Part shown: positions 1 to 64,000 of the stretch, piece after piece
How the letters are laid out: each line of letters begins with the position of its first letter
Numbering within the stretch: the first letter of the stretch is position 1
Assembly: GCF_000025325.1 (NCBI RefSeq)
Contig: NC_013743.1
Span: 1,612,001-1,676,000, forward strand
Reading direction: 5' to 3'
From: Haloterrigena turkmenica DSM 5511
Lineage (GTDB): Archaea; Halobacteriota; Halobacteria; Halobacteriales; Natrialbaceae
DNA length: 64,000 nucleotides
Notes under the pieces: model-generated
What the model was told of the DNA's origin: nothing
The model's input: only the letters and a program-made list of their open reading frames with translations
Database searches by the model: none
Position numbers and translations under genes: made by a program

Positions 1-517
1 CGTCCTCGGTCCGCCACTCGTAGAGCCGCCCCTCGGACTCGAGCAAGTCGAAGACGCCGTCCTCCATCCAGCCGTAGGGATGGCGCTCCTCGGGGTACTC
101 GCGCTTGAGCACGTGAGTTTTCTCGAAGTACTCCTCGGTGCCCGCGAGCAGCCCCTGTTCGACGAGGAAGCCGCTGGGTTCCCTCTCGGCGACGCCGACC
201 ACGTGGCTCACGAGGTCCGCGATCAGGCAGAACTTCTGGATGCCGTTGTCCCAGCCACCGTTCACGTCGTTCATCCGGAAGGCGTAGGCGTCCCGACGGC
301 GGTTGAGCCGGTCGACGACGAGGTCGAGACGGCCCATCGGCTCGGGGTCGTAGTTCCCGAGGACGAAGTACGAGCGGTCGGTCTCGTAGATTGGCGTCAG
401 CTCGCTCAGGGCCCGGAGGATCTCCTCGTTGTCCGCGATCGAGAGCTCCTCGGCCTCGAGTCGCTCCGTCGCGCTCGTGAGCACTGCCTCGGGAACTGGC
501 GGCGACTCGTCGGTCAT
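1..517 (-). CDS. Hypothetical haloarchaeal protein, 3' part outside window
   Basis: Reading the minus strand from the ATG at 517 gives an open frame to the window edge (about 172 residues), beginning MTDESPPVPEAVLTSATERL. The sequence is acidic and soluble, with no signal peptide or membrane segment. It contains a short aromatic stretch (YETDRSYFVLGNYDP) and the motif GGWDNGIQKFC. I do not recognise the family. The gene is divergent from the winged-helix gene at 672, and the 150-base spacer holds a perfect inverted repeat (568-593) that could serve both promoters. The start is chosen because it is the first ATG after upstream stops and the codon usage is typical of the window. The C-terminus is missing, so length and domain cannot be judged. 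Confidence 0.75.
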   Translation of the reverse strand, partial: MTDESPPVPEAVLTSATERLEAEELSIADNEEILRALSELTPIYETDRSYFVLGNYDPEPMGRLDLVVDRLNRRRDAYAFRMNDVNGGWDNGIQKFCLIADLVSHVVGVAEREPSGFLVEQGLLAGTEEYFEKTHVLKREYPEERHPYGWMEDGVFDLLESEGRLYEWRTED

Positions 518-567
518 ATCGCTCGATTTAGCGGAGACGACAATAGGGTTTTCTCCACCGTTTCCGT

Positions 568-593
568 TTCCGAAACACGACCCCGTTTCGGAA
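568..593. promoter_or_regulatory. Perfect 9-bp inverted repeat, candidate operator
   Basis: TTCCGAAAC at 568-576 and its exact reverse complement GTTTCGGAA at 585-593 are separated by 8 bases. The repeat lies between the divergent starts at 517 (minus) and 672 (plus). The left arm is itself inside a second palindrome (GTTTC-C-GAAAC, 566-576). Size and position suit a dimeric winged-helix repressor, possibly the product of the gene at 672. The regulator assignment is inference. Confidence 0.4.
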
Positions 594-671
594 TCCACAC
601 GGCCAGTAGTTCACTCGGAGGTAATTTAGTCCAGGGTAAACTACTTGGTCGCGGGATCCGTACGCACTCGC

Positions 672-1085
672 ATGAGCACCGACGTGGGTACGGCCAGCGG
701 GACGGAGACGCGGGAACTCCTCCACTTCGTCACCCAGGAGACCCGGTTCGCGCTCGTCGCCAACATCCTGCAACACCCCGAGGGGCTGCCCTCGATGTAC
801 GAACTCGAGGAGCTAAACCCGAGCGTCAGCGAGGCCACCGTCTACAAACACGTCCAGAAGCTGATCGACGTCGGCATCGTCGAGGAGGTCGCGCTGCCCG
901 ACGACGAGCGCCGCCAGGGCTACCCCTGGAAGTTCTACGGCCTAACCGACGAGGGCCGGGCGTTCCTCGAGCGACACAACCTGCTGCAGGCCGAGGCAAC
1001 GCTTAAACGTATCTACGGGACGATTTCCGATAAATCCGAAAAGATGGAGAAGTACGAGAACGCGCCCCGGCCCGAGCGCGACTGA
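672..1085 (+). CDS. PadR-like winged-helix transcriptional regulator
   Basis: This 137-residue protein begins MSTDVGTASGTETRELLHFV. A winged-helix DNA-binding domain covers about residues 15-100: helices around TRFALVANILQHPEGLPSMYELEELNPSVSEATVYKHVQKLIDVGIVEE, then a wing with the basic strand DDERRQGYPWKFYGLTDEGRAFLERH. A C-terminal helix could support dimerisation. The in-frame upstream start at 645 is TTG, so the ATG at 672 is preferred. The gene is convergent with the urease operon, only 48 bases from the end of ureF. That proximity makes urease control possible, but nothing in the sequence proves it. The upstream inverted repeat at 568-593 could be an autoregulatory site. Many haloarchaeal paralogues of this family exist, so the target cannot be named. 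Confidence 0.8.
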   Translation: MSTDVGTASGTETRELLHFVTQETRFALVANILQHPEGLPSMYELEELNPSVSEATVYKHVQKLIDVGIVEEVALPDDERRQGYPWKFYGLTDEGRAFLERHNLLQAEATLKRIYGTISDKSEKMEKYENAPRPERD

Positions 1086-1133
1086 GCCCGAGACGATTAC
1101 CGACGCGTCTTCGACCGTTCGAGAGCCGGCCGC

Positions 1134-1934
1134 TCAGCTCATGAACAGCCGCCGGCCCGCGCGCTCGTGGCGCATCCCCATGATTTCGGCCAGCGGTGCG
1201 AACGAAACCATCGCTTCCGGCGCGTCGTCGACGTGGCGCTCGCAGACCGCGGTGATCACCGACTCGAGGTCCGCGAGCACCGACTGGATCTCCGTGTGGC
1301 CGAACCGGCCGAGCCGCTGGGCCGCGCCCAGCAACCCCGTCACGAACGAGTGGGCGTGGGCCAGGCAGGCCTCGCGCCGCGAGAGGCCCCGCGCCTGCGC
1401 GACGACGCCGAAGGCGATCGGGTAGTGGCCCGGCGTCTCGCCGGCCGCGACGGCGTCGGCGAAGGCCGTCTCGAGGCCGGGTCCGTCGACATCTGTCCCG
1501 TCGGAACCCTCGGCGTCGACATCGTCGCCGTCGGTCTCGGCCAGCAGCTCGCAGAGCTTCGCCCCGGCTTTCGTCGAACTCTCGCGGAACTCGCGGGGCA
1601 TCGTCACCGCGTGGAGGCGCCCGTCGACCGCCAGCAGCGCCTCGAGATCTCCCGCCGCGCTCGCCGCGTGGGCGTTGGCCAGCGCCACGGTCTCGCAGGG
1701 GCCGACCACGCGCCGGAGGTAGGCCGCGATCAGCTCTCGGAGGTCGTCGCCGTCCGCGATCCGATCCTCGTTGATGTACTGCTCGAGGCCGTAGGAGGCC
1801 GTGTATCCGCCGACCGGCAGGAACGAGTCCGAGAGCCGAAGAGCCGAGAGGAACGCGCTCGCGTCTGCACTCGAGTCCGGTGTTCGGTCCGAGTCCGCGT
1901 TCGGATTCGCATCCGCGTCCCGGTCAGTGGTCAT
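1134..1934 (-). CDS. ureF: Urease accessory protein UreF
   Basis: UreF works with UreD and UreG as the apo-urease activation complex and gates GTP hydrolysis during nickel insertion. The 266-residue product has a variable acidic N-terminus (about residues 1-25), then the family core: LRLSDSFLPVGGYTASYGLEQYI, an all-helical body, and a conserved C-terminal helix ending ERAGRRLFMS. The ATG at 1934 is chosen because it overlaps the ureE stop by 11 bases and reads MTTDRDAD. Earlier in-frame codons merely read the ureE histidine tail in another frame. It is the last gene of the ureBCAGDEF operon. An internal acidic insert (around ETDGDDVDAEGSDG) is a halophilic feature. The assignment is firm. Confidence 0.92.
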   Translation of the reverse strand: MTTDRDADANPNADSDRTPDSSADASAFLSALRLSDSFLPVGGYTASYGLEQYINEDRIADGDDLRELIAAYLRRVVGPCETVALANAHAASAAGDLEALLAVDGRLHAVTMPREFRESSTKAGAKLCELLAETDGDDVDAEGSDGTDVDGPGLETAFADAVAAGETPGHYPIAFGVVAQARGLSRREACLAHAHSFVTGLLGAAQRLGRFGHTEIQSVLADLESVITAVCERHVDDAPEAMVSFAPLAEIMGMRHERAGRRLFMS

Positions 1935-2598
1935 GGTCGTGTTCGCGGGAGTGGTCGTGGCCGTGACTGTGCTCGGCGCGCTCGTGGCCGCGTCCGTCGT
2001 GTGCGTGGGAGTGTTCGCGATCGCCGCCGTGCTCGTGAGCGTGATCGTGCCCGTGTTCGTGCTCACCGCCGTGACTGTGCTCGTGGTCGACGTCGTGAGC
2101 GCCGGCATCGTCGATATCCGTCACGAACAGGTCCGCCTCGACGGTCGTCTCCCGGATCTCCGAGCCCGGGACGACGTCGGCGACGACGCGCTCGACGATG
2201 TGGCGGTCGGCCTCGAGCGGGACGTAGACCACCCCGTCTTCGACCGCCAGATCCCAGTGCTGGTTGCCGATGCGGTGGCCGAGTTCGACCGCGGCCTCGA
2301 GCGCCTCGTCGGTCGCGTCGGGCAGCGAGACGGCCAGCGCGTCCCGCGGTTCGAAGGCGACGACGATCATGCGGTCGTCCTCGACCAGTAGTACGTCACC
2401 GGCCGAGACCGCGGCCGTGTCCACGACAACGCCGACGTCCGTTCCGGCATCGGTCGTCGCTCGAAATCGCGAACGCCGGCGGTTGTCCGCGTCGATGACG
2501 ACGCGCTCGAGGGTCCCGCGCTCGTCGTGTTCCGCCCGTAACGCGGCCAGTTCGTCGTCGGCGTGGACGTTGCCGACGACGCCGTCGATGCGCTCCAT
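1924..2598 (-). CDS. ureE: Urease accessory protein UreE with long histidine tail
   Basis: UreE is the nickel metallochaperone that hands Ni(II) to the UreG-UreD-UreF complex. The 224-residue protein has the N-terminal peptide-binding domain (about 1-75) and the C-terminal metal-binding domain (about 80-150, including LGHRIGNQHWDLAVEDGVVYVP). A tail of about 55 residues follows, with histidine at nearly every second position (repeats of HEHGHDHAHEH type). The ATG at 2598 overlaps the ureD stop in an ATGA arrangement and gives [10 protein letters not shown]; the open frame further upstream lacks family similarity. The tail should bind several extra metal ions and may act as a nickel store. The tail coding DNA also encodes the first 3 codons of ureF in another frame. 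Confidence 0.92.
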   Translation of the reverse strand: MERIDGVVGNVHADDELAALRAEHDERGTLERVVIDADNRRRSRFRATTDAGTDVGVVVDTAAVSAGDVLLVEDDRMIVVAFEPRDALAVSLPDATDEALEAAVELGHRIGNQHWDLAVEDGVVYVPLEADRHIVERVVADVVPGSEIRETTVEADLFVTDIDDAGAHDVDHEHSHGGEHEHGHDHAHEHGGDREHSHAHDGRGHERAEHSHGHDHSREHDHDH

Positions 2599-3545
2599 CA
2601 GTATCGCCGGTCGGCGGGCGCGCCGACCCCCAGTAGCCGCCGTCTGGTCTCGTCCCACGCGGCCCGCAGCGTCTCGGTCACGTCGGCCTCGCGGTCGCCG
2701 AGGATACGGACGATCGCGCCGACCTCGTGGGGAAGCGTGGAGACGCCCGCTTCGACGTCGTCGCGGTCCGAGAGACGCTCGTGGATACCCTCGATCAGGG
2801 ACTCGAGGAGATCCGACTCCTCGCTCGAGGCGGGCGCGAAGACATACAACGAGCCGACGACGCCGTACTCGCCGACGCTGGCCGGATCACGGGGCTCGCG
2901 CTCACTCGGCCGGAGGTCGACGGCGTCGGCACAGACCAGTCGGCCGTCGTGCTCGGCCTCGACGCGCGCGTGGTAGTGGTCGAACCCGAACGGCTCGTGG
3001 TCGGTCAACCCGTCCGGGACGAGCACGTCCGCGACGACGACGCAGGCGTCGTCGGCGAGGTCGACGTCGATCGTCTGGAGACACCGCGCGTCCTCGTTGA
3101 CGATCGTCGGGCCGGGGAGGTACTCGAGGTAACTCCCCGACTGCGCCCGGAACGAGGCGTCGAGGTGGGCGTAGTTGGCGTCCATGCTGTGGACCTTCGT
3201 CGCGCTCTGTGTCGTCACGTGCGCGCGAGCCCCCTCGCGGGTCTCGACCCGCAACCGGTGTCGGTCGCCCTGCGCCACGCCGCCGGTGGGCTCCTGCGCG
3301 ACGAGGGTCGTCAGTCCCGGCGCCGGATCGGTCTCGAGGGTGCCCGTCAGGTGGTAGGGGACCTTCACGCGGTCGCGGATCAGCCGGGTCGGGCCGTCGC
3401 CCCGCCGAGCGAACGTCGCCTCGAGCAGCCCGTTCTTCCCCGGACCGCCGGCGGGCGCCTGCGCGAGGGATTCGCCGGTGTAGCCCTCGAAGGCCGGCGG
3501 CAGGGGCGTCCCCTCGTCCGGCGTCGGAGAGCGCCCCGCGCTCAC
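2598..3545 (-). CDS. ureD: Urease accessory protein UreD (UreH)
   Basis: UreD is the scaffold that binds apo-urease and recruits UreF and UreG for nickel delivery. The 315-residue product shows family blocks: [25 protein letters not shown] near residue 45, then [41 protein letters not shown], and [22 protein letters not shown] in the middle. The start is GTG at 3545, inside a GTGA overlap with the stop of ureG; no ATG lies nearby, and the overlap supports translational coupling. The length is close to the usual 270-310 residues. It sits between ureG and ureE in the operon. No defect is visible. Confidence 0.92.
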
Positions 3546-4162
3546 GCGAACAGCACCTCCTGCTCGACGTGCTCGAGCACGGCGTCGATCCCCTCGGCGT
3601 CCTTGCAGTCGGTGAAGACGAAGGGGTCGTCGCCGCGCACTTCGCTGGCGTCGGCCTCGATCACGTCCAGATCAGCGTCGACGTGGGGCGCGAGGTCGGT
3701 TTTGTTGACGACCAGCAGATCGGCCTGCGTGACGCCGGGCCCGCGCTTGCGCGGGATGTCCTCGCCTTCCGCGACCGAGATGACGAACAGGAAGTAGTCC
3801 GCGAGTTCGGGGTTGAACGTCGCGGCGAGGTTGTCGCCGCCGCTCTCGATCAGGACGATGTCCAGTTCGGGGTGGCGCTCGGTGAACTCGTCGACGGCCG
3901 CGAGGTTCATCGAGGGGTCCTCGCGGATGCCGGTGTGCGGACAGGCGCCGGTTTCGACCCCTTCGACGAGGTCCGCGGGCAGCAGGTCGGCGAACGTCTC
4001 CCGGAAGACGTCGGCGTCCTCCTGGGTCATGATGTCGTTGGCGATGACGCCGACCTCGTAGTCGCGCTCGACGAGTTCCGGCACGAGTCGCTTGACCAGC
4101 GCCGTCTTCCCGGAGCCGACGGGACCGCCGAGGCCGACCTTCGCGACGTCTCGGTACCCCAT
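3542..4162 (-). CDS. ureG: Urease accessory GTPase UreG
   Basis: UreG is the SIMIBI-class GTPase that powers nickel insertion into urease. The 206-residue sequence has the P-loop GPVGSGKT at residues 13-20 and the nickel-binding CPH motif in [15 protein letters not shown]. Switch and Walker B elements lie around [11 protein letters not shown], and the guanine-specificity motif NKTDLAPH follows. All catalytic motifs are intact. The ATG at 4162 overlaps the ureA stop by one base. It is immediately followed by ureD, the usual binding partner. Length and motifs match bacterial and archaeal UreG. Confidence 0.96.
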
Positions 4163-4539
4163 TATTCGACCTCCCCCTCGAGGTCCTCGCCGGGGCCCGG
4201 ATCGACCGTCTTGAGTTGCTCGGGGCCGTCGGCCCGGATCGGGTCGTGGATCGTCACGAGCTTGGTGCCGTCGGGAAAGACGGGTTCGATCTGGATCATG
4301 TCGACCATCTCGGGGATGCCGTCCATCACGTCCTCGCGGGTGAGCAGCTGGGTCGCCTCCGAGCGGATCCGCGAGACGGACTTGCCCTCGCGAGCGGCCT
4401 CGCAGGCCCAGTCGGAGATGTAGGCGACCGTCTCGGGGTGGTTGAGCTTCACGCCGCGGTCCTTGCGTCGCCGGGCGAGTTCTGCGGCCATGAACACCGT
4501 GAGCCGCTCCATCTCCTTCGGCGAGAGGTTCATTCCCAT
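4162..4539 (-). CDS. ureA: Urease gamma subunit UreA
   Basis: This is the small structural subunit of the (alpha-beta-gamma)3 urease. The 125-residue product begins [41 protein letters not shown], the characteristic UreA N-terminus, and continues with [32 protein letters not shown]. The extra acidic tail ([11 protein letters not shown]) makes it longer than the usual 100 residues. Translation may begin at the ATG at 4539 or two codons later (MNLSPKE). It lies downstream of ureC with a 92-base spacer and is coupled to ureG. The order beta-alpha-gamma differs from the common bacterial gamma-beta-alpha order but is known in haloarchaea. Confidence 0.95.
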
Positions 4540-4631
4540 CGAATCACCTCCCGGGACGGGTGTCTCGAGGCTGGTCGCGTCGGCGATACCGTCGTCGCGG
4601 GTGTCGTGGCTGTCGTGTCGTAGACCATAGG

Positions 4632-6338
4632 TTAGAGTAGGTAGCGCTGTGCGAGCGGAATCTCGTCGGCCGGATCGCAGGTGACGTGTTCGCCGTCCAC
4701 TTCGACCTCGAACGTCTGGGCGTCGATCTCGATATCGTCCGGACAGTGGTCGTTGTGGACCATGTCGGACTTACAGACCTCGCGCGTGCCTGTGACGGGT
4801 CGAACGGGCGTTTTCAGGTCGTAGGCGTCGCCGACCTCGTTCTCGTAGGCGGCCTCGCTGACGAACGTCACCGAGAGGCCGTGTTTCGCCCGGCCCTGCG
4901 CGCCGGCGCGCTCACGGCCGATCACCGGTTCACAGGTCATCAGCGAGCCGTTGGCCTCGCCCATCTGGGACCAGACCGGGAAGCCGCCCTTGATCACGGC
5001 CTTCGGCTTGACGCCGAAGAAGGCCGGATCCCACAGGGCGATGTCGGCGAGTTTGCCGGGCTCGAGCGAGCCGACGTAGTCGTCGATCCCCGCCGTAATG
5101 GCGGGGTTGATCGTGTACTTGGCGACGTAGCGTTCGATGCGGGCGTTGTCGGCGTCGGTCCCCTCGTCGGCGGAGAGCGGGCCGCGCTGGGCCTTCATCT
5201 TGTGGGCGGTCTGCCACGTCCGACTGATTAGTTCGGCCATCCGGCCCATCGCCTGGGAGTCGGTGGTCATCATCGAGATGGCCCCCGTGTCGTGGAGCAC
5301 GTCCTCGGCGCCGATCGTCTCCGCGCGGATGCGCGACTCGGCGAAGGCGACGTCCTCGGGGATGTCCGGATCGAGGTGGTGACAGACCATCACCATGTCG
5401 AGGTGCTCGTCAAACGTGTTCTCGGTGTAGGGCATCGACGGGTTCGTCGACGACGGCAGCATGTGCTCGTGGCCGATCAACTCGAGGACGTCCGGCGCGT
5501 GGCCGCCGCCGGCGCCCTCGATGTGGAAGGTGTGGATCGCGCGCCCGTCGATGGCGTCGAAGGTGTGCTCGACGAAGCCCGACTCGTTCAGCGTGTCCGT
5601 GTGGATGCAGACCTGAACGTCCTCCTCGTCGGCGACCTCGAGGCAGGTGTCGATCGCGGCGGGCGTCGACCCCCAGTCCTCGTGGAGCTTCATGCCGCAG
5701 GCGCCGGCCTCGATCTGCTCGACGAGCGCCTCGGGCCGGCTGCTGTTGCCCTTCGCGTAGAAGCCGACGTTGACGGGCCACTCTTCGGCGGCCTGCAGGA
5801 ACCGCTGGATGTTCCGCGGCCCGGGCGTACAGGTCGTTGCACCGCCGCCGAAGCCGCCGCCGAGCATCGTCGTGACGCCCGATCCGAGCGCGTGATCGAC
5901 CAGTTGCGGGCTGTTGAAGTGAACGTGGATGTCCAGCGCGCCGGGCGTCGCGATCAACCCGTCAGCGGGGATGGTATCGGTGCTCGGACCGATTACCATG
6001 TCGACGCCGTCCATGGTGTCTGGATTGCCGGCCTTCCCGACGCCGACGATCTTCCCGTCGCGGACGCCGATATCGCCCTTGCAAATCCCCAGCACGGGAT
6101 CGATTATCACGACGTTCGTAAAGGCCCAGTCGAGGGTCCCTTCGGCCTGGGTCGTTCCCGACTGCATCCCCATCCCGTCGCGCATCGTCTTCCCGCCGCC
6201 GAAGACGGCCTCCTCGCCGGGAACGCCGTAGTCGGTCTCGATCTCCGCGAAGAGGTTCGTATCGCCGAGTCGGAGGCGATCGCCCTCGGTCGCGCCGAAC
6301 AGTTCCGTGTACTCCTCGCGGGAAAGGTTGCGGCTCAT
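4632..6338 (-). CDS. ureC: Urease alpha subunit UreC (catalytic)
   Basis: This is the catalytic subunit that hydrolyses urea to ammonia and carbamate at a dinuclear nickel site. The 568-residue length is standard. Visible catalytic features are the HxH metal ligands in DIHVHFNSP (His138, His140), the lysine that is carbamylated to bridge the nickels (Lys217 in [11 protein letters not shown]), the following histidine ligands in [11 protein letters not shown] and [14 protein letters not shown], and the mobile-flap region around [13 protein letters not shown]. The C-terminal part carries the amidohydrolase beta domain, ending [11 protein letters not shown]. It overlaps ureB by four bases. Every residue needed for activity appears present, so the enzyme should work once nickel is loaded. 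Confidence 0.97.
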
Positions 6339-6763
6339 TCGTCGCCCTCCGTCGCATCGTCGGTCACCGGAGCTTCCTCTGTCGTCGACTCCGTGATGTA
6401 GCCCCGTTCTCGAGCACGCTTTATCGCCCGCGCTTCGATCGCCTCGTCGTCGAGGTCGCCGCCGACCAGTCCGCCCATGCCGTGTACGATCCGGTCGCCG
6501 CCGATGGCGACGAGGTCGACCTCGCGCTCGCAGCCGGGTTCAAAGCGGATCGCAGTTCCCGCCGGAATGTCGAGTCGCATGCCGTAGGCGGTTTCACGAT
6601 CGAACGTCAGACCGGGGTTCACCTCGAAGAAATGAAAATGCGAGCCGACCTGTACGGGCCGATCGCCGGTGTTCTCGACGGTCACCGTTCCCGTCTCGCG
6701 GCCCTCGTTGATCCGAACCGGTTCCTCGGCCGGGCGCAACTCGCCCGGAACGAACCCGCTCAT
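6335..6763 (-). CDS. ureB: Urease beta subunit UreB
   Basis: UreB is a structural urease subunit and the first gene of the operon. The 142-residue protein begins [23 protein letters not shown] and has the family core [50 protein letters not shown] family terminus ([20 protein letters not shown]) and an acidic tail follow. The ATG at 6763 is chosen because homologues begin at this MSGFVPGE position; the longer frame starting at 6826 adds an unrelated basic peptide. Two TATA-like stretches on the minus strand (rev. 6821-6832 and 6844-6851) lie 58-88 bases upstream and could drive the operon. Confidence 0.95.
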
Positions 6764-7681
6764 CGGTCGATCACGCCGGCCGGCCGGCCGCCAGGTTGAC
6801 GAAAACGATAGTTCATCACGGCGCAAAATAGGAGGACGAACGACGTAAATAGCTTCGGGAACAACAATACTTGCCCATCCGATTACGATATTCTACCACG
6901 ATAGTCTAAATACCCCGTTCCTCAAATATCCACTCATAAAGGATATATTAGGATTGGGCGTTCGTTCGTCACCTCGCTCGCCGACGCGGCCCGACTCCCG
7001 CCGTCAGCGCCGGCTATCGCGCGCGATTCGTCTCGCCGCCTGCGGTATCGGAGTGTGGTCGCTATCGGAGCAGATCACCGCCTGCGAGTCCCGAGCGGCC
7101 GATCGAACCAACTCGTGCGGTGACGTTCGCCCGGATTCGGCGAATTTGACAACCCAGCAGAATAATACGGTGATTGGAGCGCCGGTACAACACCATCGTC
7201 CTAAAACGGTCACATCGACCGCGGACGGACGATGTGGTACTGTGGACGAATCTGATGACCATTCATCGAATATTATCGCCATCGACTTCAGTTCGTCAAT
7301 CGAATCTCGAGTCAGATCCGTTCGTTCGATCTCCCCTCGAACGTGAACGTTCGATAAATCTGCTCGTAGAAGCCGAGGATCGGGAGAGTACCGACGGTTA
7401 GGCGGAATACTACTAGTCAATGAAAAGTAACGGTCCTCGGAGATTTTCGTCGAATCACGGACGCTACCGGCTGCCTTCGACCGATCGAGTATAATTTGAC
7501 GATCGTCGAGACGGAGACTACCGGTTCGTGACGGCGAAATCTGGCCTATTCGCCGAACGTTTGCAGCTATATTCGGACCGAACCGGATATTCGTCTGGAA
7601 TACTAGGGACTACTGTCCCATTGCGGACGTTTACCCAGTTCCCAATACCACTATAGCGATTGTACTCTCTTGAGACAATCC
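6764..7681. other. Gene-poor, AT-richer spacer between urease and urt operons
   Basis: About 0.9 kb separates the divergent urease and urea-transporter operons. Base composition is clearly more AT-rich than the surroundings, especially 6880-6960 and 7380-7680. Open frames occur, for example on the minus strand 7004-7420 with a locally protein-like stretch (LTRDSIDELKSMAIIFDEW), but codon use is unlike the neighbours and no family is recognised. Candidate urease promoter elements lie at 6821-6851. It may hold regulatory sites for nitrogen or nickel control, or decayed transferred DNA. I cannot support a gene here. Confidence 0.5.
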
Positions 7682-7689
7682 TTTTATAC
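7682..7689 (+). promoter_or_regulatory. TATA box of the urt operon
   Basis: TTTTATAC lies 28-35 bases before the ATG at 7717. This is the spacing expected for an archaeal TATA box that gives a leaderless transcript starting at or near that ATG. No better TATA element lies closer to urtA, so the two mini-ORFs between 7717 and 7856 are predicted to be on the transporter mRNA. Confidence 0.55.
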
Positions 7690-7716
7690 CTGCTCTATTT
7701 TCAAGTATTCAGTGAT

Positions 7717-7806
7717 ATGATCGGACAATCGTTGTCCACAATCCGGAATCAGTTCGGGAAGAGCGGAGGAACGAAGTCGACGGTCGACGGAGGGAGGCCG
7801 AGATGA
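7717..7806 (+). CDS. Mini-ORF 1, candidate leader peptide of urt operon
   Basis: ATG at 7717 opens a 29-codon frame reading MIGQSLSTIRNQFGKSGGTK and ends with TGA at 7804-7806. The TATA box at 7682-7689 places the probable transcription start at this ATG, so it would be translated as a leaderless message. Its stop overlaps the start of mini-ORF 2 in an ATGA arrangement. The peptide is basic, unlike the acidic proteome, and has no recognised family. It could couple translation into urtA or act as a regulatory leader. Translation is inferred from layout only. Confidence 0.45.
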   Translation: MIGQSLSTIRNQFGKSGGTKSTVDGGRPR

Positions 7807-7856
7807 GCGCGTCGACCGATTCGACGGGTGTGACCGGCACCGGTGATCGCGCGTGA
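7803..7856 (+). CDS. Mini-ORF 2, coupling peptide between mini-ORF 1 and urtA
   Basis: The ATG at 7803 sits in an ATGA overlap with the stop of mini-ORF 1. It opens 17 codons (MSASTDSTGVTGTGDRA) ending with TGA at 7854-7856, which overlaps the GTG start of urtA at 7853 in a GTGA arrangement. A stop at 7844-7846 in the urtA frame excludes any earlier urtA start, so this overlap is forced. The peptide is Ser/Thr/Gly-rich with no recognised function. Its likely role is termination-reinitiation coupling to urtA. Confidence 0.4.
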   Translation: MSASTDSTGVTGTGDRA

Positions 7857-9121
7857 CCGGCCGTCGGTGCTCCCGACGCGACGTTCTCGCCGGGGGCTCT
7901 GCGAGCGTCCTCGCCGGACTCGCCGGCTGCGTCGCAGAAGGCGGCCTCGTCGGGCTCAGCGACGGCTCGAGCGGCCCGACGGTCGCCATTCTCGAGGACC
8001 GCTCCGGAACGTTCGCGCTGACGGGGACGGCCAAGTACCGGACGACGAAGCTGGCCATCGAGGAGATCAACCGCGACGGCGGGATCTTGGGCGAGGAGAT
8101 CGAGGTCTTCGCCCCGGACCCGCAGTCGGACAACATGCGCTACCAGGACCTCACCCGGTACGCGATCTATCGGGAGGACGTCGACGTCATGTGGGCCGGC
8201 TACTCGAGTGCGACCCGGGAGGCGATCCGGCCGATCGTCAACGAACACGAGCAGCTGTACTTCTATACGACCCAGTACGAGGGCGGCGTCTGCGATGAGA
8301 CGGTGTTCCCGCTGGGCGCGACGGCCCGCCAGCAACTCGGCGCGGTCGTCCCCTACATGATCGAGGAGTACGGTGACGAGATCTACACGATCGCCGCGGA
8401 CTACAACTTCGGACAGCTGTCGGGCGACTGGGTGAAGATCATCGCCGAGGAACACGGCGCCGAGGTCGTCGGCGAGGAGTACATCCCGCTGGGCGAGTCG
8501 CAGTTCGGCTCGACGATCAACGACATCCAGTCGGCCGATCCCGACTTCGTGATGTCGATGCTCGTCGGCCAGGACCACTCCTCGTTCTACGAGCAGCGAC
8601 TGGCCAGCGGGCTCACTGACATCCCGGTCGGGACGTCGACGAACATGGCACAGGAGCGCGAACACCTGCGGATCGATCCGCCCGCCCTGGAGGACGTCTA
8701 CGCCGGCGTCAGCTACATGGAGGAGCTGCCGACCGAACGCAACGAGGCGTTCGTCGAGCGCTACTACGACCGCTGGGACGACGCCGAGTACATCAACCAG
8801 GAGGCCCAGAACAACTACTTCTCGGTCTACCTGTACAAGGAGGCGGTCGAACGCGCGGGCACGTTCGATCAGGAGGCGGTGATCGAGGAACTGGAGGGCG
8901 GAATCGAAGTCGAAGCGCCGGAGGGCGACGTCACGCTCGATCCGGCGACCCATCACGTCGAACACAACATGCGAGTCGCACACGCGGACGAGACCCACGA
9001 GATTACCTTCGACGACGAGCGGACGATCGAACCGTCGTTCCTGCACGACGTCGGCTGTGATCTCACGAGCGAAGCCGAACAGACCCAGTACGAACCGGCG
9101 GACTATTACGAGGTGATCTGA
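7853..9121 (+). CDS. urtA: Urea-type ABC transporter substrate-binding lipoprotein UrtA
   Basis: The 422-residue protein is the extracellular solute-binding component of the Urt branched-chain-type transporter. It has a Tat signal (SRRDVLAGG, residues 7-15) and a lipobox LAGC with lipid-attachment Cys26, so it should be folded before export and anchored to the membrane. The body is a type 1 periplasmic-binding fold with UrtA-like blocks: LEDRSGTFALTGTAKYRTTKLAIEEIN, FYTTQYEGGVCDETVFPLGATARQQLG and VGEEYIPLGESQFGSTINDI. The start is GTG at 7853, the only possible one after the in-frame stop at 7844. Proximity to urease supports urea over amino acids as substrate; short-chain amides remain possible. 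Confidence 0.88.
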   Translation: MTGRRCSRRDVLAGGSASVLAGLAGCVAEGGLVGLSDGSSGPTVAILEDRSGTFALTGTAKYRTTKLAIEEINRDGGILGEEIEVFAPDPQSDNMRYQDLTRYAIYREDVDVMWAGYSSATREAIRPIVNEHEQLYFYTTQYEGGVCDETVFPLGATARQQLGAVVPYMIEEYGDEIYTIAADYNFGQLSGDWVKIIAEEHGAEVVGEEYIPLGESQFGSTINDIQSADPDFVMSMLVGQDHSSFYEQRLASGLTDIPVGTSTNMAQEREHLRIDPPALEDVYAGVSYMEELPTERNEAFVERYYDRWDDAEYINQEAQNNYFSVYLYKEAVERAGTFDQEAVIEELEGGIEVEAPEGDVTLDPATHHVEHNMRVAHADETHEITFDDERTIEPSFLHDVGCDLTSEAEQTQYEPADYYEVI

Positions 9122-9123
9122 CC

Positions 9124-10005
9124 GTGGCGACACCGGAACTCCTGAACCTCGGCTTCGAGTTCGTCGAGATCTTCGCCTTCATCGTCCTCGCGACGGTGGG
9201 ACTGGCGGTGATCTTCGGCATGATGGGGATCATCAACCTCGCCCACGGCGAGTTCATCCTCGTCGGCGCCTACGCGACCTCCTTCGCCGTCGCCGCCGGC
9301 CTGCCGCTGGCGGTCGCGATGGCCGTCGGCGTCGTCGCGACGGCCGCCTTCGGGCTCGTCCTCGAGCGGCTGATCATCCGCCGGCTCTACGGCCGGCTGC
9401 TCGATTCGATGGTCGTCACGTGGGGGATCAGCCTCGTGATGATCCAGCTAACCCGGATCGCCTTCGGCAACACCGCGCCCGGCGTGGGGATCCCGTTCGG
9501 CCAGCTCCCGGTCGTCGACGGGCCGGTCTACTACCTCGTGCTCGCGGTCGTCGCGGTCGGCGTGCTCGGCGGGCTGTACGCGCTGTTCACGTGGACCGAC
9601 TTCGGCGTCCGCGCACGCGCGACGATGCAAGACGAGGAGACCGCCCGCAGCATGGGCGTCGACACCGACCAGATGTACATGTCGACGTTCGCCATCGGCT
9701 CCGGGCTCGCCGGACTGGCTGGCGCGCTGTACGCGCCCGTGATGACCGTCACGCCCGAGTACGGGACCAGCTTCCTCGTCGAGTCGTTCGTCGCCGTCGT
9801 CGTCGGCGGCTCCTCGGTCCTCCTCGGGACGATCCTCGCAAGCGGGTTCCTCGGCACGGTCAACGCCGCGTTCACGAACATCGCCGGGACCTTCATGGGA
9901 CAGGTCGCGATGCTGGTCGCCGCCATCGTCGCCATCCGTCTGATGCCCGACGGGATCACCGGGCTGCTGTCCGATCTCCGCGAGAAGTGGGGTGAGAGCG
10001 AATGA
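9124..10005 (+). CDS. urtB: Urea-type ABC transporter permease UrtB (LivH family)
   Basis: This is one of two membrane subunits of the Urt importer. The 293-residue protein is hydrophobic, with about 8-9 predicted membrane segments. LivH/UrtB signatures are GMMGIINLAHGEFILVGAY near residue 40, and RATMQDEETARSMGVDTDQMY around residues 165-190, the cytoplasmic loop that contacts the ATPases. The start is GTG at 9124, two bases after the urtA stop. It overlaps urtC by four bases (ATGA). The five genes 7853-12585 are a tightly coupled operon. Confidence 0.9.
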   Translation: MATPELLNLGFEFVEIFAFIVLATVGLAVIFGMMGIINLAHGEFILVGAYATSFAVAAGLPLAVAMAVGVVATAAFGLVLERLIIRRLYGRLLDSMVVTWGISLVMIQLTRIAFGNTAPGVGIPFGQLPVVDGPVYYLVLAVVAVGVLGGLYALFTWTDFGVRARATMQDEETARSMGVDTDQMYMSTFAIGSGLAGLAGALYAPVMTVTPEYGTSFLVESFVAVVVGGSSVLLGTILASGFLGTVNAAFTNIAGTFMGQVAMLVAAIVAIRLMPDGITGLLSDLREKWGESE

Positions 10006-11108
10006 GCATCGGCTCGAGCGACGGACTGCTGGCCGGGCTCCGCCGGCCGTTCGAGGGGCCGAACACGATGGGGAACACGCCGGGCTTCTGGCTCGGATTC
10101 GTCGCCGCCGTAGCCGTCCTCGCGGCGCTGCCGGCCCTCTTCGGCTACTACGCCGCCGAGATCGGCGCCGTGTTCCTCGCGTACGCCCTGCTGGGCGTCA
10201 GCCTCGCCTTTATCTGGGGCTACTGCGGAATCTTGAGCTTCGGCCAGGTGGCGTTCTTCGGCATCGGCGGCTACGCGTTCGGCGTCGTCGCGATCAACGT
10301 GCCGACGCTGACCGGGGCGACGCTGGGGCTGCTGGCCGCGGTCGCCGTCTCGACGCTCGTGGCCGCCGCGCTGGGCTACTTCATGTTCTACGGCGGCGTC
10401 CGGGACGTCTACGTGACGATCTTAACGCTCGTCGTCGCGCTGGTCCTCTATACGTTTATGGGCCAGACCGCCGGCGGCGAGTGGGCGATCGGCGACGCCC
10501 GTCTCGGCGGGTTCAACGGGATGAGCGGCGTCCCCGACCTCGGGATCGGAATCGGTTCGATCGGCCTCGAGATCGGCATCGTCGGCCACTACTACGTGAC
10601 GCTGGGCGCGCTCGCGGCGACCTACCTCGGCCTGCGCGCGCTGGTCAACAGTCGGTTCGGGTACGCGATGGTCGCGACCCGCGAGGACGAGAGCCGGACC
10701 GAGATGTTCGGCTACAACACGACGTTCATCAAGTTCGCCGTGTTCACGATCGGCGGTGCGATCGCCGGCCTCAGCGGCGTCCTGTTCACCACGCAGAACA
10801 ACTACATCGATCCGAGCGTGTTCGGCATCACCGCCGCCGCCCTGCCGGTCGTCTGGGCCAGCGTCGGCGGCCGGACCTCGCTTCTGGGCACCGTCGGCGC
10901 CGCGCTCGCGATCCAGTTCGTCGACTATCAGCTCGCGCTCTCGGGCAGCGAGTGGGCGCTGGTGATCATCGGCTCGCTGCTGGTGTTCGTCGTCCTCGTG
11001 ATGCCCGAGGGGGTCGCGCCGCGGCTCCGCGATCTCGTCGTCGACTACCGCTCGTCCGAGCCGACGCCGGCAGACGCGCCGGCCGGCACTGAGGAGGTGA
11101 GCGACTGA
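10002..11108 (+). CDS. urtC: Urea-type ABC transporter permease UrtC (LivM family)
   Basis: This is the second membrane subunit of the importer, 368 residues with about ten hydrophobic segments. LivM/UrtC blocks are YALLGVSLAFIWGYCGILSFGQVAFFGIGGYAFG (residues about 60-95) and VATREDESRTEMFGYNTTFIKFAVFTIGG (about 222-250), the coupling loop to the ATPases. An acidic C-terminal tail follows the last segment. The ATG at 10002 overlaps the urtB stop, and the stop overlaps the ATG of urtD, consistent with translational coupling and a fixed subunit ratio. Confidence 0.9.
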   Translation: MSIGSSDGLLAGLRRPFEGPNTMGNTPGFWLGFVAAVAVLAALPALFGYYAAEIGAVFLAYALLGVSLAFIWGYCGILSFGQVAFFGIGGYAFGVVAINVPTLTGATLGLLAAVAVSTLVAAALGYFMFYGGVRDVYVTILTLVVALVLYTFMGQTAGGEWAIGDARLGGFNGMSGVPDLGIGIGSIGLEIGIVGHYYVTLGALAATYLGLRALVNSRFGYAMVATREDESRTEMFGYNTTFIKFAVFTIGGAIAGLSGVLFTTQNNYIDPSVFGITAAALPVVWASVGGRTSLLGTVGAALAIQFVDYQLALSGSEWALVIIGSLLVFVVLVMPEGVAPRLRDLVVDYRSSEPTPADAPAGTEEVSD

Positions 11109-11887
11109 TGGGGGCCAGTGATCCGACCGTCATGACGACGCAGGCCGTCGACGAGACCGGCGAGGGCTCCTCGCGGATCCTCCAGACGCGGGATCTGCGC
11201 AAGGAGTTCGGCGGCCTCACCGCGACCGACGATGTCGACTTCAGTCTGGAGGAAGGGGAACTGCGCTGTCTCATCGGTCCCAACGGCGCGGGGAAGAGCA
11301 CCTTCCTCAACCTGCTGACGGGCCAACTCGAGCCCACGGCGGGGGCGATCTATTACGACGGTCACGACATCACCGACCTGCCCTCGTACGAGCGGGTCGA
11401 CCGCGGCATCAGCATGAAGTTTCAAGTGCCGAGCATCTACGAGGGGCTGACCGTAGCACAGAACCTGCGGATCCCGCTCCAGCAGGTCGCCGACGGCGAC
11501 GCGTTCGAGGCGCGAACGAGCGAGATCCTCGAACGCTTCGACCTGCTCGCCGAGCACGGCACCGTCGCCTCGAACCTCTCGCACGGCCAACAGCAGCGAC
11601 TGGAGATCGGGATGGCGATGGCGCTGGAGCCGAACCTCATGTTGCTGGACGAACCGGTCGCCGGCCTCTCGGTCGAGGAGACCGCCGAGATCGCCGACCT
11701 GCTGCGGGAGATTTCGGACGACGACGGCGTCGCGCTGATCGTCATCGAACACGACATCGACTTCGTCGAATCGATCGCGGATCGCGTCACCGTCCTCGAT
11801 CAGGGCTCGATCTTCCGAGAAGGAACCATCGAGGCGGTCGAGAACGATCCCGAAGTCAAGCGGATTTATTTGGGGGAAGATCACTGA
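11108..11887 (+). CDS. urtD: Urea-type ABC transporter ATPase UrtD (LivG family)
   Basis: This is a nucleotide-binding subunit of 259 residues. Walker A is GPNGAGKST near residue 58, the signature is LSHGQQQR near residue 158, and Walker B is LMLLDEPVAG, with the switch histidine in VIEHDIDFV. The LivG-type family insert DLPSYERVDRGISMKFQVPSIYEGLTV is present. An N-terminal extension of about 25 residues precedes the ABC domain, and an internal ATG lies at 11141 (MTTQAVDE), so the true start could be there. The ATG at 11108 overlaps the urtC stop and is preferred. Confidence 0.9.
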   Translation: MGASDPTVMTTQAVDETGEGSSRILQTRDLRKEFGGLTATDDVDFSLEEGELRCLIGPNGAGKSTFLNLLTGQLEPTAGAIYYDGHDITDLPSYERVDRGISMKFQVPSIYEGLTVAQNLRIPLQQVADGDAFEARTSEILERFDLLAEHGTVASNLSHGQQQRLEIGMAMALEPNLMLLDEPVAGLSVEETAEIADLLREISDDDGVALIVIEHDIDFVESIADRVTVLDQGSIFREGTIEAVENDPEVKRIYLGEDH

Positions 11888-12585
11888 TGCTCGAACTCAC
11901 GAACCTGCGCGCGTCGTACGGCAAGACACCGATCCTCCGCGACGTCGACATCACCGTCGACGAGGGGGAGATCGTCGGCATCATGGGGAAAAACGGCGTC
12001 GGGAAGACGACGCTGATCAAGGCCGTCATGGGCCTGCTCGAGGCCGACGAGGGAACCATCGTCTTCGACGGCGAGGACGTCACCGACGAGCCGGCCGACG
12101 TCCGCGCCCGCCGCGGGATGGGCTACATTCCGCAGGGTCGGGACGTCTTCCCCGAGTTGACCGTCGAGGAGAACCTGCGGATGGGCGAGACGATCAACGA
12201 GGGCAACGACTGCCTGCAGTACGAGGCCGTCTACGACTACTTCCCGATCCTCGAGGAGCGCCGCGAGCAGGAGGCGGGGACGATGAGCGGCGGTCAACAG
12301 CAGATGCTCGCGATCGGGCGCGCACTGATCGGCAACCCCGACCTGCTCCTCCTCGACGAGCCCTCCGAGGGCGTCCAGCCTTCGATCGTTCAGGACATCA
12401 CGCGGGACCTGCGGGGCGTCAACGAGGAGCTCGGGACGACGATCTGCTTCGTCGAACAGAACCTCCACGTCGTGCAAAACCTCGCGGAACGCTGCTACGC
12501 CATCGACAAGGGAGAGATCGTCGACGAACTCGGACCCGACCGCCTCGAGTCCCGCGACGCGGTGACGGAGTATCTCGCGGTATGA
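11887..12585 (+). CDS. urtE: Urea-type ABC transporter ATPase UrtE (LivF family)
   Basis: This is the second nucleotide-binding subunit, 232 residues. Walker A is GKNGVGKTT near residue 37, the LivF-type block is RRGMGYIPQGRDVFPELTVEENL, the signature is MSGGQQQMLAIGRALI, and Walker B is LLLLDEPSEG. Its ATG at 11887 overlaps the urtD stop. It closes the operon, and no cargo gene follows. The combination of LivG- and LivF-type ATPases with LivH and LivM permeases is the standard five-part Urt importer. Confidence 0.9.
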   Translation: MLELTNLRASYGKTPILRDVDITVDEGEIVGIMGKNGVGKTTLIKAVMGLLEADEGTIVFDGEDVTDEPADVRARRGMGYIPQGRDVFPELTVEENLRMGETINEGNDCLQYEAVYDYFPILEERREQEAGTMSGGQQQMLAIGRALIGNPDLLLLDEPSEGVQPSIVQDITRDLRGVNEELGTTICFVEQNLHVVQNLAERCYAIDKGEIVDELGPDRLESRDAVTEYLAV

Positions 12586-12637
12586 CCCGCGAACTCGAGC
12601 GTCGACGAGAGGAACCGCCAACTCGAGGACTGACCGA

Positions 12638-13177
12638 CTAGGAGAACCGCGAGGCGATGTCGGCCTCGGTGATGATCCCGACCGTCTCGCCGGCCTCGGT
12701 GATCATCACGGCCTTGTAGTGTTCGAGCAAGTTGCTGATTTCGTCTAGCGTCGCGTCCTTCGACACCGTCGGGAAGCTCTCACTCATGTGTTCTTCGACG
12801 GGTTCGTCGCGGGCCTCCGAATCGAGGTGGACGAGGTCGCCCTGGCTGATCGAGCCGACCGGAATGCCGTCCTGAATGACGGCGAGCTGGGAGTAGGCTT
12901 CCTCCTCCATCTTCCGGGCGGCTTCTTTGACGGCGTCGTCGGGGGCGACGTTGACGACGGCCTCGTTCATCAGGTCCTCGGCGCGGACGACGTCGCTCTC
13001 GGCCTTCTCTAAGGCGTTGACGATGCGGCGCAGCGTCGAGAGCCGTGGGTCGACGTCCCCGCCCTCGATTCGGGCAATCAGCGGCTGGGAGACGTCGGCC
13101 GTCTCCGCGAGTTCGCTCTGGGTCAGCCCGAGTTCGGTACGGCGCTGGCGCAGATCCGCGGGCGTCGGAAGTTCCAT
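12638..13177 (-). CDS. Helix-turn-helix (XRE) plus CBS-pair regulator
   Basis: The 179-residue protein joins an XRE-type helix-turn-helix (residues about 5-60, LRQRRTELGLTQSELAETADVSQPLIARIEGGDVDPRLSTLRRIV) to two CBS domains (about 68-178, motifs NVAPDDAVKEAARKMEEEAYSQLAV and GETVGIITEADI). CBS pairs bind adenosine ligands, so this is probably a nucleotide-sensing transcription factor, a fusion widespread in archaea. The ATG at 13177 is preferred because the longer frame begins with TTG. A TATA-like element (TATTTTTGATA on the minus strand, 13199-13209) lies 22-32 bases upstream, giving a leaderless message. Targets are unknown. Confidence 0.88.
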   Translation of the reverse strand: MELPTPADLRQRRTELGLTQSELAETADVSQPLIARIEGGDVDPRLSTLRRIVNALEKAESDVVRAEDLMNEAVVNVAPDDAVKEAARKMEEEAYSQLAVIQDGIPVGSISQGDLVHLDSEARDEPVEEHMSESFPTVSKDATLDEISNLLEHYKAVMITEAGETVGIITEADIASRFS

Positions 13178-13272
13178 ACGGATCAATAACTGCGGGTTAT
13201 CAAAAATACTTTGGGTCGGTCGACGCGCCCGTGACGGTCGGCCGATACCGCCGATCGACCGCCGAGGCGCGC

Positions 13273-13626
13273 TCAGTCCTCCTCTTCCGTCTCGATGATG
13301 TCGACGACCGAGAGGGGAACGTCACGCAGCGCGCCGCCGACTTCGCTCTTGGCGATTCGGGAGGCGTGTTCCTCGCTGTCGGCGTTGTACACTTCCATCT
13401 CGAGGGCGAGGCCGACGAGCGCGGTGTCGGCCGCGATGAACGCGGAGTCGAAGGGTTCCCCGCAGGCGGGACAGCCCGTCGCGCCGACCTCGACCTCGAC
13501 GTAGTCCATGTCTTCGCTGTTGAGTCGTTTCCCGGCTTCGCTGACGGCGACGCCGATCGCGTCGTCGATCTCTTCGACGTCACGAACGAGCCACGCGGCT
13601 TCCATCGCGACGAGATAATTGCCCAT
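13273..13626 (-). CDS. UPF0212 (DUF555) protein
   Basis: This 117-residue protein begins MGNYLVAMEAAWLVRDVEEI and matches the archaeal UPF0212/DUF555 family from end to end, including GATGCPACGEPFDSAF with a CxxC pair near residue 55 that may bind a metal. The family is conserved across Euryarchaeota and has no established biochemical role. The ATG at 13626 corresponds to the conserved family N-terminus; the open frame continues upstream to 13800 but encodes a basic, unconserved stretch. A TATA-like element is not clear close to this start, so a longer 5' leader is possible. Confidence 0.9.
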   Translation of the reverse strand: MGNYLVAMEAAWLVRDVEEIDDAIGVAVSEAGKRLNSEDMDYVEVEVGATGCPACGEPFDSAFIAADTALVGLALEMEVYNADSEEHASRIAKSEVGGALRDVPLSVVDIIETEEED

Positions 13627-13958
13627 ACGTGGTGGTCGTTCCGGGGGGTTTCCTGTCTTGCGGTTCGTCGCCGGCAAACGGCCGCGTTCTCGAGCCCGGT
13701 TCGTTCTCGACGAACTCGCGACGAGCGCCGGGTGGAGGGCGTCCGCAGCGGCGCGCGACCGCCGCGGGCCGGGTGCGCACGTGAGCCGAATCGTTCCCAT
13801 AAGTTACGAGAATTGACCGGGTCAATTGCCGCCTGCATAGCCGTACATCGACTCGAGTGCGCCTCGAGTGGTTCGAACTACAACTACAGTTGAATCGCAA
13901 GACTGCGTCGACCTTAAACACGATTATCGATCGTTATAGTCAGTGAATTACGAGAAGA
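13627..13958. other. Intergenic stretch with a palindrome
   Basis: About 330 bases separate the UPF0212 gene (minus) from the small membrane protein gene (plus). Apart from the 17-base palindrome at 13811-13827 and AT-rich promoter sequence from about 13900, I see no gene or recognisable RNA. Confidence 0.5.
13811..13827. promoter_or_regulatory. 17-bp near-continuous palindrome, candidate operator
   Basis: AATTGACC at 13811-13818 and GGTCAATT at 13820-13827 are perfect inverted copies around a single G. Such compact palindromes are typical binding sites for dimeric HTH regulators. It lies about 185 bases upstream of both divergent genes, further than a usual core-promoter operator, so the regulated promoter is uncertain. 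Confidence 0.4.
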
Positions 13959-13966
13959 TTTATATA
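13959..13966 (+). promoter_or_regulatory. TATA box for small membrane protein gene
   Basis: TTTATATA lies 17-24 bases before the ATG at 13983 and 31-38 before the ATG at 13997. The element is strong and isolated in GC-rich DNA. The probable transcription start falls near 13985-13992, which decides whether the five-codon ORF at 13983 is transcribed. Confidence 0.55.
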
Positions 13967-13996
13967 TCCCCATAGTCTGGCCATGGCTGAACGTCG

Positions 13997-14173
13997 ATGA
14001 TATCCCGCGTGTACCACGCGACCCTGTTCGCCCTGTACCAACTGTGCATCCTGATCGGCATCGTCGCGATGCCGCTCGCGATCGCCGCCCGCCAGGCCGG
14101 CGTCACGCTCCCGATCCACCGCGTCCTCGCGAACGTCGAGGACGCTCTCGAGGCCCGCCAATCCGAGGAGTAA
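13997..14173 (+). CDS. Small haloarchaeal membrane protein (58 aa)
   Basis: The frame MISRVYHATLFALYQLCILI..., 58 residues, has one clear hydrophobic segment (about residues 9-30) followed by an amphipathic, slightly acidic tail (VTLPIHRVLANVEDALEARQSEE). Codon usage is typical of the window, and a strong TATA box lies 31-38 bases upstream. I recall similar short proteins with the YHxTLFALYQ motif in other haloarchaea, but no function is known. A five-codon frame (13983-14000, MAERR) ends in an ATGA overlap with this start. Single-segment topology suggests a subunit or membrane-anchored adaptor; that is inference. Confidence 0.7.
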   Translation: MISRVYHATLFALYQLCILIGIVAMPLAIAARQAGVTLPIHRVLANVEDALEARQSEE

Positions 14174-14305
14174 TAGAATCCAACCGAACTGACGACGAAT
14201 CGCCGTTTCTGTGGGCTCTCGACTCGAGAGCCACCGGTCCGAAAAGCGGAAACCCCCGAGGTGACCGCCGGTGTTTTATACCGTGCCGGTCGTAACGTTT
14301 CGTCA

Positions 14306-15037
14306 ATGCGAGCACCTCAGCATAATTCGGACTTCTCCCGTACCGTCGACCAGTTGGCCGACGATCCGAACCCCTACGAGCCCGAGATCGGCTCGATGCC
14401 CCAGAACGACCTGACGCGGGCCGACCTCGACAACGTCAACAAGACCGGAACGACGACGATCGGCATCTCGACGGCCGACGGCGTCGTCATCGCGACGGAC
14501 ATGCGCGCCAGCCTCGGCGGCCGGTTCGTCTCGAACAAGAACGTTCAGAAGGTCGAGCAGATCCACCCGACCGGCGCGCTCACGCTCGTCGGCTCGGTCG
14601 GCGGCGCCCAGTCGTTCATCTCGAGTCTCCGTGCCGAGGTCAACCTCTACGAGTCCCGACGCGGCGAGCAGATGAGCATCGACGCGCTCGCGACGCTGGC
14701 GGGCAACTTCGCTCGCGGCGGCCCGTTCTTCGCCATCCACCCGATCCTGGGCGGCGTCGACGAAGAGGGCAGCCACGTCTACAGCATCGACCCCGCTGGC
14801 GGGGTCATGGAGGACGACTACACCGTCACCGGCTCCGGGATGCAACTCGCCTACGGACACCTCGAGCAGGCCTACGAGGAGGACATGTCCAACGAGGAGG
14901 CCGTCTCGGTCGCGGCCCACGGCATCAAGTCCGCCGTCGAGCGAGACACCGGCTCCGGGAACGGCGTCTTCCTCTGTGAGATCACCGACGAGGGCGTCGA
15001 CATCCACGGCCACCACGACTTCGACGAAGTCCTGTAA
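14306..15037 (+). CDS. psmB: Proteasome beta subunit, autoprocessed
   Basis: This is the catalytic subunit of the archaeal 20S proteasome, an N-terminal nucleophile threonine protease. The 243-residue precursor has a 48-residue propeptide cleaved before Thr49 in NKTGTTTIGI. The catalytic Asp and Lys are in ATDMRASLGGRFVSNKNVQK, and later family blocks include GGVMEDDYTVTGSG. It should assemble with alpha subunits encoded elsewhere. The ATG at 14306 is supported by a TATA box (TTTTATACC, 14274-14282) at 24-32 bases, indicating a leaderless transcript. It is a monocistronic-looking gene with no proteasome genes next to it. Confidence 0.96.
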   Translation: MRAPQHNSDFSRTVDQLADDPNPYEPEIGSMPQNDLTRADLDNVNKTGTTTIGISTADGVVIATDMRASLGGRFVSNKNVQKVEQIHPTGALTLVGSVGGAQSFISSLRAEVNLYESRRGEQMSIDALATLAGNFARGGPFFAIHPILGGVDEEGSHVYSIDPAGGVMEDDYTVTGSGMQLAYGHLEQAYEEDMSNEEAVSVAAHGIKSAVERDTGSGNGVFLCEITDEGVDIHGHHDFDEVL

Positions 15038-15175
15038 GTCGGCTCGAGACGAGCGGGATCCGATTTTTCGCTGTTACAGTGGGCAGAGCCGCGGCTCCGT
15101 TCAATGCAGTAACCGTTTGGTATCGATCGTCGCAGGACTGAGAGAGAAATTCAGAGCCGAGACGGACCTACGCGG

Positions 15176-16300
15176 TCACTCGAGTCGGGTCGCCTGCTCG
15201 AGCTGGAACTCCGAGACCTGTGGTTCGGCGAGCTCGGTCGCGCGTCCCGTCTCGCTCGAGCGGTAGATCGCGTCGATGACGCGCTGGACGGTCAGGGCCT
15301 CCTCGACGGTGTTCGTCTCGGGCGTCGCGCCCGCGGCGATCGCCGCGAGGAACTGCTCGTCCTGTTCCGCGTAGCCGGTCACCGACTCGTCGCCGGTCAT
15401 CGTCACGTCGGCGTAGTGATCGCCGCCCGCGGTGCCGGCCTCGAGGATGTTGAGAGTGGTGTCACCGATGTCGAACTGCGCGCCGGCGTCGGTCCCGCGC
15501 ACGCGGAAATCCATGCTCTCCTCGCGGTTGGTCGCCCAGGCGGCCTCGAGCGAGATCGTCTGGCCCTCGGCGGTGCGGATGAAGGCGCTGACGGAGTCGT
15601 CGACCTCGTAGGTCTCCGCTTCGGCGTCCCAGTTGTCGCCGAAACCGTCGGGGTCGGCGTACTCCGTGTCGGTGCCGAACGTCGTCCGGGTGACGCCGGA
15701 CACTTCGGTGATCTCCGGGAAGTCGAGCGCGTAGAGGGCGAGATCGAGCGCGTGAACGCCGATGTCGAGCAAGGCGCCGCCGCCGGCAAGTTCGGGGTCG
15801 GTGAACCAAGAGCCGGGGCCGGGGACGCCCCGCCGGCGGACGTAGTTGGCCTCGACGTGGGTGAGGTCGCCGAAGCGGCCGCGGGCGTGTTGTTCGTCGA
15901 ACATCGCCATGGACGCGGCGTGGCGGTTGTGGAAGCCGACCATACAGATCCCGTCCGCGCGCGCGGCGGTGCGGGCGACTCGCTCGGCGCTCTCTATCGT
16001 GTGAGCCAGCGGCTTCTCGACGAGCACGTGACAGCCGGCCTCGAGGGCGTCGACGGCGATCGGTTCGTGAAACCGGTTGGGCGTCGTCACGATGACGGCG
16101 TCGACGTCGTCTTCGACGACCATCTCCTCGTGGGTCTCGTAGGTTCGCGCGCCGAACTCGTCGGCGAAGCGCCGTCGCTGCGCCTCGACGAGGTCGGTGC
16201 CGGCGACGACGTCGGCACCGAGATCGGCGATGCTACGCGCGTGCAGGTTCCCCATCCCACCCAGACCGACGATCCCGACGCCGATACCGTCGCCGATCAT
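15176..16300 (-). CDS. Gfo/Idh/MocA-family oxidoreductase
   Basis: This 374-residue NAD(P)-dependent dehydrogenase probably acts on a sugar or sugar acid. The N-terminal Rossmann fold has the GLGGMGNLHARSIADLG nucleotide loop (residues about 12-28), and the family EKP motif occurs in LVEKPLAHTIESAERV. The C-terminal alpha/beta domain includes GGGALLDIGVHALDLALYAL, with the conserved Asp and His of the active site. It is divergent from a ThuA-like gene across 279 bases; Gfo/Idh and ThuA genes often cluster in sugar metabolism, so a shared pathway is plausible. The substrate cannot be read from sequence. Confidence 0.88.
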   Translation of the reverse strand: MIGDGIGVGIVGLGGMGNLHARSIADLGADVVAGTDLVEAQRRRFADEFGARTYETHEEMVVEDDVDAVIVTTPNRFHEPIAVDALEAGCHVLVEKPLAHTIESAERVARTAARADGICMVGFHNRHAASMAMFDEQHARGRFGDLTHVEANYVRRRGVPGPGSWFTDPELAGGGALLDIGVHALDLALYALDFPEITEVSGVTRTTFGTDTEYADPDGFGDNWDAEAETYEVDDSVSAFIRTAEGQTISLEAAWATNREESMDFRVRGTDAGAQFDIGDTTLNILEAGTAGGDHYADVTMTGDESVTGYAEQDEQFLAAIAAGATPETNTVEEALTVQRVIDAIYRSSETGRATELAEPQVSEFQLEQATRLE

Positions 16301-16579
16301 CGCGAAACCTCCGATTGATGAAGAGTCCAGGAGGAGATGGTAGCGGAAACGAGCGATTTCGAGGGCATTTGTGTGCGGTCCCAGTCCATAGAGAGAAGCA
16401 GTCGGCGATCGAAATAAGGTTTGTGACCGATTAATCTGTACAATTGTCCTGTGGTTCAGTAATAGTTATACGATCGCTGTCTGACATCGGGGAACCAGTC
16501 CGAATAATCGTATCGTTAAGCCGAACCGTCACAGGCCAGTATCACCTCAGCTAAGGGCGTTCGTGACGATAGCCGTTCG

Positions 16580-17302
16580 ATGGCCGACGTTACGATCTGG
16601 AACGAGTACCGCCACGAGCGCGAGGACGACGACGTCGCGGCCGTCTATCCGGACGGCATCCACGCGACGATCGCCGACGCGCTGGACGACGGCGGCGACG
16701 AGCGAGACGACGGGCCCGATCACGAGATCCGTACCGCGACGCTGGACGACCCCGAACACGGCCTTCCGCCGGACGTCCTCGAGGAGACCGACGTCTTGCT
16801 GTGGTGGGGCCACGAGGCCCACGACGAGGTCTCGGAGGCGGTCGTCGACCGCGTCCAGCAGCGGGTGCTCGAGGGGATGGGCCTGGTCGTCCTCCACTCG
16901 GGGCACTACTCGAAGGTCTTCAAACGACTCATGGGGACGACCTGTAGCCTGCAGTACCGCGAGGACGGGGGGACCGAACGGCTCTGGGTCGTCGACCCCG
17001 GCCACCCGATCGCCGATGGGCTCGACGAATCGATCGAACTCCCCCGAACGGAGATGTACGGCGAGCCGTTCGACGTCCCCGAGCCCGACCGGCTGGTGTT
17101 CACCAGCTGGTTCGAGGGCGGCGAGGTGTTCCGCAGCGGCTGTTGCTACCGGCGGGGCAGCGGCAGGATCTTCTACTTCCGGCCGGGCCACGAGGAGTAT
17201 CCGATCTACGAGCACGAGGACGTCCGACGGGTGCTGCGCAACGCCGTCGACTGGGCGACGCCGACGGAGGGGGCGCCCCGGACGTTCGGCGAACGCGATT
17301 GA
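16580..17302 (+). CDS. ThuA-like domain protein
   Basis: This 240-residue protein of the ThuA superfamily (glutamine-amidotransferase-like fold) begins [20 protein letters not shown]. ThuA hallmarks are [32 protein letters not shown], and late blocks [13 protein letters not shown] and [31 protein letters not shown]. ThuA proteins are linked to trehalose and other disaccharide use through 3-keto-sugar intermediates, but the exact reaction is uncertain. It is divergent from the Gfo/Idh oxidoreductase, which fits a keto-sugar pathway. The ATG at 16580 is the first in frame giving the conserved N-terminus. Confidence 0.85.
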
Positions 17303-17338
17303 ATTCGGGCGAATTCCGCCCAAGCGGGCGCCATCGGG

Positions 17339-18190
17339 TTAGAACGTCTGTCGTCCCTCGTCGGTGACGACGCTCTCGAGCAGTTCGATTGGCGTCGCGT
17401 CGTAATTGGGGTTTTCGACGGCGAAGCCCTCCGCGGGTTCCGGCATCACCTCGCTTCCCGGCCGAAACTCGTTTTCGAAGACGAACCCCTCACTGACGAT
17501 CTTCGACGCCGAGCCGAGGACGGTGACGGGGACGTCCAGTCGCGCGGCCGTCGACGCGATCGGGAACGTGCCGACGCGGTTGTACAGCGTGTCCTCGACG
17601 ATGCAGTCCATGCCGACGACGACGCGGTCACACTCCTCGAGGTAGACCCCGTGGGCGCTGTCGGTGATCAGCGTCGTCTCGACGCCATCGAGGTCCGAGA
17701 GCGCTCGCGCCGTCTTGCGCCCGATGAAGCGCGGTCGGGCCTCGGTGATGTAGACTTCGAACTGCTTGCCGTCGGCGGTCGCCCGCTCGAGGGCCTCCAG
17801 CACCGTCGAGGAGTAGTCGTGAGTCAGCAGCGTCGCGCCGTCCGAGAGGAACTCGGCGGCGTTCTCGGCCGCGAGTTCCTTCCCGGACTCGACGCGGGAG
17901 ACGACCGCGTCGATCTTATCCTGAGTGTACTGTTTGGCCTCCTCGACGCTGTCGGGGTCGGCGTCGGTGACGTCGTCGACGACCTCCCGGACCGCGTTCT
18001 GCAGCGAGGCGTGGGAAGGGTTCGCTCGGCGAAGCACCGAGCCGTTGCGCTCGAGGGCACGCGTGTACTCCTCGACGGTAGCGAACTCCCGCTCGAGTAA
18101 CTCCTCTAGGGCCCGCGTCGCGCGGACGGCCACCACCGAGGAGCTGTGGGTCTGCATCTCCTGGATCTGCTCGACCGTCTCGTCGATCAT
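17339..18190 (-). CDS. Ribose-1,5-bisphosphate isomerase (eIF2B-related)
   Basis: This 283-residue member of the eIF2B alpha/beta/delta and methylthioribose-1-phosphate isomerase superfamily begins MIDETVEQIQEMQTHSSSVV. Signature blocks are LTHDYSSTVLEAL, VYITEARPRFIGRKTARAL, the catalytic-region Asp in VVVGMDCIVEDTLYNRVGTF, and the C-terminal ENPNYDATPIELLESVVTDEG. In archaea this enzyme converts ribose-1,5-bisphosphate to ribulose-1,5-bisphosphate in the pentose-bisphosphate route of nucleoside degradation; haloarchaea are reported to have a non-carboxylating version. A translation-factor-like role is the older annotation. The ATG at 18190 is the first conserved start. Confidence 0.85.
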   Translation of the reverse strand: MIDETVEQIQEMQTHSSSVVAVRATRALEELLEREFATVEEYTRALERNGSVLRRANPSHASLQNAVREVVDDVTDADPDSVEEAKQYTQDKIDAVVSRVESGKELAAENAAEFLSDGATLLTHDYSSTVLEALERATADGKQFEVYITEARPRFIGRKTARALSDLDGVETTLITDSAHGVYLEECDRVVVGMDCIVEDTLYNRVGTFPIASTAARLDVPVTVLGSASKIVSEGFVFENEFRPGSEVMPEPAEGFAVENPNYDATPIELLESVVTDEGRQTF

Positions 18191-18254
18191 ACCTGCACGA
18201 ATTCCCGTCAAGGAGAAAGGTGTTCGGGTGTCGGTAGCGGCCGCGGGCGCGGGG

Positions 18255-18581
18255 TCAGGCGTCCGGTTCGAAGCCGAAGATCCGCTGCAGTTCGGTCTCG
18301 ATTCGAGTGGTGAGTTCCTCGAGGACGGTATCGAATCGCTCGTCGTCGCCGACGGCGGCCCGGACCTCCTCGACGCGCTCGTCGGGGAGGGCGACGCGGA
18401 ACTCCCCATCGCCTTCGTAGAACGGTTCGCTCTCGCTCAGGACGTTCCGGTCGATCGCTTTGAGAATCGCTGAGTCGTATCGGCCGTGGAGTTGATTGTA
18501 GGCGTTCGAGTAGGCCTCCTGGAGTTCCTCGAAGTAGTGGACGTACTTGTCCTCGAACTTCTCGGGGTCGAACTCGGTCAT
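18255..18581 (-). CDS. DUF5783-type haloarchaeal protein
   Basis: This acidic soluble protein of 108 residues begins MTEFDPEKFEDKYVHYFEEL and contains YDSAILKAIDRNVLSESEPFYEGDGEFRVALP and a C-terminal helix TTRIETELQRIFGFEPDA. The pattern matches the haloarchaeal family I know as DUF5783. No catalytic motif is visible and no function is known. It is co-directional with the ribose-bisphosphate isomerase gene 65 bases downstream and could share its transcript. Confidence 0.78.
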   Translation of the reverse strand: MTEFDPEKFEDKYVHYFEELQEAYSNAYNQLHGRYDSAILKAIDRNVLSESEPFYEGDGEFRVALPDERVEEVRAAVGDDERFDTVLEELTTRIETELQRIFGFEPDA

Positions 18582-19026
18582 ACTCGGGCCTTGAGCAGCA
18601 GGCAGGTAAACGGTTCGGGACGACAGAGACGTACAGATACGAGCCAGCGACCGACTGCTCGTGGACGTGTCGATTCCGCTCTGCTATCGTGGCACCAAGG
18701 GATCGCCTCGCCCTCCCCAACCGGTTGCGGTCCTCGCTCCCGTCAGTCGCTGCGGTCCTCATCCACTGGAAGACGCTTTGCGTCTTCCAAGCCGTCACTC
18801 GCTTCGTCTTCGCGCGGCGTCGCCGCGCGAACGGCCCGCGGGACCTTCGGTCCCGCGCTGCTCGCGACGACCTCGCACGGCATCGTCGGCCGGTCTCGTC
18901 GTCACTCGACCGGCCGACAGCGCGCGCCACCGCACGACGACAGCGGGGGCCCGGGACCGAAACCCACGAACCGCGTTTGGCACCGCTGACCGCAGACTTA
19001 CGTCCTCGAGTCCCCTAGATCCGCCG
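18582..19026. other. Intergenic stretch rich in hairpins
   Basis: A 445-base gap lies between divergent genes. It has no convincing coding frame: all long frames are basic and low-complexity. Its main content is the array of four perfect inverted repeats at 18767-18918. Promoter elements for both flanking genes must lie near its ends but are not obvious. Confidence 0.5.
18767..18918. repeat. Array of four consecutive perfect hairpins
   Basis: Four perfect inverted repeats follow one another: TGGAAGACGC/GCGTCTTCCA with a 3-base loop (18767-18789); TTCGCGCGGCG/CGCCGCGCGAA around one base (18809-18831); CGCGGGACC/GGTCCCGCG with a 3-base loop (18837-18857); and GTCGGCCGGTC/GACCGGCCGAC with a 12-base loop (18885-18918). 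Stems are 9-11 base pairs without mismatch. Similar short-loop palindromes occur in the tRNA-Ser tail region (24578-24596 and 24606-24618). Confidence 0.7.
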
Positions 19027-19350
19027 ATGACCGTTACCGTTCGCTACACCTGTCCTCACTGCAACGCCGTCGTGAGCCTCGAGCGGCCGCCGGATCTGGC
19101 GGATCGGTCGGTCACGAAGCGCCCACAGCCGGGGTGGGAGTACGCCGACCCGGACGATCCGGACCGCGAGTCTGCTGATGGAATCGAATTCCTCTGTGGC
19201 GAGGACGGTCCCGTCACCGACCTCGAAGGCGAGCCGGTCGAGGGCTGTGGACGGCCGTTTTATCTGAACTTCGTGCGCTACGAACAGGGGGTCGAACTCG
19301 AGCCGGATCCGCCGACCTACGGCGGGCCGCGGTTCGATTTCAACGCCTGA
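19027..19350 (+). CDS. Zinc-ribbon-like haloarchaeal protein
   Basis: This 107-residue protein begins MTVTVRYTCPHCNAVVSLER. A CPHC pair at residues 9-12 and a second set of cysteines (IEFLCGEDGP and VEGCGRPFYLNF) could form a zinc site, though the second half is CxnC with long spacing rather than CxxC. The body is acidic and proline-rich. I do not recognise a named family. The ATG at 19027 is preferred because the open frame upstream runs through the hairpin array and encodes basic low-complexity sequence. Confidence 0.7.
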   Translation: MTVTVRYTCPHCNAVVSLERPPDLADRSVTKRPQPGWEYADPDDPDRESADGIEFLCGEDGPVTDLEGEPVEGCGRPFYLNFVRYEQGVELEPDPPTYGGPRFDFNA

Positions 19351-19458
19351 GACGGGTTCGCGGTCAATTCGCGGATCGGCCTGGGACCGGCCCGTACCGA
19401 GTCGTCGCCTCGAGAACGACAGGGGCCTATACCAGCAGTTCGGACCCTCGAGTCGAGT

Positions 19459-19779
19459 ATGTCCTGGTATCTCTTGGTGCTCGCGGGACTGTTCGAAATC
19501 GGCTGGGCGATCGGGCTCGGGTATTCTGACGGGCTCTCGAGGCCGCTCCCGACGCTCGCTACCGTCGTCTCCCTCGTCATCAGCATGGGGCTGTTGGCCC
19601 TGGCCGTTCGGGACCTGCCGGTGGGGACGGCCTACGCGGTCTGGACGGGGATCGGCGCCGTCGGAACCGCGTCGCTCGGAATCGTCCTCTTCGACGAACC
19701 CGCGTCGGCGACTCGAGTCGCCTTCCTCAGCGTGATCGTCGTCGGCATCGTCGGACTACACCTCACCGGGGGCCACTGA
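19459..19779 (+). CDS. Small multidrug resistance (SMR) family transporter, SugE/Gdx-like
   Basis: This 106-residue protein with four membrane helices begins MSWYLLVLAGLFEIGWAIGL. The essential SMR glutamate is Glu13 in LAGLFEIGWA. The AxWxG-type block LPVGTAYAVWTGIGAVGTASLG, typical of the family, lies in helix 3, and the fourth helix ends LHLTGGH. The N-terminal pattern FEIGWAIGLGYS resembles SugE/Gdx guanidinium exporters more than EmrE. SMR proteins work as antiparallel dimers exchanging cations for protons. No guanidine riboswitch-like element is visible upstream, and the gene stands alone, so homodimer function is likely. Confidence 0.88.
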   Translation: MSWYLLVLAGLFEIGWAIGLGYSDGLSRPLPTLATVVSLVISMGLLALAVRDLPVGTAYAVWTGIGAVGTASLGIVLFDEPASATRVAFLSVIVVGIVGLHLTGGH

Positions 19780-19895
19780 CGACCGACCGACGGCGGGCCG
19801 CGGGTCGAGCGAACGAAGTGAGCGAGATCGTTCGAAACGGCGGAGCCGTTTCGTGGGAACACAACCCTTTTCGACGCCCGGAAGTAGCTAGTGAC

Positions 19896-20972
19896 ATGGA
19901 CGAAGCCGCCGTTCGCGACCGACTCCGGACGGTTGAAGATCCGGAACTCGGCGACGATATTGTCTCACTCGGACTCGTCAACGACATCACCGTCGACGGC
20001 GAGCAGGTCGATATCGATCTCGCGCTGGGGGCGCCCTACTCTCCCACCGAGACCGATATCGCCGGCGAGGTGCGCAGACTACTCGAGGACGAGGGTCTCG
20101 AGCCGGACCTCTCGGCGAGCGTTCCCGACCGGGACGACGTCGCCAACGAGGACCAGGTGCTGCCGGGCGTCAAGAACGTCATCGCCGTCGCCTCCGGGAA
20201 GGGCGGGGTCGGCAAGTCGACGGTCGCCGTCAACCTCGCGGCCGGCCTCTCGCGGCTGGGCGCGACCGTCGGCCTGTTCGACGCCGACGTCTACGGCCCG
20301 AACGTGCCGCGGATGGTCGACGCCGACGAGCCGCCGATGGCCACCGAGGACGAGACGCTCGTGCCCCCCGAGAAGTACGGCGTGAAGCTGATGAGCATGG
20401 CCTTCCTCACCGGCGAGGACGACCCCGTCATCTGGCGCGGCCCGATGGTCCACAAGGTCATTACCCAGCTCACTGAGGACGTCGAGTGGGGCCATCTCGA
20501 CTACCTCGTCATCGACCTCCCACCAGGGACCGGCGACACCCAGCTGACGATGCTCCAGACGATGCCCGTCACCGGCGCCGTGATCGTCACGACGCCCCAG
20601 GACGTCGCCTTAGACGACGCCCGCAAGGGCCTCGAGATGTTCGCCAAACACGACACCGTCGTGCTCGGTATCGCCGAGAACATGTCGACGTTCGCCTGCC
20701 CTGACTGCGGCGGCGAACACGACATCTTCGGCTCCGGTGGCGGCCGGGAGTTCGCCGACGAACACGAGCTGCCGTTCCTGGGCTCGATCCCGCTCGATCC
20801 GGCCGTCCGCGAGGGCGGCGACGGCGGGAAACCGACCGTCCTCGAGGACGAGAGCGCCACCGGCGACGCCTTCCGGACGATCACCGAGAACGTCGCGAAC
20901 AACACCGGGATCGTCCACCGGCGCGGCGTCTCCCAGGCGAGACGGAACGAGGCGGCCTCGGCCGATCGATGA
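19896..20972 (+). CDS. apbC: Mrp/ApbC-type Fe-S cluster carrier ATPase
   Basis: This 358-residue P-loop ATPase carries Fe-S clusters to target proteins. The N-terminal MIP18 (DUF59) domain spans residues about 1-85 (VRDRLRTVEDPELGDDIVSLGLVNDI). The NTPase domain begins with the deviant Walker A GKGGVGKST near residue 110, followed by DADVYGPNVPRM and YLVIDLPPGTGDTQLT. The CxxC cluster ligands are in FACPDCGG. All motifs are intact. The ATG at 19896 follows a TATA-like TTTTC (19868-19872) at leaderless spacing. It is translationally coupled by ATGA overlap to the next small gene, suggesting a functional link. Confidence 0.93.
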   Translation: MDEAAVRDRLRTVEDPELGDDIVSLGLVNDITVDGEQVDIDLALGAPYSPTETDIAGEVRRLLEDEGLEPDLSASVPDRDDVANEDQVLPGVKNVIAVASGKGGVGKSTVAVNLAAGLSRLGATVGLFDADVYGPNVPRMVDADEPPMATEDETLVPPEKYGVKLMSMAFLTGEDDPVIWRGPMVHKVITQLTEDVEWGHLDYLVIDLPPGTGDTQLTMLQTMPVTGAVIVTTPQDVALDDARKGLEMFAKHDTVVLGIAENMSTFACPDCGGEHDIFGSGGGREFADEHELPFLGSIPLDPAVREGGDGGKPTVLEDESATGDAFRTITENVANNTGIVHRRGVSQARRNEAASADR

Positions 20973-21253
20973 CGGCGGACGACGACGCCGGTTCGGCGAA
21001 CGGAAACACCGGATCGAGCGACGGAACGGACGCTGACGCACCCGAGTTCGAACCCGATCCCGAACGCGTCGCGGCGCTCCGCGACGTCGCCGACGACGTC
21101 CGCGGCGAGACCGGCGAGAGCAAACAGCTCGCCAACATCCTCTATCGGACCAGCGACCTCTACGATCCCGACGAGGAGACCACGCCGGAGGAGATCGTCC
21201 GCAACGTCAAGTTCATCCTCGAGGTCACCGAGCGCGGCGGCCTCGATCGCTGA
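20969..21253 (+). CDS. Conserved small acidic haloarchaeal protein
   Basis: This 94-residue protein has a disordered Asp/Gly/Ser-rich N-terminus (about 1-35) and a helical C-terminal region (VAALRDVADDVRGETGESKQLANILYRTSDLYDPDEETTPEEIVRNVKFILEVTERGGLDR). It overlaps the Mrp gene by four bases, so expression is coupled. No cysteine or catalytic motif is seen, and the function is unknown. The coupling suggests an adaptor of the Fe-S carrier, which is inference only. Confidence 0.75.
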   Translation: MTADDDAGSANGNTGSSDGTDADAPEFEPDPERVAALRDVADDVRGETGESKQLANILYRTSDLYDPDEETTPEEIVRNVKFILEVTERGGLDR

Positions 21254-21437
21254 ACGGCCGCCGAAGCGCATGACTCGGCTGGTCGCCGATGTCGAGTATG
21301 TGTTCGTCACGCGCGAGCGATGATTCGGGGACGACTGCCGTACTCGCAGATATCGGACCACCCGTACTATCGTTGACACTGCGACGGAAAACCGCTAGCT
21401 GTAGCTACGATGATGTATTTCCCCATTCTGTGGTATC

Positions 21438-21458
21438 AAATGGTGTCTAAAACCATTT
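21438..21458. promoter_or_regulatory. Inverted repeat upstream of phasin-like gene
   Basis: AAATGGT (21438-21444) and ACCATTT (21452-21458) form a perfect 7-bp inverted repeat with a 7-base spacer. It sits just before a TATA-like CTTATCCC (21469-21476), which lies 27-34 bases before the ATG at 21503. The repeat would overlap the region bound by TFB and upstream factors, a common place for archaeal activators or repressors. Confidence 0.4.
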
Positions 21459-21502
21459 AGGGGTGTCACTTATCCCGCTGGCGGTTGTCGGTAGAGATAG
21501 CG

Positions 21503-22510
21503 ATGACCGACGCCACCACACCGATCGAAGCCACGTTCGAGTTGCAGCGCCAGTCGATCAGACAGAGCCAACAGCTGTTCGAGCAGGGCATCGAGTTCCA
21601 GGAGAACGCGATGGAATCGTTCCTGCGCAACGGACTCGCGGCCCAGCGAAGCGCCCAGCGGCAGGGAACCGAACTCGCCCGTCGGTTCCTCGACGCCCAG
21701 CTCGAGGCCCTCGAGGACGCCGTCGACGAGGACGCCTACGACGTCCGATCGACCGTCGACGACGGGTTCGAAGAGGGGACGGCACAGACCAAGCAGGCGT
21801 TCAACGAGGGATTTGATCAGCACGCCGACCTCGTCCAGCGGATGCTTCACGCGCAGTTCGACGCCCTCGAGTCCATCATGGACGGCGACGAGTTCAACGT
21901 TCGCTCGGCCGTCAACGACGGATTCGACGAGTTCGAACGGACCCAAGACGAGACCTGGGATGAGTTCGAGGACGGGTTTATCGAGGCGGTCGGCGAACTG
22001 ACCGACCAGCAACAGCAGGTGCTCGCCGACTCGACGCAGTCGATGCTCGAGGCCCACGAGGAGACCGAACAGCAGACCGTCGAGGGCGTCCGCCGCGCCG
22101 AGGAGGCCGCCGAGACGGTCCAGCAGCAGACCGAAGACGTCGCCGACACCGTCCAGCAGTCGACCGAAGCGGTCGCACAGACGGCCCAGGAGTCCACCGA
22201 GTCGATCGCGGAGACGAGCCAGCGCAACGCGCAGGATCTGGTCGGCGAGGCCGCCGAAGCGACCGAGGACCTCGCGGTCGAGACGACGGACGCGATCGAA
22301 ACCGCGACCGAACGGGGCGACAACGCTGAGGAACAGAACCTGCAGTCTCTCGAGGGCGTCGGCCAGACCTACACCGACCGTCTCGCCGAGGCAGGCATCG
22401 AGACCATCGCCGACCTCGCCAGAACGGAAGCGACCACCGTCGCAGAGGCCGCGGAGATCTCGCAAGCCCGCGCGGCCGACTGGATTCAGGCCGCCCAGTC
22501 CCAGGCGTAG
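21503..22510 (+). CDS. Phasin-like coiled-coil protein with C-terminal helix-hairpin-helix
   Basis: The 335-residue acidic protein is almost entirely helical. The N-terminal 60 residues (TFELQRQSIRQSQQLFEQGIEFQENAMESFLRNGLAAQRSAQ) resemble phasin-type helices with a repeated QSQQLFE pattern. Residues about 90-165 hold two related YDVRSTVDDGFEE and FNVRSAVNDGFDE segments, an internal duplication. Residues about 165-275 are a Gln/Glu/Thr/Ala-rich coiled coil. The last 55 residues (LQSLEGVGQTYTDRLAEAGIETIADLARTEATTVAEAAEISQARAADWI) are a helix-hairpin-helix of the DNA-repair/ribosomal type. A role at polyhydroxyalkanoate granules or in nucleoid tethering is possible but unproven. The GTG six codons upstream is rejected in favour of the ATG placed by the TATA-like element. 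Confidence 0.75.
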   Translation: MTDATTPIEATFELQRQSIRQSQQLFEQGIEFQENAMESFLRNGLAAQRSAQRQGTELARRFLDAQLEALEDAVDEDAYDVRSTVDDGFEEGTAQTKQAFNEGFDQHADLVQRMLHAQFDALESIMDGDEFNVRSAVNDGFDEFERTQDETWDEFEDGFIEAVGELTDQQQQVLADSTQSMLEAHEETEQQTVEGVRRAEEAAETVQQQTEDVADTVQQSTEAVAQTAQESTESIAETSQRNAQDLVGEAAEATEDLAVETTDAIETATERGDNAEEQNLQSLEGVGQTYTDRLAEAGIETIADLARTEATTVAEAAEISQARAADWIQAAQSQA

Positions 22511-22627
22511 TCGGACAGCCGAGCGCGCTGAAATCGCCGCCGTGACCGTTCGTTTTTCGGGCGACGCTCCGTCGACGTGAGCCGCAGCAGCCGCGTCGTT
22601 TTTAGGTCCCTCCCTCGAGACTCGAGT

Positions 22628-23290
22628 GTGGACGCGAATCAACAGTCTCGGGTGAACCCGTTCGGCATGGACGAGGAGTGTCGGAACTGTCCGGCGCTCT
22701 GTGAGACGCGCACGCAGGTCGTCCACGGCTACGGCGACGTCGACGCGGACTTCCTGTTCGTCGGCGAGCGACCGACCGCGAGCGCGGACGCGATCGGCGT
22801 CCCGTTCGCCGCGGGGACGGAAGACGGGACCGCGGCCGACGGCGCCGAGTCCGAAACGACGCTCCGGCGAATGCTCGAGCGCCTCGGGCTCTGCGACGCG
22901 ACGTCGCCGGCGGACGAGCCGGTCCTCGAGAACGTCTACCTGACGAATCTGACTCGCTGTCGCGACCCCGACCGGCGGCCGACCGACGAGGAGATCGGCA
23001 ACTGCGATCCCTATCTCAACGCCGAAATCCGGATGATCAACCCCGAAATCCTCGTCCCCGTCGGCGAGCGACCGCTGCGGGAACTCGGCGTGGAGTACAC
23101 GACGACGCCGGCCGACGACCTCGCGCTGCCGGACGACCACGCGCGGCGAATCCGCGGGCGCGGGTTCGAACTCGTACCGATGGTCGATCCCCGCGAGCAG
23201 TCCGACGCGCAGACGCAGGCGTGGCTCGAGGAGTTCGTCGATCTGATGGCCTCGGACTACCGCCAGACGAAGGGGCGACGCGAGCGGTAA
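22628..23290 (+). CDS. Uracil-DNA glycosylase family protein (Fe-S type, family 4-like)
   Basis: This 220-residue protein excises uracil or related lesions from DNA. The N-terminal CRNCPALCETR cluster ligands and a later cysteine (TRCRDPDRRPT) suggest a 4Fe-4S cluster, as in family 4 enzymes. Motif 1 (usually GEAPG) reads GERPTASADAIGVPF, and the block VYLTNLTRCRDPDRRPTDEEIGNCDPYLNAEI is typical. The GTG at 22628 is chosen because TTTTTAGG (22599-22606) lies 22-29 bases upstream, giving a leaderless message. The divergence in motif 1 may alter specificity. Confidence 0.82.
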   Translation: MDANQQSRVNPFGMDEECRNCPALCETRTQVVHGYGDVDADFLFVGERPTASADAIGVPFAAGTEDGTAADGAESETTLRRMLERLGLCDATSPADEPVLENVYLTNLTRCRDPDRRPTDEEIGNCDPYLNAEIRMINPEILVPVGERPLRELGVEYTTTPADDLALPDDHARRIRGRGFELVPMVDPREQSDAQTQAWLEEFVDLMASDYRQTKGRRER

Positions 23291-23302
23291 GCGGTCGACT
23301 CG

Positions 23303-23539
23303 TCACCAGTAGGGGTTGGCGAGCCACTCGCGGGATCGCGCGCCGAGGGCGGCCAGCGCGCCGACCGCGACGACGACGACCGCGAGCATGCCGAGCAGCG
23401 GCGCGAGGTAGTCGCCGGACCCGATCAGATTGCTGTCGACGAAGCTCCAGGCGCCGAGCGCCGCCAGCAGGACGACCGTCAGGACGCCGAGTAAGCCGAC
23501 CGACCCGGGAATCGATCGCGGGAGCGTTTGGTCTTCCAT
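23303..23539 (-). CDS. Small haloarchaeal membrane protein (two segments)
   Basis: This 78-residue protein begins MEDQTLPRSIPGSVGLLGVL. Two hydrophobic segments (about residues 14-32 and 43-63) are joined by WSFVDSNLIGSGDYLAP, followed by a short basic end ARSREWLANPYW. The end motif is one I associate with a conserved haloarchaeal family of unknown function. Translation could begin at 23539 or at an ATG nine codons earlier (23566). It is convergent with the glycosylase gene, with 12 bases between stops. Confidence 0.7.
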   Translation of the reverse strand: MEDQTLPRSIPGSVGLLGVLTVVLLAALGAWSFVDSNLIGSGDYLAPLLGMLAVVVVAVGALAALGARSREWLANPYW

Positions 23540-23649
23540 GGCCGATAGCTGTCGGTCCACCACCATAATTCGTCCGCCGCCGGCGCGAGCGGCGGGGGCG
23601 CGCTGCCGAAAGCGCCGCGTTCAAGGGTCGCGTCCGCGGAGAGCCGTGT

Positions 23650-24423
23650 ATGATCGTCGTCGTTCCGGTCGATCCGCCTCGAGAGGGTCTCGTCCTGTCG
23701 TCGCTCGTCGACGAAACGCCACTGTCGGCCGCCGACGCCGTCGCGCTCTACGAGGCCGCCGTCGCCGACGTCTGCTGGGCCGTCGCCGAGAGCGGCGGCG
23801 ACCTGCTGGTCAACTACCGCGACGCGGAGACGCTGCCCGACGAGTTCGCCGCCGACGACGCCGACCCCGAAGCCGAGGTCCGCGCGCTCGTCATCGACGC
23901 GCTCGGGGAGGACGCCATCGCCGGCGACGGTGACCGCGACGAGGGCGTCCGATTCGAACGTCAGGTCGGCTCGAGTCGCGCCGCGCGAGTCGGCAACACC
24001 GTCACGCACCTCCTCGAGCGCGAGGGCGCCGACAGCGTCGGTGTCCTCGAGCCGACGGCCCCGCTGGTTCGGCGCACCGAGATCGACAGCGTGGCGATGT
24101 CGGTCCGGCGCCACGAGGTCGTCCTCGGGCCGTCCGACGAGGGACGGACCTACCTCGCCGGCTTCCGGGAGGCGATCGATTTCACCGACGCGTACGCGAC
24201 GCCGGAGGTGACCACGCTGGCCGCTCGAGCAGCCGACGCGGATTTCGGGGTCGGGTTCGCTCCGATGCTCCCGACCGTCGATACGCCCGCGGGACTGCGC
24301 TCGACGCTGACGCTGCTCGAGGCGCGACGCCTCGCGGACCAGCCGGGCAGCGAGGCGACGGCCGCGGTCGTCGACGAACTGGGGCTGGCGGTCGGGGACG
24401 ACGGCTCGCTCGAGCGATCGTAA
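23650..24423 (+). CDS. DUF2064-like (GT-A fold nucleotidyltransferase-related) protein
   Basis: This 257-residue protein begins MIVVVPVDPPREGLVLSSLV. Conserved blocks (VGVLEPTAPLVRRTEIDSVAMSVRRHEVVLGPSDEGRTYLAGF, then IDFTDAYATPEVTTLAARAADADFGVGFAPMLPTVDTPAGLRSTLTLLEAR) follow the GT-A-type DUF2064 pattern, in which a central LGP.D.G motif lines the active site. The N-terminal nucleotide-binding loop of canonical members is poorly conserved, so activity is uncertain. It ends 40 bases before the tRNA-Ser gene. The function is unknown; CofC/MobA-like transfer is a possibility. Confidence 0.7.
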   Translation: MIVVVPVDPPREGLVLSSLVDETPLSAADAVALYEAAVADVCWAVAESGGDLLVNYRDAETLPDEFAADDADPEAEVRALVIDALGEDAIAGDGDRDEGVRFERQVGSSRAARVGNTVTHLLEREGADSVGVLEPTAPLVRRTEIDSVAMSVRRHEVVLGPSDEGRTYLAGFREAIDFTDAYATPEVTTLAARAADADFGVGFAPMLPTVDTPAGLRSTLTLLEARRLADQPGSEATAAVVDELGLAVGDDGSLERS

Positions 24424-24463
24424 CCGACAACACTTTTTGAACGTACGGAGAAGGTGACGATGA

Positions 24464-24546
24464 GGTGGGGTAGCGAAGCGGCCTAACGCGCCTGCCTTGA
24501 GAGCAGGTGGCTTCTAGCCTCATGGGTTCGAATCCCATCCCCACCG
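24464..24546 (+). tRNA. tRNA-Ser(UGA)
   Basis: A complete cloverleaf folds. The acceptor stem is GGTGGGG (24464-24470) with CCCCACC (24539-24545), and the discriminator is G at 24546. The D arm has the GCG/CGC stem. The anticodon stem is CCTGC/GCAGG around CTTGAGA, with anticodon TGA. A long variable arm (TGGCTTCTAGCCTC), typical of serine tRNA, and the T arm ATGGG-TTCGAAT-CCCAT complete it. No CCA is encoded and no intron is seen. It is followed by tandem copies of its own 3' end. Confidence 0.97.
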
Positions 24547-24996
24547 CCTTCTCGCGAGTACTATACGACGAGCGAAGCGTGGCGCGTAGCGCCACGGAAT
24601 AGCGAACGGCGAAGCCGTGAGCGAAGCGAGGAGTCTCGCGAGCGAGAAAGCGACACGTTGGGATTCGAATCAGGGAGTGAAGCGAACGGAGTGAGCGGAA
24701 CGACCGTGGTTCGAATCCCATCCCCACCGTTGCTGTCGCGAACAATCTCGTGAGCGACAGCGAGACGGTTGGATTCGAAGAACGGAACGAGGGAGCGAAG
24801 CGACCGGCGTTCCGGTAGTTCGAATCCCATCCCCACCGTCTTCTCAGGAGCATCATACGGCGAGCGAAGCGAGGAGTAGCGCGAGTGAGACGACGACACG
24901 CCGAAAGACGAATCGGAACCGGCCACGACTGGCGTCGGTTCGTCGCCTGTACTCGCAGGTGGAACACACACTCGCGTCCGATGTGAACACTCCGCA
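24547..24996. repeat. Tandem units headed by copies of the tRNA-Ser 3' end
   Basis: The 21-base tRNA end GTTCGAATCCCATCCCCACCG (24526-24546) recurs exactly at 24709-24729 and 24818-24838. The three spacers show two related types. The 33 bases after copies 1 and 3 (24547-24579 and 24839-24871) align without gaps at 26 positions. The spacer after copy 2 is of a different type, shared with the tRNA-Thr tail. Each copy is preceded by an inverted T-arm segment that can pair with it (24659-24669 with 24710-24720; 24771-24779 with 24819-24827). No gene is seen up to the ATG at 24997. Confidence 0.85.
24732..24761 (+). repeat. Hairpin with 14-base loop following tRNA-tail copy 2
   Basis: GCTGTCGC (24732-24739) pairs perfectly with GCGACAGC (24754-24761) around the loop GAACAATCTCGTGA. 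It begins two bases after the second tRNA-Ser tail copy. A hairpin with the same loop pattern and a compensated stem change sits at 47852-47879, directly after tRNA-Thr. Confidence 0.75.
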
Positions 24997-25332
24997 ATGA
25001 GCGACGCCGACGACTCCGGACCGGATACGCCCGGAACCGACCAAGAAGAGATCGACGAGGACGCCAGACTCCTCGGCAACGAGCCCGATGAGGAGGCGAT
25101 CGACGAACCGACCCGAAGCCAGGAGCAGGAGGCCCAGGAGACCTACTGGATGGTCAAAGAGATGGTGGCCATCGGGATCTTCTCGATTCTCGGCGTCATC
25201 CTGCTCGGGTTCGGACTGCTGCAGGCGGGGGGACTCGTCGAGATACCGGGCCCGTTCGGCGACTGGATCACGTTCATCGCGCTCGCGGCGCTCCTCGTCG
25301 CGGCGTTCGCGTGGACCCAGCGGGGAACGTAA
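24997..25332 (+). CDS. Haloarchaeal acidic membrane protein
   Basis: This 111-residue protein has a strongly acidic cytosolic N-terminus (residues 1-48, rich in Asp and Glu) followed by two hydrophobic segments (about 54-75 and 88-106) separated by GGLVEIPGPFGDW. The C-terminus is a short WTQRGT. The architecture is common in uncharacterised haloarchaeal families; I do not recognise a named domain with certainty. It is convergent with the lipid-kinase gene, with 15 bases between stops. Confidence 0.75.
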   Translation: MSDADDSGPDTPGTDQEEIDEDARLLGNEPDEEAIDEPTRSQEQEAQETYWMVKEMVAIGIFSILGVILLGFGLLQAGGLVEIPGPFGDWITFIALAALLVAAFAWTQRGT

Positions 25333-25347
25333 AGCCGTTCGGACCGG

Positions 25348-26283
25348 TCACGGTCTCGAGGCGTACGCCTCGCCTACGCAGACACGGAGCGCCCGCGGTC
25401 GGACGCCGATCTCGACGCGGTCGTACTCGCGGCGCTCCCCGTCGAGACTGAACCGCACCGGGTCGTCCTCGAGAGCGACGACCTCGAGTTCGGACGCCTC
25501 GATCGTCGTGACGTGGGGCGTCTCTCGATCGAAGAGTCGCCGTTCGACGGCTTCTGCGATCGCGTCTGTGGGCGGGAGTCGATCGACGACCGTCACCTCG
25601 AGCCGTCCGGTTTCGGCGTTCGACGGCTCGTCCGGACCGGTGAATCCTCGAAGGGTGCCGACGAGCAGGCAGAGCGCCTCTCCCTCCCAGATGTACTCCT
25701 CGCCGTCGGCGACGGCGTCGACCGCGACCTCGAGGCCGTCGAACTGCCGCGCGGTCTGGACGCCCTCGATCACGAACGCGAGCGTGCCGATCCGCTCTTT
25801 GAGCTCCCCGGAGGTGCTCGTGCTCGCCGACGCCGGCAACCCCGCGATGGCCGAGAGCACGAACGGTTCCCCGTCGGCGACGCCGAGGTCTAGTCGTCCC
25901 GTGGTCCCTCGTCGCGCGGCCGCGAAGCCGTCGTCGATGCTCTCGATTCCGAGGCCCGACGCGTAGATGTTGGCCGTGCCAGCCGGGATCACCGAGAGGG
26001 TCACGTCCTCGAGCGCGTCGGCCGCGACGAGCCCCTGGACGACCTCGTGGATCGTTCCGTCACCGCCGCAAGCCGCGAGGAGGTCGACGCCGTCGGCCGC
26101 CGCTGTGGCTGCGAGTTCGGACGCGTGACCGGCCCGCTCGGTCTCGACGACCGAAAAGCCGTGCTCGGCAGCGAGTCGCCGCACTCGCTCCGCGTGATCG
26201 GCCTCACCGCTCGTCGGGTTGAGAACGAGACGGTGCGTGCGTTCGGCCGCCCCGCCCGTCGGAGCCCCGCCACGATTGATCAC
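25348..26283 (-). CDS. Diacylglycerol/lipid kinase family protein
   Basis: This 311-residue protein of the DAGK catalytic family (YegS/BmrU type) phosphorylates a lipid or related alcohol with ATP. The N-terminal domain has LVLNPTSGEADHAERVRRLA and the nucleotide loop GGDGTIHEVVQGL, with SVIPAGTANIYASGLGI downstream. The C-terminal beta-rich domain ends RVEIGVRPRALRVCV. Archaeal lipids lack diacylglycerol, so the substrate may be an archaeal diether or dolichol-like lipid. The gene is 85 bases upstream of the stop of the FNT gene on the same strand, so co-transcription from the FNT promoter is possible. Confidence 0.85.
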   Translation of the reverse strand: MINRGGAPTGGAAERTHRLVLNPTSGEADHAERVRRLAAEHGFSVVETERAGHASELAATAAADGVDLLAACGGDGTIHEVVQGLVAADALEDVTLSVIPAGTANIYASGLGIESIDDGFAAARRGTTGRLDLGVADGEPFVLSAIAGLPASASTSTSGELKERIGTLAFVIEGVQTARQFDGLEVAVDAVADGEEYIWEGEALCLLVGTLRGFTGPDEPSNAETGRLEVTVVDRLPPTDAIAEAVERRLFDRETPHVTTIEASELEVVALEDDPVRFSLDGERREYDRVEIGVRPRALRVCVGEAYASRP

Positions 26284-26368
26284 GCCGGTATCGAACGGGA
26301 TCGACGCTCAAGTACGCTCGGCCGGACTCGGCCGGGCGGCGACGGTTCGCCGCGTCGGTCACCGGCGG

Positions 26369-27157
26369 TCAGTCGTCGGACGAGCGCGCTCCTTCGACCT
26401 GCGCGATGTGACTGAACGTGACGAGACCGAGTCCGCCTATCACGTTTCCGGCCGTCACGACGACGGTCGTCGTTCCCAGCGCGCCGACGCCGATATCGGC
26501 GCCGAACCGCATCCCGAAGAAGACGTGGAGAACGGTGACGATGACGTGATCGAAGGGGCCGAGCGCCAGCAGGATGCCGACGATGTACGCCACAGCGATC
26601 CGACCGCCGACGCCGTCGACCGCCGCGAGGAGGTGGGAGAGCAACGCCACGAGCGCACCGCCCGCGATGGCGTCCGCGAACACCCCTCTCGGCTCCCGGT
26701 GGACGATCTCCTCGGCGACCGTCACCAGCGCCTCGCCCGTTCCGGAGGGTAGCGCGCCGGGAACCGACAGCACGAGCACCATGAGGGCGCCGCCGACGAG
26801 ATTTAAGGCGAACGTGACGGACCACAGGCGAAGCAGCGGTCCGATCAACCACGAGTCGTCTCGTTCGATCGCCGTCGCGACGGGATCGAAGAAGTTCTCG
26901 TTGAACAGCTCCGACCGCCCGACGACCAACATCACGAGGGCGAGGCCGAACGCGAGCGATCCCGGGAGTTTCGCGACGTCACCGGCCCGCGGTTCGACGA
27001 CCGAGTGGACGATACCGAGCGCCGCGAGGCCGAAGACGATCGTGAACCCGGCGATGAACCCGGTCGAGATCAGTTCGAGCAGCGACTGATCGAGGCGACG
27101 CTCTCCCTCTTTGGCCGCGCGATGGAAGATCTCGGAGGGATCGGGCGCGATAGGCAT
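26369..27157 (-). CDS. Formate/nitrite transporter (FNT) family channel, copy 1
   Basis: This 262-residue protein begins MPIAPDPSEIFHRAAKEGER and has six hydrophobic segments in the FNT/aquaporin-like fold. Family blocks are LISTGFIAGFTIVFGLAALG and RSELFNENFFDPVATAIER (Omega-type loop region), with GGALVALLSHLLAA in the second half. Archaeal FNT proteins can pass formate, nitrite, hydrosulfide or acetate, and the substrate is not evident. The ATG at 27157 is supported by a TATA element (TATTTCTC on minus, 27183-27190); the longer frame to 27406 is basic and unconserved. A second FNT lies at 30009. Confidence 0.83.
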   Translation of the reverse strand: MPIAPDPSEIFHRAAKEGERRLDQSLLELISTGFIAGFTIVFGLAALGIVHSVVEPRAGDVAKLPGSLAFGLALVMLVVGRSELFNENFFDPVATAIERDDSWLIGPLLRLWSVTFALNLVGGALMVLVLSVPGALPSGTGEALVTVAEEIVHREPRGVFADAIAGGALVALLSHLLAAVDGVGGRIAVAYIVGILLALGPFDHVIVTVLHVFFGMRFGADIGVGALGTTTVVVTAGNVIGGLGLVTFSHIAQVEGARSSDD

Positions 27158-27507
27158 GGACTGACAATCGTTGCATCTGACAGGAGAAATAGGACGTGCC
27201 TGCGTCCCCGTACACGTATCACTCGACGGGAACGCCCGGCTACCTCGTCGCTCGAAGCCGGTGTCCCGGGTCGCCGGTCGATCGGTCGAAGCAGGTGCCT
27301 CGAGTCGGCGGTCGACCGTCCGCGACGCCCTCGCTCGTCTCGATCGTCTGGGGCCGGGCCCTCCGAACGGACGATCGAGAGCAGAGAGGGGTCGAGTGGT
27401 GTTCAAATACTTATAATTTACTGTATGAAATCAATCTTCTCGAGCGATATAAGCTGCTTTCGTAAACGCGCGCGAGCTTTTCAACTCCACCTCGACTATG
27501 GGGTGTG

Positions 27508-29898
27508 ATGGCAGAGCACACGCGAACGCTGGACTTCAAGATCGCCTTCGCGATCGGTCTCGGGACGATGATCGCAGCGGGGATCTTCTCGCTGTCCGGG
27601 GCCGCCGTCGCGATGATCGGCTCGAGCGCCATCATCGCGTTCGTCATCGCGGCCCTCGTCGCGGGCATTACCGCCGCCAGCTACTCCGAGTTCGCCTCCA
27701 TCTACTCGGAGAACGGCGGCGGCTACCTGTTCAACTCCCGGACCTTCGAGGAACGGCGGCTGCTGACGTACGGAGTCGGAGCGTCGCTGTTCCTCGGGTA
27801 CACGGGGACGACCGCCTTTTACCTGGCGACGATGGACGAGTGGTTCGTTCGGTTCATCATTCCCGAGTCGCTGCACTGGCTCCCGCACGGGACCGCCGGC
27901 GTGGTGACGGCGGTCCTGCTGGGCGTGCTCAACGTTCGGGGGACCGAGGAGTCCGGGACCTTCCAGTTGCTGGTGACCGGCGCGAAGGTGGCGGTCCTGC
28001 TGGCGTTCATCGCCGGGGCGTTCGCCTATCGCGGGCCGGCCACGGCGACGGCGAACTTCGCCGGCCAGTTTCAGGCCGACGCCGTGGGGATCGTCACGGT
28101 CGCGGCGCTGGCGTTCATCACGTTCTTCGGGTTCTCGGCTATCGCCGCCAGCGCCGGCGAGATCATCGAACCCCGTCGGACCGTTCCGAGAGCCATCGCC
28201 GCCAGCATCGTCACGGTCACGATTCTGTACGCGCTGGTCATCGTCGCCATGACGAACTCGACGGTGCCGCCGGAGATCGTCGCCGAAGAGGGCGAGACGG
28301 CGATGGGGCTGGTCGCGGAGGGGTTCCTCGGTCCCCCCGGGCAGGCGCTGATCGTCGCCGGGGCGGTGTTCTCGATGGTGTCGGCCTCGAACGCATCGAT
28401 CCTGGCCGCCACCGGTATCGGCTCGCTCATGGCCCGGCGCGGCCAGGCCCCTCGCCCGCTCTTTCGCATCCACTCCGACTACGGGACGCCGTTCTGGAGC
28501 GTCGTGACCGTCACCGCGACCATCGTGGCGATGATCGTCTTCTTCATCGGGCTGTTCCCCGCGGAGAACGCGCCGCTGGGACTGGACCTCGGGTTGACGG
28601 CGCTGACGGGGTTCGCGACGCTGAACCTCCTATTGCCGCTGTCGGTGGTGAACGCGGCGCTGATCGTCCATCGCCGGCGGTTTCCGGACGTCGAACGGGG
28701 CTTCCGGGTCCCCGGGGTCCCCGTCGTCCCCGCCCTCGGCATCCTGGCGAACCTCGCACTGATCTACAACCTACCGGTCCGGGGCGTCGTGACGGGGATC
28801 GCACTCGTGGCAGTCCTCCTGGTCGCGTACCTCACGTGGGGCGGTGCACCGGAGGTCGAAGAGCTACTCCGAGAGGTCGTGCCAGCCGAGCGCGGCGGGA
28901 CCGAACCCGCGACCGCTGCGGGCGAGAGCGGATCCGGGGCGAATCCGGCGACCGAGGGCGCGGCCGAGACGTCCGAAGAGTCCGAGACTTCCGGCGAGCG
29001 ATTCCGCGTACTCGTGCCGATCGCGCGTCCGGAACGGGCCCCGGGATACGTGCGGCTGGCTGCAGCACTCGGCCGGGGTCGCGAGCGCGAGCCGTTCGTA
29101 CAGGTGCTCAACGTCACCGAGATCCCGGATCAGACGCCCCACGAGGTGGTCGCAGAGACGGCCCAGGGACGCGCCGACCGCATCGCGGACGCCCTCGCCG
29201 ACGAATCGCTCGACGTCGAGTACTCGGTCGAGGGTCACACCTCCCGAGATGTCGCCTTCGACGTCGTCCAGACCGCCCGAAACGGCGACGCCGACCTGAT
29301 CCTGATGGGGTATCCCGACGAACACCCGGGGCTCACCGAGGCGGTCGAGTACGATGCTCCGTGTGACGTGGTGTTCGCCGCGGGGTTCGACGACGTCGAT
29401 CCCGATTCGATAGCGACGGTGACCGTCGGCGCGGGCGGGGGTCCGCACCACCGCGGATCGCTCTCAACGGTCCGATCGCTCATCAAACGAGGGGGCGACG
29501 TGCAGGTCGTCTCCGTCACGCCGGGCGACGGAGGCACGCCGGAGGACCCTGCCGACACCGTCGCCGCCCTCGACGGGGTGGACGTCGACGTCACCGAGGT
29601 AGCGGCGGCGACGGTCGCCGACGGGCTGGTCGAGGCCGCCGAGACCGACGGCGGCGTCCTCGTCGTCGGTGCGTCTCGCGACCGTCGCCTCAGCCAGTGG
29701 GTGTTCGGAAGCACGCCCGACCGGGTGGTCGACCGCGCCGAGGAGGCCGCCGTTCCGGTGCTGGTCTACGCCAGCGCCAGCGGTGTCCCCGGGCGAATCG
29801 AGGACTACCTCTTCCCCGTCTACCGGTACCTGCGCAGACGACTTCGCAACGCCGGTATTCGCCCGTTCCGCAGGTTCGATCCGAGTCACGCCGACTGA
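27508..29898 (+). CDS. APC-family amino-acid permease fused to two UspA domains
   Basis: The 796-residue protein has an APC-type transporter (about residues 1-455, twelve hydrophobic segments, starting LDFKIAFAIGLGTMIAAGIFSLSG, with GFSAIAASAGEIIEPRRTVPRAI). An acidic linker (about 460-500) follows. Then come two universal stress protein domains (about 500-640, FRVLVPIARPERAPGYVRLAAAL; and about 645-770, VTVGAGGGPHHRGSLSTVRSLI) that may bind nucleotide and gate transport. Such fusions are widespread in haloarchaea as presumed amino-acid or polyamine uptake systems. The ATG at 27508 is preferred over the GTG at 27505; a TATA-like CTTTTCAA (27477-27484) lies 24-31 bases upstream. FNT genes flank it on both sides. 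Confidence 0.87.
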   Translation: MAEHTRTLDFKIAFAIGLGTMIAAGIFSLSGAAVAMIGSSAIIAFVIAALVAGITAASYSEFASIYSENGGGYLFNSRTFEERRLLTYGVGASLFLGYTGTTAFYLATMDEWFVRFIIPESLHWLPHGTAGVVTAVLLGVLNVRGTEESGTFQLLVTGAKVAVLLAFIAGAFAYRGPATATANFAGQFQADAVGIVTVAALAFITFFGFSAIAASAGEIIEPRRTVPRAIAASIVTVTILYALVIVAMTNSTVPPEIVAEEGETAMGLVAEGFLGPPGQALIVAGAVFSMVSASNASILAATGIGSLMARRGQAPRPLFRIHSDYGTPFWSVVTVTATIVAMIVFFIGLFPAENAPLGLDLGLTALTGFATLNLLLPLSVVNAALIVHRRRFPDVERGFRVPGVPVVPALGILANLALIYNLPVRGVVTGIALVAVLLVAYLTWGGAPEVEELLREVVPAERGGTEPATAAGESGSGANPATEGAAETSEESETSGERFRVLVPIARPERAPGYVRLAAALGRGREREPFVQVLNVTEIPDQTPHEVVAETAQGRADRIADALADESLDVEYSVEGHTSRDVAFDVVQTARNGDADLILMGYPDEHPGLTEAVEYDAPCDVVFAAGFDDVDPDSIATVTVGAGGGPHHRGSLSTVRSLIKRGGDVQVVSVTPGDGGTPEDPADTVAALDGVDVDVTEVAAATVADGLVEAAETDGGVLVVGASRDRRLSQWVFGSTPDRVVDRAEEAAVPVLVYASASGVPGRIEDYLFPVYRYLRRRLRNAGIRPFRRFDPSHAD

Positions 29899-30008
29899 AG
29901 AACCGGAAACCATCCCGTCTGTCCGTCTCCGCCTCGGCTACGTGTCGGAACACCTTCGAGGAACGGAAGACGCGCAATCGCCGAGAGCGGGAGCGAAGTC
30001 GCGTGCGC

Positions 30009-30866
30009 TCACCCCGCGCCGCGGACGACGTGGCTGTACTTCAACAGGCCGACGAACACGCCGCCGCCGACCGCGTTCCCGAGCGTCGAGAGGGCGAGGA
30101 ACGCGACGTAGTCCGCGAGCGTGACCGACGGTGAGAGGGCGAGGCCGAACAGCACCTCGACGTTCCCGACGATGGAGTGGGGGAGGTGGAGGATGCCGAT
30201 CGAGGCCGTGACCATCCAGACGATCAGCACGCGGCTCAGCGTCTCCTGTGCGGCGGTGACCAGCCACGCCAGCAGGCCCATCAGCCATCCCGCGAAGATG
30301 CCGGCGACGAATAGCCAGCCGAGGCCGTGGTCGACGAGTTTGTGCGCGATCGTCACGAACGCCGCCGGCGAAGCGACGCCGAGGTTCGGCATCAGGGTGA
30401 CGACGAGCACCGTGAACACCGCGCTGCCGACGACGTTGCTGGCGTAGACCAGCCCCCAGAGTCGCCCCAGTCCGCGGACCGATGCTCGACCGTCGAGGAC
30501 CGGCATCACCGCCACGGTCGTGTGCTCGGTGAACAGTTCCGAACGGCCGATGATGACGAAGATGAACCCAACCGAGTACGCGCTCGCCAGCAGTAGCTCG
30601 GTCTGTAGGTCGCCGTAGCCGCCGGTCGAGAGCGTCAGCATGACCGCCATCAACAGCGGACCGAATCCGATGTCGAGACCCGCCGAAAACCCGGAGAGGA
30701 CCAGCCCGGTCGTCTCGCGGTAGATCTCGTGTAAGCCGCTGTCGATCAGCGACTCGAGGACCTCCGGCGTCGGGGTCTGTTCGGTGACGATCGAGCCCTC
30801 AGGGATCTGCTCGGAACCGGAGTCGACGTTCGAGTCCGCCTTCGACTCCGGGCTGCCGTCGCTCAC
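30009..30866 (-). CDS. Formate/nitrite transporter (FNT) family channel, copy 2
   Basis: This second FNT-type channel has about 285 residues, an acidic N-terminal arm and six hydrophobic segments. Blocks are LVLSGFSAGLDIGFGPLLMAVMLTLS, IFVIIGRSELFTEHTTVAVMPVLDGR and GIFAGWLMGLLAWLVTAAQETLSR, then HLPHSIVGNVEVLFGL. The GTG at 30866 (reading VSDGSPESKAD) is my choice; an ATG at 30953 would add 29 basic residues and cannot be excluded. It is convergent with the permease gene. It differs clearly from copy 1, so this is an old duplication rather than a recent one. Confidence 0.8.
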   Translation of the reverse strand: MSDGSPESKADSNVDSGSEQIPEGSIVTEQTPTPEVLESLIDSGLHEIYRETTGLVLSGFSAGLDIGFGPLLMAVMLTLSTGGYGDLQTELLLASAYSVGFIFVIIGRSELFTEHTTVAVMPVLDGRASVRGLGRLWGLVYASNVVGSAVFTVLVVTLMPNLGVASPAAFVTIAHKLVDHGLGWLFVAGIFAGWLMGLLAWLVTAAQETLSRVLIVWMVTASIGILHLPHSIVGNVEVLFGLALSPSVTLADYVAFLALSTLGNAVGGGVFVGLLKYSHVVRGAG

Positions 30867-31092
30867 GGAATCACCACCGAGGACAGACGAGACGTGCGGT
30901 CGTTCGGTCGATCCGTCCGCGGTTAATGGTCGGCTCAACGGTCCCCACAGCATTGGATTTGGTGTTTCACGTGTCACTTTCCGTGCCACCGCGACTCGCC
31001 CCGTCCAGCGAGCTCGCCGTCGCCGACGTCGTTTCGCCGCTCGAGCAGCTCGCTTGCAGCGAACCGAAGGCGGTCCCGATCGAACGGCCCGT

Positions 31093-31920
31093 ATGGAACT
31101 GTGGTCAGCGACCGCGGGACAGCCGTCGCCGATCGATATCCTCTCGACATCGAGTGCCGCGTTCGGCATCGTCGACGCGCTCACCGCGACGTTCGCGATC
31201 GGCCTCGCGCTGGTCCACGTCTTCGCCGGGCGACTCCGGTTCCTCGAGGCGATCCCGCGCAGCCGATGGCTCTCGGTCGCGGGCGGGGTCTCGGTTGCGT
31301 ACATCTTCGTTCACCTCCTGCCGGAGGTCGGCGCCGCCGCGGCCGCCATCGACGAGAGCGGGACGGTCCTCGCTACCGTCGACCGCCACGTCTACCTCGT
31401 GACGCTCGCTGGATTCGTCGTTTTCTACGGCCTCGAGCGGTTCGCCGTGATCGGAACCGACGCCGACGACGCGACCGGGACGGAAACCGACGGCGGCGAC
31501 GAACCCGAACGGTCGCCGGACGACGTCTTCTGGGTCCACGCGAGTTCGTTCGCCGCCTACAACGCGCTCATCGGGTACCTCCTCGTCCACCGCGAGGAGC
31601 CCGGCGTCGCGAGCCTGACGTTCTTCTTCGTCGCGATGGCGCTGCACTTCGTCGTGAACGACTTCGGGCTCCGCGAACACCACGGGCGAATCTACCACCG
31701 GTACGGCCGGTGGCTGCTCGCGGCGGCGGTGCTCCTCGGCGCCACCGTCGGCTACGTGACGCCCGTGAGCGAGTTCGTTCTCGCGCTCCTCCTGGCCTTC
31801 CTCGGCGGCGGCGTCATCCTCAACGTGATCAAAGAGGAGCTCCCCTCGAAGCGTCGCAGCCGGTTCTGGGCCTTCGCCGTCGGCGCCGCCGCGTACACGC
31901 TCCTCTTGCTCGCCGCGTAG
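31093..31920 (+). CDS. ZIP-like integral membrane protein
   Basis: This 275-residue protein has about eight hydrophobic segments. Features reminiscent of ZIP metal transporters are HVFAGRLRFLEAIPR after segment 1, VAYIFVHLLPEVG (HxxPE, as in ZIP helix 4) and ALHFVVNDFGLREHHGRIYHRYG with several histidines. An acidic cytosolic loop (about 125-150) separates the halves. The order of motifs is not canonical, so the metal-transport role is inferred. The gene is divergent from FNT copy 2 and 110 bases upstream of the AI-2E-type gene. Confidence 0.7.
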   Translation: MELWSATAGQPSPIDILSTSSAAFGIVDALTATFAIGLALVHVFAGRLRFLEAIPRSRWLSVAGGVSVAYIFVHLLPEVGAAAAAIDESGTVLATVDRHVYLVTLAGFVVFYGLERFAVIGTDADDATGTETDGGDEPERSPDDVFWVHASSFAAYNALIGYLLVHREEPGVASLTFFFVAMALHFVVNDFGLREHHGRIYHRYGRWLLAAAVLLGATVGYVTPVSEFVLALLLAFLGGGVILNVIKEELPSKRRSRFWAFAVGAAAYTLLLLAA

Positions 31921-32030
31921 GTCGAAGGGACGCCGTCGGAGCCGCACCGACCCGTTCGCGGCGACGCTCTGGCTCGGACGCGTGCAGTCGCACGCCGGAC
32001 GTTTTTGCACGGCGCCGTCGGAGCCGTACT

Positions 32031-33122
32031 ATGTCCGCGCTCCGCGGCTGGGACGGCCGTCGCGCCGTCTGGGTCGGCCTCGGTTTGCTCATCGCCCTCG
32101 CGATCGGATTCGCCCTCTATGCCTACGTCGGAACGGTCTTGTTCGCGATCTTCCTCTACTACGCCACGCGACCGTTCTACCGCCTGCTCGATCGACGCCT
32201 CGAGCATCCGAACGTGACGGCGACGGTCACGATCCTGGCCGTCGTCGTCCCCATGTTCGTCGTCGTCGGCTACGCGGGACTCGTGGCCCTCCAGGAGCTC
32301 GACCGGTTCCTCGCCGCGAGCGATCTCGAGGCCTATCGGTCGGCCCTCCAGCCGTACCTCTCGATCGCTCGAGAGCGGAACCTAGATCGGCTCCGACGAC
32401 TGCTCACCTCCGATACGGGCCGGTCGATCACCTCGGTCCTTCGTCGGGGCCTTCCCGGGCTCCTCGAGCGGCTCTCGACGATCGCGGGGCTCGTCTTCTC
32501 TGTCCTCGCGCGATTTTTCCTCATGCTCACGTTCCTCTTTTACCTGCTGCGCGACGACGAGACGCTCCGACGGTGGTTCGCTCGGAGCGTCGACGGCGAC
32601 GAGCAGATCGTCTCGTTTCTCGAGGCGGTCGACGACGACCTCGAGACGATCTTCGTCAGCAACCTCGCGATCGTCGGCGTGGCAGCCGCCATCGCCGCCG
32701 TCACCTATCTGGCTCTGAATATGGTTGCGTCGGGCGGAGCGGTCGTCGGAACGCCGGTGTTGCTCGCCGTCCTGATCGGGGTCGGGACACTGATTCCCGC
32801 GGTCGGCATGAAGATCGTCTACGTCCCGTACGGCCTGTACCTCCTCGGCCTCGCGCTCGCGACGCCGACGCCGATCTGGCAGCCGATCGCGTTCTTCGTC
32901 CTCTCGTTTACCGTCGTGGACACGATTCCCGACTTCTTCGCCCGATCGCTGCTCTCGGCGCGCAGCGGCGTCCACATGGGGCTGGTCCTGCTGGGATACT
33001 TCCTCGGGACGCTCGCGTTCGGCTGGTACGGGCTCTTCCTCGGCCCGATCGTCGTGGTGCTGGCGGTCCACTTCGCCGATCGAATATTCCCCGACCTCGC
33101 GACCGCGCTGCTGGCTCGCTGA
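32031..33122 (+). CDS. AI-2E (TqsA/YdiK) family transporter
   Basis: This 363-residue membrane protein of the AI-2E transporter superfamily begins MSALRGWDGRRAVWVGLGLL. Typical blocks are FLYYATRPFYRLLDRRLEHP, the central coiled region (ALQPYLSIARERNLDRLRRLLTS), LTFLFYLLRDDETLRRWF, and the C-terminal GTLIPAVGMKIVYVPYGLYLL and GVHMGLVLLGYFLGTLAFGWYGLFLGPI. Some archaeal members are Na+/H+ antiporters rather than signal exporters, so the substrate is open. The ATG at 32031 is set by TTTTTGC (32002-32008), 23-29 bases upstream, indicating a leaderless message. Confidence 0.88.
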   Translation: MSALRGWDGRRAVWVGLGLLIALAIGFALYAYVGTVLFAIFLYYATRPFYRLLDRRLEHPNVTATVTILAVVVPMFVVVGYAGLVALQELDRFLAASDLEAYRSALQPYLSIARERNLDRLRRLLTSDTGRSITSVLRRGLPGLLERLSTIAGLVFSVLARFFLMLTFLFYLLRDDETLRRWFARSVDGDEQIVSFLEAVDDDLETIFVSNLAIVGVAAAIAAVTYLALNMVASGGAVVGTPVLLAVLIGVGTLIPAVGMKIVYVPYGLYLLGLALATPTPIWQPIAFFVLSFTVVDTIPDFFARSLLSARSGVHMGLVLLGYFLGTLAFGWYGLFLGPIVVVLAVHFADRIFPDLATALLAR

Positions 33123-33382
33123 GTCGAGCCGGCCGCGACGGCCGTCGAGCGCCGCGCCGTTGCAGCTGTCACCCGCGTAACTATGTGGTCGGCGTCACGA
33201 GTGCCGTGTATGATCGCTGCTGCCACTGCGTCCGCAGTCGGTACACGCTCGTCGGCTCGAGGGGCCGGTACGAGCGCGGCCTCCACCTCGAGTCCGCGCG
33301 TCCCGATCCCGGACCCGACGCCGACGGACCGCGGGTGTTCGGACCGAGACCGAGGCACCGCTCGAGTCGGGAGGGAACGACG

Positions 33383-34714
33383 ATGGTAGACCTCGTCGTC
33401 GACCTCGCGCGGCTGTTGGGAGCGTTCGTACTGGTCGCCCTGAACGGCTTCTTCGTCGCCGCGGAGTTCGCCTACGTCCGCGTTCGCTCGTCGGCCGTCG
33501 AACGGGCGGTCGCGGAGGGGAAGACCGGGGCGACGCTCCTGCAGGAGGCCGTCGACAACTTAGACGACTACCTCGCGACCACCCAGCTGGGAATTACCCT
33601 CGCCTCGCTGGGGCTGGGGTGGCTGGGCGAACCGGCCGTGGCGGCCCTCCTCGAGCCGGTGCTCGCGCCGGTTCTCCCGGCGAGCCTGCTCCACCTCGTC
33701 GCCTTCATCATCGGATTCAGCTTCATCACGTTCTTGCATGTCGTCTTCGGCGAACTCGCGCCGAAGACGATCTCGATCGCCCAGGCCGAACGCGTCGCAC
33801 TGCTGGTCTCGCCGCTGATGAAGTTCTTCTACTTCATCTTCATCCCCGGGATCATCGTCTTCAACGGGACGGCCAACGCCTTCACGCGACTGATCGGGAT
33901 TCCGCCGGCCTCGGAGACCGACGAGACGCTCTCCGAGGAGGAGATCCTGACCGTCCTGAGCAGGTCCGGGAACGAGGGCCAGATCGACGCGGAGGAGGTC
34001 GAGATGATCGAACAGGTCTTCGAACTCGACGACACGACCGTCCAGGAGGTGATGGTGCCCCGGCCCGACGCCGTGACGATCACCGACGACCTTCCGCTCT
34101 CTGACCTTCGCACGCTGATCCTCGAGGAGGGACACACTCGCTATCCGGTGCTCGACCCCGACGGGGACGATCAGGTGATCGGCTTCGTCGACGCCAAGGA
34201 CGTGCTGCGAGCGGGCGAGTCCGCGGGCGACCTCGCGGACGTGACCGTCGGCGAGGTCACCCGCGAGATGCCCGTCGTGCCGGAGACGACGCCCGTTACC
34301 GATCTCCTGGAGCAGTTTCAGGGAGACCGGGCACAGATGGCCGCGGTGATCGACGAGTGGGGCGTTTTCGAGGGAATCGTCACGGTCGAGGACCTCGTCG
34401 AGCAGATCGTCGGCGACCTCCGCGACGGGTTCGACGCCGACGAGCCCTCGATCGACCGGCGGGGCGACGGTTCCTACGTCGTCGACGGTGCCGTCACCGT
34501 CTCGGACGTCAACGAGCGACTCGACGCCGACTTCGAGTCCGACGAGTTCGGCACGATCGGCGGGCTCGTGCTGGATCGGCTGGGTCGGGCCCCCGACGTC
34601 GGCGACCACGTCGAGGTCGACGGCTACGCGCTCGAGGTCGCCGCCGTCGAGGGCGCACGAATCTCCTCGCTGGTCGTTCGCGAGAACCCGAAGGCGGAGG
34701 AGACGGCCGAATGA
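33383..34714 (+). CDS. CNNM/CorC (HlyC-type) membrane protein with CBS pair
   Basis: This 443-residue protein has an N-terminal CNNM (DUF21) domain (about residues 1-185, LNGFFVAAEFAYVRVRSSAVE, then LATTQLGITLASLGLGWLGEPAVA and HVVFGELAPKTISIAQAERVAL). A CBS pair follows (about 210-335, VMVPRPDAVTITDDLPLSDL and MAAVIDEWGVFEGIVTVEDLVEQIVGD), then the C-terminal CorC_HlyC domain (about 350-430, YVVDGAVTVSDVNERLDADF). The family is linked to magnesium, cobalt or sodium efflux. A purine-rich GGAGGG at 33371-33376 before the ATG at 33383 looks like a Shine-Dalgarno, unlike the leaderless neighbours. Confidence 0.9.
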   Translation: MVDLVVDLARLLGAFVLVALNGFFVAAEFAYVRVRSSAVERAVAEGKTGATLLQEAVDNLDDYLATTQLGITLASLGLGWLGEPAVAALLEPVLAPVLPASLLHLVAFIIGFSFITFLHVVFGELAPKTISIAQAERVALLVSPLMKFFYFIFIPGIIVFNGTANAFTRLIGIPPASETDETLSEEEILTVLSRSGNEGQIDAEEVEMIEQVFELDDTTVQEVMVPRPDAVTITDDLPLSDLRTLILEEGHTRYPVLDPDGDDQVIGFVDAKDVLRAGESAGDLADVTVGEVTREMPVVPETTPVTDLLEQFQGDRAQMAAVIDEWGVFEGIVTVEDLVEQIVGDLRDGFDADEPSIDRRGDGSYVVDGAVTVSDVNERLDADFESDEFGTIGGLVLDRLGRAPDVGDHVEVDGYALEVAAVEGARISSLVVRENPKAEETAE

Positions 34715-34753
34715 GTCGTCAGTCGTCGGTCGAGAAGTCCCGGTTCGGGAATC

Positions 34754-34864
34754 GGGCTGTCAACCTGTCAGGGAACCGTCGAGCGTCACGACGGGGAGAT
34801 CCGGGTCGAGTCCGAGCTCGGTGACGGATCGACGTTCTCCGTCACTCCACCCTCCAGTAGCGAA
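34754..34864 (+). pseudogene. Histidine-kinase C-terminal fragment
   Basis: In the frame beginning GGG at 34754 the DNA reads [20 protein letters not shown] and continues [15 protein letters not shown]. This is the G2 box and last strands of a HATPase_c domain, closely matching the usual GLGLATC.IVERH.GEI.VES..G.GSTF..TLP ending. No start, no N-box, no G1 box and no sensor domain precede it; upstream lies the stop of the CNNM gene at 34714. It is therefore a short relic of a deleted two-component kinase. The frame stays open to 34978 into unrelated sequence. Confidence 0.75.
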
Positions 34865-34925
34865 CCAACGGTATCGATGTCTTACCGATCTATCCGCGCT
34901 TACAGAGCGATTCGATCCGGTGCCA

Positions 34926-36041
34926 TTATCGGGCCGATTTCGCCATTTCCGTCCGTGCCGGCGATTGGTCGACGGTGAGCGCTTCGACCTCCCGCTCGAG
35001 CCTGTCGGCGTACCGGAGTCGGAGCCACTGTGCTCGCCCTCGGGACATCTGAGACGTGTTGCCGAGTTCCGCCGAAATGGGACGATAGGCGGTCGTATCG
35101 AAGCCCATCGTTTCCAGATATCGCCTGACGGCGGGCGCTTCGAGCCCGCGGTCTATGGCCAAACTCACGTACTGCTGCAGCCGATCGAACGCTGGCACCG
35201 AGACGGTCGACGCCGTGACACCAGCGCGTCCACCGATCTCGACTCGCCTATCCGCGACGAGGTTCAGGATGTCCCGGACGTCTTCGACGAGTCGCAGGAT
35301 CTGTCCGGGTAACGCGATGTCCGGCGCCCGCCACTCGATCGTGCCAAACTTCTCGCGCAAGCGAACCGGCGCCCAGATCGAGTCTTCCGGCGTGAAGTGC
35401 GTATCGAACGTCGCCGGTTCGACGCCGAGGCCCAGCGCCTGTCGACGGAAGCGATCGAACGTGGCGTCGATTCGATCGTCCCACTCGGCGACGTCCTCGA
35501 CGTAGGGCCATAACTGGCCGAGCCGGGGATGGTCGCCGTAGCACGCTCGCCGGTAGACGTGGGATCGCGCGCAGGCAGCCACGTTGTGCCCCTGGTCGTA
35601 CGAGGAGCTCGCGACGAGCGCAAACGCCGGATCCAGTGCGGTCAGCAGGTTCAGCTGATCGGTTTCGGCACCCTCGATCTGGTCGACGTGCAGATGTGTG
35701 CCGGCGCAGTGGGTGGCATTGTCGAACGCCTCACCGAGGACCTGTCGCTGAATCCGCGTTCGGGGGCCGTCGCTCGTGCTGACCGAGGCGGCGCCGAGCG
35801 GCGTGCCGAGCGGGACGAGGTGGCGTCCCTCTTCCCGAGCGACCTCGATCACCTCTCGGAGTCTGACGGTGACCTCCTCCCGGAGTTCGGGCACGTCGAT
35901 ACAGGGATCGGTGACGACCTCGAGCATCGGGTCAGCGCTCTCGGCGTGGAGATCATCGATGCGGTCGAGCACCGGCCTCGCTGACGCGAGCGCTCCCGTA
36001 TCGTCGACGGTCCAGTATTCGAGTTCGAGACTGAGTTGCAT
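34926..36041 (-). CDS. Glutamate-cysteine ligase (GCS2) family protein
   Basis: This 371-residue carboxylate-amine ligase begins [20 protein letters not shown]. The GCS2 pattern includes the N-terminal LELEYW, the metal- and substrate-binding [19 protein letters not shown], and [20 protein letters not shown] near the C-terminus. Haloarchaea use gamma-glutamylcysteine as their main thiol, but this LEVEYW-type branch differs from the better-known GshA sequences and may join glutamate to another amine. The ATG at 36041 is chosen because homologues start here; the frame also allows a GTG at 36080. The gene is preceded by a histidine-kinase relic on the other strand and lies next to the methylaspartate cluster. 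Confidence 0.8.
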
Positions 36042-36296
36042 GGTATCGATGGTGTGCCGCACATCGGGGTTTCGTTTCACAACGTCGCCGACGCGGGATC
36101 GGTCCCGAAAATCGTCAGTCGATCGTATCTACTCTAGTCGGCTGAACGCGAAGACGTGACCGCCGAAGTACGTAGGTCGGACGCCGCTACGTCGTGAATA
36201 CGGTCGAGTCAACATCGGCGAGAATACGAGTCGAAACCGATGTACTGAGAGCGCGAATCGACGCCCGGTCTCGAGGCGCGAGTGCCGTGAGAGCGC

Positions 36297-37340
36297 CTAC
36301 TCGTAGGACAGTTCGAGTTCGAGCGTGCGCTCGAGCAGTTCGTCGTCGTAGTATTCTTCGGTCTGGCCGGAGCGCATCTCGTGGATCGCGCAGACCTGTT
36401 CGACGGTGTTCACGAAGTTCTTGAACGTCGCCTCGTCGACCATCTGACCGTCGAGCGTGACCGCGCCGGTGCCCTCGCGCTTGGCCTCGTTGAACCGCTC
36501 GATCTTGCTCACGTCGCGCTCGAGTTCGTCGGGCGTCGGCATGTGGATAGTGTTGGCCTGGATCGTCTGCTTGGGGTACAGCGACCAGGAGCCGTCGAGG
36601 CCGAGCCGGGCCTCGTGTTCGACCTGATCCGCGTACTCGTCGGCGTTGTAGTAGGTCAGCCCGGCGCGTTCCTTGAACAGGTCGTCGAAGGGACCGCCGA
36701 TCGAGACGAGGCCGGCGGCGCTGGCCTCGTTGGACATCGCCTCGAGAAGGCCGTCCCAGCGCGGCCGGCCGTCGCCGAGGTCGCGGCCGCCGAGTTCAGC
36801 GGTGTAGTCGACGGGGCCGAAGACGAGCCCGGTGAGTCGGGAGTCCTCGCCGAACTGGGCGATCTCGCGTAAGTCCGAACGGGCGCGGCCGGTCTCGACG
36901 ATGATCGAGAGGCCGATCGAGCCGTCGTCGTAGCCGTGTTCGGCCTCGGCCTCGGCGACGGCCTCGGCGGCGCGCCGGACGTCCTCAAGACGGCCGACCT
37001 TGGGGACGACGACGCCGTCGATTTCGTCGCCGATCTCCGCGACGAGGCGGTCGATCTGGGCCCGTCCCTTCTCGCGGTACTCCGCGTCCTCGTAGCTCCA
37101 CTCGACGCGGGGCCAGATCTCGCCGGGGAAGTCGTGTTCGGGCACGTTCTCGATGGTGTTCTCGAGGCCCTCCGCTTTCATGTTCGGCGCAGTGCCGTCC
37201 TCCATGTCGGGGACGAGCCAGTCGGGCGCCTGGAACCCCTCCGCGGTGAGCGCGGAGACGAGGTACTTCGCCGAGTCGTCTTTCGGAACGGCGGCCGGTG
37301 CGGTCTGGAAGGTTCGACAGAGTCGGATGTCGTCGGTCAT
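36297..37340 (-). CDS. CitE-type lyase, L-malyl-CoA/beta-methylmalyl-CoA lyase
   Basis: This 347-residue HpcH/HpaI-CitE superfamily protein begins MTDDIRLCRTFQTAPAAVPK. Family features are DWLVPDMEDGTAPNMK (acidic metal ligand), PRVEW, GVVVPKVGRLEDV, IVETGRARSDLREIAQFG, GPVDYTAELGG and the late KQTIQANTIHMPTPDELERD. In the methylaspartate cycle the enzyme splits beta-methylmalyl-CoA into propionyl-CoA and glyoxylate. The haloarchaeal malate synthase is a related paralogue, but the position after mesaconyl-CoA hydratase favours the lyase. It is the last gene of the mam-mal-mch operon, after a 117-base gap with a tandem repeat. Confidence 0.87.
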   Translation of the reverse strand: MTDDIRLCRTFQTAPAAVPKDDSAKYLVSALTAEGFQAPDWLVPDMEDGTAPNMKAEGLENTIENVPEHDFPGEIWPRVEWSYEDAEYREKGRAQIDRLVAEIGDEIDGVVVPKVGRLEDVRRAAEAVAEAEAEHGYDDGSIGLSIIVETGRARSDLREIAQFGEDSRLTGLVFGPVDYTAELGGRDLGDGRPRWDGLLEAMSNEASAAGLVSIGGPFDDLFKERAGLTYYNADEYADQVEHEARLGLDGSWSLYPKQTIQANTIHMPTPDELERDVSKIERFNEAKREGTGAVTLDGQMVDEATFKNFVNTVEQVCAIHEMRSGQTEEYYDDELLERTLELELSYE

Positions 37341-37362
37341 GTGTCTGGATCTGGGTGGATCT

Positions 37363-37452
37363 GCGGTCGGTATCGGTTGGTTGCGGTCGACAGCGGTCGG
37401 TATCGGTCGTTGGCAGTCGGTATCGATCGTTCGCGGTCGGTTCCCTGTTCAG
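37363..37452. repeat. 20-base tandem repeat between lyase and hydratase genes
   Basis: Units of 20 bases start at 37363, 37393, 37413 and 37433 with a half unit at 37383-37392. The core is GCGGTCGGTATCGGTNGTTN, with GCAGTCGGTATCGATCGTTC as the most divergent full copy. The array fills most of the 117-base spacer inside the operon. On the transcribed strand it would read as repeated ACCGATACCGACCGC. It could be a protein-binding array, an RNA element tuning lyase expression, or slippage product. Confidence 0.75.
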
Positions 37453-37457
37453 TCTGA

Positions 37458-38528
37458 TCAGCCGGAGCGCTTCCGGATCTCCGCGGTTCGCGTGCCGGAG
37501 TAGACGGGTTCGTCGTCCTGGTTGAACGCGATGTGCTCGAATTGGACGGTGCCCGCCTCGTCGCTCGAGGCAGTATCTTCGGCCTCGAGCACGCGCGTGA
37601 ACGCGTAGACGGTGTCACCGACCGCGACGAACGTGTGGAAAGATTCGTTGTCGAAACCGACCTCGCGCCAGGTCTCTTCGTCCGAGCGGGCGTGACCCAG
37701 CGCGGTCGAGCGGGTCACGTCGCCGTAGGTGACGATGTCGCCTGACGGCGAGTCGCTCATCACGTCGACGTTGTGGTGTTGTTTGGCCGTGTTGAGGGTC
37801 GCGAGGGGAAGGGAGGCGACGGTGACGTCGTCCTGCGTGCGGCCGCGCTCGTGGCGGTAGGCGACGGCCGCGTTCTCGTCGTCGGCCTCCTCGAGCGCTT
37901 CCACGAAGTCCTCGAAGTAATCGCCCTCGGGAGCGACGAACTCCTCGGGGAGGTCGGGACCGTCGTCTTCGCTCTCCTCGGCGGCCGCGGCACTGCCACT
38001 ACCGTCCGTCGCCACGGGCTCGCGCCGCGGGATCATGTTCGTCCGCTCGTAGGAGCAGAGCACTTCGCCGGTCTCGGCGTCCGTCCCGCGAGTGCGCCAG
38101 GAGACGATGCCGTACTCCGGCCGGGAACTCGAGATCGCGCAGTTGACGACCTCGCTCTCGACGTGGAGTTCGGCGCCCGCGTAGACGGGCGTGCCGGGGA
38201 ACCGGACGTCGGTGCGCCCGAGGAAGTAGCCGCCCTTCTCGCTCAGATCCTCGACGGTGATCCCGAGCGTTGCGGCGGTGAGGTAGTCCGGATGGATCGG
38301 CGGCTCGTCGAAGCCGCGGGCTTCGGCGGCGTCGGTCCGCCAGTAGGCGGGATCGTGGTTGAGCGTCTGGCTCATCCACTGCTCGTTGCCGAACCGCGTG
38401 AGGGTGAGGCCGGGATCGTGTTCGATGACATCCCCCTCTTCGAAGTCCTCGAAGCAGTTTCCCTTCTCCCTGGTCTCGGCCTGCTCGAGCGCCCGTGCGA
38501 ACGTGTCTGGGTCGGTCCACTCAGTCAT
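37458..38528 (-). CDS. mch: Mesaconyl-CoA hydratase (double MaoC domain)
   Basis: This enzyme hydrates mesaconyl-CoA to beta-methylmalyl-CoA in the methylaspartate cycle. The 356-residue protein has two hot-dog domains: an N-terminal MaoC-like half (EDFEEGDVIEHDPGLTLTRFGNEQWMSQTLNHDPAYW, residues about 22-65) and a C-terminal half (AKQHHNVDVMSDSPSGDIVTYGDVTRSTALGHARSDE, about 255-300). An acidic linker rich in Glu and Asp separates them (about 170-195). The length and the NHDPAYW block fit archaeal Mch. It overlaps the end of mal by eight bases. Confidence 0.9.
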   Translation of the reverse strand: MTEWTDPDTFARALEQAETREKGNCFEDFEEGDVIEHDPGLTLTRFGNEQWMSQTLNHDPAYWRTDAAEARGFDEPPIHPDYLTAATLGITVEDLSEKGGYFLGRTDVRFPGTPVYAGAELHVESEVVNCAISSSRPEYGIVSWRTRGTDAETGEVLCSYERTNMIPRREPVATDGSGSAAAAEESEDDGPDLPEEFVAPEGDYFEDFVEALEEADDENAAVAYRHERGRTQDDVTVASLPLATLNTAKQHHNVDVMSDSPSGDIVTYGDVTRSTALGHARSDEETWREVGFDNESFHTFVAVGDTVYAFTRVLEAEDTASSDEAGTVQFEHIAFNQDDEPVYSGTRTAEIRKRSG

Positions 38529-39804
38529 CTGCGGTCACCTCGTCCGTCTCGCTCCCGGGCCGTCGCTGTTGGCGATTCCGTCGTGCGATCGTCCGTCGCA
38601 TCTCGTTTTCGACGATCATGTAGCCCTCGTCGAAGCCCATCCCGGGCTTGGCCAGCACCTGCGCAGCGTTCGTCGCGAGCGCGACGTGGGCGCAGGCCCG
38701 CGCGGAGGTCTCCGTCTCGTTGCAGGTCCCGCCGAGGTAGGCGCGGGTCTCGGTCCCCTCGCAGTAGCGAACCGCCTGTCCGCTGCGATGGATGCCGCCG
38801 AGATCGGGGGTCTTGACCTGCACGAGGTCCGCGGCCTCGGCGTCGACGAACGCCCGCACGTCCTCGAAGGTGTTACACCACTCGTCGGCGACGATATCGA
38901 CCCCGACGCCGGCGTCCGCGAGCCCCTCGCGGAGCTCGACCATCGCCGCGATCTGGTCTTCGCGGTTGCCGACGTCCATCGGTCCCTCGATCTGGATCGG
39001 GTACGGTGCGGCCGCGTCCTCGAGGTCAGCGAAGTAGTCGACCACCTCGTCGCGGTCGTAGGGCGCGCCGAAGACCTCCCCGATCATCCCGTAGACGTCG
39101 ATGTGGAACCGGGGCTCGTAGCCGTCCGGTCCGAGTTCCTGTGAGCGCCCGGTGAGCCACTCCACGTACTCGAGCAGCGTCTCGCCGTTCTCGCCGATCT
39201 TCTCGACGCTGTTGATGAGCGCGTGGGGCAGGACCGGGACGCCCTTGACGAACATCTTCTCGGTGTTGTTGTAGCGGTCGTCGCCGGACTGGCCGAAGAC
39301 GGGCACCGGCTCCGTCGCGGGCTCGGTGCCCAAGGCGTCGGCCAGCACGTCCGTTCGCGTGGTGTGCTGCGCTTCGGCGGCCGCGGACAGCAGGGCCTGC
39401 GAGACGCCGTAGCGGATCGCCGTGTGGAGCCGGTCGCCGTCTACGTGCATGTTCTCGAGCGTCTCCGCATTCTCGAGGAAGTCGGTCGCGTCCCGTCCCT
39501 CGAGTTCGTCGGCGACGGGGCCCTCGATGACGGGGGCGTACTCGTCGGCCTGAAAGAGCGGATCGCGTCCGCCAGCGCCGGAGTACTGGACTGCGGCGCA
39601 GTCGCCCCGAACCACGGTGCCGTCGGCGAGTTCGATGTCGACGATGATCGTCTCGCCGGCCTGACGAATCTCGTCGAAGCCGTCGGTGACGGGCTCGCCC
39701 TCGTAGGTGAACCCGTCCTGCTGTGCGCCTCGCTTGATCGCGCGCTGGTCGTCGAAGAAGAACCCGGAATAGCCGGGCGTCGCGTGAATGCCTGTGAGTT
39801 CCAT
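38521..39804 (-). CDS. mal: Methylaspartate ammonia-lyase
   Basis: Mal deaminates threo-3-methylaspartate to mesaconate. The 427-residue protein is an enolase-superfamily member: an N-terminal capping domain beginning MELTGIHATPGYSGFFFDDQ and a TIM-barrel domain. Catalytic elements are the histidine in RFHIDVYGMIGEVFG, the metal-ligand Asp/Glu residues (IQIEGPMDVGNREDQ and IVADEWCNTFED) and the catalytic lysine in LVQVKTPDLGGIHRS. A halophile-type charged tail follows the barrel (RNRQQRRPGSETDEVTADD). The ATG at 39804 lies one base after the stop of the mutase E gene. Confidence 0.95.
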   Translation of the reverse strand: MELTGIHATPGYSGFFFDDQRAIKRGAQQDGFTYEGEPVTDGFDEIRQAGETIIVDIELADGTVVRGDCAAVQYSGAGGRDPLFQADEYAPVIEGPVADELEGRDATDFLENAETLENMHVDGDRLHTAIRYGVSQALLSAAAEAQHTTRTDVLADALGTEPATEPVPVFGQSGDDRYNNTEKMFVKGVPVLPHALINSVEKIGENGETLLEYVEWLTGRSQELGPDGYEPRFHIDVYGMIGEVFGAPYDRDEVVDYFADLEDAAAPYPIQIEGPMDVGNREDQIAAMVELREGLADAGVGVDIVADEWCNTFEDVRAFVDAEAADLVQVKTPDLGGIHRSGQAVRYCEGTETRAYLGGTCNETETSARACAHVALATNAAQVLAKPGMGFDEGYMIVENEMRRTIARRNRQQRRPGSETDEVTADD

Positions 39805-39805
39805 G

Positions 39806-41245
39806 TTAGACGTCACCCGTTGACTGCGGTCGGCCGATGAGCTTGCCGTCGCTGATCGCGTCAACGTCGTCCGCGACCATGCGGAACGACTGTTTGCGGC
39901 CCTCGGTGTCGGCCCGGCGCGAGAGCCGCGCCTTGTGGATCTCCTTGATGTCGTCGTCCATCTCGAGGTCGGCCCACTCGAAGATGCGGACGCGACCGTC
40001 GTCGTCCCGCGCGGGGAGGACGGCGCCCTTCGCGCTATCGCTGGGGGCGAAGGGCACGTCAAGCGCGCCGGAGTCGAAGGCCTCGATCGTGCCCTGAACG
40101 ACGTCGCCGTCGCCGTGCTCGAAGATGGTGTCCATCAGACACCGCGTTTCGCGCTCGATCAAGTCCTGTTCCTCCGCGATGCCGTCGATGTCGATCTGTT
40201 GCTCGATGGCCATGTCGATGACCTGCCGCGTGGTGCGCAGGCCGGCGGAGTTGGCCTCTTTGGTCGGCACGCCCTGAAACTCCTGTGGGGACTTGGTGAT
40301 CACCTTGTCCGGCTGGGCGATGGCGGCGGTCATCCCGCCGAGGCCGATCACGCCGTTGGCGCGGGCCTCGTCCGGCGGGAACCCGCCCATCCACTCGTGG
40401 AAGACCGTCGTGACGACGACCTCGTCGGGGAGGTACTCGTTGCCCAGCTTCTTCAGCGCGTTCAGGGCGGCGACGTCCTGGACGACGTTGCCGACCTGCC
40501 CGTAGCCGAGCGTGATCGACCGGACGCCCTGCGTGGCCGCGAGCTGGCCCTCGACGATCATGATCGCGATGGCGATCGACGGCGGGACGAGGGTGCCGGT
40601 GAGGGGGCCAAAGGGCTCGCGGTTGATGCGAACGCCGCGTTCGGTGTAGGCGCCCGCCAGCCGGTCGACGAACTGCCACTTCTCGATGGTCTCCTCGAGG
40701 CCGTGGCGTTTCGTATAGGGGATGTTGTACGAAATCGGGCCGCCCTCGAAGCTCTGGAAGCCGCCGGCGAAGGTGATCGCGGCCAGCAGCCGGGCGTCGG
40801 GCGTCCCGTGACGGACCTCGATCGGCGCGTCGATCGAGTCGATCAGCTCGCGGCAGCCGTCGACGCCGTGGTTGACCGCCGGAAACCCGTTGAGGGTGTC
40901 TTCGCCGGTCTCGCGGGCCTTCTCGAGGCCCTCTTGGGCCTTCCCGTACTCGTTGTCGCGCGTGTACGAGTCGATAGTCGTCGGCAGGAGGTCCGCCTGC
41001 CCCTCCCGGTGGAGGTACTCGAGGAGTTCGATCTGGTCGTCGAGCCGGGGGACGCCGGCCCGTGGTTGGAGGAGCGGTTTGTCGGCCGACTCGAGGACGT
41101 CCGCGAATCGCTTGCCGTCGGGCAGCGACTCGTGGTAGGCGATAGCGTCCTCGAAGTCGACCGCTTCGCCCGTCGACCAGTTCGATCGGATTTCTTCGTC
41201 GATACGCCGTAGCTCGTCGGCGGGAATGCGTTCGTCTCGTATCAT
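39806..41245 (-). CDS. mamB: Glutamate mutase (methylaspartate mutase) E subunit
   Basis: This is the catalytic TIM-barrel subunit of adenosylcobalamin-dependent glutamate mutase, which converts L-glutamate to threo-3-methylaspartate. The 479-residue length is standard. Family blocks are LLQPRAGVPRLDDQIELLEYL, PAVNHGVDGCRELID, PIEVRHGTPDARLLAAITFAGGFQSFEGGPISYNIPYTK, LVPPSIAIAIMIVEGQLAATQGVRSITLGYGQVGN and TVFHEWMGGFP. The start is ATG at 41245, directly after the stop of the S subunit gene. The cofactor-binding partner is the adjacent mamA product. Confidence 0.95.
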   Translation of the reverse strand: MIRDERIPADELRRIDEEIRSNWSTGEAVDFEDAIAYHESLPDGKRFADVLESADKPLLQPRAGVPRLDDQIELLEYLHREGQADLLPTTIDSYTRDNEYGKAQEGLEKARETGEDTLNGFPAVNHGVDGCRELIDSIDAPIEVRHGTPDARLLAAITFAGGFQSFEGGPISYNIPYTKRHGLEETIEKWQFVDRLAGAYTERGVRINREPFGPLTGTLVPPSIAIAIMIVEGQLAATQGVRSITLGYGQVGNVVQDVAALNALKKLGNEYLPDEVVVTTVFHEWMGGFPPDEARANGVIGLGGMTAAIAQPDKVITKSPQEFQGVPTKEANSAGLRTTRQVIDMAIEQQIDIDGIAEEQDLIERETRCLMDTIFEHGDGDVVQGTIEAFDSGALDVPFAPSDSAKGAVLPARDDDGRVRIFEWADLEMDDDIKEIHKARLSRRADTEGRKQSFRMVADDVDAISDGKLIGRPQSTGDV

Positions 41246-41686
41246 CTAGGAACTGATGGTAGCCCGTTCGGACTCGGTCGGTCTGATCTGCAGGTCCTCC
41301 CGCAGCGCCGCGATCGCGTCTTCGGGATCCGTCTCGGAGTCGAAGACTCGATCGAAGCCGAGCTTCCGGAAGGTGCGCCGGGTCCGCTCGAACTCGTCCT
41401 GACCGACGGCGAGGTTGCCACCGATGTAGGTGACGGCGTCGACCCCGGCGTCCTCGAGGACCTCGTGGAATCCCTGGCAGTCCTGCTCGGCGTGGCCGTA
41501 GAGCGAGGAGACCAGTACGGCCTCAGCGTCGTGTGCTACGGCTGCCTCGGCGAACTCCTCCTGGGAGGTCTGGACGCCGAGGTTGATCACGTCGAAGCCC
41601 GCTGCGCTGAAGGCCTGTTCGAGGATTGTGATTCCAACGACGTGGGCGTCGGAGCCGATCACGCCGAGGACGACCGTTTGGGACAT
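41246..41686 (-). CDS. mamA: Glutamate mutase S (cobalamin-binding) subunit
   Basis: This 146-residue B12-binding Rossmann-like subunit begins MSQTVVLGVIGSDAHVVGIT. The base-off/His-on motif DxHxxG is Asp13-Ala-His15-Val-Val-Gly18. Later blocks VSSLYGHAEQDCQGFHEVLED and TYIGGNLAVGQDEFE match the (S/T)xL and GG elements that hold the nucleotide tail. It is the first gene of the operon mamA-mamB-mal-mch-lyase. The ATG at 41686 is supported by CTTTATAG on the minus strand (41713-41720), 27-34 bases upstream. Confidence 0.95.
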   Translation of the reverse strand: MSQTVVLGVIGSDAHVVGITILEQAFSAAGFDVINLGVQTSQEEFAEAAVAHDAEAVLVSSLYGHAEQDCQGFHEVLEDAGVDAVTYIGGNLAVGQDEFERTRRTFRKLGFDRVFDSETDPEDAIAALREDLQIRPTESERATISS

Positions 41687-41712
41687 CGTATGAAGAACCA
41701 TGAGGAACTGCA

Positions 41713-41813
41713 CTATAAAGTTAATGATCTTCCATGATAATACACCTTAACCGTCCTAATAGCGTCCCTATGTGACTGTGGCACAATGTACATGATCGAT
41801 GATAAGGTTTAGG
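41713..41813. promoter_or_regulatory. Divergent promoters of mamA operon and CoA-transferase gene
   Basis: CTTTATAG (minus, 41713-41720) is placed for a near-leaderless mamA message, and AAGGTTTAGG (plus, 41804-41813) for the CoA-transferase ATG at 41840. About 85 bases separate the two TATA elements. This central part is AT-rich and contains two CATGAT words (41733-41738 and 41791-41796). The arrangement would let one regulator control the whole pathway. Confidence 0.5.
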
Positions 41814-41839
41814 TGCCGCCCTGAAAAAGGGTCCGGTAC

Positions 41840-43012
41840 ATGGGAGCGCTTTCGAACCTGCGCGTGCTCGACCTGACCCAGGTGCTGGCCGGGCCGTACT
41901 GTACGATGTTGCTCGCGGACATGGGCGCGGACGTCGTCAAAATCGAGCGGCCGGGCGGCGACATGATCCGCTCGAACCCGCCGTTCGTCGACGACCCCGA
42001 GACGGAGGCCTACGGCGGCTACTTCCAGAGCGTCAACCGCGGCAAGCGGAGCCTCGAGCTGAACTTAGGCGACGAGGACGACCGCGCGGACTTCCTCTCG
42101 CTGGTCGAGGAGGCCGATATCGTCGTCGAGAACTACCGCTCGGGGACGATGGAGAAGTACGATCTGGGCTACGAGACGCTCAAAGAATACAACGAGGACC
42201 TCATCTACTCCTCGATCCGCGGCTTCGGCGACCCACGGACGGGCGAAACGGAGCGGCAGGGTCAGCCCTCCTTCGACCTCATCGCGCAGGCGCTGGGCGG
42301 GGTCATGGAGACCACCGGCCAGCCCGACGGCCCGCCGACGAAGACCGGCCCCGGCGTCGGCGACCTCTTCACCGCCACGCTGAACTGTATCGGCATTCTG
42401 GCGGCGGTCAACCACCGCGAGCAGACCGGAGAAGGCCAGTACGTCGACACCGCCATGTACGACTCGATGCTCAGCTTCACCGAACGCGCCGTCTACCAGC
42501 AGTCCTACACGGGCGAGGCGCCGACTCGACGGGGCAACTCCCACCCCACGCTCTTCCCCTACAACGCCTTCGAGACCGCCGACGGCTACGCCGTCATCGC
42601 CGCGTTCAACGACAACCACTGGGCCGAACTCTGCGATGTGATGGGCCGCGAGGAGCTGGCCGAGGAGTATCCGACGACCGCCGAACGCCTCGAGCACCGT
42701 GAGATCCTCCGCGACGAGATCGCCGACTGGAGCCTCGAGCAGACCAACGACGAACTCGTGAGTAAACTCGAGGGCCGCGTCCCGGCCGCCAAGGTCCAGA
42801 CCACCGAGGAGATCTTCGACGACCCGCACGTCCACGCGCGGGACATGCTCGTGCCGGTCGAACAGCCCGGCGCCGACCGCGACGTCGAGATCGCGGGCAA
42901 CCCGATCAAGATGAGCGAGACCGAGCCCAGGCCTCGCGGTCGCGCGCCGCTGTTAGACGAGCACCGCGAGGAGATTTTAGGCGAGAAAGCGGAGCGGGCG
43001 GCCGACGACTGA
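41840..43012 (+). CDS. mct: CaiB-type CoA-transferase, probable succinyl-CoA:mesaconate CoA-transferase
   Basis: This 390-residue class III CoA-transferase begins MGALSNLRVLDLTQVLAGPYCTMLLADMGADVVKIERPGGD. The catalytic aspartate is in GQYVDTAMYDSML, and later blocks are GYAVIAAFNDNHWAELCDVMGR and GRVPAAKVQTTEEIFDDPHVHARDMLVP. Class III enzymes move CoA from one acid to another. Position next to glutamate mutase and Mal indicates mesaconate activation with succinyl-CoA, the step before mesaconyl-CoA hydratase. It is transcribed divergently from the rest of the cycle genes. Confidence 0.88.
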   Translation: MGALSNLRVLDLTQVLAGPYCTMLLADMGADVVKIERPGGDMIRSNPPFVDDPETEAYGGYFQSVNRGKRSLELNLGDEDDRADFLSLVEEADIVVENYRSGTMEKYDLGYETLKEYNEDLIYSSIRGFGDPRTGETERQGQPSFDLIAQALGGVMETTGQPDGPPTKTGPGVGDLFTATLNCIGILAAVNHREQTGEGQYVDTAMYDSMLSFTERAVYQQSYTGEAPTRRGNSHPTLFPYNAFETADGYAVIAAFNDNHWAELCDVMGREELAEEYPTTAERLEHREILRDEIADWSLEQTNDELVSKLEGRVPAAKVQTTEEIFDDPHVHARDMLVPVEQPGADRDVEIAGNPIKMSETEPRPRGRAPLLDEHREEILGEKAERAADD

Positions 43013-43045
43013 GCGACGATATCGATCGAACAGCCGATTCGAACC

Positions 43046-43720
43046 CTACAGAATCTTCCGGAGCACGCGCTCGAGGTTCCGCTCTAACTCCGAGGCCTGC
43101 AGAATCGTCACCGGATTCTCAGACTGCTCCTCGAGCGAGGGCGGCTCGTCGTCGCGGTCCTGGACGACGAGGAGCCCGTTCCACCCCGAGCCGAAGTAGT
43201 CCGCTTCGTCGGGACCGAAGACGTGCTCCTCGTTGACCCGGAGGAATGCGAGGTACTCGAGCGTCTCCTTGACCCTCGACGGATCGTGTCGACGTTGGTG
43301 CTGTTTTTGACCTCCACGATCAGGTACTCGTGCTGATCGTCGTCCTCGGCGATGACCTCAAGGACGATGACGTCGGGACGGCCGGTGTGATTCCGGAAGT
43401 CCCGTTCGAAGTAGTCGCCGGCGATCTCCTGGGCCTCGAGTTGGACCTTGTCCGTTCGCGAGAGATGGGTCGCGTCTTCGTCGGGTTCAGCGACGAACGA
43501 GAGGTTCCGATCGCCCGCGGAGTTGTCGTGATAGAGGACGATCTCCGTGTCGTCCTCGAACCGGGCCACCTCCTGTCGACCCGTCGCGATCGTTTTGTAC
43601 TCCGGCTGGCTCTCTCGAAGGCGCTCGAGCGTCGCGACGAACCGGAAGAGGACGAACAGTTCGAACAGCGAGTCCTGATCGTCGGGGGCGATGACGGAAT
43701 CGGGCCTGAGACTGGATGGT
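43046..43720 (-). pseudogene. Broken PD-(D/E)XK nuclease-like gene, truncated and frameshifted
   Basis: The minus-strand frame reads DSLFELFVLFRFVATLERL, TIATGRQEVARFEDDTEIVLYHDNSAGDRNL, GRPDVIVLEVIAEDDDQHEYLIVEVKNSTNVDTIR. It thus contains the D...EVK core of a PD-(D/E)XK nuclease. After that, one base is missing near 43272-43281 and the product continues in another frame as VKETLEYLAFLRVNEEHVFG to VTILQASELERNLERVLRKIL, ending at a TAG at 43046-43048. No credible start codon precedes the first block, and the upstream open frame is basic filler. The N-terminal part therefore seems deleted. The relatives I recall are uncharacterised or McrC-like haloarchaeal nucleases. Confidence 0.78.
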
Positions 43721-43883
43721 GAGTCACGTTTTCTCGGGCCTTTCGAAGCCGGCCTACTCGAGTCGTGCTTCCTCGAACGACGCGCGAGGGCGACCACTGC
43801 ACAGGCGCAGCGGCAGATTCCCGTCATCGGCCTATCCGCGGCAGAGAGTAACTCTTTTGCGGGACCCCTGCACACGTCGGAGT

Positions 43884-44210
43884 ATGAGCAACGATTGGCC
43901 CGTCGATCCCGACGGCGAGGAGGGCAGCGAGGGGATGCGCAAGTACGACATGCGGATCATCGCGGACAAGGTCGACGAGGAGGAGGACTTCCCGATGGAG
44001 CGCGACGAGTTCGTCGCGGAGTACGGCGACTACCCGATCCGGATCAACTACAAGCGCGTCGTCCCGATGCGCGAGATCTTCGAGTACGTCGAACCCGAGC
44101 GCTTCGAGACGATCCTCGACATGCACAAGGCCGTCGGCGATGCCATGCGCGCCGGCGACTTCTGGGAGTACCACCCGCAGGGCAAGAACCCCGAGCGGAA
44201 ACACGCCTGA
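43884..44210 (+). CDS. DUF5785-type haloarchaeal protein
   Basis: This 108-residue acidic protein begins MSNDWPVDPDGEEGSEGMRK and contains IIADKVDEEEDFPMERDEFVAEYGDYPIRINYKRVVPMREIFEYVE and the ending GDFWEYHPQGKNPERKHA. It matches the family I know as DUF5785, found only in haloarchaea, with a winged-helix-like length and charge pattern but no proven function. The start is set by the ATG at 43884; the longer frame upstream belongs to the nuclease relic region. Confidence 0.78.
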   Translation: MSNDWPVDPDGEEGSEGMRKYDMRIIADKVDEEEDFPMERDEFVAEYGDYPIRINYKRVVPMREIFEYVEPERFETILDMHKAVGDAMRAGDFWEYHPQGKNPERKHA

Positions 44211-44355
44211 AGCGGCCGCCGTCGCGTCTCGCCTCCGTTCTCGACTCGAGACCCGTTCCCTACTTGAGAGTTCCCTCGAGTCTCCCGTTCGTGCCCCCAT
44301 CACGAATCTGGATTACGTATCGCTTATACGACGGCGTTCGAAACCCACTGCTACC

Positions 44356-45117
44356 GTGACTAATACGCAGGTTACGCTCGTTCAGATCGACAACTACGGG
44401 CCGTGGACGGTCACACCGGAGCCGCGGCGGGAGGCCGACCTCCAGACGATGCAGTCTCGGCTCTACGCCGACATCTCCCAGTTCGTCGGCAACCGCGGCG
44501 GCTACACCTTCTTCACTCGCTTCGACAACATGATCGCCGTCACGAACGGCCTCGACCTCGAGGATCACGCGCTCCTCCAGGAGTCCGTCGGCAACCGGTA
44601 TCCCGTGACGCTCAGCCTCGGCGTCGCCGCCGACGCCAGTCCCGTACAGGCGCTGGCCGACGCGACCGCGCGCGTCCAGGACGCCGGCAGCGCACAGGAC
44701 GAGGACCGACGCGAGTGCCTCGAGGGCCGGGCCGTCGACGCCACCGACCGAACCGCAGAGGACGTCCAGATCGCCCACTTCGACGTCATCAACGCGACCG
44801 GCACCTACACCGACGAACTCAACGCCTTCGACACGTTCATCGAGATCGAACAGGGGTACGCCGAACTCATGCGGCACATGCGCCACGCCCACGAGAGCCT
44901 CTCCTTTTTCGTCGGCGGGGACAACATCATCGTCACCTGCCCGGACCTCGACGAAGGCGACTACGAAGAGGCCATCTACCACGTCGAGGAGGCCGTCGAT
45001 GTCGAACTGCAGGTCGGCGTCGGCCGCGGGGAGTGCGCCCACGATGCCGGCTTCGCCGCGAAACACGCCCTCGAGACCTGTCGGTCCGACGGGACCCGCG
45101 TCGAACTCGAGTGGTAA
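44356..45117 (+). CDS. arfA: GTP cyclohydrolase III (IIa)
   Basis: This 253-residue enzyme hydrolyses GTP to formylamino-pyrimidine nucleotide, the first step of archaeal riboflavin and F420 biosynthesis. It begins VTNTQVTLVQIDNYGPWTVT. Family blocks are RLYADISQFVGNRGGYTFFTRFDNMIAVTNGL, NRYPVTLSLGVAADASPVQAL, and in the second half SLSFFVGGDNIIVTCPDL with VDVELQVGVGRGECAHDAGFAAKHALE, a duplicated cyclase-like fold. The start is GTG at 44356; the frame upstream is unconserved. The gene is monocistronic. Confidence 0.93.
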   Translation: MTNTQVTLVQIDNYGPWTVTPEPRREADLQTMQSRLYADISQFVGNRGGYTFFTRFDNMIAVTNGLDLEDHALLQESVGNRYPVTLSLGVAADASPVQALADATARVQDAGSAQDEDRRECLEGRAVDATDRTAEDVQIAHFDVINATGTYTDELNAFDTFIEIEQGYAELMRHMRHAHESLSFFVGGDNIIVTCPDLDEGDYEEAIYHVEEAVDVELQVGVGRGECAHDAGFAAKHALETCRSDGTRVELEW

Positions 45118-45290
45118 TCGAGTCGAGCGACGGTGCCGGGAGGGCGACCGTCCGACGGCGGGTAAACGCCGGCGCAGCGGACAGTTTCTCGCGGTAGAAC
45201 GGCCGAGAATCCGGATCACGAAACTTCGACCCCGATTCGCTTAAGGGTGGCGGGAGTAGCTTTTAGCCAGTGTGTGGTTATCGTTCACAC

Positions 45291-45911
45291 ATGGAATCGG
45301 AACTGTCGGTCAGGGAGGTCCTGACGAACGACTACGTCGGCGTCAGCGAGTCGGACACGGTTCGCGGCGCCGTCGAACTCATGCGCGAGGAGCGCTCGAG
45401 TTGCGTTCTCGTCGTCCGCGGGAGTGAGCCGGTCGGAATTATGACCGAGTGGGACGTCCTCGACGTCGTCGCCGACGAGCGCGATCCGTCCGAGACGACC
45501 GTCGGCGACGTCATGAGTTCGCCGGTCATCACGTTCGGGCCGGACCGGTCGCTCACCGACGTCGCTGACGCGATGGCCCGCGAGAGCATCCGCAACGTCG
45601 TAGTCGAGGACGACGAGGGCGTGGTTGGCCTGCTCACCCAGCGCGACGTCATCGCCGCCGCGGGCTCGTTCCAGGCCACGATGACGCCCGGGCGAACGGC
45701 CAACACCGCGACGGGACTCGAGGGCGCGCAGCCGTCGGACGAGCGCTCCGCTCAGTCCCAACCCGCCGGCGAGAGTCTCGACTCGCGGATGCTGGCCAAC
45801 GGCGGCGACGAGTACACGACTCAGGGCGTCTGTGAGGCCTGCGGGTCGCTCGCCGACGCGCTGTGGGACGCCAACGGCCAACTCGTCTGTGCGGACTGCC
45901 GAACGGTGTGA
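45291..45911 (+). CDS. CBS-pair protein with C-terminal zinc ribbon
   Basis: This 206-residue protein has two CBS motifs (about residues 5-55, VREVLTNDYVGVSESDTVRGAVELMREERSSCVLVV; and about 70-120, DVMSSPVITFGPDRSLTDVADAMARESIRNVVVEDDEGVVGLLTQRDVI). A disordered Ser/Gln-rich linker follows, then a zinc ribbon at the end (GVCEACGSLADAL and LVCADCRTV, two CxxC pairs). It is probably a nucleotide-sensing regulator. The ATG at 45291 is fixed by TTTTAG (45261-45266), 25-30 bases upstream. The start region carries a short GTGTG/CACAC inverted repeat (45271-45290) that could allow self-control. Confidence 0.85.
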   Translation: MESELSVREVLTNDYVGVSESDTVRGAVELMREERSSCVLVVRGSEPVGIMTEWDVLDVVADERDPSETTVGDVMSSPVITFGPDRSLTDVADAMARESIRNVVVEDDEGVVGLLTQRDVIAAAGSFQATMTPGRTANTATGLEGAQPSDERSAQSQPAGESLDSRMLANGGDEYTTQGVCEACGSLADALWDANGQLVCADCRTV

Positions 45912-46050
45912 CCGCCGAGTCGCCAACGGCGGTCCGCACCGCACCGAGTGGACGCGTACCGATCCGTGTCAAACAGTAGCGTGATACAGTCACTGACAGC
46001 GATTTCTCCGATGGAAAGACCTTTCGGGGGCCGCGGTGCACCCATGGATA

Positions 46051-47277
46051 ATGATCGATACCCTCGACGACCTCGACGTCGAAGGGACCACCGTCGGCGT
46101 CCGCGTGGACATCAACAGCCCGATCGGCGACGACGGTACCCTCGCCGACGACGCCCGACTGCGTGCCCACGTGGACACCCTCTCGGAACTACTCGAGCGC
46201 GGCGGCCGGGTCGCCGTCCTCGCCCACCAGGGTCGACCCGGCGGTGACGACTTCGTCTCCCTCGAGTCCCACGCCGAGCGGCTCTCGAAACTGCTCGAGC
46301 GGCCCGTCGACCACGTGGACACGACGTTCAGCGACGCCGCCTGCGAAGCCGTCCGGAACCTCGAGAACGGCGACTGCCTCGTCCTCGAGAACACGCGCTT
46401 CTACAGCGAGGAGTACATGGAGTTCGACGCCGAACGCGCCGCCGAGACCCACCTCGTGGAGGGGCTGGCGCCGGCGCTGGACGTCTACGTTAACGACGCC
46501 TTCGCCGCGGCCCACCGCTCCCAGCCCTCGTTGGTTGGCTTCCCGACCGTCCTCCCCGGCTACGCCGGCCGCGTGATGGAGTCCGAACTCGACGTCCTCG
46601 GGACGATCGAGGAGACCCCCGAACCGCGGATCTACGTCCTCGGCGGGGCGAAGGTCCCGGACTCGATCGACGTCGCCTGGTCCGTCCTCGAGAAGGGGCT
46701 GGCCGACCACGTCCTCACCGCCGGCGTCGTCGGTAACGTCTTCCTCATCGCCGACGGCGTCGACGTGGGCGACGCCAGCTCCGACTTCATCTACGATCAG
46801 GGCTACTGGGACGAGATCGACCGCGCCGCCGACCTGCTCGACGCCTACGGCGACAGTATCGCGCTCCCGCGGGATGTCGCCGTCGAACGCGACGGCGAGC
46901 GCCACGAACTCGGCGTCAACGCCCTCCCACCGGGCGACGAGGAGGCCGCCATGGACATCGGTAGCTCGACACTGGCCTACTACGAGCGCCTGCTCGAGGA
47001 CGCGGGCACGGTCATCCTCAACGGCCCCGCCGGCGTCTTCGAGGAGGAGGCGTTCGCGACGGGCACCCGACAGCTCTACGGCGCCGCGACCGACGTCGAG
47101 ATGAGCATCGTCGGCGGCGGCGACACCGCCTCCGCGCTGCGCAGTCTCGGCGTCGACGGCTTCACACACGTCAGCACCGGCGGCGGCGCCGCCCTGCGGA
47201 TGCTCACCGCGGAGCCGCTGCCCGCCGTGACCGCACTCGAGGATGGACCCAAACGACAACAGCCGGCCGACGATTGA
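46051..47277 (+). CDS. pgk: Phosphoglycerate kinase
   Basis: The enzyme interconverts 1,3-bisphosphoglycerate plus ADP with 3-phosphoglycerate plus ATP in glycolysis and gluconeogenesis. The 408-residue protein begins MIDTLDDLDVEGTTVGVRVDINSPI. The N-terminal substrate domain shows VAVLAHQGRPGGDDF and LVLENTRFYSEEYM; the C-terminal nucleotide domain shows YVLGGAKVPDSIDVAW, VILNGPAGVFEEEAFATGT and SIVGGGDTASALRSLGVDGFTHVSTGGGAAL. All catalytic elements are present. The ATG at 46051 matches the family start. The 3' end overlaps the acetyltransferase gene by 35 bases. Confidence 0.95.
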   Translation: MIDTLDDLDVEGTTVGVRVDINSPIGDDGTLADDARLRAHVDTLSELLERGGRVAVLAHQGRPGGDDFVSLESHAERLSKLLERPVDHVDTTFSDAACEAVRNLENGDCLVLENTRFYSEEYMEFDAERAAETHLVEGLAPALDVYVNDAFAAAHRSQPSLVGFPTVLPGYAGRVMESELDVLGTIEETPEPRIYVLGGAKVPDSIDVAWSVLEKGLADHVLTAGVVGNVFLIADGVDVGDASSDFIYDQGYWDEIDRAADLLDAYGDSIALPRDVAVERDGERHELGVNALPPGDEEAAMDIGSSTLAYYERLLEDAGTVILNGPAGVFEEEAFATGTRQLYGAATDVEMSIVGGGDTASALRSLGVDGFTHVSTGGGAALRMLTAEPLPAVTALEDGPKRQQPADD

Positions 47278-47764
47278 ACGCGCCACCGCCGACGACGTCG
47301 AGACGGTCGCGGACCTGTGGGTCCGGCTGGCTCGAGACCAGCGCCGGCACGACTCCTACGTTCACGCCGACGCCAACCGGGAGACGATGCGGGACACGCT
47401 CGCGGCCCACCAGGTCAACGACGGGCTGCTCGTCGCCCGCGACGGCGAGACCGTCATCGGCTTCGCCTCGTTTTCCGTCGAGCGGGGCTCGCTCCAGCTC
47501 GACGCCACCCGCGGCGTGCTCTCGAACATCTACGTCGTTCCCGCCGCCCGCGAGAAGGGCGTTGGAACGGCGCTGCTCGAGGCCGTCGAGGACGAACTCG
47601 CGTCCCAGGGCGCCGAGGTCGTGGTGCTCGAGGTGATGGCCCGCAACGAGGCCGCCCGGCGGTTCTACGAGCGGAAGGGGTACGAGACCTATCGGGTCGC
47701 GATGGAGCGCGACCTCGAGGACGACCGCTCCGAAAACGATACACATTCAAAGGAGGACGGCTAA
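47243..47764 (+). CDS. GNAT-family N-acetyltransferase
   Basis: This 173-residue acetyl-CoA-dependent transferase begins MDPNDNSRPTIERATADDVE. The GNAT core includes GETVIGFASFSVERGSLQLDATRGVLSNIYVVPAAREKGVGTALLEAVED (motif A, with the R/Q-x-x-G-x-A loop as REKGVGTA) and VLEVMARNEAARRFYERKGYETYRVAM (motif B), which is the ribosomal-RimI-like pattern. Its start lies 35 bases inside pgk in another frame, so the genes are co-transcribed and probably coupled. The acceptor is unknown. It ends 12 bases before tRNA-Thr. Confidence 0.87.
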   Translation: MDPNDNSRPTIERATADDVETVADLWVRLARDQRRHDSYVHADANRETMRDTLAAHQVNDGLLVARDGETVIGFASFSVERGSLQLDATRGVLSNIYVVPAAREKGVGTALLEAVEDELASQGAEVVVLEVMARNEAARRFYERKGYETYRVAMERDLEDDRSENDTHSKEDG

Positions 47765-47775
47765 CCCGAAACTGC

Positions 47776-47849
47776 GCCAGGGGAGCATGGGTGGTTCATG
47801 CACTCGACTTGTAATCGAGACTCCCGGGGTTCAAATCCCCGCCCTGGCT
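47776..47849 (+). tRNA. tRNA-Thr(UGU)
   Basis: A full cloverleaf folds. The acceptor is GCCAGGG (47776-47782) with CCCTGGC (47842-47848), and the discriminator is T. The D arm is GCAT/ATGC around GGGTGGTTC. The anticodon stem CTCGA/TCGAG surrounds CTTGTAA, with anticodon TGT. The T arm is CGGGG-TTCAAAT-CCCCG. No CCA is encoded and no intron is present. A degenerate copy of its 3' end follows about 100 bases downstream. Confidence 0.97.
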
Positions 47850-47851
47850 TA

Positions 47852-47947
47852 CTGACGCGAACAGATTCGTGAGCGTCAGCAACGAGACGGGATTTGAATC
47901 AGGGAGCAGCTCTGCTGCGACCGTGGTTCAAATCCCCGTCCTGGCTT
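47852..47947 (+). repeat. tRNA-Thr tail unit: hairpin, inverted T arm and copied 3' end
   Basis: Directly after the tRNA comes a hairpin, CTGACGC/GCGTCAG (47852-47858 and 47873-47879), with loop GAACAGATTCGTGA. Next is an inverted T-arm segment GGGATTTGAA (47889-47898), then TCAGGGAG, a small GCAGC-TCT-GCTGC hairpin (47906-47918), CGACCGTGG, and a copy of the tRNA 3' end, GGTTCAAATCCCCGTCCTGG (47925-47944), with one mismatch to the tRNA. The order and the TCAGGGAG and CGACCGTGG words are identical to the tRNA-Ser tail unit near 24.66-24.71 kb. Confidence 0.85.
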
Positions 47948-48538
47948 GAATCCCTAGGCTCAAATCCTCTACCGACAGGTATCGTTACTTCCAGAATTAA
48001 CGGAGATTCCGGCAGATCCCCTCTCGAGCAACGAGAATCGTCCGCAACAGGCACGACTCACGGCTCGAAACGCCCCGGACTCTTATTACAGACTCGCCAA
48101 TACTGGATACTGTCCGGGTCACACCTCCCTGAGAACGCCAGATCTCACATCCACTCCCAAGCCCCCTTCGACTCGGACACTTCGGTATCGGCACGTAGTG
48201 TCACCCAAAACGCCGACGGAAGTCGGCGGCGGAACCCCCCTTTCGACTGGTGATGTGTCAATCGGTCGGGGTTGCGATCGAGAGTAACTAGTGACGTTGG
48301 AGCGATCTCGATCGGTGGCGGGCGATGTGGTCGTTTCGAATGTCTCAGTTCGAACGGTAGCCGTCGGCAACGACGGACTCCCCATCCCGCCACTCGAGTA
48401 TTCGACTATCGCGAATTAAGCCTACTGGCCGGGTAGTCGAAGGCTGGCGCCGGATTTCGGAAGATCCAGAACGCGCCGAGTGACAACGCAGCCAGTCGAT
48501 CGGTCGCAGCCGTCGCCGACGCGTTCGGAGACGGATAC
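47948..48538. other. Gene-free stretch downstream of tRNA-Thr with G-rich repeats
   Basis: About 590 bases without a supportable gene. On the minus strand, two related G-rich words occur: CAGTCGAAAGGGGGG (48235-48249) and GAGTCGAAGGGGGC (48161-48174). They faintly resemble haloarchaeal origin-recognition boxes. A perfect hairpin CGCCGAC-GGAA-GTCGGCG lies between them (48211-48228). A third, weaker tRNA-tail-like segment GGCTCAAATCC is at 47957-47967. The stretch may be the residue of an element integrated at tRNA-Thr. Confidence 0.4.
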
Positions 48539-50056
48539 TCAACAACTTCTGGTGATTCGCTCGTTCACGACCGGATCACCGACCGGCCCGTCCGCGTCGA
48601 CCGACTGCTCGAGGTGATAGATCGTCACTGACTCGAGGTCTCGATCCGACGCCTCGCAGACGTACGCCGCCGCCGGCTCGTACTGCGACTCGCCGGCGTA
48701 GCGCATGTCGACGCCGTATCGGTGCCAGAGCGTCGTCGGGTACGTCTCGGCGGCGTCCGGCGGGCGGTCGAACGCGACGTCGCCGCCGTCGACCGCGTCG
48801 ATCGTCTCGCCCGACTCGAGGGTCGCCTCGATCGCGTACCAGCTCGAGGCGTCCGGCGGGTTCGGCGCGAAGAACGACCAGCTCACGTCCGAGAGCTCGC
48901 CGTCCAGATCCGGAGTCGAGTCCTCAGCGATTCCGAGACTCGCCGCCTGCCAGAGGAGTATCGCGACGAACGCACCGACGAGCAAGGCGGTGCTCCCGAC
49001 CCGGGCTGCCCGCCGAACGCGAGGGAAGCGTGGCCTCGAGTCGGGCAGTATCCGTCCGACCTCGCCGGTTCGATCTGCCCGAATCGAGGACGGGAGCCGG
49101 TGACGGAAGGCTGGACCGACGGTTGCTGTGGCCCCCTCGAGTCGGTCCCAGACCGGCGCCGGGAAGAACAGGAGCAGGCCAGCGATCATGACAAAGGGGA
49201 AGACGCCCAGCCGCATCGTCGCGGCCATCCCGAGATGGGCGCAGACGAACGCGGCTGCGAGTGCGGTCCGCGGCCGGCCGGTATAGCAAATCAGGAACGG
49301 CGAGACGGAGAGCATGGCGACCCAGAGCCAGTTGATCGCGGTGAGCACCGCCCCGAACTCGGCGAGGGACGGTCCGAGCAGCACGGTGTACTCCTCGAGG
49401 TGGAAGATTCGGGGCACCGCCGTCCCGGACAGCCACGCCTCGCTCTGGAACTTGTGGACCGCGCTCGCCGCGTAAATAGTCACGAAGTGGACGCAGAGGA
49501 TCGCCGTCCCGAGCGAGTAGACCGGTCGGCCCCGGCCGCGGCCCTCGTCGCTCCGCCGACCGCCGCCAAGCGACCAGCGCGCCTCGAGGGGCAGGAACAG
49601 GCCCAGAAACAGGAGCGTGAGCAGGATGGTGTCGCCGCCGTTGACCACGTACGGGTTCCGGGCGAACAGCGAGGCGAGCAGGAGCAGGGAACACCCCAGC
49701 GAGAGCTTCGTCCGGTAGCCGGCGAGGAGACACGCAGCGGCGACGCCGGCGATCGCGAACAGTAACCCCTGTACCCACGCCGCGCCGGACACCGCGTGGA
49801 GCGACGCGGCCGCGAACGTCGGATAGGCGTCGGCGAGCGCCGATCGCGGGAAGACGCCGTCGTCGGTGTAGAAGGTCACCAGTCCCGGCGCTCGGAGGAA
49901 CGCCAGATCGGCGAGCAAGAGCACTCCCAGCACGATCCGAAACGCGCCGAGCGCTCGCGGATCGACGCCCAGGCGCGGCCTCGCGAGCGCGTAGAGTCGC
50001 TCGAGCGCCGCGCGGGATCGATCGGTCGGTTTCGAGTCCTGTGGTGACGAACTCAT
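48539..50056 (-). CDS. HTTM-domain membrane protein
   Basis: This 505-residue membrane protein related to the vitamin-K-dependent carboxylase-like HTTM family begins MSSSPQDSKPTDRSRAALERLYAL. Family features are RLGVDPRALGAFRIVLGVLLLADL near residue 30, YTDDGVFPRSALADAYP, FARNPYVVNGGDTILLTLLFLGLFLPLEARWSL and VHFVTIYAASAVHKFQSEAWLSGTAVPRIFHLEEYT. About ten hydrophobic segments end near residue 400, followed by an external C-terminal domain (WSFFAPNPPDASSWYAIEATLESG). Function in archaea is unknown. A TATA element (CTTATACT on minus, 50088-50095) precedes the ATG. Short direct repeats CGGAACCCCCCT at 48230-48241 and 50358-50369 bracket the gene. Confidence 0.85.
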   Translation of the reverse strand: MSSSPQDSKPTDRSRAALERLYALARPRLGVDPRALGAFRIVLGVLLLADLAFLRAPGLVTFYTDDGVFPRSALADAYPTFAAASLHAVSGAAWVQGLLFAIAGVAAACLLAGYRTKLSLGCSLLLLASLFARNPYVVNGGDTILLTLLFLGLFLPLEARWSLGGGRRSDEGRGRGRPVYSLGTAILCVHFVTIYAASAVHKFQSEAWLSGTAVPRIFHLEEYTVLLGPSLAEFGAVLTAINWLWVAMLSVSPFLICYTGRPRTALAAAFVCAHLGMAATMRLGVFPFVMIAGLLLFFPAPVWDRLEGATATVGPAFRHRLPSSIRADRTGEVGRILPDSRPRFPRVRRAARVGSTALLVGAFVAILLWQAASLGIAEDSTPDLDGELSDVSWSFFAPNPPDASSWYAIEATLESGETIDAVDGGDVAFDRPPDAAETYPTTLWHRYGVDMRYAGESQYEPAAAYVCEASDRDLESVTIYHLEQSVDADGPVGDPVVNERITRSC

Positions 50057-50563
50057 CGGCGAGTGACGTTCGGCAGATTCGAGTGCTAGTATAAGTGCTT
50101 TGTAGTGTCATCCTGACCGTCACGTTGTGGCGCTATCGGAACGGCCCGAGAACGAACGAAACGACGGCCTCTCGAGACGGACGAACGCCGCAGCGACGAT
50201 TACCCGAGGGGACCCGCTCAGCCGACTCGGCTCGAGCGAACGGAGTCGACACTCGCTGGTGGTCGGGTAGGTACCGATTCGGGCGCCTGAAAAAGTCGGC
50301 TGGCGAAGGCCGACGGTGGAACGGTGATAACCGAGGACGAGGGAACTGTCTCAGAGTCGGAACCCCCCTACTGGCAACGACTAGGCGTTCCTCCCTCGTC
50401 AGTAACGTGAACGTCCCAGATACTGATAGCTCCATTGCCAAACTGTGTAGGTGGTGATACGGTGGGACGGCGTCCCGAACTCGTTGCTGGCCGACTCGAG
50501 TCGGAACGCGGCGGAATAGACGGCGACGCGCCTCCGGCCTGACCGGTAGTATCACGTGCCCGG
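50057..50563. other. Gene-free stretch between HTTM and UspA genes
   Basis: About 500 bases. The promoter of the HTTM gene lies at 50088-50095. The rest contains only weak, basic open frames, and both neighbours read on the minus strand. The word CGGAACCCCCCT at 50358-50369 repeats one found at 48230-48241 on the other side of the HTTM gene. I see no RNA gene. Confidence 0.45.
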
Positions 50564-51190
50564 TTACTCGGGTCGCGTCGCGGTTCGCGCCTCGCCCGAC
50601 ACGGCGTCGACGTGGACGTGGACGGTATCGGTCGCCGTCCCGAGGGGGACGATCCAGGAGGCGCTGGTTCGGTGGGGCTCCTCGAGGACCGTGATCTCCG
50701 CCGGGTCGAGCGAGCCGTCCTCCTCGGCGAGCGCCTCGCGGGCGATCCGCGTCGCCTCGTCGGCGTCGTCGATCCGGACGTTCTCGGTGAGGCGAACGGT
50801 CACGACCGGCACGTCGGCCATCCGGACGACGCGTTCGGTGACGCTCCCGACTAGCACGCGATCGAGGCCGGTCCGGCCCTGTGTTCCCATGACGATCATG
50901 TCGACGTCGTGTTCGTCGGCGTACTCGAGGATTTCCTCGTGGGGAACGCCCTGCTCGACCGCCGTCACGACGTCGACGCCCTTGCGGGCGGCCTCCCGCT
51001 CGACGCGCTCGACGGCGCGGTCGGCGGCGGCGATGGCCGTATCGTTCTGCAGCGTCCCGAGCGGCCCCTCCGGAACGACCGACAGCGCGTGGACGGTCGC
51101 CCCGAACTGCTGTGCGATGGCCATTCCGTGGTCGATCGACCGGCGGGTCCCGTCGCTCCCGTCCGTCGGAATGAGCACGTCCTGATACAT
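50564..51190 (-). CDS. Universal stress protein (UspA) with C-terminal extension
   Basis: This 208-residue protein has an N-terminal UspA domain (residues about 1-140) starting MYQDVLIPTDGSDGTRRSIDHGM. The ATP-binding motif G-x2-G-x9-G-(S/T) is in VMGTQGRTGLDRVLVGSVTERVVRMADVPVVTVR. A second small alpha/beta region (about 145-208, AEITVLEEPHRTSASWIVPLGTATDTVHVHVDAVSGEARTA) is absent from simple UspA proteins and has a PepSY-like look, but I cannot assign it. The motif suggests nucleotide binding. The ATG at 51190 is the first conserved start. Confidence 0.85.
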   Translation of the reverse strand: MYQDVLIPTDGSDGTRRSIDHGMAIAQQFGATVHALSVVPEGPLGTLQNDTAIAAADRAVERVEREAARKGVDVVTAVEQGVPHEEILEYADEHDVDMIVMGTQGRTGLDRVLVGSVTERVVRMADVPVVTVRLTENVRIDDADEATRIAREALAEEDGSLDPAEITVLEEPHRTSASWIVPLGTATDTVHVHVDAVSGEARTATRPE

Positions 51191-51305
51191 GGTATCGGAC
51201 GTTAGGAATCCGGACGTATATAGCCTCGAGTCGCACTCTCGGGGACTCGCGTCGCCGTTCCGGTGCCTAGCTATTTATCGATCGATGTGGTCACATCCAT
51301 CGAGT

Positions 51306-52352
51306 ATGGTACCTGTTACCGACCTACAAGAGATGTACGAGGCCATGGTAACGGCGCGCCACTACGAGGAGCGCCTCCAAGAGGAGTACCTCGAGGGAAA
51401 GCAACCGGCGTTCGACATCTCCGCCGGGCCGATTCCCGGCGAGTTACACCTCGCTGCGGGTCACGAGGCCTCGGGCGCGGGCGTCTGTCAGCACCTGCGC
51501 GACGACGACACGGTGACGGCGCCGCACCGACCCCACCACATCGCCGTCGCGAAGGGCGTGGATCTGAAGCGGATGACCGCCGAGATCTTCGGCCGTGAGA
51601 CGGGGCTGAGCAAGGGGAAGGGCGGCCACATGCACCTCTTCGATCCCGACGTCAACTTCGCGTGTAGCGGGATCATCGCCGAGGGCTGTCCGCCCGCGGT
51701 CGGCGCCGGCCTGGCCGCGAAGAAGCGCAACACCGACAGCGTCGCGGTCGCGTTCCTCGGCGAGGGGGCGATCGATCAGGGCGCCTTCCTCGAGTCGCTT
51801 AACATGGCGGCCGTGCAGGACCTCCCCGTCGTCTTCGTCGTCGAGGACAACGACTGGGCCATCAGCATGCCCAAAGAGCGGGTCACCGACGTCGAGAACG
51901 GCGCCCAGCGCGCCGGCGGATTCGATCTGCCGGGAACCCGCGTGGACGCCGACGACGCCGTCGCGGTCTACGAGGCCGCGCGGGAGGCGATTGGCCGCGC
52001 TCGAGACCGAAACGGCCCGTCGCTGCTCGAGGTACAGGTCCACCGACGGATGGGTCACTTCATGGGCGATCCACAGGCGTACCGCTCCGACGAGGACGAG
52101 GAGGCGGCCCAGCAGCGCGACTCGATCGACCGACTCGAGGCGGACCTGCGGGCCCACGGCGTCGATAACGAGACGGTCGCCAGCCTGCGCTCGAGCGCTC
52201 AGGAACGCGTTGAAGAGGCGATCGAGTGGGCCAAAGAGCAACCGGAGCCCGAGCCGGCGGACGCCCACGAGGACGTGTTCACGAATCCGCCGTCGGGCGT
52301 AACGGACAGCGAACCGAACGCTGCGAAAACGGAGACCGGAGGTGACGACTGA
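51306..52352 (+). CDS. 2-oxoacid dehydrogenase E1 alpha subunit
   Basis: This is the thiamine-diphosphate-binding alpha subunit of an acetoin/pyruvate-type dehydrogenase. The 348-residue protein begins MVPVTDLQEMYEAMVTARHYEERLQEEY. The cofactor motif is LGEGAIDQGAFLESLNMAAVQDLPVVFVVEDNDWAIS (GEG replacing the usual GDG). Substrate-side blocks are HEASGAGVCQHLRDDDTVTAPHRPHHIAVAKG and GKGGHMHLFDPDVNFACSGIIAEGCPPAVGAGLA, typical of AcoA-like enzymes. It heads an operon with E1 beta, a lipoyl protein and an E2 core. The substrate is unknown; no E3 gene lies in the window. Confidence 0.88.
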   Translation: MVPVTDLQEMYEAMVTARHYEERLQEEYLEGKQPAFDISAGPIPGELHLAAGHEASGAGVCQHLRDDDTVTAPHRPHHIAVAKGVDLKRMTAEIFGRETGLSKGKGGHMHLFDPDVNFACSGIIAEGCPPAVGAGLAAKKRNTDSVAVAFLGEGAIDQGAFLESLNMAAVQDLPVVFVVEDNDWAISMPKERVTDVENGAQRAGGFDLPGTRVDADDAVAVYEAAREAIGRARDRNGPSLLEVQVHRRMGHFMGDPQAYRSDEDEEAAQQRDSIDRLEADLRAHGVDNETVASLRSSAQERVEEAIEWAKEQPEPEPADAHEDVFTNPPSGVTDSEPNAAKTETGGDD

Positions 52353-53398
52353 TGGCACAACAGGAGACGGATCCCGAGACCGAACGGCAGACCGACCGAT
52401 CCCTGACGATGAGCCGGGCGATGGTCGAGGCGATCGCCCACGAGATGCGCGAGGACGAGGAGGTCTTCTACATGGGCGAGGACGTCGCCGACTACGGCGG
52501 CATCTTCGACAGCACCGAAGGGCTGCTCGAGGAGTTCGGCTGCGACCGGATCATGGACGTCCCCATCAGCGAGACGGCGTACCTCGGCGCCGCAGTGGGC
52601 GCGGCCCAGGCGGGAATGCGGCCGATTGCCGAACTCATGTTCGTCGACTTCTTCGGCGTCGGCATGGACCAGATCTACAACCAGATGGCCAAGAACACCT
52701 ACATGAGCGGCGGCTCCGTCAGCGTGCCGATGGTGCTGACGGCCGCCGTCGGCGGCACGTACAACGACGCCGCCCAGCACTCCCAGACCCTCTACGGGAC
52801 GTTCGCCCATCTGCCGGGGATGAAGGTCGTCGTGCCGTCGACCGCCTACGACGCGAAGGGGCTGATGCACAACGCGATCCGCGACAACGATCCGGTCGTC
52901 TACATGTTCCACAAGCGGCTGATGGGGATCGGCTGGCTGCCGGCGCCGGACGGCCCGAAGACGCCCGTTCCGGAAGACGACTACACGATTCCCTTCGGCA
53001 GCGCCGACGTCAAGCGCGAGGGGGCGGACGTGACCGTCGTCACGCTCGGCCTGCACGTCCACCGCGCGCTCGAGGCCGCGGACGACCTCGCGGACGACGG
53101 GATCGACGCCGAAGTGGTCGACCTCCGAACGCTGGTGCCGCTCGACACCGAGACCGTCCGCGAGTCGGTGGCCAAGACCGGCCGCCTCGTCGTGGTCGAC
53201 GAGGACTACCGCTCGTTCGGCGTCACCGGCGAGATCGTCGCGCGAGTGGCCGAGGACGGGCTTGCCGACCTCGAGGCCGTCGAGCGGGTGGCCGTTCCGG
53301 ACGTCCCGCTTCCCTACGCGCGGCCGATGGAGAACGAGGTCGTCCCGGACGCCGAGGACATCACGAGCGCCGTCCGTGCGGCCCACGGTGACGAATGA
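52352..53398 (+). CDS. 2-oxoacid dehydrogenase E1 beta subunit
   Basis: This 348-residue transketolase-type partner of E1 alpha begins MAQQETDPETERQTDRSLTM. Family blocks are SRAMVEAIAHEMREDEEVFYMGEDVADYGGIF, DVPISETAYLGAAVGAAQAGMRPIAELMFVDFFGVGMDQIYNQMAK, GTFAHLPGMKVVVPSTAYDAKGLMHNAI, and the C-terminal DLRTLVPLDTETVRESVAKTGRLVVVDEDYRSFG. The E1 alpha stop overlaps the ATG by one base and its own stop overlaps the lipoyl gene, so the subunits are coupled. It has an unusually long, disordered acidic N-terminal arm of about 20 residues. Confidence 0.9.
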   Translation: MAQQETDPETERQTDRSLTMSRAMVEAIAHEMREDEEVFYMGEDVADYGGIFDSTEGLLEEFGCDRIMDVPISETAYLGAAVGAAQAGMRPIAELMFVDFFGVGMDQIYNQMAKNTYMSGGSVSVPMVLTAAVGGTYNDAAQHSQTLYGTFAHLPGMKVVVPSTAYDAKGLMHNAIRDNDPVVYMFHKRLMGIGWLPAPDGPKTPVPEDDYTIPFGSADVKREGADVTVVTLGLHVHRALEAADDLADDGIDAEVVDLRTLVPLDTETVRESVAKTGRLVVVDEDYRSFGVTGEIVARVAEDGLADLEAVERVAVPDVPLPYARPMENEVVPDAEDITSAVRAAHGDE

Positions 53399-53658
53399 GT
53401 ACGGACGACGACCGCGTCGCCGTCGACACCGGCGACGTCTGGCCCGAGGACACCGACGAGGACGAGGGCGTCGTCGTCAACTGGTTCCTAAGCGAGGGCG
53501 CCGGCGTTGAGGCGGGCGACGACCTCTGTGAGTTTCAGGTCGAGAAGGTCAGCGTCGACGTCCCGGCGCCGACGGACGGCACGATCGACGAGATCGTCCT
53601 CGAGGAAGACGACGAGTTCGAGCGCGGGGCCGTCCTCGCCTGGATCACCCCAGCGTAG
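53395..53658 (+). CDS. Free-standing lipoyl-domain protein
   Basis: The 87-residue protein is a single lipoyl domain: VVNWFLSEGAGVEAGDDLCEFQVEKVSVDVPAPTDGTIDEIVLEEDDEFERGAVLAWI. The lysine in QVEKVSV is at the hairpin position that receives lipoate, although the usual DKA/DKV is EKV. In most complexes this domain is fused to E2; here it is a separate gene between E1 beta and the E2 core. It overlaps E1 beta by four bases. It probably shuttles acyl groups between E1 and the E2 core as a mobile carrier. Confidence 0.88.
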   Translation: MSTDDDRVAVDTGDVWPEDTDEDEGVVVNWFLSEGAGVEAGDDLCEFQVEKVSVDVPAPTDGTIDEIVLEEDDEFERGAVLAWITPA

Positions 53659-53696
53659 CGGCGCCGCGTTCGACTCCTCTCGACAACTGATCCCAG

Positions 53697-54497
53697 ATGC
53701 CACCGACCGATACAGAATCCGACGGGAGCGACGAACGGGAGACCGAGACGAACGGCGACGGCGGAGCGGAGAGCGACGACGAGACCGCGAACGCCGACGA
53801 AACGGACCGAACCGTCCGCGAGGAGCGATCGCTCTCCCCGATGCGGCGGACGATCGCGAACCGCCTGCAGGACAGCTATCGGAACGCCGTCCACGTGACC
53901 GCCAGCCGGGAGGTCGACGCCGAGGCGCTGTTCCGTGCGACCGAGACCGCGACCGACCGCCTCGAGGCGGACGTCTCGCTGATCGATCCCGTGCTCTGTG
54001 CGCTCTCGGCGACGCTCGAGGAGCATCCGGCGTTCAACGCGACGTTCGAGGACGAGACCCACCGGCTGTACGAGGAGCACAACGTCGGCGTCGCGGTCGA
54101 TGTCGAGGCGGGACTGGTGACGCCGGTCATGCGCGATATCGGCTCGAAATCCCTCGGCGAGATCGCGGCCGAACGGCGCCGGCTGACCGAGACCGTCCGG
54201 TCCGGCGAGTACACGATGCGAGACTTCCGCGGCGGGACGTTCACCGTCACGAACCTCGGCGTCCTCGGCGTCGACTCGTTCACGCCGGTCATCAACCCGC
54301 CGGAGGTCGCGATCCTCGGGATCGGCCGGGTGCGAGAGCGCCCGCGACGGAGCGGCGACGGACTCGAGTTCCGTCGCGAGTTGACCTACGACCTCAGCTT
54401 CGACCACCGGGTCGTTGACGGCGCGGACGCGGCCCGGTTCCTCGAGACGCTCGCGGAGTACACCGAAAGCGCCGAGCGGTTCGGTCCCGACGGCTGA
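53697..54497 (+). CDS. 2-oxoacid dehydrogenase E2 catalytic core without lipoyl domain
   Basis: The 266-residue protein has an acidic disordered arm (about 1-40) and then the acyltransferase core: SLSPMRRTIANRLQDSYRNAVHVTASREVDAEALF, NVGVAVDVEAGLVTPVMRDIGSKSL, GGTFTVTNLGVLGVDSFTPVINPPEVAILGIGRV, and the catalytic histidine in SFDHRVVDGADAARFL. It lacks both the lipoyl domain and an E1/E3-binding (PSBD) domain, so interaction with the complex must use another surface. It lies 38 bases after the lipoyl gene in the same operon. Confidence 0.88.
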   Translation: MPPTDTESDGSDERETETNGDGGAESDDETANADETDRTVREERSLSPMRRTIANRLQDSYRNAVHVTASREVDAEALFRATETATDRLEADVSLIDPVLCALSATLEEHPAFNATFEDETHRLYEEHNVGVAVDVEAGLVTPVMRDIGSKSLGEIAAERRRLTETVRSGEYTMRDFRGGTFTVTNLGVLGVDSFTPVINPPEVAILGIGRVRERPRRSGDGLEFRRELTYDLSFDHRVVDGADAARFLETLAEYTESAERFGPDG

Positions 54498-54579
54498 TCC
54501 GACACGGCGGTTTCGTCGCCGCCCACGATATGGTTAGGGATCCGACAGGAATATATATTCAGCGAGACTAGGGTGGAAT

Positions 54580-55407
54580 ATGCGCGAACGATATCGCAAC
54601 GGACTGGCCGTGATCGACGCCAGTCTGGACGTCTTCCGCGCCCGCCCCCGGCTCGCGGTCCTCCCGCTGTTGAGCCTCGCGACGGTCGGAACCGCGTACG
54701 CGGCGGTCGGCCTCGCGTTCCTCCACTACGGGCTGCTCGAGGCGGTCCTCGAGAACGAGTTCGTGAAGTACGGCGCGCTGTTCGCCGCTCTCGCGATCTC
54801 CTCCGGCGTCGGCGTCTTCTTCAACGCCGCGGTGGTCCACTGCGCGACACGACAGTTCGACGGGGAGGAGACGTCGGTCCGCGACGGCCTCGCCGCCGCG
54901 TGGGACGCCCGCCGGGAGATCGCGAAGTGGGGACTCGTCTCCGCGACGATCGGGACCGCCCTCTACATCGCCGAGGACAACGTGCCCGGCGTCGGATCGC
55001 TCATCCAGTCGATCCTCAATCTGGGCTGGAGTCTGCTGACGTTCTTCGTCGTCCCGGTGATCGTCACGGACCGAACGGGATCGCTCCGGTCGGAGATCCG
55101 GAAGAGCGGCGACGCGTTCGCCCGGACGTGTGGCGAGTCGATCACCGCAGCGTTCGGGATCGGACTGGCGCTGCTTCCGGTCACGTTGACCGGAATCTGC
55201 ATGCTCGCCGTCGCTTACGTCTCGGCGACGGGCCTCACTGCGTACGCACTCGGTGCGCTCGGCGGCGTCCTCGTCGTCGCGACCCTCGTCGTCACGCAGG
55301 TACTGGGCATGATTGTCCGGGCGGCGCTCTACCGGTACGCGACCGACGGCGAGCGCGTCGGACCGCTCGCGGAACTCGATCCGGACGGGATCTTCGTCGA
55401 TAACTGA
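54580..55407 (+). CDS. DUF6159-like membrane protein
   Basis: This 275-residue protein has about six hydrophobic segments. It begins MRERYRNGLAVIDASLDVFRARPRLAVLPLLSL and contains GVFFNAAVVHCATRQFDGEETSVRDGLAAAW, a block typical of the DUF6159 family. This is followed by LIQSILNLGWSLLTFFVVPVIVTDRTGSLRSEIRKSGDAFARTCGESITAAF and a YRYATDGE ending. The function is unknown. The gene stands alone with a TATA-like TATATATT (54552-54559) 21-28 bases upstream. Confidence 0.75.
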   Translation: MRERYRNGLAVIDASLDVFRARPRLAVLPLLSLATVGTAYAAVGLAFLHYGLLEAVLENEFVKYGALFAALAISSGVGVFFNAAVVHCATRQFDGEETSVRDGLAAAWDARREIAKWGLVSATIGTALYIAEDNVPGVGSLIQSILNLGWSLLTFFVVPVIVTDRTGSLRSEIRKSGDAFARTCGESITAAFGIGLALLPVTLTGICMLAVAYVSATGLTAYALGALGGVLVVATLVVTQVLGMIVRAALYRYATDGERVGPLAELDPDGIFVDN

Positions 55408-55619
55408 CTCGCTCGGATCGGCCGGTCGCGGTCACCCGTTCGCACCAATCACCAGTCGACCCGATTCTCGCTCGAGGACGGTCGACCGCGGTCGGCGAAC
55501 CGGAACGATCCGCTAACACTGACTGTATTGATTGGGTGAGTGGTTACCGTCGGAAAGTTGGACTCGGGTACTTCTTTGACAATCTTTTTTACGGTACACG
55601 GAAACGTATCGCACGGAGC

Positions 55620-57203
55620 ATGACAAATCTTGTCACTAACGTCGCGGACGCCGTCGAGGACCACGGCGAGAACACCGCGATCGGCTTTCAGGGCTCGGAG
55701 ACGAGCTACGAGGAGTTCTGGGGTCAGACCGGGGCGTTCGCCACCGCGCTCGAGGAACGGGGGCTGGGTGCCGACGATCGGGTCGCGCTCTATCTACCGA
55801 ACGTGCCGCCGTTTCTCATCGCGTTCCACGGGACGTTGCGGGTCGGCGGCGTCGTCGTGCCGATGAACCCGCAGTACAAGTCCCGCGAGATCGGTCACCT
55901 TCTCGGGGACAGCGAGGCCGAGGTCGTCGTCGCGCTGGCCGATCTGGTCCCCTTCGTTCGGGGGGTAGAGGACGAGACGAGCGTCGAACACATCGTCAGC
56001 GTCGGCGGCGACGCCGAGGGCGCCACCGCGTTCGAGGAGTTCCTCGAGCCGGGCGATCCCGGGATCGCCGAGCGCGACGACGACGACGACGCCGTCCAGC
56101 CGTACACCTCCGGGACGACGGGCCAGCCGAAGGGCGTCCAGCTCACCCACGGGAACCTCGCGTCGAACGCGAACGCGGCGTCGAAACTCATCCCCGACGG
56201 GATCCGGCCGGACGACAAATCGCTCGGCGTGTTGCCGCTGTTCCACATCTACGGGATGACCGTCGTGATGAACGCGTCGCTGTTCAACGGCGGCGCCTAC
56301 TACCCGATGGCCTCGTGGGACGCACAGGAGGCCGTCTCGCTGATCGAGGACGAGGAGCTGACGATTATGCACGGCGTGCCGGCGATGTACAACGACGTCA
56401 TCAATCAGCCCGACGCCGAGGAGTTCGACATGTCCTCGCTGCGCCTCTGTGGCGTCGGCGGCTCCGGGATCCCGGTCGAGGTCCTGCGCCAGTTCGAGGA
56501 GCTCTACGAGCCGAAGATCTACGAGGGGTACGGCCTGACCGAGACCAGTCCGATCACCCACTTCAACAGCCCGATCGAGGGCCGGCGCGTCGGCAGCATC
56601 GGCAAGACCGTTCCCGGCGTCGACTCGAAGGTCGTCGACGACGACTTCGAGGACGTGGATCCGGTCGAGGAGGGACCGGTCGACGAGGAGGAGGCCGACC
56701 TCCACGAGATCACTGGCGAGATCGTCGTCGCCGGGCCGAACGTGATGAAGGGCTACTACGGCCTGCCCGAGGCCAACGAGGAGGTCTTCACCGAGGAGGG
56801 CGGCCGTCGCTGGTTCCACACCGGCGACGTCGGCTACCGCGACGAGGACGGCTTCTTCTACGTCGTCGACCGCGAGAAGCACATGATCGTCACTGGGGGC
56901 TACAACGTCTACCCGCGGGAGGTCGAGGAGCTCCTCTTCGAACACGAGGACGTCGCCGACGCCGCCGTCGCGGGCATTCCCGACGAACGTCGCGGCGAGA
57001 CCGTCAAGGCGTTCATCGTCCGCACGCCCGACGGCGACGTGACCGAGGACGAGATCAAGGAGTACTGTCTGACCAACCTCGCGGAGTACAAACACCCCCG
57101 CGAGGTCGAGTTCGTCGAGGAACTACCCCGGACGACCACGGGCAAAGTCCAGAAGTTCAAGCTCCGTGAGCAGGACCAAGAGAGCGAAGCGGAGGCCGAA
57201 TAA
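55620..57203 (+). CDS. AMP-forming acyl-CoA ligase
   Basis: This 527-residue ANL-superfamily ligase activates a carboxylic acid with ATP and CoA. The P-loop is PYTSGTTGQPKGVQLTH near residue 165, then YEGYGLTETSPITHFNSP, the hinge block HTGDVGYRDEDGFFYVVDREKHMIVTGGYNVYPREVEELL, and the C-terminal catalytic lysine in LPRTTTGKVQKFKL. A long-chain or medium-chain fatty acid is the likely substrate, but it is not fixed by sequence. The ATG at 55620 is supported by TTTTTTACG (55585-55593), 27-35 bases upstream; the GTG at 55536 would add 28 basic residues. It is coupled by a one-base overlap to the crotonase gene. Confidence 0.9.
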   Translation: MTNLVTNVADAVEDHGENTAIGFQGSETSYEEFWGQTGAFATALEERGLGADDRVALYLPNVPPFLIAFHGTLRVGGVVVPMNPQYKSREIGHLLGDSEAEVVVALADLVPFVRGVEDETSVEHIVSVGGDAEGATAFEEFLEPGDPGIAERDDDDDAVQPYTSGTTGQPKGVQLTHGNLASNANAASKLIPDGIRPDDKSLGVLPLFHIYGMTVVMNASLFNGGAYYPMASWDAQEAVSLIEDEELTIMHGVPAMYNDVINQPDAEEFDMSSLRLCGVGGSGIPVEVLRQFEELYEPKIYEGYGLTETSPITHFNSPIEGRRVGSIGKTVPGVDSKVVDDDFEDVDPVEEGPVDEEEADLHEITGEIVVAGPNVMKGYYGLPEANEEVFTEEGGRRWFHTGDVGYRDEDGFFYVVDREKHMIVTGGYNVYPREVEELLFEHEDVADAAVAGIPDERRGETVKAFIVRTPDGDVTEDEIKEYCLTNLAEYKHPREVEFVEELPRTTTGKVQKFKLREQDQESEAEAE

Positions 57204-58003
57204 TGGCGCTGGGCGAGGCGGTCCACCTCGAGATCGAGGCCGACGGTCCCGCGACGATCACGCTCGATCAGCCGGATCGACGCAACGCCCTCTCCGCGGA
57301 GATCAGCGCCGGGATTTCGGAAGCCCTCGACGAGATCGAGGACAGCGACGCCCGCTGCGTGCTCGTCCAGGGCTCGGGCGGGTCGTTCTCGGCCGGCGGC
57401 GACATCGAACGGATGGTCGAGGGCATCGAGAACGACGTCCCCGCCGACGAACGGGTGCGTCGACTCGAGCGCTCGACGAACGCGCTCATCGGGCGAGTGG
57501 TGGAGTTCCCGATCCCGACGATCGCGCTGGTCGACGGCCCCGCCGTCGGCGCCGGTGCGAACCTCGCGATCGCCTGCGACGTGCAACTGGCCAGCGAAAA
57601 CGCCGTTTTCGGCTTCGTCTTCCGGCAAGTGGGACTGAGCGTCGACGCCGGCACGTCCTACCTGCTGCCCCGTATCGTCGGTGAGAACGTCGCTAAGGAA
57701 CTCGTGTTGACCGGCGACATCATCGACGCCGACCGCGCCGAAGAAATCGGCCTCGTCAATCACGTCTACGGCGCCGAGGAGTTCGACGAGCGGGTCGACG
57801 AGTTCGTCGAGAAGGTCGTCTCCGGGCCGCCGATCGCGCTGCGACACGCGAATCGGCTGGTCGGTGAAGGGCTGGACAAATCGCTCGAGCAGGCCCTGAC
57901 CGACGAGGCGACGGCCCAGGGGATCGTCTTCGACACCGCGGATCACGCCGAGGGGGTCGAAGCCTTCTTCGAGGACCGCGATCCGGAGTACGAGGGCCGG
58001 TAA
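57203..58003 (+). CDS. Crotonase-superfamily protein, probable enoyl-CoA isomerase
   Basis: This 266-residue protein has the crotonase fold: LDQPDRRNALSAEISAGI, the oxyanion-hole block GGSFSAGGDIERMV, and VDGPAVGAGANLAIACDVQLASENAVFGFVFRQVGLSVDAGTSYLLPRIVG. The glutamate normally present in the FGxPE hydratase motif is replaced (FGFVFRQVG), while an acidic residue remains at SVDAG. That pattern resembles PaaG-type and delta3-delta2 isomerases rather than true hydratases. It overlaps the acyl-CoA ligase by one base, so it probably acts on the ligase product. Confidence 0.85.
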   Translation: MALGEAVHLEIEADGPATITLDQPDRRNALSAEISAGISEALDEIEDSDARCVLVQGSGGSFSAGGDIERMVEGIENDVPADERVRRLERSTNALIGRVVEFPIPTIALVDGPAVGAGANLAIACDVQLASENAVFGFVFRQVGLSVDAGTSYLLPRIVGENVAKELVLTGDIIDADRAEEIGLVNHVYGAEEFDERVDEFVEKVVSGPPIALRHANRLVGEGLDKSLEQALTDEATAQGIVFDTADHAEGVEAFFEDRDPEYEGR

Positions 58004-58007
58004 TCGG

Positions 58008-58517
58008 TCACAGCTCGGTTTCGGCCGTCTCGTTCCGTTCGTTATTGAACGCTCTGTCCGTTCCGAAGGGGTACTTCCGGAGTTCAGTCTGTCGCGTCGT
58101 ATCGTTCGTGAGACGGTAGGTGGCCGAGTAGATGAACTCCTCGGATTCGGACGGTTGCCATGAGTCGGTGACCCCACCCTGACACTCCAACTGGACGTGA
58201 AATCCGTCCATACTAGCGTTCGAAACTGAGATCGAGGTACAGTTGGCTATCACTCGTTCATCGGCCTCGAGACGGTGGTTCTGGCTCGCGAGTAGGTCGT
58301 TGTAGAACAGGCGCTCTTCGTACGTACCAGCGTAGTCCGCGACGTTCGAGGCGGTCAACGGGGTCGGTCTCTCCGGATCGACCGGATAGCTCTCGACATG
58401 CGCGACATCCTCATTCGTCGCATTCGGCCCTCCAAGAAACATGGTGATGAGACCCATTCCAACGAGAAGTAGCGTGAGAAGGAACCCGAGCGAAACGAGT
58501 CCCCGATTCGAATCCAT
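58008..58517 (-). CDS. Membrane-anchored hypothetical protein
   Basis: The 169-residue product has an N-terminal hydrophobic anchor (residues about 8-28, LVSLGFLLTLLLVGMGLITMF) and an external domain with several possible N-glycosylation sequons (NAT, NCT, NAS, NDT, NET). Two cysteines (IANCTSISV and VQLECQGGV) could form a disulfide. The sequence from residue 50 (VADYAGTYEERLFYNDLLASQ) is unfamiliar. Base use is less GC-rich than its neighbours, suggesting a recent arrival or a fast-evolving surface protein. It is convergent with the crotonase gene. Confidence 0.75.
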   Translation of the reverse strand: MDSNRGLVSLGFLLTLLLVGMGLITMFLGGPNATNEDVAHVESYPVDPERPTPLTASNVADYAGTYEERLFYNDLLASQNHRLEADERVIANCTSISVSNASMDGFHVQLECQGGVTDSWQPSESEEFIYSATYRLTNDTTRQTELRKYPFGTDRAFNNERNETAETEL

Positions 58518-58539
58518 TAGTTCAAGTCACACTCCTAAT

Positions 58540-58689
58540 ATGATAGCTGTTATGCAGTTCAGGAATCGTCGTACCGAGGGTTACGTCCACCGCGTCAACC
58601 GCCTCTACCGTGCGGTCGCGTCGATCGCACCGGGCTATCGCGACCGAGAACATCGGTTCGCTCGAGAACGGCTCCGATCGATCGCGTGA
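58540..58689 (+). CDS. Possible small basic protein
   Basis: An open frame of 49 codons from the ATG at 58540 reads MIAVMQFRNRRTEGYVHRVN and continues as a basic helical sequence (YRAVASIAPGYRDREHRFARERLRSIA). A second ATG at 58552 would give 45 residues. It fills the gap between two minus-strand genes. Basic composition is unusual for a halophile and no family is recognised, so it may be spurious. Confidence 0.25.
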   Translation: MIAVMQFRNRRTEGYVHRVNRLYRAVASIAPGYRDREHRFARERLRSIA

Positions 58690-58710
58690 ACGCGACGGGG
58701 TGCCGGGATC

Positions 58711-59175
58711 CTACTCGGACCGAGGGGATCCCCCACCGACCGCACCGGACGGGACCAGCGTCGAGACCCGCGCGTTCTCCTTGATCCGCAGGCCGCCGTC
58801 GGCGACGGTCAGCGGGATCAGCGGCAGGTGCGACGCGACCAGCATCGAGGGGTGGGAGCCGCCTCGAGCCAGCAGTTCGTTGCGCGGCTGCAGCTGGACG
58901 GGCTCCTCGAGGTCGGTCAGGAACTCGTTGTGCTGGAGGACGTACTGGCCGCCCTCGAGATTCCACCAACCGTACTCGTCGTCCGGATCCCGGAGCTCGG
59001 TGGGCACCGGCTCGAGGTCGGCGTCCTCGAGTTCGTCGCCGCCGAAATCCAGTCGACCGGGCGCGGCGACCTCGTAGATGGCGCTGACGGTCAGATCGAT
59101 ACCGTGCTCATGGACCTGTGCGGGTTCGTACACGAGGTTGTCGACGACCTCGGCGAGCGGATGCTCGGCGGACAT
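58711..59175 (-). CDS. dCTP deaminase/dUTPase-like protein
   Basis: The 154-residue protein begins MSAEHPLAEVVDNLVYEPAQVHEHGIDLTVSAIYEV, followed by RLDFGGDELEDADLEP and WNLEGGQYVLQHNEFLTDLEEPVQLQPRNELLARGGSHPSMLVASHLPLIPLTVADGGLRIKENARVSTLVP. The HGIDLTV and LQPRNELLARG segments echo the trimeric dCTP deaminase/dUTPase fold (pattern IDL.....Y.L......L......G.S.L). Catalytic residues are not clearly conserved, so enzymatic activity is uncertain. The ATG at 59175 is chosen from the TATA element GTTTTTTGCG on minus (59201-59210), 26-35 bases upstream; an upstream frame to 59334 is rejected. Confidence 0.7.
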   Translation of the reverse strand: MSAEHPLAEVVDNLVYEPAQVHEHGIDLTVSAIYEVAAPGRLDFGGDELEDADLEPVPTELRDPDDEYGWWNLEGGQYVLQHNEFLTDLEEPVQLQPRNELLARGGSHPSMLVASHLPLIPLTVADGGLRIKENARVSTLVPSGAVGGGSPRSE

Positions 59176-59400
59176 TTCGGTCGGAGTGATGGTTTCCCAG
59201 CGCAAAAAACGTGTCCTCGTCGCATCGAATATCGTCGGCGCATCGAGCGCCGTCGGAGCCAGCGGGACCCGGGCCCCGATCGAGGTACCCTCGCCGTCGA
59301 TTTGAATCACGACTGGCGGCTCGCTGTCAACCACAGTGACTTTCCACTATTCTTTCCAAAACGAACACATCTAAAAGTTAGGCCGTCAACAGTAGGGCCG

Positions 59401-60225
59401 ATGGTACACCTCGAGCGGATTCGGATTCGGCCGGTCGCGTCCCTCGATGCGGTCTCGGTTTCGGAACGGACGCTCGTCGACCGCGGACCGGAGTGGAATC
59501 GGCGGTATACGATCGTCGAGCGAACGCCGGGAAGCGACGCCCGACCCGCGCCGGTCACCGAGGAACGCGACCCCCGTCTCCGCAGGCTCGAGACGACGTA
59601 CGACCTCGAGCGAGAGACGGTGACGGTCCGCGAACGAGGAAGCGACGAGACCGCGACCTTCCACCTCGACCTCGATCGGGAGTGTTTCGCCTCGTGGCTC
59701 TCGGAGTTCCTCGACTACCCGGTCGAAATCGTTCGCACCGACGAGAGCGGCGGCCCGGACGCCGCGGCTCCGTCGGGACTGACGGTCGTCAGCGCCGAGA
59801 CGCTCGAAACGGTCGCCGAGTGGTACGACGAGATCGACGCCGACGAACTGTGCCGTCGCGTCCAACCGACGCTCGTCGTCGGCGGCGCCCCGCCGTTCTG
59901 GGAGGACCGACTCTACGGGCGGGCCGATCGGATCGTTCCCGTCGAGGTCGGGTCGACGACGCTGTACGGCATCGGGCCGTCGCAACTGAGCGGCGTCTCG
60001 GCGCGCGACCCCGAAACCGGCGCGCAAACCGACGGGTTCCGAGAGACGTTCGTCGAGCGCCGCCGGGCGACGCTGCCCGACTGGGCGACCGCGGTGCGGT
60101 TCGACCACTACTTCCGGCTGCTGGCCGAGACGCAGGTCCCGCAGGCATCGGTCGGAACGACGCTCTCGGTCGATGAGCCGATCACCGTCGGGGAGCCTGT
60201 CCCGTCTCCAACGCCGGCCGACTGA
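59401..60225 (+). CDS. MOSC-domain protein lacking the usual cysteine
   Basis: This 274-residue protein has a MOSC N-terminal beta barrel (MVHLERIRIRPVASLDAVSVSERTLVDRGPEWNRRYTIVERTPG) and a C-terminal MOSC domain (ADELCRRVQPTLVVGGAPPFWEDRLYGRADRIVPVEVGSTTLYGIGPSQLSGVSARDPETGAQTD). MOSC proteins bind molybdenum cofactor through a cysteine in a PCxRC-like position before DPETG. Here that position reads PSQLSGVSARDPETG, so the ligand is missing. The molecule may have lost Moco binding or use another residue. The ATG at 59401 is the conserved start. It follows the dCTP-deaminase-like gene divergently. Confidence 0.82.
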   Translation: MVHLERIRIRPVASLDAVSVSERTLVDRGPEWNRRYTIVERTPGSDARPAPVTEERDPRLRRLETTYDLERETVTVRERGSDETATFHLDLDRECFASWLSEFLDYPVEIVRTDESGGPDAAAPSGLTVVSAETLETVAEWYDEIDADELCRRVQPTLVVGGAPPFWEDRLYGRADRIVPVEVGSTTLYGIGPSQLSGVSARDPETGAQTDGFRETFVERRRATLPDWATAVRFDHYFRLLAETQVPQASVGTTLSVDEPITVGEPVPSPTPAD

Positions 60226-60383
60226 CTCGAGCGTCACGGCCGATGCGTCGCTATCCGATGATCGGAGTGGCGAAGCGAAACTGCCGTCTCTCGGCCGAAC
60301 ACGGCGAGACGCGTCCGCACTCGATTTTCACATCTGGTATTCGGAGCCAAAGCTCAAAGAGGGCGCTCTGATTTGCCGGTGTC

Positions 60384-63300
60384 ATGGGAACGGGTCTCGA
60401 TATCGGACCGGGAGCGCTCAGGGTGGCCGCGGAACCGGCCGGGGACGCGATCGAATCGGTACCGCCGGTCGTCGTTCCGGTCGACGACGCTGCGGCGAGC
60501 GATCTGACGGATGACGGACTGTCCGTGGAGCGAGAGGGAACGACCTACGCAGTCGGCGAGACAGCCGAGGCGGTCGCCGATGCGACCGGCGCGGCGCCCG
60601 AGTCGCTGTTTTCCAACGGGGTTCTAACGGTCGACGGCTACGCCGAACCGGCCCTCGAGGCGCTGCTCGAGGACGCGCTCGAGAGCGACGCGAGCGACGG
60701 GCGACTCTGCTATACGACGCCGGGAACGCTGGTCGACGCCGCGGAGCCGACCGAGGCCCACCGCGAGGCCGTCGAGTCGGTCGTCGCCGAGCACGCGGCC
60801 GACGCCACGCCGATCAGCAGGGGCTTCGCCGTCGTCTACGACCAGCTGGCCGAGGACAACTACACCGGGCTCGGCATCTGCATCGGCTCGCAGACCACCA
60901 GCGTCGCGCTGGCCTACTACGGCGTGCCCGCGCTGGCGTTCTCGCTCGCGAAGGGCAGCGAGTGGATCGTCGAGCGAGCGGCGGCCGAAACCGGCCGCGA
61001 GCCGGCACAGGTCGCGTCCGTCCTCGAGGAGTTTACGCTCGATCCCGACGCCGCGTCGGGAGAAATCGAGAGCGCGCTCGCGCAGGCCCACGACGCGCTG
61101 ATCGGCGACCTCGCCGACGCGATCGCGGCCGAGGCCGACGAGAACGACGTGCAACAGGGGCTGGCCGTCCCGATCGCGGTCGCCGGCGACGGCGCGATCG
61201 AGGGCCTCGAATTCCTGCTCGGCGGGCGGTTCGACGCGGCGGCGCTCCCGTTCTCGGTTCGCGGCGTACGGCTGGCCGACGACCCCGCCGGGAGCGCCGC
61301 CCGCGGCGCGCTCGCGGCCGCCGAGGACGACGTCGACGCCTACGAGGACGTCACCTGGTCGACGGCCGAGACCGACGGGGACGGCGGCGACGAGCCGAAC
61401 GGAGTTCCGGTCGGGTCCGACGCGAGCGGTTCGACGGCGCTCTCCTTCGACGAGGACCTCGGCGGCGGGGCCGACGCGGACCGCGACCGCGCGGACGACG
61501 CCATCGAGCAACTGTTCGACCGGCTCGCCGACCGCGACGCAGAGATCGAATCGGTCCGAACCGACCTCGAGTCGGCGTTCGAGGACATCGCGTACGTCGA
61601 GGAGCGGACGGCCGAGGCCGAGACAGTCGCGAAACTCGACGAGCGCCTCGAGGCGTTCGCCGACGACCTGCGCGACCTCGAGGCCGAGAGCGAGACGCAC
61701 GCGAGCGACGAGGCGGTCGACGAACTGGGCGACGATCTCGAGGGGCTCTCGACGGCCTTCGAGGACTTGGAGGCCGACGTCGACGGGCTCGCGACCGAGC
61801 TGGAAGCTGACCTCGAGGCGGTCGAATCCGGGCTGGAGGACGACATCGACGAGTTGGAAGCCGAGCTGGCGGACAACCTCGACGAACTGGAGTCCGGACT
61901 CGAGACTGACCTCGAGACGCTGTCGGAGACGACGGCAGACGAACGCGCGGCCCTCGAGGAGCGGCTCGAGGAGCTCTCCGACGATCTCGAGGGAGTCGCC
62001 GACCGGGCGGGCTCGCTGGACGAGCGACTCGAGACGCTCCGAACGGAGCTGGAACGCCTCGAAACGGAGACCGCGTCCGCGGCCGATCTCGAGGACGCGA
62101 TCGAGACGATCGATCGACTGGACGAGACGCTCGCGGCGATCGACGAGGATGTCGACCGGATCGATACCCGTCTCGACGATCTAGACGACGGCCTCGAGGA
62201 GCAGGCGACCCAGATCGACGGCGAACTCGAGTCGGTCGACGACCGGATCAGCGACGTCGACGACCGGCTTGAGGACGTGATCGATGACGTCGACGATCGA
62301 ATTCGGGGCATCGACGATCGACTCGAGACAACCAGGACGGACCTCGAGGGCGTCGAGGAGGATCTCACGGTCGTCGACGATCGCCTCGAGGCCACGGATG
62401 ACCGCGTCGAGACGGTAGCCGACGACATCACCGACGTCCGCGAGACGCTGAGTGCCCGAGCCGACGATCTGGAGGCGCGCCTGGAGAGTGCTCGGGAGAC
62501 GGTCGGAGGCCTCGAGGCGACGGCGGCCGACGACGAGCGGGTCGACGCCGTCGAAGACGATCTCGAGGCCCTCGAGACGGATCTCGAAGAACTCGGAGAC
62601 GGTGTCACGAGCGTCTCGGAGCGACTCGAGGACCTCGCGGAACGGACGGCGCTCGAGGACACCGTCACCGCACTCGCGTCCGACCTCGACGCCGCCGAGA
62701 GCGAGCTCGCCGATCTCGGCGACGCGTTCGACTCGCTCGAGACCGATGTCGACGACCAACTCGAGGCGACGACCGCCGAGTTCGATGCCACGGCGACCGA
62801 ACTCGAGGCGCGACTCGACGACCGGACGGACGACGTCGAGACGAGACTCGAGGGCGCGGTCGGCTCGATCGAGGACGATTTCGCGACCCTCGAGTCGCGC
62901 CTCGATCGCCTCGACGAAGCGGCACCGGAGGCTGACGCGGTCGACGAACTGTCCGATTCGCTCGCGGAGACGCGCGAAACGGTCGAATCGGCGACGGCGG
63001 AGGTCGACGCCCTCGCGGAGGATCTCAACGCGCTCGAGTCGCGGTTCGGGGAACTCGAGACGGCGCTGACCGATCGGATGGACTCAGTCGAGACGGAACT
63101 CGACGACGTCGCGTCCGATCTCCGATCGACGGTAGCGGACGAGACCGACGCGCTCGCGGACCGTCTCGAGGGGCTCGGTGACGAGTTCGACTCGCTCGAG
63201 GCGGACGTCGAGACCCGACTCGAGGACGTCACCGAAACCGTCGACGGCGTCGACGCCGACGTCGAACGAATCTCGGCGCGCGTCTCAGAATTCGACGAGC

Positions 63301-64000
63301 GCTTCGAATCCCTCGACGAGACGGCCGCGTCCGCGGACGCCGTCGCGACGCTCGAGGAGTCAATCAGTACGCTCGAGGGAGAACTCGAAACGCTTCGGGC
63401 AGCGTCCGACGAAACGCACGAGGCGATCGCGGCGCTCGAGGCCGACCGCGAGGCGGCGCCGGCGGACGTCGCGGAACGTCTCGAGCGCGTCGAGGACCAA
63501 ACTGACGATCTCGAGAACCAGACCGATGTGCTTGCGAACCGAGTCGGTCGACTCGACGACCTCTCGACGCGGGTCGATGACCTGGCCGACCGCGCGGACG
63601 GACTCGACGACCGGACGAGCGAACACGGGTCGCGGCTCGATCGGCAGGGCGATTCGCTCGCGGCCCACGACGAACGCCTCGAGTCGGTCGCGAGCGAGGT
63701 CGACGACCTCGCGACGGCCCTCGACGCGACGCCAGACGAGGCAGCCCTCGAGTCGACGGACGATCGACTGGACGCGCTCGCGGATCAGGTGGACGGACTC
63801 GAGTCGGCGCTCGACGACGTGGAGTCGGAGACGGTTCGCGGGGAGCAACTCGAGGCACTGCAGGCCGACGTCGCCGAGTTGCGAGAGCGCGTCGAGACGG
63901 AAGCGCGACCCCACGAACAGAACGAGTCGTCCGGGATAGCGGAGACGGTCGTTCCGATCGCTGCCGGCGGGGGCGGCGCCGGTGTCGTCGCCGGCGGCTC
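60384..64000 (+). CDS. Actin/Hsp70-like ATPase domain fused to a giant coiled coil, 3' end cut
   Basis: An uninterrupted frame of at least 1205 codons runs from the ATG at 60384 to the window edge. Residues 1-315 resemble the actin/Hsp70 ATPase fold: phosphate-1 loop LDIGPGALRVA (5-15), phosphate-2 loop GLGICIGSQTTSVALAYYG (162-180), and an adenosine-type loop VAGDGAIEGLEFLLGG (267-281). A linker (about 315-366) follows. Residues about 370-1180 are a coiled coil with regular Leu/Asp/Glu heptads and many DLEEL, VDDRL and ESVDD words. The end (from about 1185) turns hydrophobic and glycine-rich (IAETVVPIAAGGGGAGVVAGG), possibly a membrane segment. This could be a tethered cytoskeletal, chromosome or cell-surface organiser. 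Comparison with MreB, FtsA and salactin is structural inference only. Confidence 0.8.
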   Translation, partial: MGTGLDIGPGALRVAAEPAGDAIESVPPVVVPVDDAAASDLTDDGLSVEREGTTYAVGETAEAVADATGAAPESLFSNGVLTVDGYAEPALEALLEDALESDASDGRLCYTTPGTLVDAAEPTEAHREAVESVVAEHAADATPISRGFAVVYDQLAEDNYTGLGICIGSQTTSVALAYYGVPALAFSLAKGSEWIVERAAAETGREPAQVASVLEEFTLDPDAASGEIESALAQAHDALIGDLADAIAAEADENDVQQGLAVPIAVAGDGAIEGLEFLLGGRFDAAALPFSVRGVRLADDPAGSAARGALAAAEDDVDAYEDVTWSTAETDGDGGDEPNGVPVGSDASGSTALSFDEDLGGGADADRDRADDAIEQLFDRLADRDAEIESVRTDLESAFEDIAYVEERTAEAETVAKLDERLEAFADDLRDLEAESETHASDEAVDELGDDLEGLSTAFEDLEADVDGLATELEADLEAVESGLEDDIDELEAELADNLDELESGLETDLETLSETTADERAALEERLEELSDDLEGVADRAGSLDERLETLRTELERLETETASAADLEDAIETIDRLDETLAAIDEDVDRIDTRLDDLDDGLEEQATQIDGELESVDDRISDVDDRLEDVIDDVDDRIRGIDDRLETTRTDLEGVEEDLTVVDDRLEATDDRVETVADDITDVRETLSARADDLEARLESARETVGGLEATAADDERVDAVEDDLEALETDLEELGDGVTSVSERLEDLAERTALEDTVTALASDLDAAESELADLGDAFDSLETDVDDQLEATTAEFDATATELEARLDDRTDDVETRLEGAVGSIEDDFATLESRLDRLDEAAPEADAVDELSDSLAETRETVESATAEVDALAEDLNALESRFGELETALTDRMDSVETELDDVASDLRSTVADETDALADRLEGLGDEFDSLEADVETRLEDVTETVDGVDADVERISARVSEFDERFESLDETAASADAVATLEESISTLEGELETLRAASDETHEAIAALEADREAAPADVAERLERVEDQTDDLENQTDVLANRVGRLDDLSTRVDDLADRADGLDDRTSEHGSRLDRQGDSLAAHDERLESVASEVDDLATALDATPDEAALESTDDRLDALADQVDGLESALDDVESETVRGEQLEALQADVAELRERVETEARPHEQNESSGIAETVVPIAAGGGGAGVVAGG

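Follow-up and report, generated by a model that had tools for sequence, protein, structure and literature searches.

Two-hairpin units matched to their own tRNA tails behind tRNA genes of Halobacteria

Few sites are used more often for integration in prokaryotes than the 3′ ends of tRNA genes. Behind the tRNA-Ser(UGA) gene of Haloterrigena turkmenica DSM 5511, the tail of the gene recurs in tandem, each copy preceded by an inverted T-arm segment. The question raised by this locus is whether such repeated tails are ordinary attachment-site scars or belong to a distinct, recurrent structure. We addressed it in the window, i.e., the whole stretch of 64,000 nucleotides that was analyzed, and in comparison with other haloarchaeal genomes.

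The tRNA-Ser array

The array resolves into two complete units and the remnant of a third:

24464-24546 (+): tRNA-Ser(UGA) gene, target of the array (ARAGORN; Rfam RF00005)
24526-24546 (+): 3′ tail of tRNA-Ser, from T-loop to discriminator, 21 nt, GTTCGAATCCCATCCCCACCG
24547-24657 (+): first hairpin region of unit 1, an elongated form with a GC-rich hairpin inserted within it (RNA folding)
24658-24670 (+): inverted T-arm segment of unit 1, TTGGGATTCGAAT, complementary to the tRNA-Ser tail
24671-24708 (+): variable apical hairpin of unit 1, with conserved linkers CAGGGAG...GACCGTG, a module common to other genomes
24709-24729 (+): exact tail copy 1, end of unit 1
24730-24766 (+): first hairpin of unit 2, TTGCTGTCGCGAACAATCTCGTGAGCGACAGC, with a tandem G.A motif, plus spacer (folding and family)
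24767-24779 (+): inverted T-arm segment of unit 2, GGTTGGATTCGAA
24780-24817 (+): apical hairpin of unit 2 (folding)
24818-24838 (+): exact tail copy 2, end of unit 2
24839-24892 (+): degenerate third unit, a first-hairpin remnant without inverted arm or tail (26/33 against the start of unit 1)

A preceding sequence-only reading had pointed out the triplicate tail, the kinship of the segments that follow the first (gene) and third tails, and the ability of each inverted segment to pair with a tail. All three observations were borne out: the exact tail occurs nowhere else in the window, the 26/33 ungapped identity over the 33 nt was equaled in 0/20,000 permutations, and both inverted segments pair with the next tail in RNA folding. 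The segment 3′ of the tail copy at 24709-24729 is not unrelated either, as it contains the canonical first hairpin GCTGTCGCGAACAATCTCGTGAGCGACAGC at 24732-24761. In RNA folding, the minimum free energy of unit 1 was −75.5 for the + strand and −65.8 for the − strand. An orthologous remnant of the degenerate third unit was found in a congener (genome G003, locus L040).

The only Rfam match above gathering at the array was the tRNA, an sX4 hit being a subthreshold chance match. Two antisense open reading frames, 24182-24997 (−) and 24561-25079 (−), span the array; their MGFEP/GMGFE-like peptides are translated from the reverse complement of the tRNA tails, and antisense ORFs of this type behind haloarchaeal tRNAs are probably spurious. 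Elsewhere in the window, positions 5901-6164 (+) matched the Rfam family 5_ureB_sRNA (RF02514) with 62.7 bits (gathering, 40), a surprising hit in a haloarchaeon, behind which there is possibly no real sRNA but only the conservation of a urease gene.

The second tRNA of the window also bears a unit, whose own-tail copy (47926-47946) has 20/21 identity to the gene:

47776-47849 (+): tRNA-Thr(UGU) gene
47850-47946 (+): complete unit behind tRNA-Thr
47852-47879 (+): first hairpin of this unit
from 47889 (+): inverted arm of this unit

Distribution, anatomy, and folding of the units

The sequence-only reading had proposed a search of the downstream regions of all tRNA genes for tRNA-specific tails, and this check was positive. 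The host genome (G000; 5.4 Mb, haloarchaeal) gave 46 tRNA matches, and 45 tRNA genes were examined. At a threshold of at least 18/21 nt within about 320 bp downstream, 19/45 tRNAs, among them the tRNA-Thr of the window, were followed by a copy of their own tail, about 50 to 160 bp downstream, versus 6/1966 mismatched pairs of tail and downstream region in the same genome. Own-tail copies were found behind 18/47 and 19/46 tRNAs in the congeners G003 and G004, respectively, and behind 1/28 in one non-haloarchaeal relative.

Units were sought by both tail-based and pattern-based searches, their apical parts varying too strongly in length for a covariance model. The pattern for the second hairpin (hp2), TTYGAAYNAGRN{14,44}CGTRGTTCRAA, consists only of universal T-loop bases and linker bases. 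It matched in 39/53 haloarchaeal genomes versus 0/242 other genomes of the phylum, while the reversed pattern gave one match in all. A haloarchaeon lacking a strict-pattern match had own-tail copies at 18/21 or better behind 7/29 tRNAs, with 9 at 16/21. In a GTDB scan, only Halobacteria were among the matches listed, which included the genera Natrinema, Natronococcus, Haloarcula, Halorubrum, Halobellus, Halogranum, and Halovenus. Of the 176 distinct hp2 sites, 158 followed a same-strand tRNA gene within 500 bp, with a median of 101 bp from tRNA end to tail copy. The tail at 148 of these sites was that of the tRNA itself at 17/21 or better (101 perfect). In most of the ten weaker sites, the own tail had an indel, had decayed, or was cut off at a contig end; the tail of another tRNA was found at none of the hp2 sites behind tRNAs. 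The tRNA-tail-matched units are a class-wide repeat system in Halobacteria. An apparent orphan unit in G000 was rejected as an exception to the rule, as it belongs to a tRNA-Trp gene 2.3 kb upstream from which it is separated by an insertion.

The plan of the units, conserved at many different tRNAs (nearly all tRNA kinds), comprises a first hairpin that starts directly at the tRNA 3′ end, an inverted T-arm segment, a variable apical hairpin, and a tail copy that spans G53 to the 3′ end of the tRNA. The first hairpin is typically CTGCCGCGAACAAATCCGTGAGCGGCAG, with tandem G.A pairs possible in its inner loop; TGGGATTTGAA is an example of an inverted arm, and apical linkers are exemplified by TCAGGGA...GACCGTG, CTAGACC...GGGCGTA, and CGAGAGAA...TTCGCGTG. 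In the apical and first hairpins of many units, a haloarchaeal repeat of the GAGCGAAGCGAG type can form a GCGAAGC mini-hairpin with tandem G.A pairs on either side, a fold restricted to the tRNA-sense strand.

The inverted arm is tRNA specific. The six bases adjacent to the universal TTYGAA, compared in 156 units, matched the complement of the unit's own copy at 71%, compared to 55% when arms were shuffled between units (maximum, 60% in 2000 shuffles). Where the T-stem holds a G.U pair (Lys, Val(TAC), Arg(CCT), and His), the arm is the complement of the 3′ strand; the alternative that it copies the 5′ strand of the T-stem was rejected, as the informative cases mostly fit the 3′-strand complement. 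The outermost T-stem pair of Arg(TCT) disagrees with this rule. Where copy and gene differ, the inverted arm agrees with the gene 36 times and with the copy 11 times, as expected if arm and tail were matched when the unit originated. Within the tail copy, the T-arm part is more conserved than the acceptor part. An apparent excess of wobble-preserving changes in tail copies was discounted, base composition probably accounting for it.

Of 100 units, 90 have a better fold on the tRNA-sense strand than on the complementary one, and the difference between strands is larger than in dinucleotide shuffles (p about 1e-15 by the Wilcoxon test; mean z, −4.8). In 40 related unit pairs from orthologous tRNAs, double changes that keep pairing numbered 57 versus 15.5 expected, and broken pairs 182 versus 263 expected. 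Conjointly, sense-strand folding and compensatory changes indicate that folding is constrained on one strand; RNA and single-stranded DNA both fit this.

Gain, loss, and origin of the units

Orthologous tRNAs were compared across three species of one genus (G000, G003, and G004). At Ala(CGC), G003 has no unit, G000 one, and G004 two; G004 retains the older unit of G000 and has a new one immediately adjoining the tRNA. In the case of Glu(CTC), Pro(GGG), and Arg(GCG), a single additional unit is present in one species, beyond which the flank equals that of the other. The boundaries are exact to the base (tRNA end, unit, tail copy, old flank), and the apparent gains are precise, of 97 to 135 bp, with no larger element. 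Instead of insertions, these filled and empty states could reflect precise deletions between the 21-bp repeats. Decayed copies were also seen at the same tRNA among congeners. In the orthologous Glu(CTC) units the first hairpins are alike and the apical part is exchanged, and apical modules recur unchanged across tRNA kinds and genera. At another locus (L403, G031 C1 2193500-2197500) a tRNA-Asp gene is present twice, each followed by a similar two-unit array, which suggests that tRNA and array were duplicated together.

The reading we favor, which we hold to be about evenly balanced once the uncertainty in direction is counted in, is that the units are short site-specific insertion cassettes of Halobacteria moved by a recombinase. 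Such cassettes would be gene-less, about 70 to 180 bp long, and specific to tRNA 3′ ends. Each would consist of the first hairpin plus the left arm and apex of the second and would sit between the last base of the tRNA and a duplicate of the 21-nt tail, the latter pairing with the inverted arm of the cassette and so completing hairpin 2. The newest cassettes would adjoin the tRNA, whereby the arrays would resemble those of CRISPR or integrons, with the tRNA as the leader and the tail as the repeat. Gains may occur by site-specific recombination or transposition that recognizes the block from T-loop to 3′ end, probably on the folded tRNA-sense strand, and losses by recombination between the 21-nt tails. 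In favor of this reading count the own-tail copies, the distribution of hp2 matches, the exact filled and empty sites, the apical modules common to different tRNAs and genera, the sense-strand fold with its compensatory changes, and the tyrosine recombinases described below. The structural conservation of units after insertion speaks against it, as it suggests a continuing function for which a purely selfish cassette would have no need.

The putative recombinase would act in trans. Cas1 (PF01867) gave no match in 10/12 unit-bearing genomes, including G000, G003, and G004, and the Y1 transposase none in 3/12 (G004, G012, and G190), G000 having only a fragment of the latter with a stop; both were rejected as the universal machine by these absences. 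Tyrosine recombinases (PF00589), detected in 6/6 genomes checked, were the only candidates present in every genome, which makes them a weak candidate for the cassette mover. An open frame of 741 to 777 codons with a phage-integrase domain is found in all three congeners (G000 C1 1005629-1006117, G003 C1 521938-522426, and G004 C1 2456328-2456816), possibly a conserved chromosomal recombinase. The genomes searched yielded no enzyme for the cassettes, no circular intermediate, and no autonomous partner.

The main rival, possible if rather unlikely in our judgment, holds that the units are trailer RNAs transcribed with the tRNA and folded on the sense strand. Arm and tail copy would mimic a T-arm/acceptor piece that acts on 3′ processing, termination, or quality control, and gene conversion or selection would maintain the match to the tRNA's own tail. 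Folding on the sense strand only, compensatory changes in the stems, the better conservation of the T-arm part of the copy, and the start of the unit directly at the tRNA 3′ end are all consistent with this. However, whole units are gained and lost rapidly, congeners have decayed copies behind the same tRNA, and about half of the tRNAs have none. The agreement of the arm with the gene over the copy (36 against 11), many cases leaving G.U wobbles, moreover indicates that pairing is often not repaired.

An improbable account is that homologous recombination suffices, a single ancient unit type having spread by exchange of tRNA loci among haloarchaea and unequal crossing-over between tails with no dedicated enzyme. 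The two- or three-unit arrays, the mosaic modules, and the Glu(CTC) units that keep hairpin 1 and swap the apical part would agree with it, but it leaves unexplained why the same apical modules stand behind unrelated tRNAs with matching tails and arms. We rate as distinctly improbable a nucleic acid-guided insertion in which the inverted arm would be the guide complementary to the target tRNA tail. The sense strand, folded as RNA or single-stranded DNA, would direct tail-duplicating insertion behind that tRNA, giving rise to self-targeting, leader-proximal arrays at many tRNA genes of the class.

The least probable reading, already largely refuted, is that many viruses and plasmids integrated serially at each tRNA and were then lost, leaving their tails as ordinary attachment-site scars: tRNA tails do commonly serve as archaeal attB sites (PMC8371274) and insertions at them exist here, but against it speak the hairpin plan shared by almost every kind of tRNA, the precise gains with no larger element, and two larger insertions that lack hairpins and displace the unit. 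One of these insertions, of 3.2 kb, lies between tRNA-Val(CAC) and its unit in Haloterrigena salina contig_37 (L171). It carries an ORC/CDC6-like gene, ends in a tail copy with two mismatches, and looks like an integrated plasmid remnant; an integrase suspected from an ORF was unconfirmed by Pfam and PHROGs. The other, of 2.3 kb (L404 2637-4913; G000 C1 about 2022636-2024912), separates tRNA-Trp from its unit, carries HalOD1 and TrmB-family genes, and is delimited by a tRNA-Trp tail repeat of 15 nt. Neither has hairpins at its ends, and an integrase was recognized in neither. Read most simply, the unit is a distinct entity that preceded the insertion and was displaced by it.

As with attL/attR, a direct repeat of the tRNA 3′ end flanks the site; what lies between the repeats, however, is not an element that differs from locus to locus but the two-hairpin unit everywhere, the larger insertions being outside it. 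No unit with a large element inside was found, nor any unit-like sequence in BLASTN searches of plasmid and phage collections. Seven pattern matches in viral contigs had raised a viral origin, which was rejected, the six resolved being AT-rich chance matches with no tRNA. Pairs of hp2 sites 0.6 to 1 kb apart, considered as autonomous units with cargo, proved to be separate tRNAs with their own units (Val/Phe in G190, Asp/Asp in G031). The doubt voiced in the sequence-only reading that simple att-site scars suffice was hence justified by the conserved plan and by the hairpin-less insertions between tRNA and unit. Its suggestion of serial integration followed by loss held in part: whole-unit presence and absence with exact boundaries agree with site-specific serial insertion, and the view of the arrays as leftovers of lost larger elements found no support.

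Comparison with known systems and implications

A close bacterial likeness is that of the 178-bp repeats of Escherichia coli tyrT (rtT RNA), which stand in tandem behind a tRNA gene and each carry about 19 nt of its 3′ end. They are not known to have a tRNA-specific inverted arm; they are longer and belong to one locus in one bacterial group, whereas the haloarchaeal units occur class-wide at many tRNA kinds. Rfam, whose families presumably include rtT, gave no rtT match at 24400-25000 at E values up to 1. Integron attC sites are folded imperfect hairpins with an inner loop and a variable apex, arrayed behind a primary site. Arrayed imperfect hairpins with a variable apex make the units similar by analogy only, as these have no cargo genes and a tRNA gene as the primary site.

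The casposase of Aciduliprofundum, whose recognition sequence TCAAATC is that of a T-loop, targets the 3′ end of a tRNA and duplicates its target on insertion (PMC6614799). This precedent shows that T-loop-directed, tail-duplicating insertion is feasible in principle, and CRISPR arrays for their part grow leader-proximally (PMC6614799). Casposon target duplications are, however, of 14 to 15 bp versus 21 in the units, in which no terminal inverted repeats were seen, and Cas1 is missing from most unit-bearing genomes checked, as given above. SMR, PATE, and MITE of Haloquadratum are small transposase-free mobile repeats of haloarchaea, SMR-A and PATE without target duplication and PATEs linked to IS605 (PMC3119063). 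None is described there as tRNA-tail matched; PATE or REP lack target duplication where the units duplicate a 21-nt tail, and the resident Y1 transposase that would accompany IS200/IS605-derived elements has no match in 3/12 unit-bearing genomes as noted. Methanopyrus kandleri has a palindrome, CGTTA-N9-TAACG, about 10 bp behind about half of its tRNAs (PMC5217627), likewise an archaeal motif behind tRNAs but short and with neither tail copy nor T-arm part. Each named family tested thus fails in at least one defining feature, and the units are apparently unnamed. No description of them was found in the open-access literature; an earlier one is possible in subscription papers, which lay outside the search.

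In practical terms, the units produce spurious ORFs and false att sites in annotation. If true, the class-wide placing of small tRNA-matched structured cassettes would represent a new type of element, mobile or regulatory. The system could reveal a new recombinase and account for some of the turnover at tRNA loci in haloarchaea, and it could bear on the origin of tail-duplicating, leader-proximal arrays such as CRISPR.
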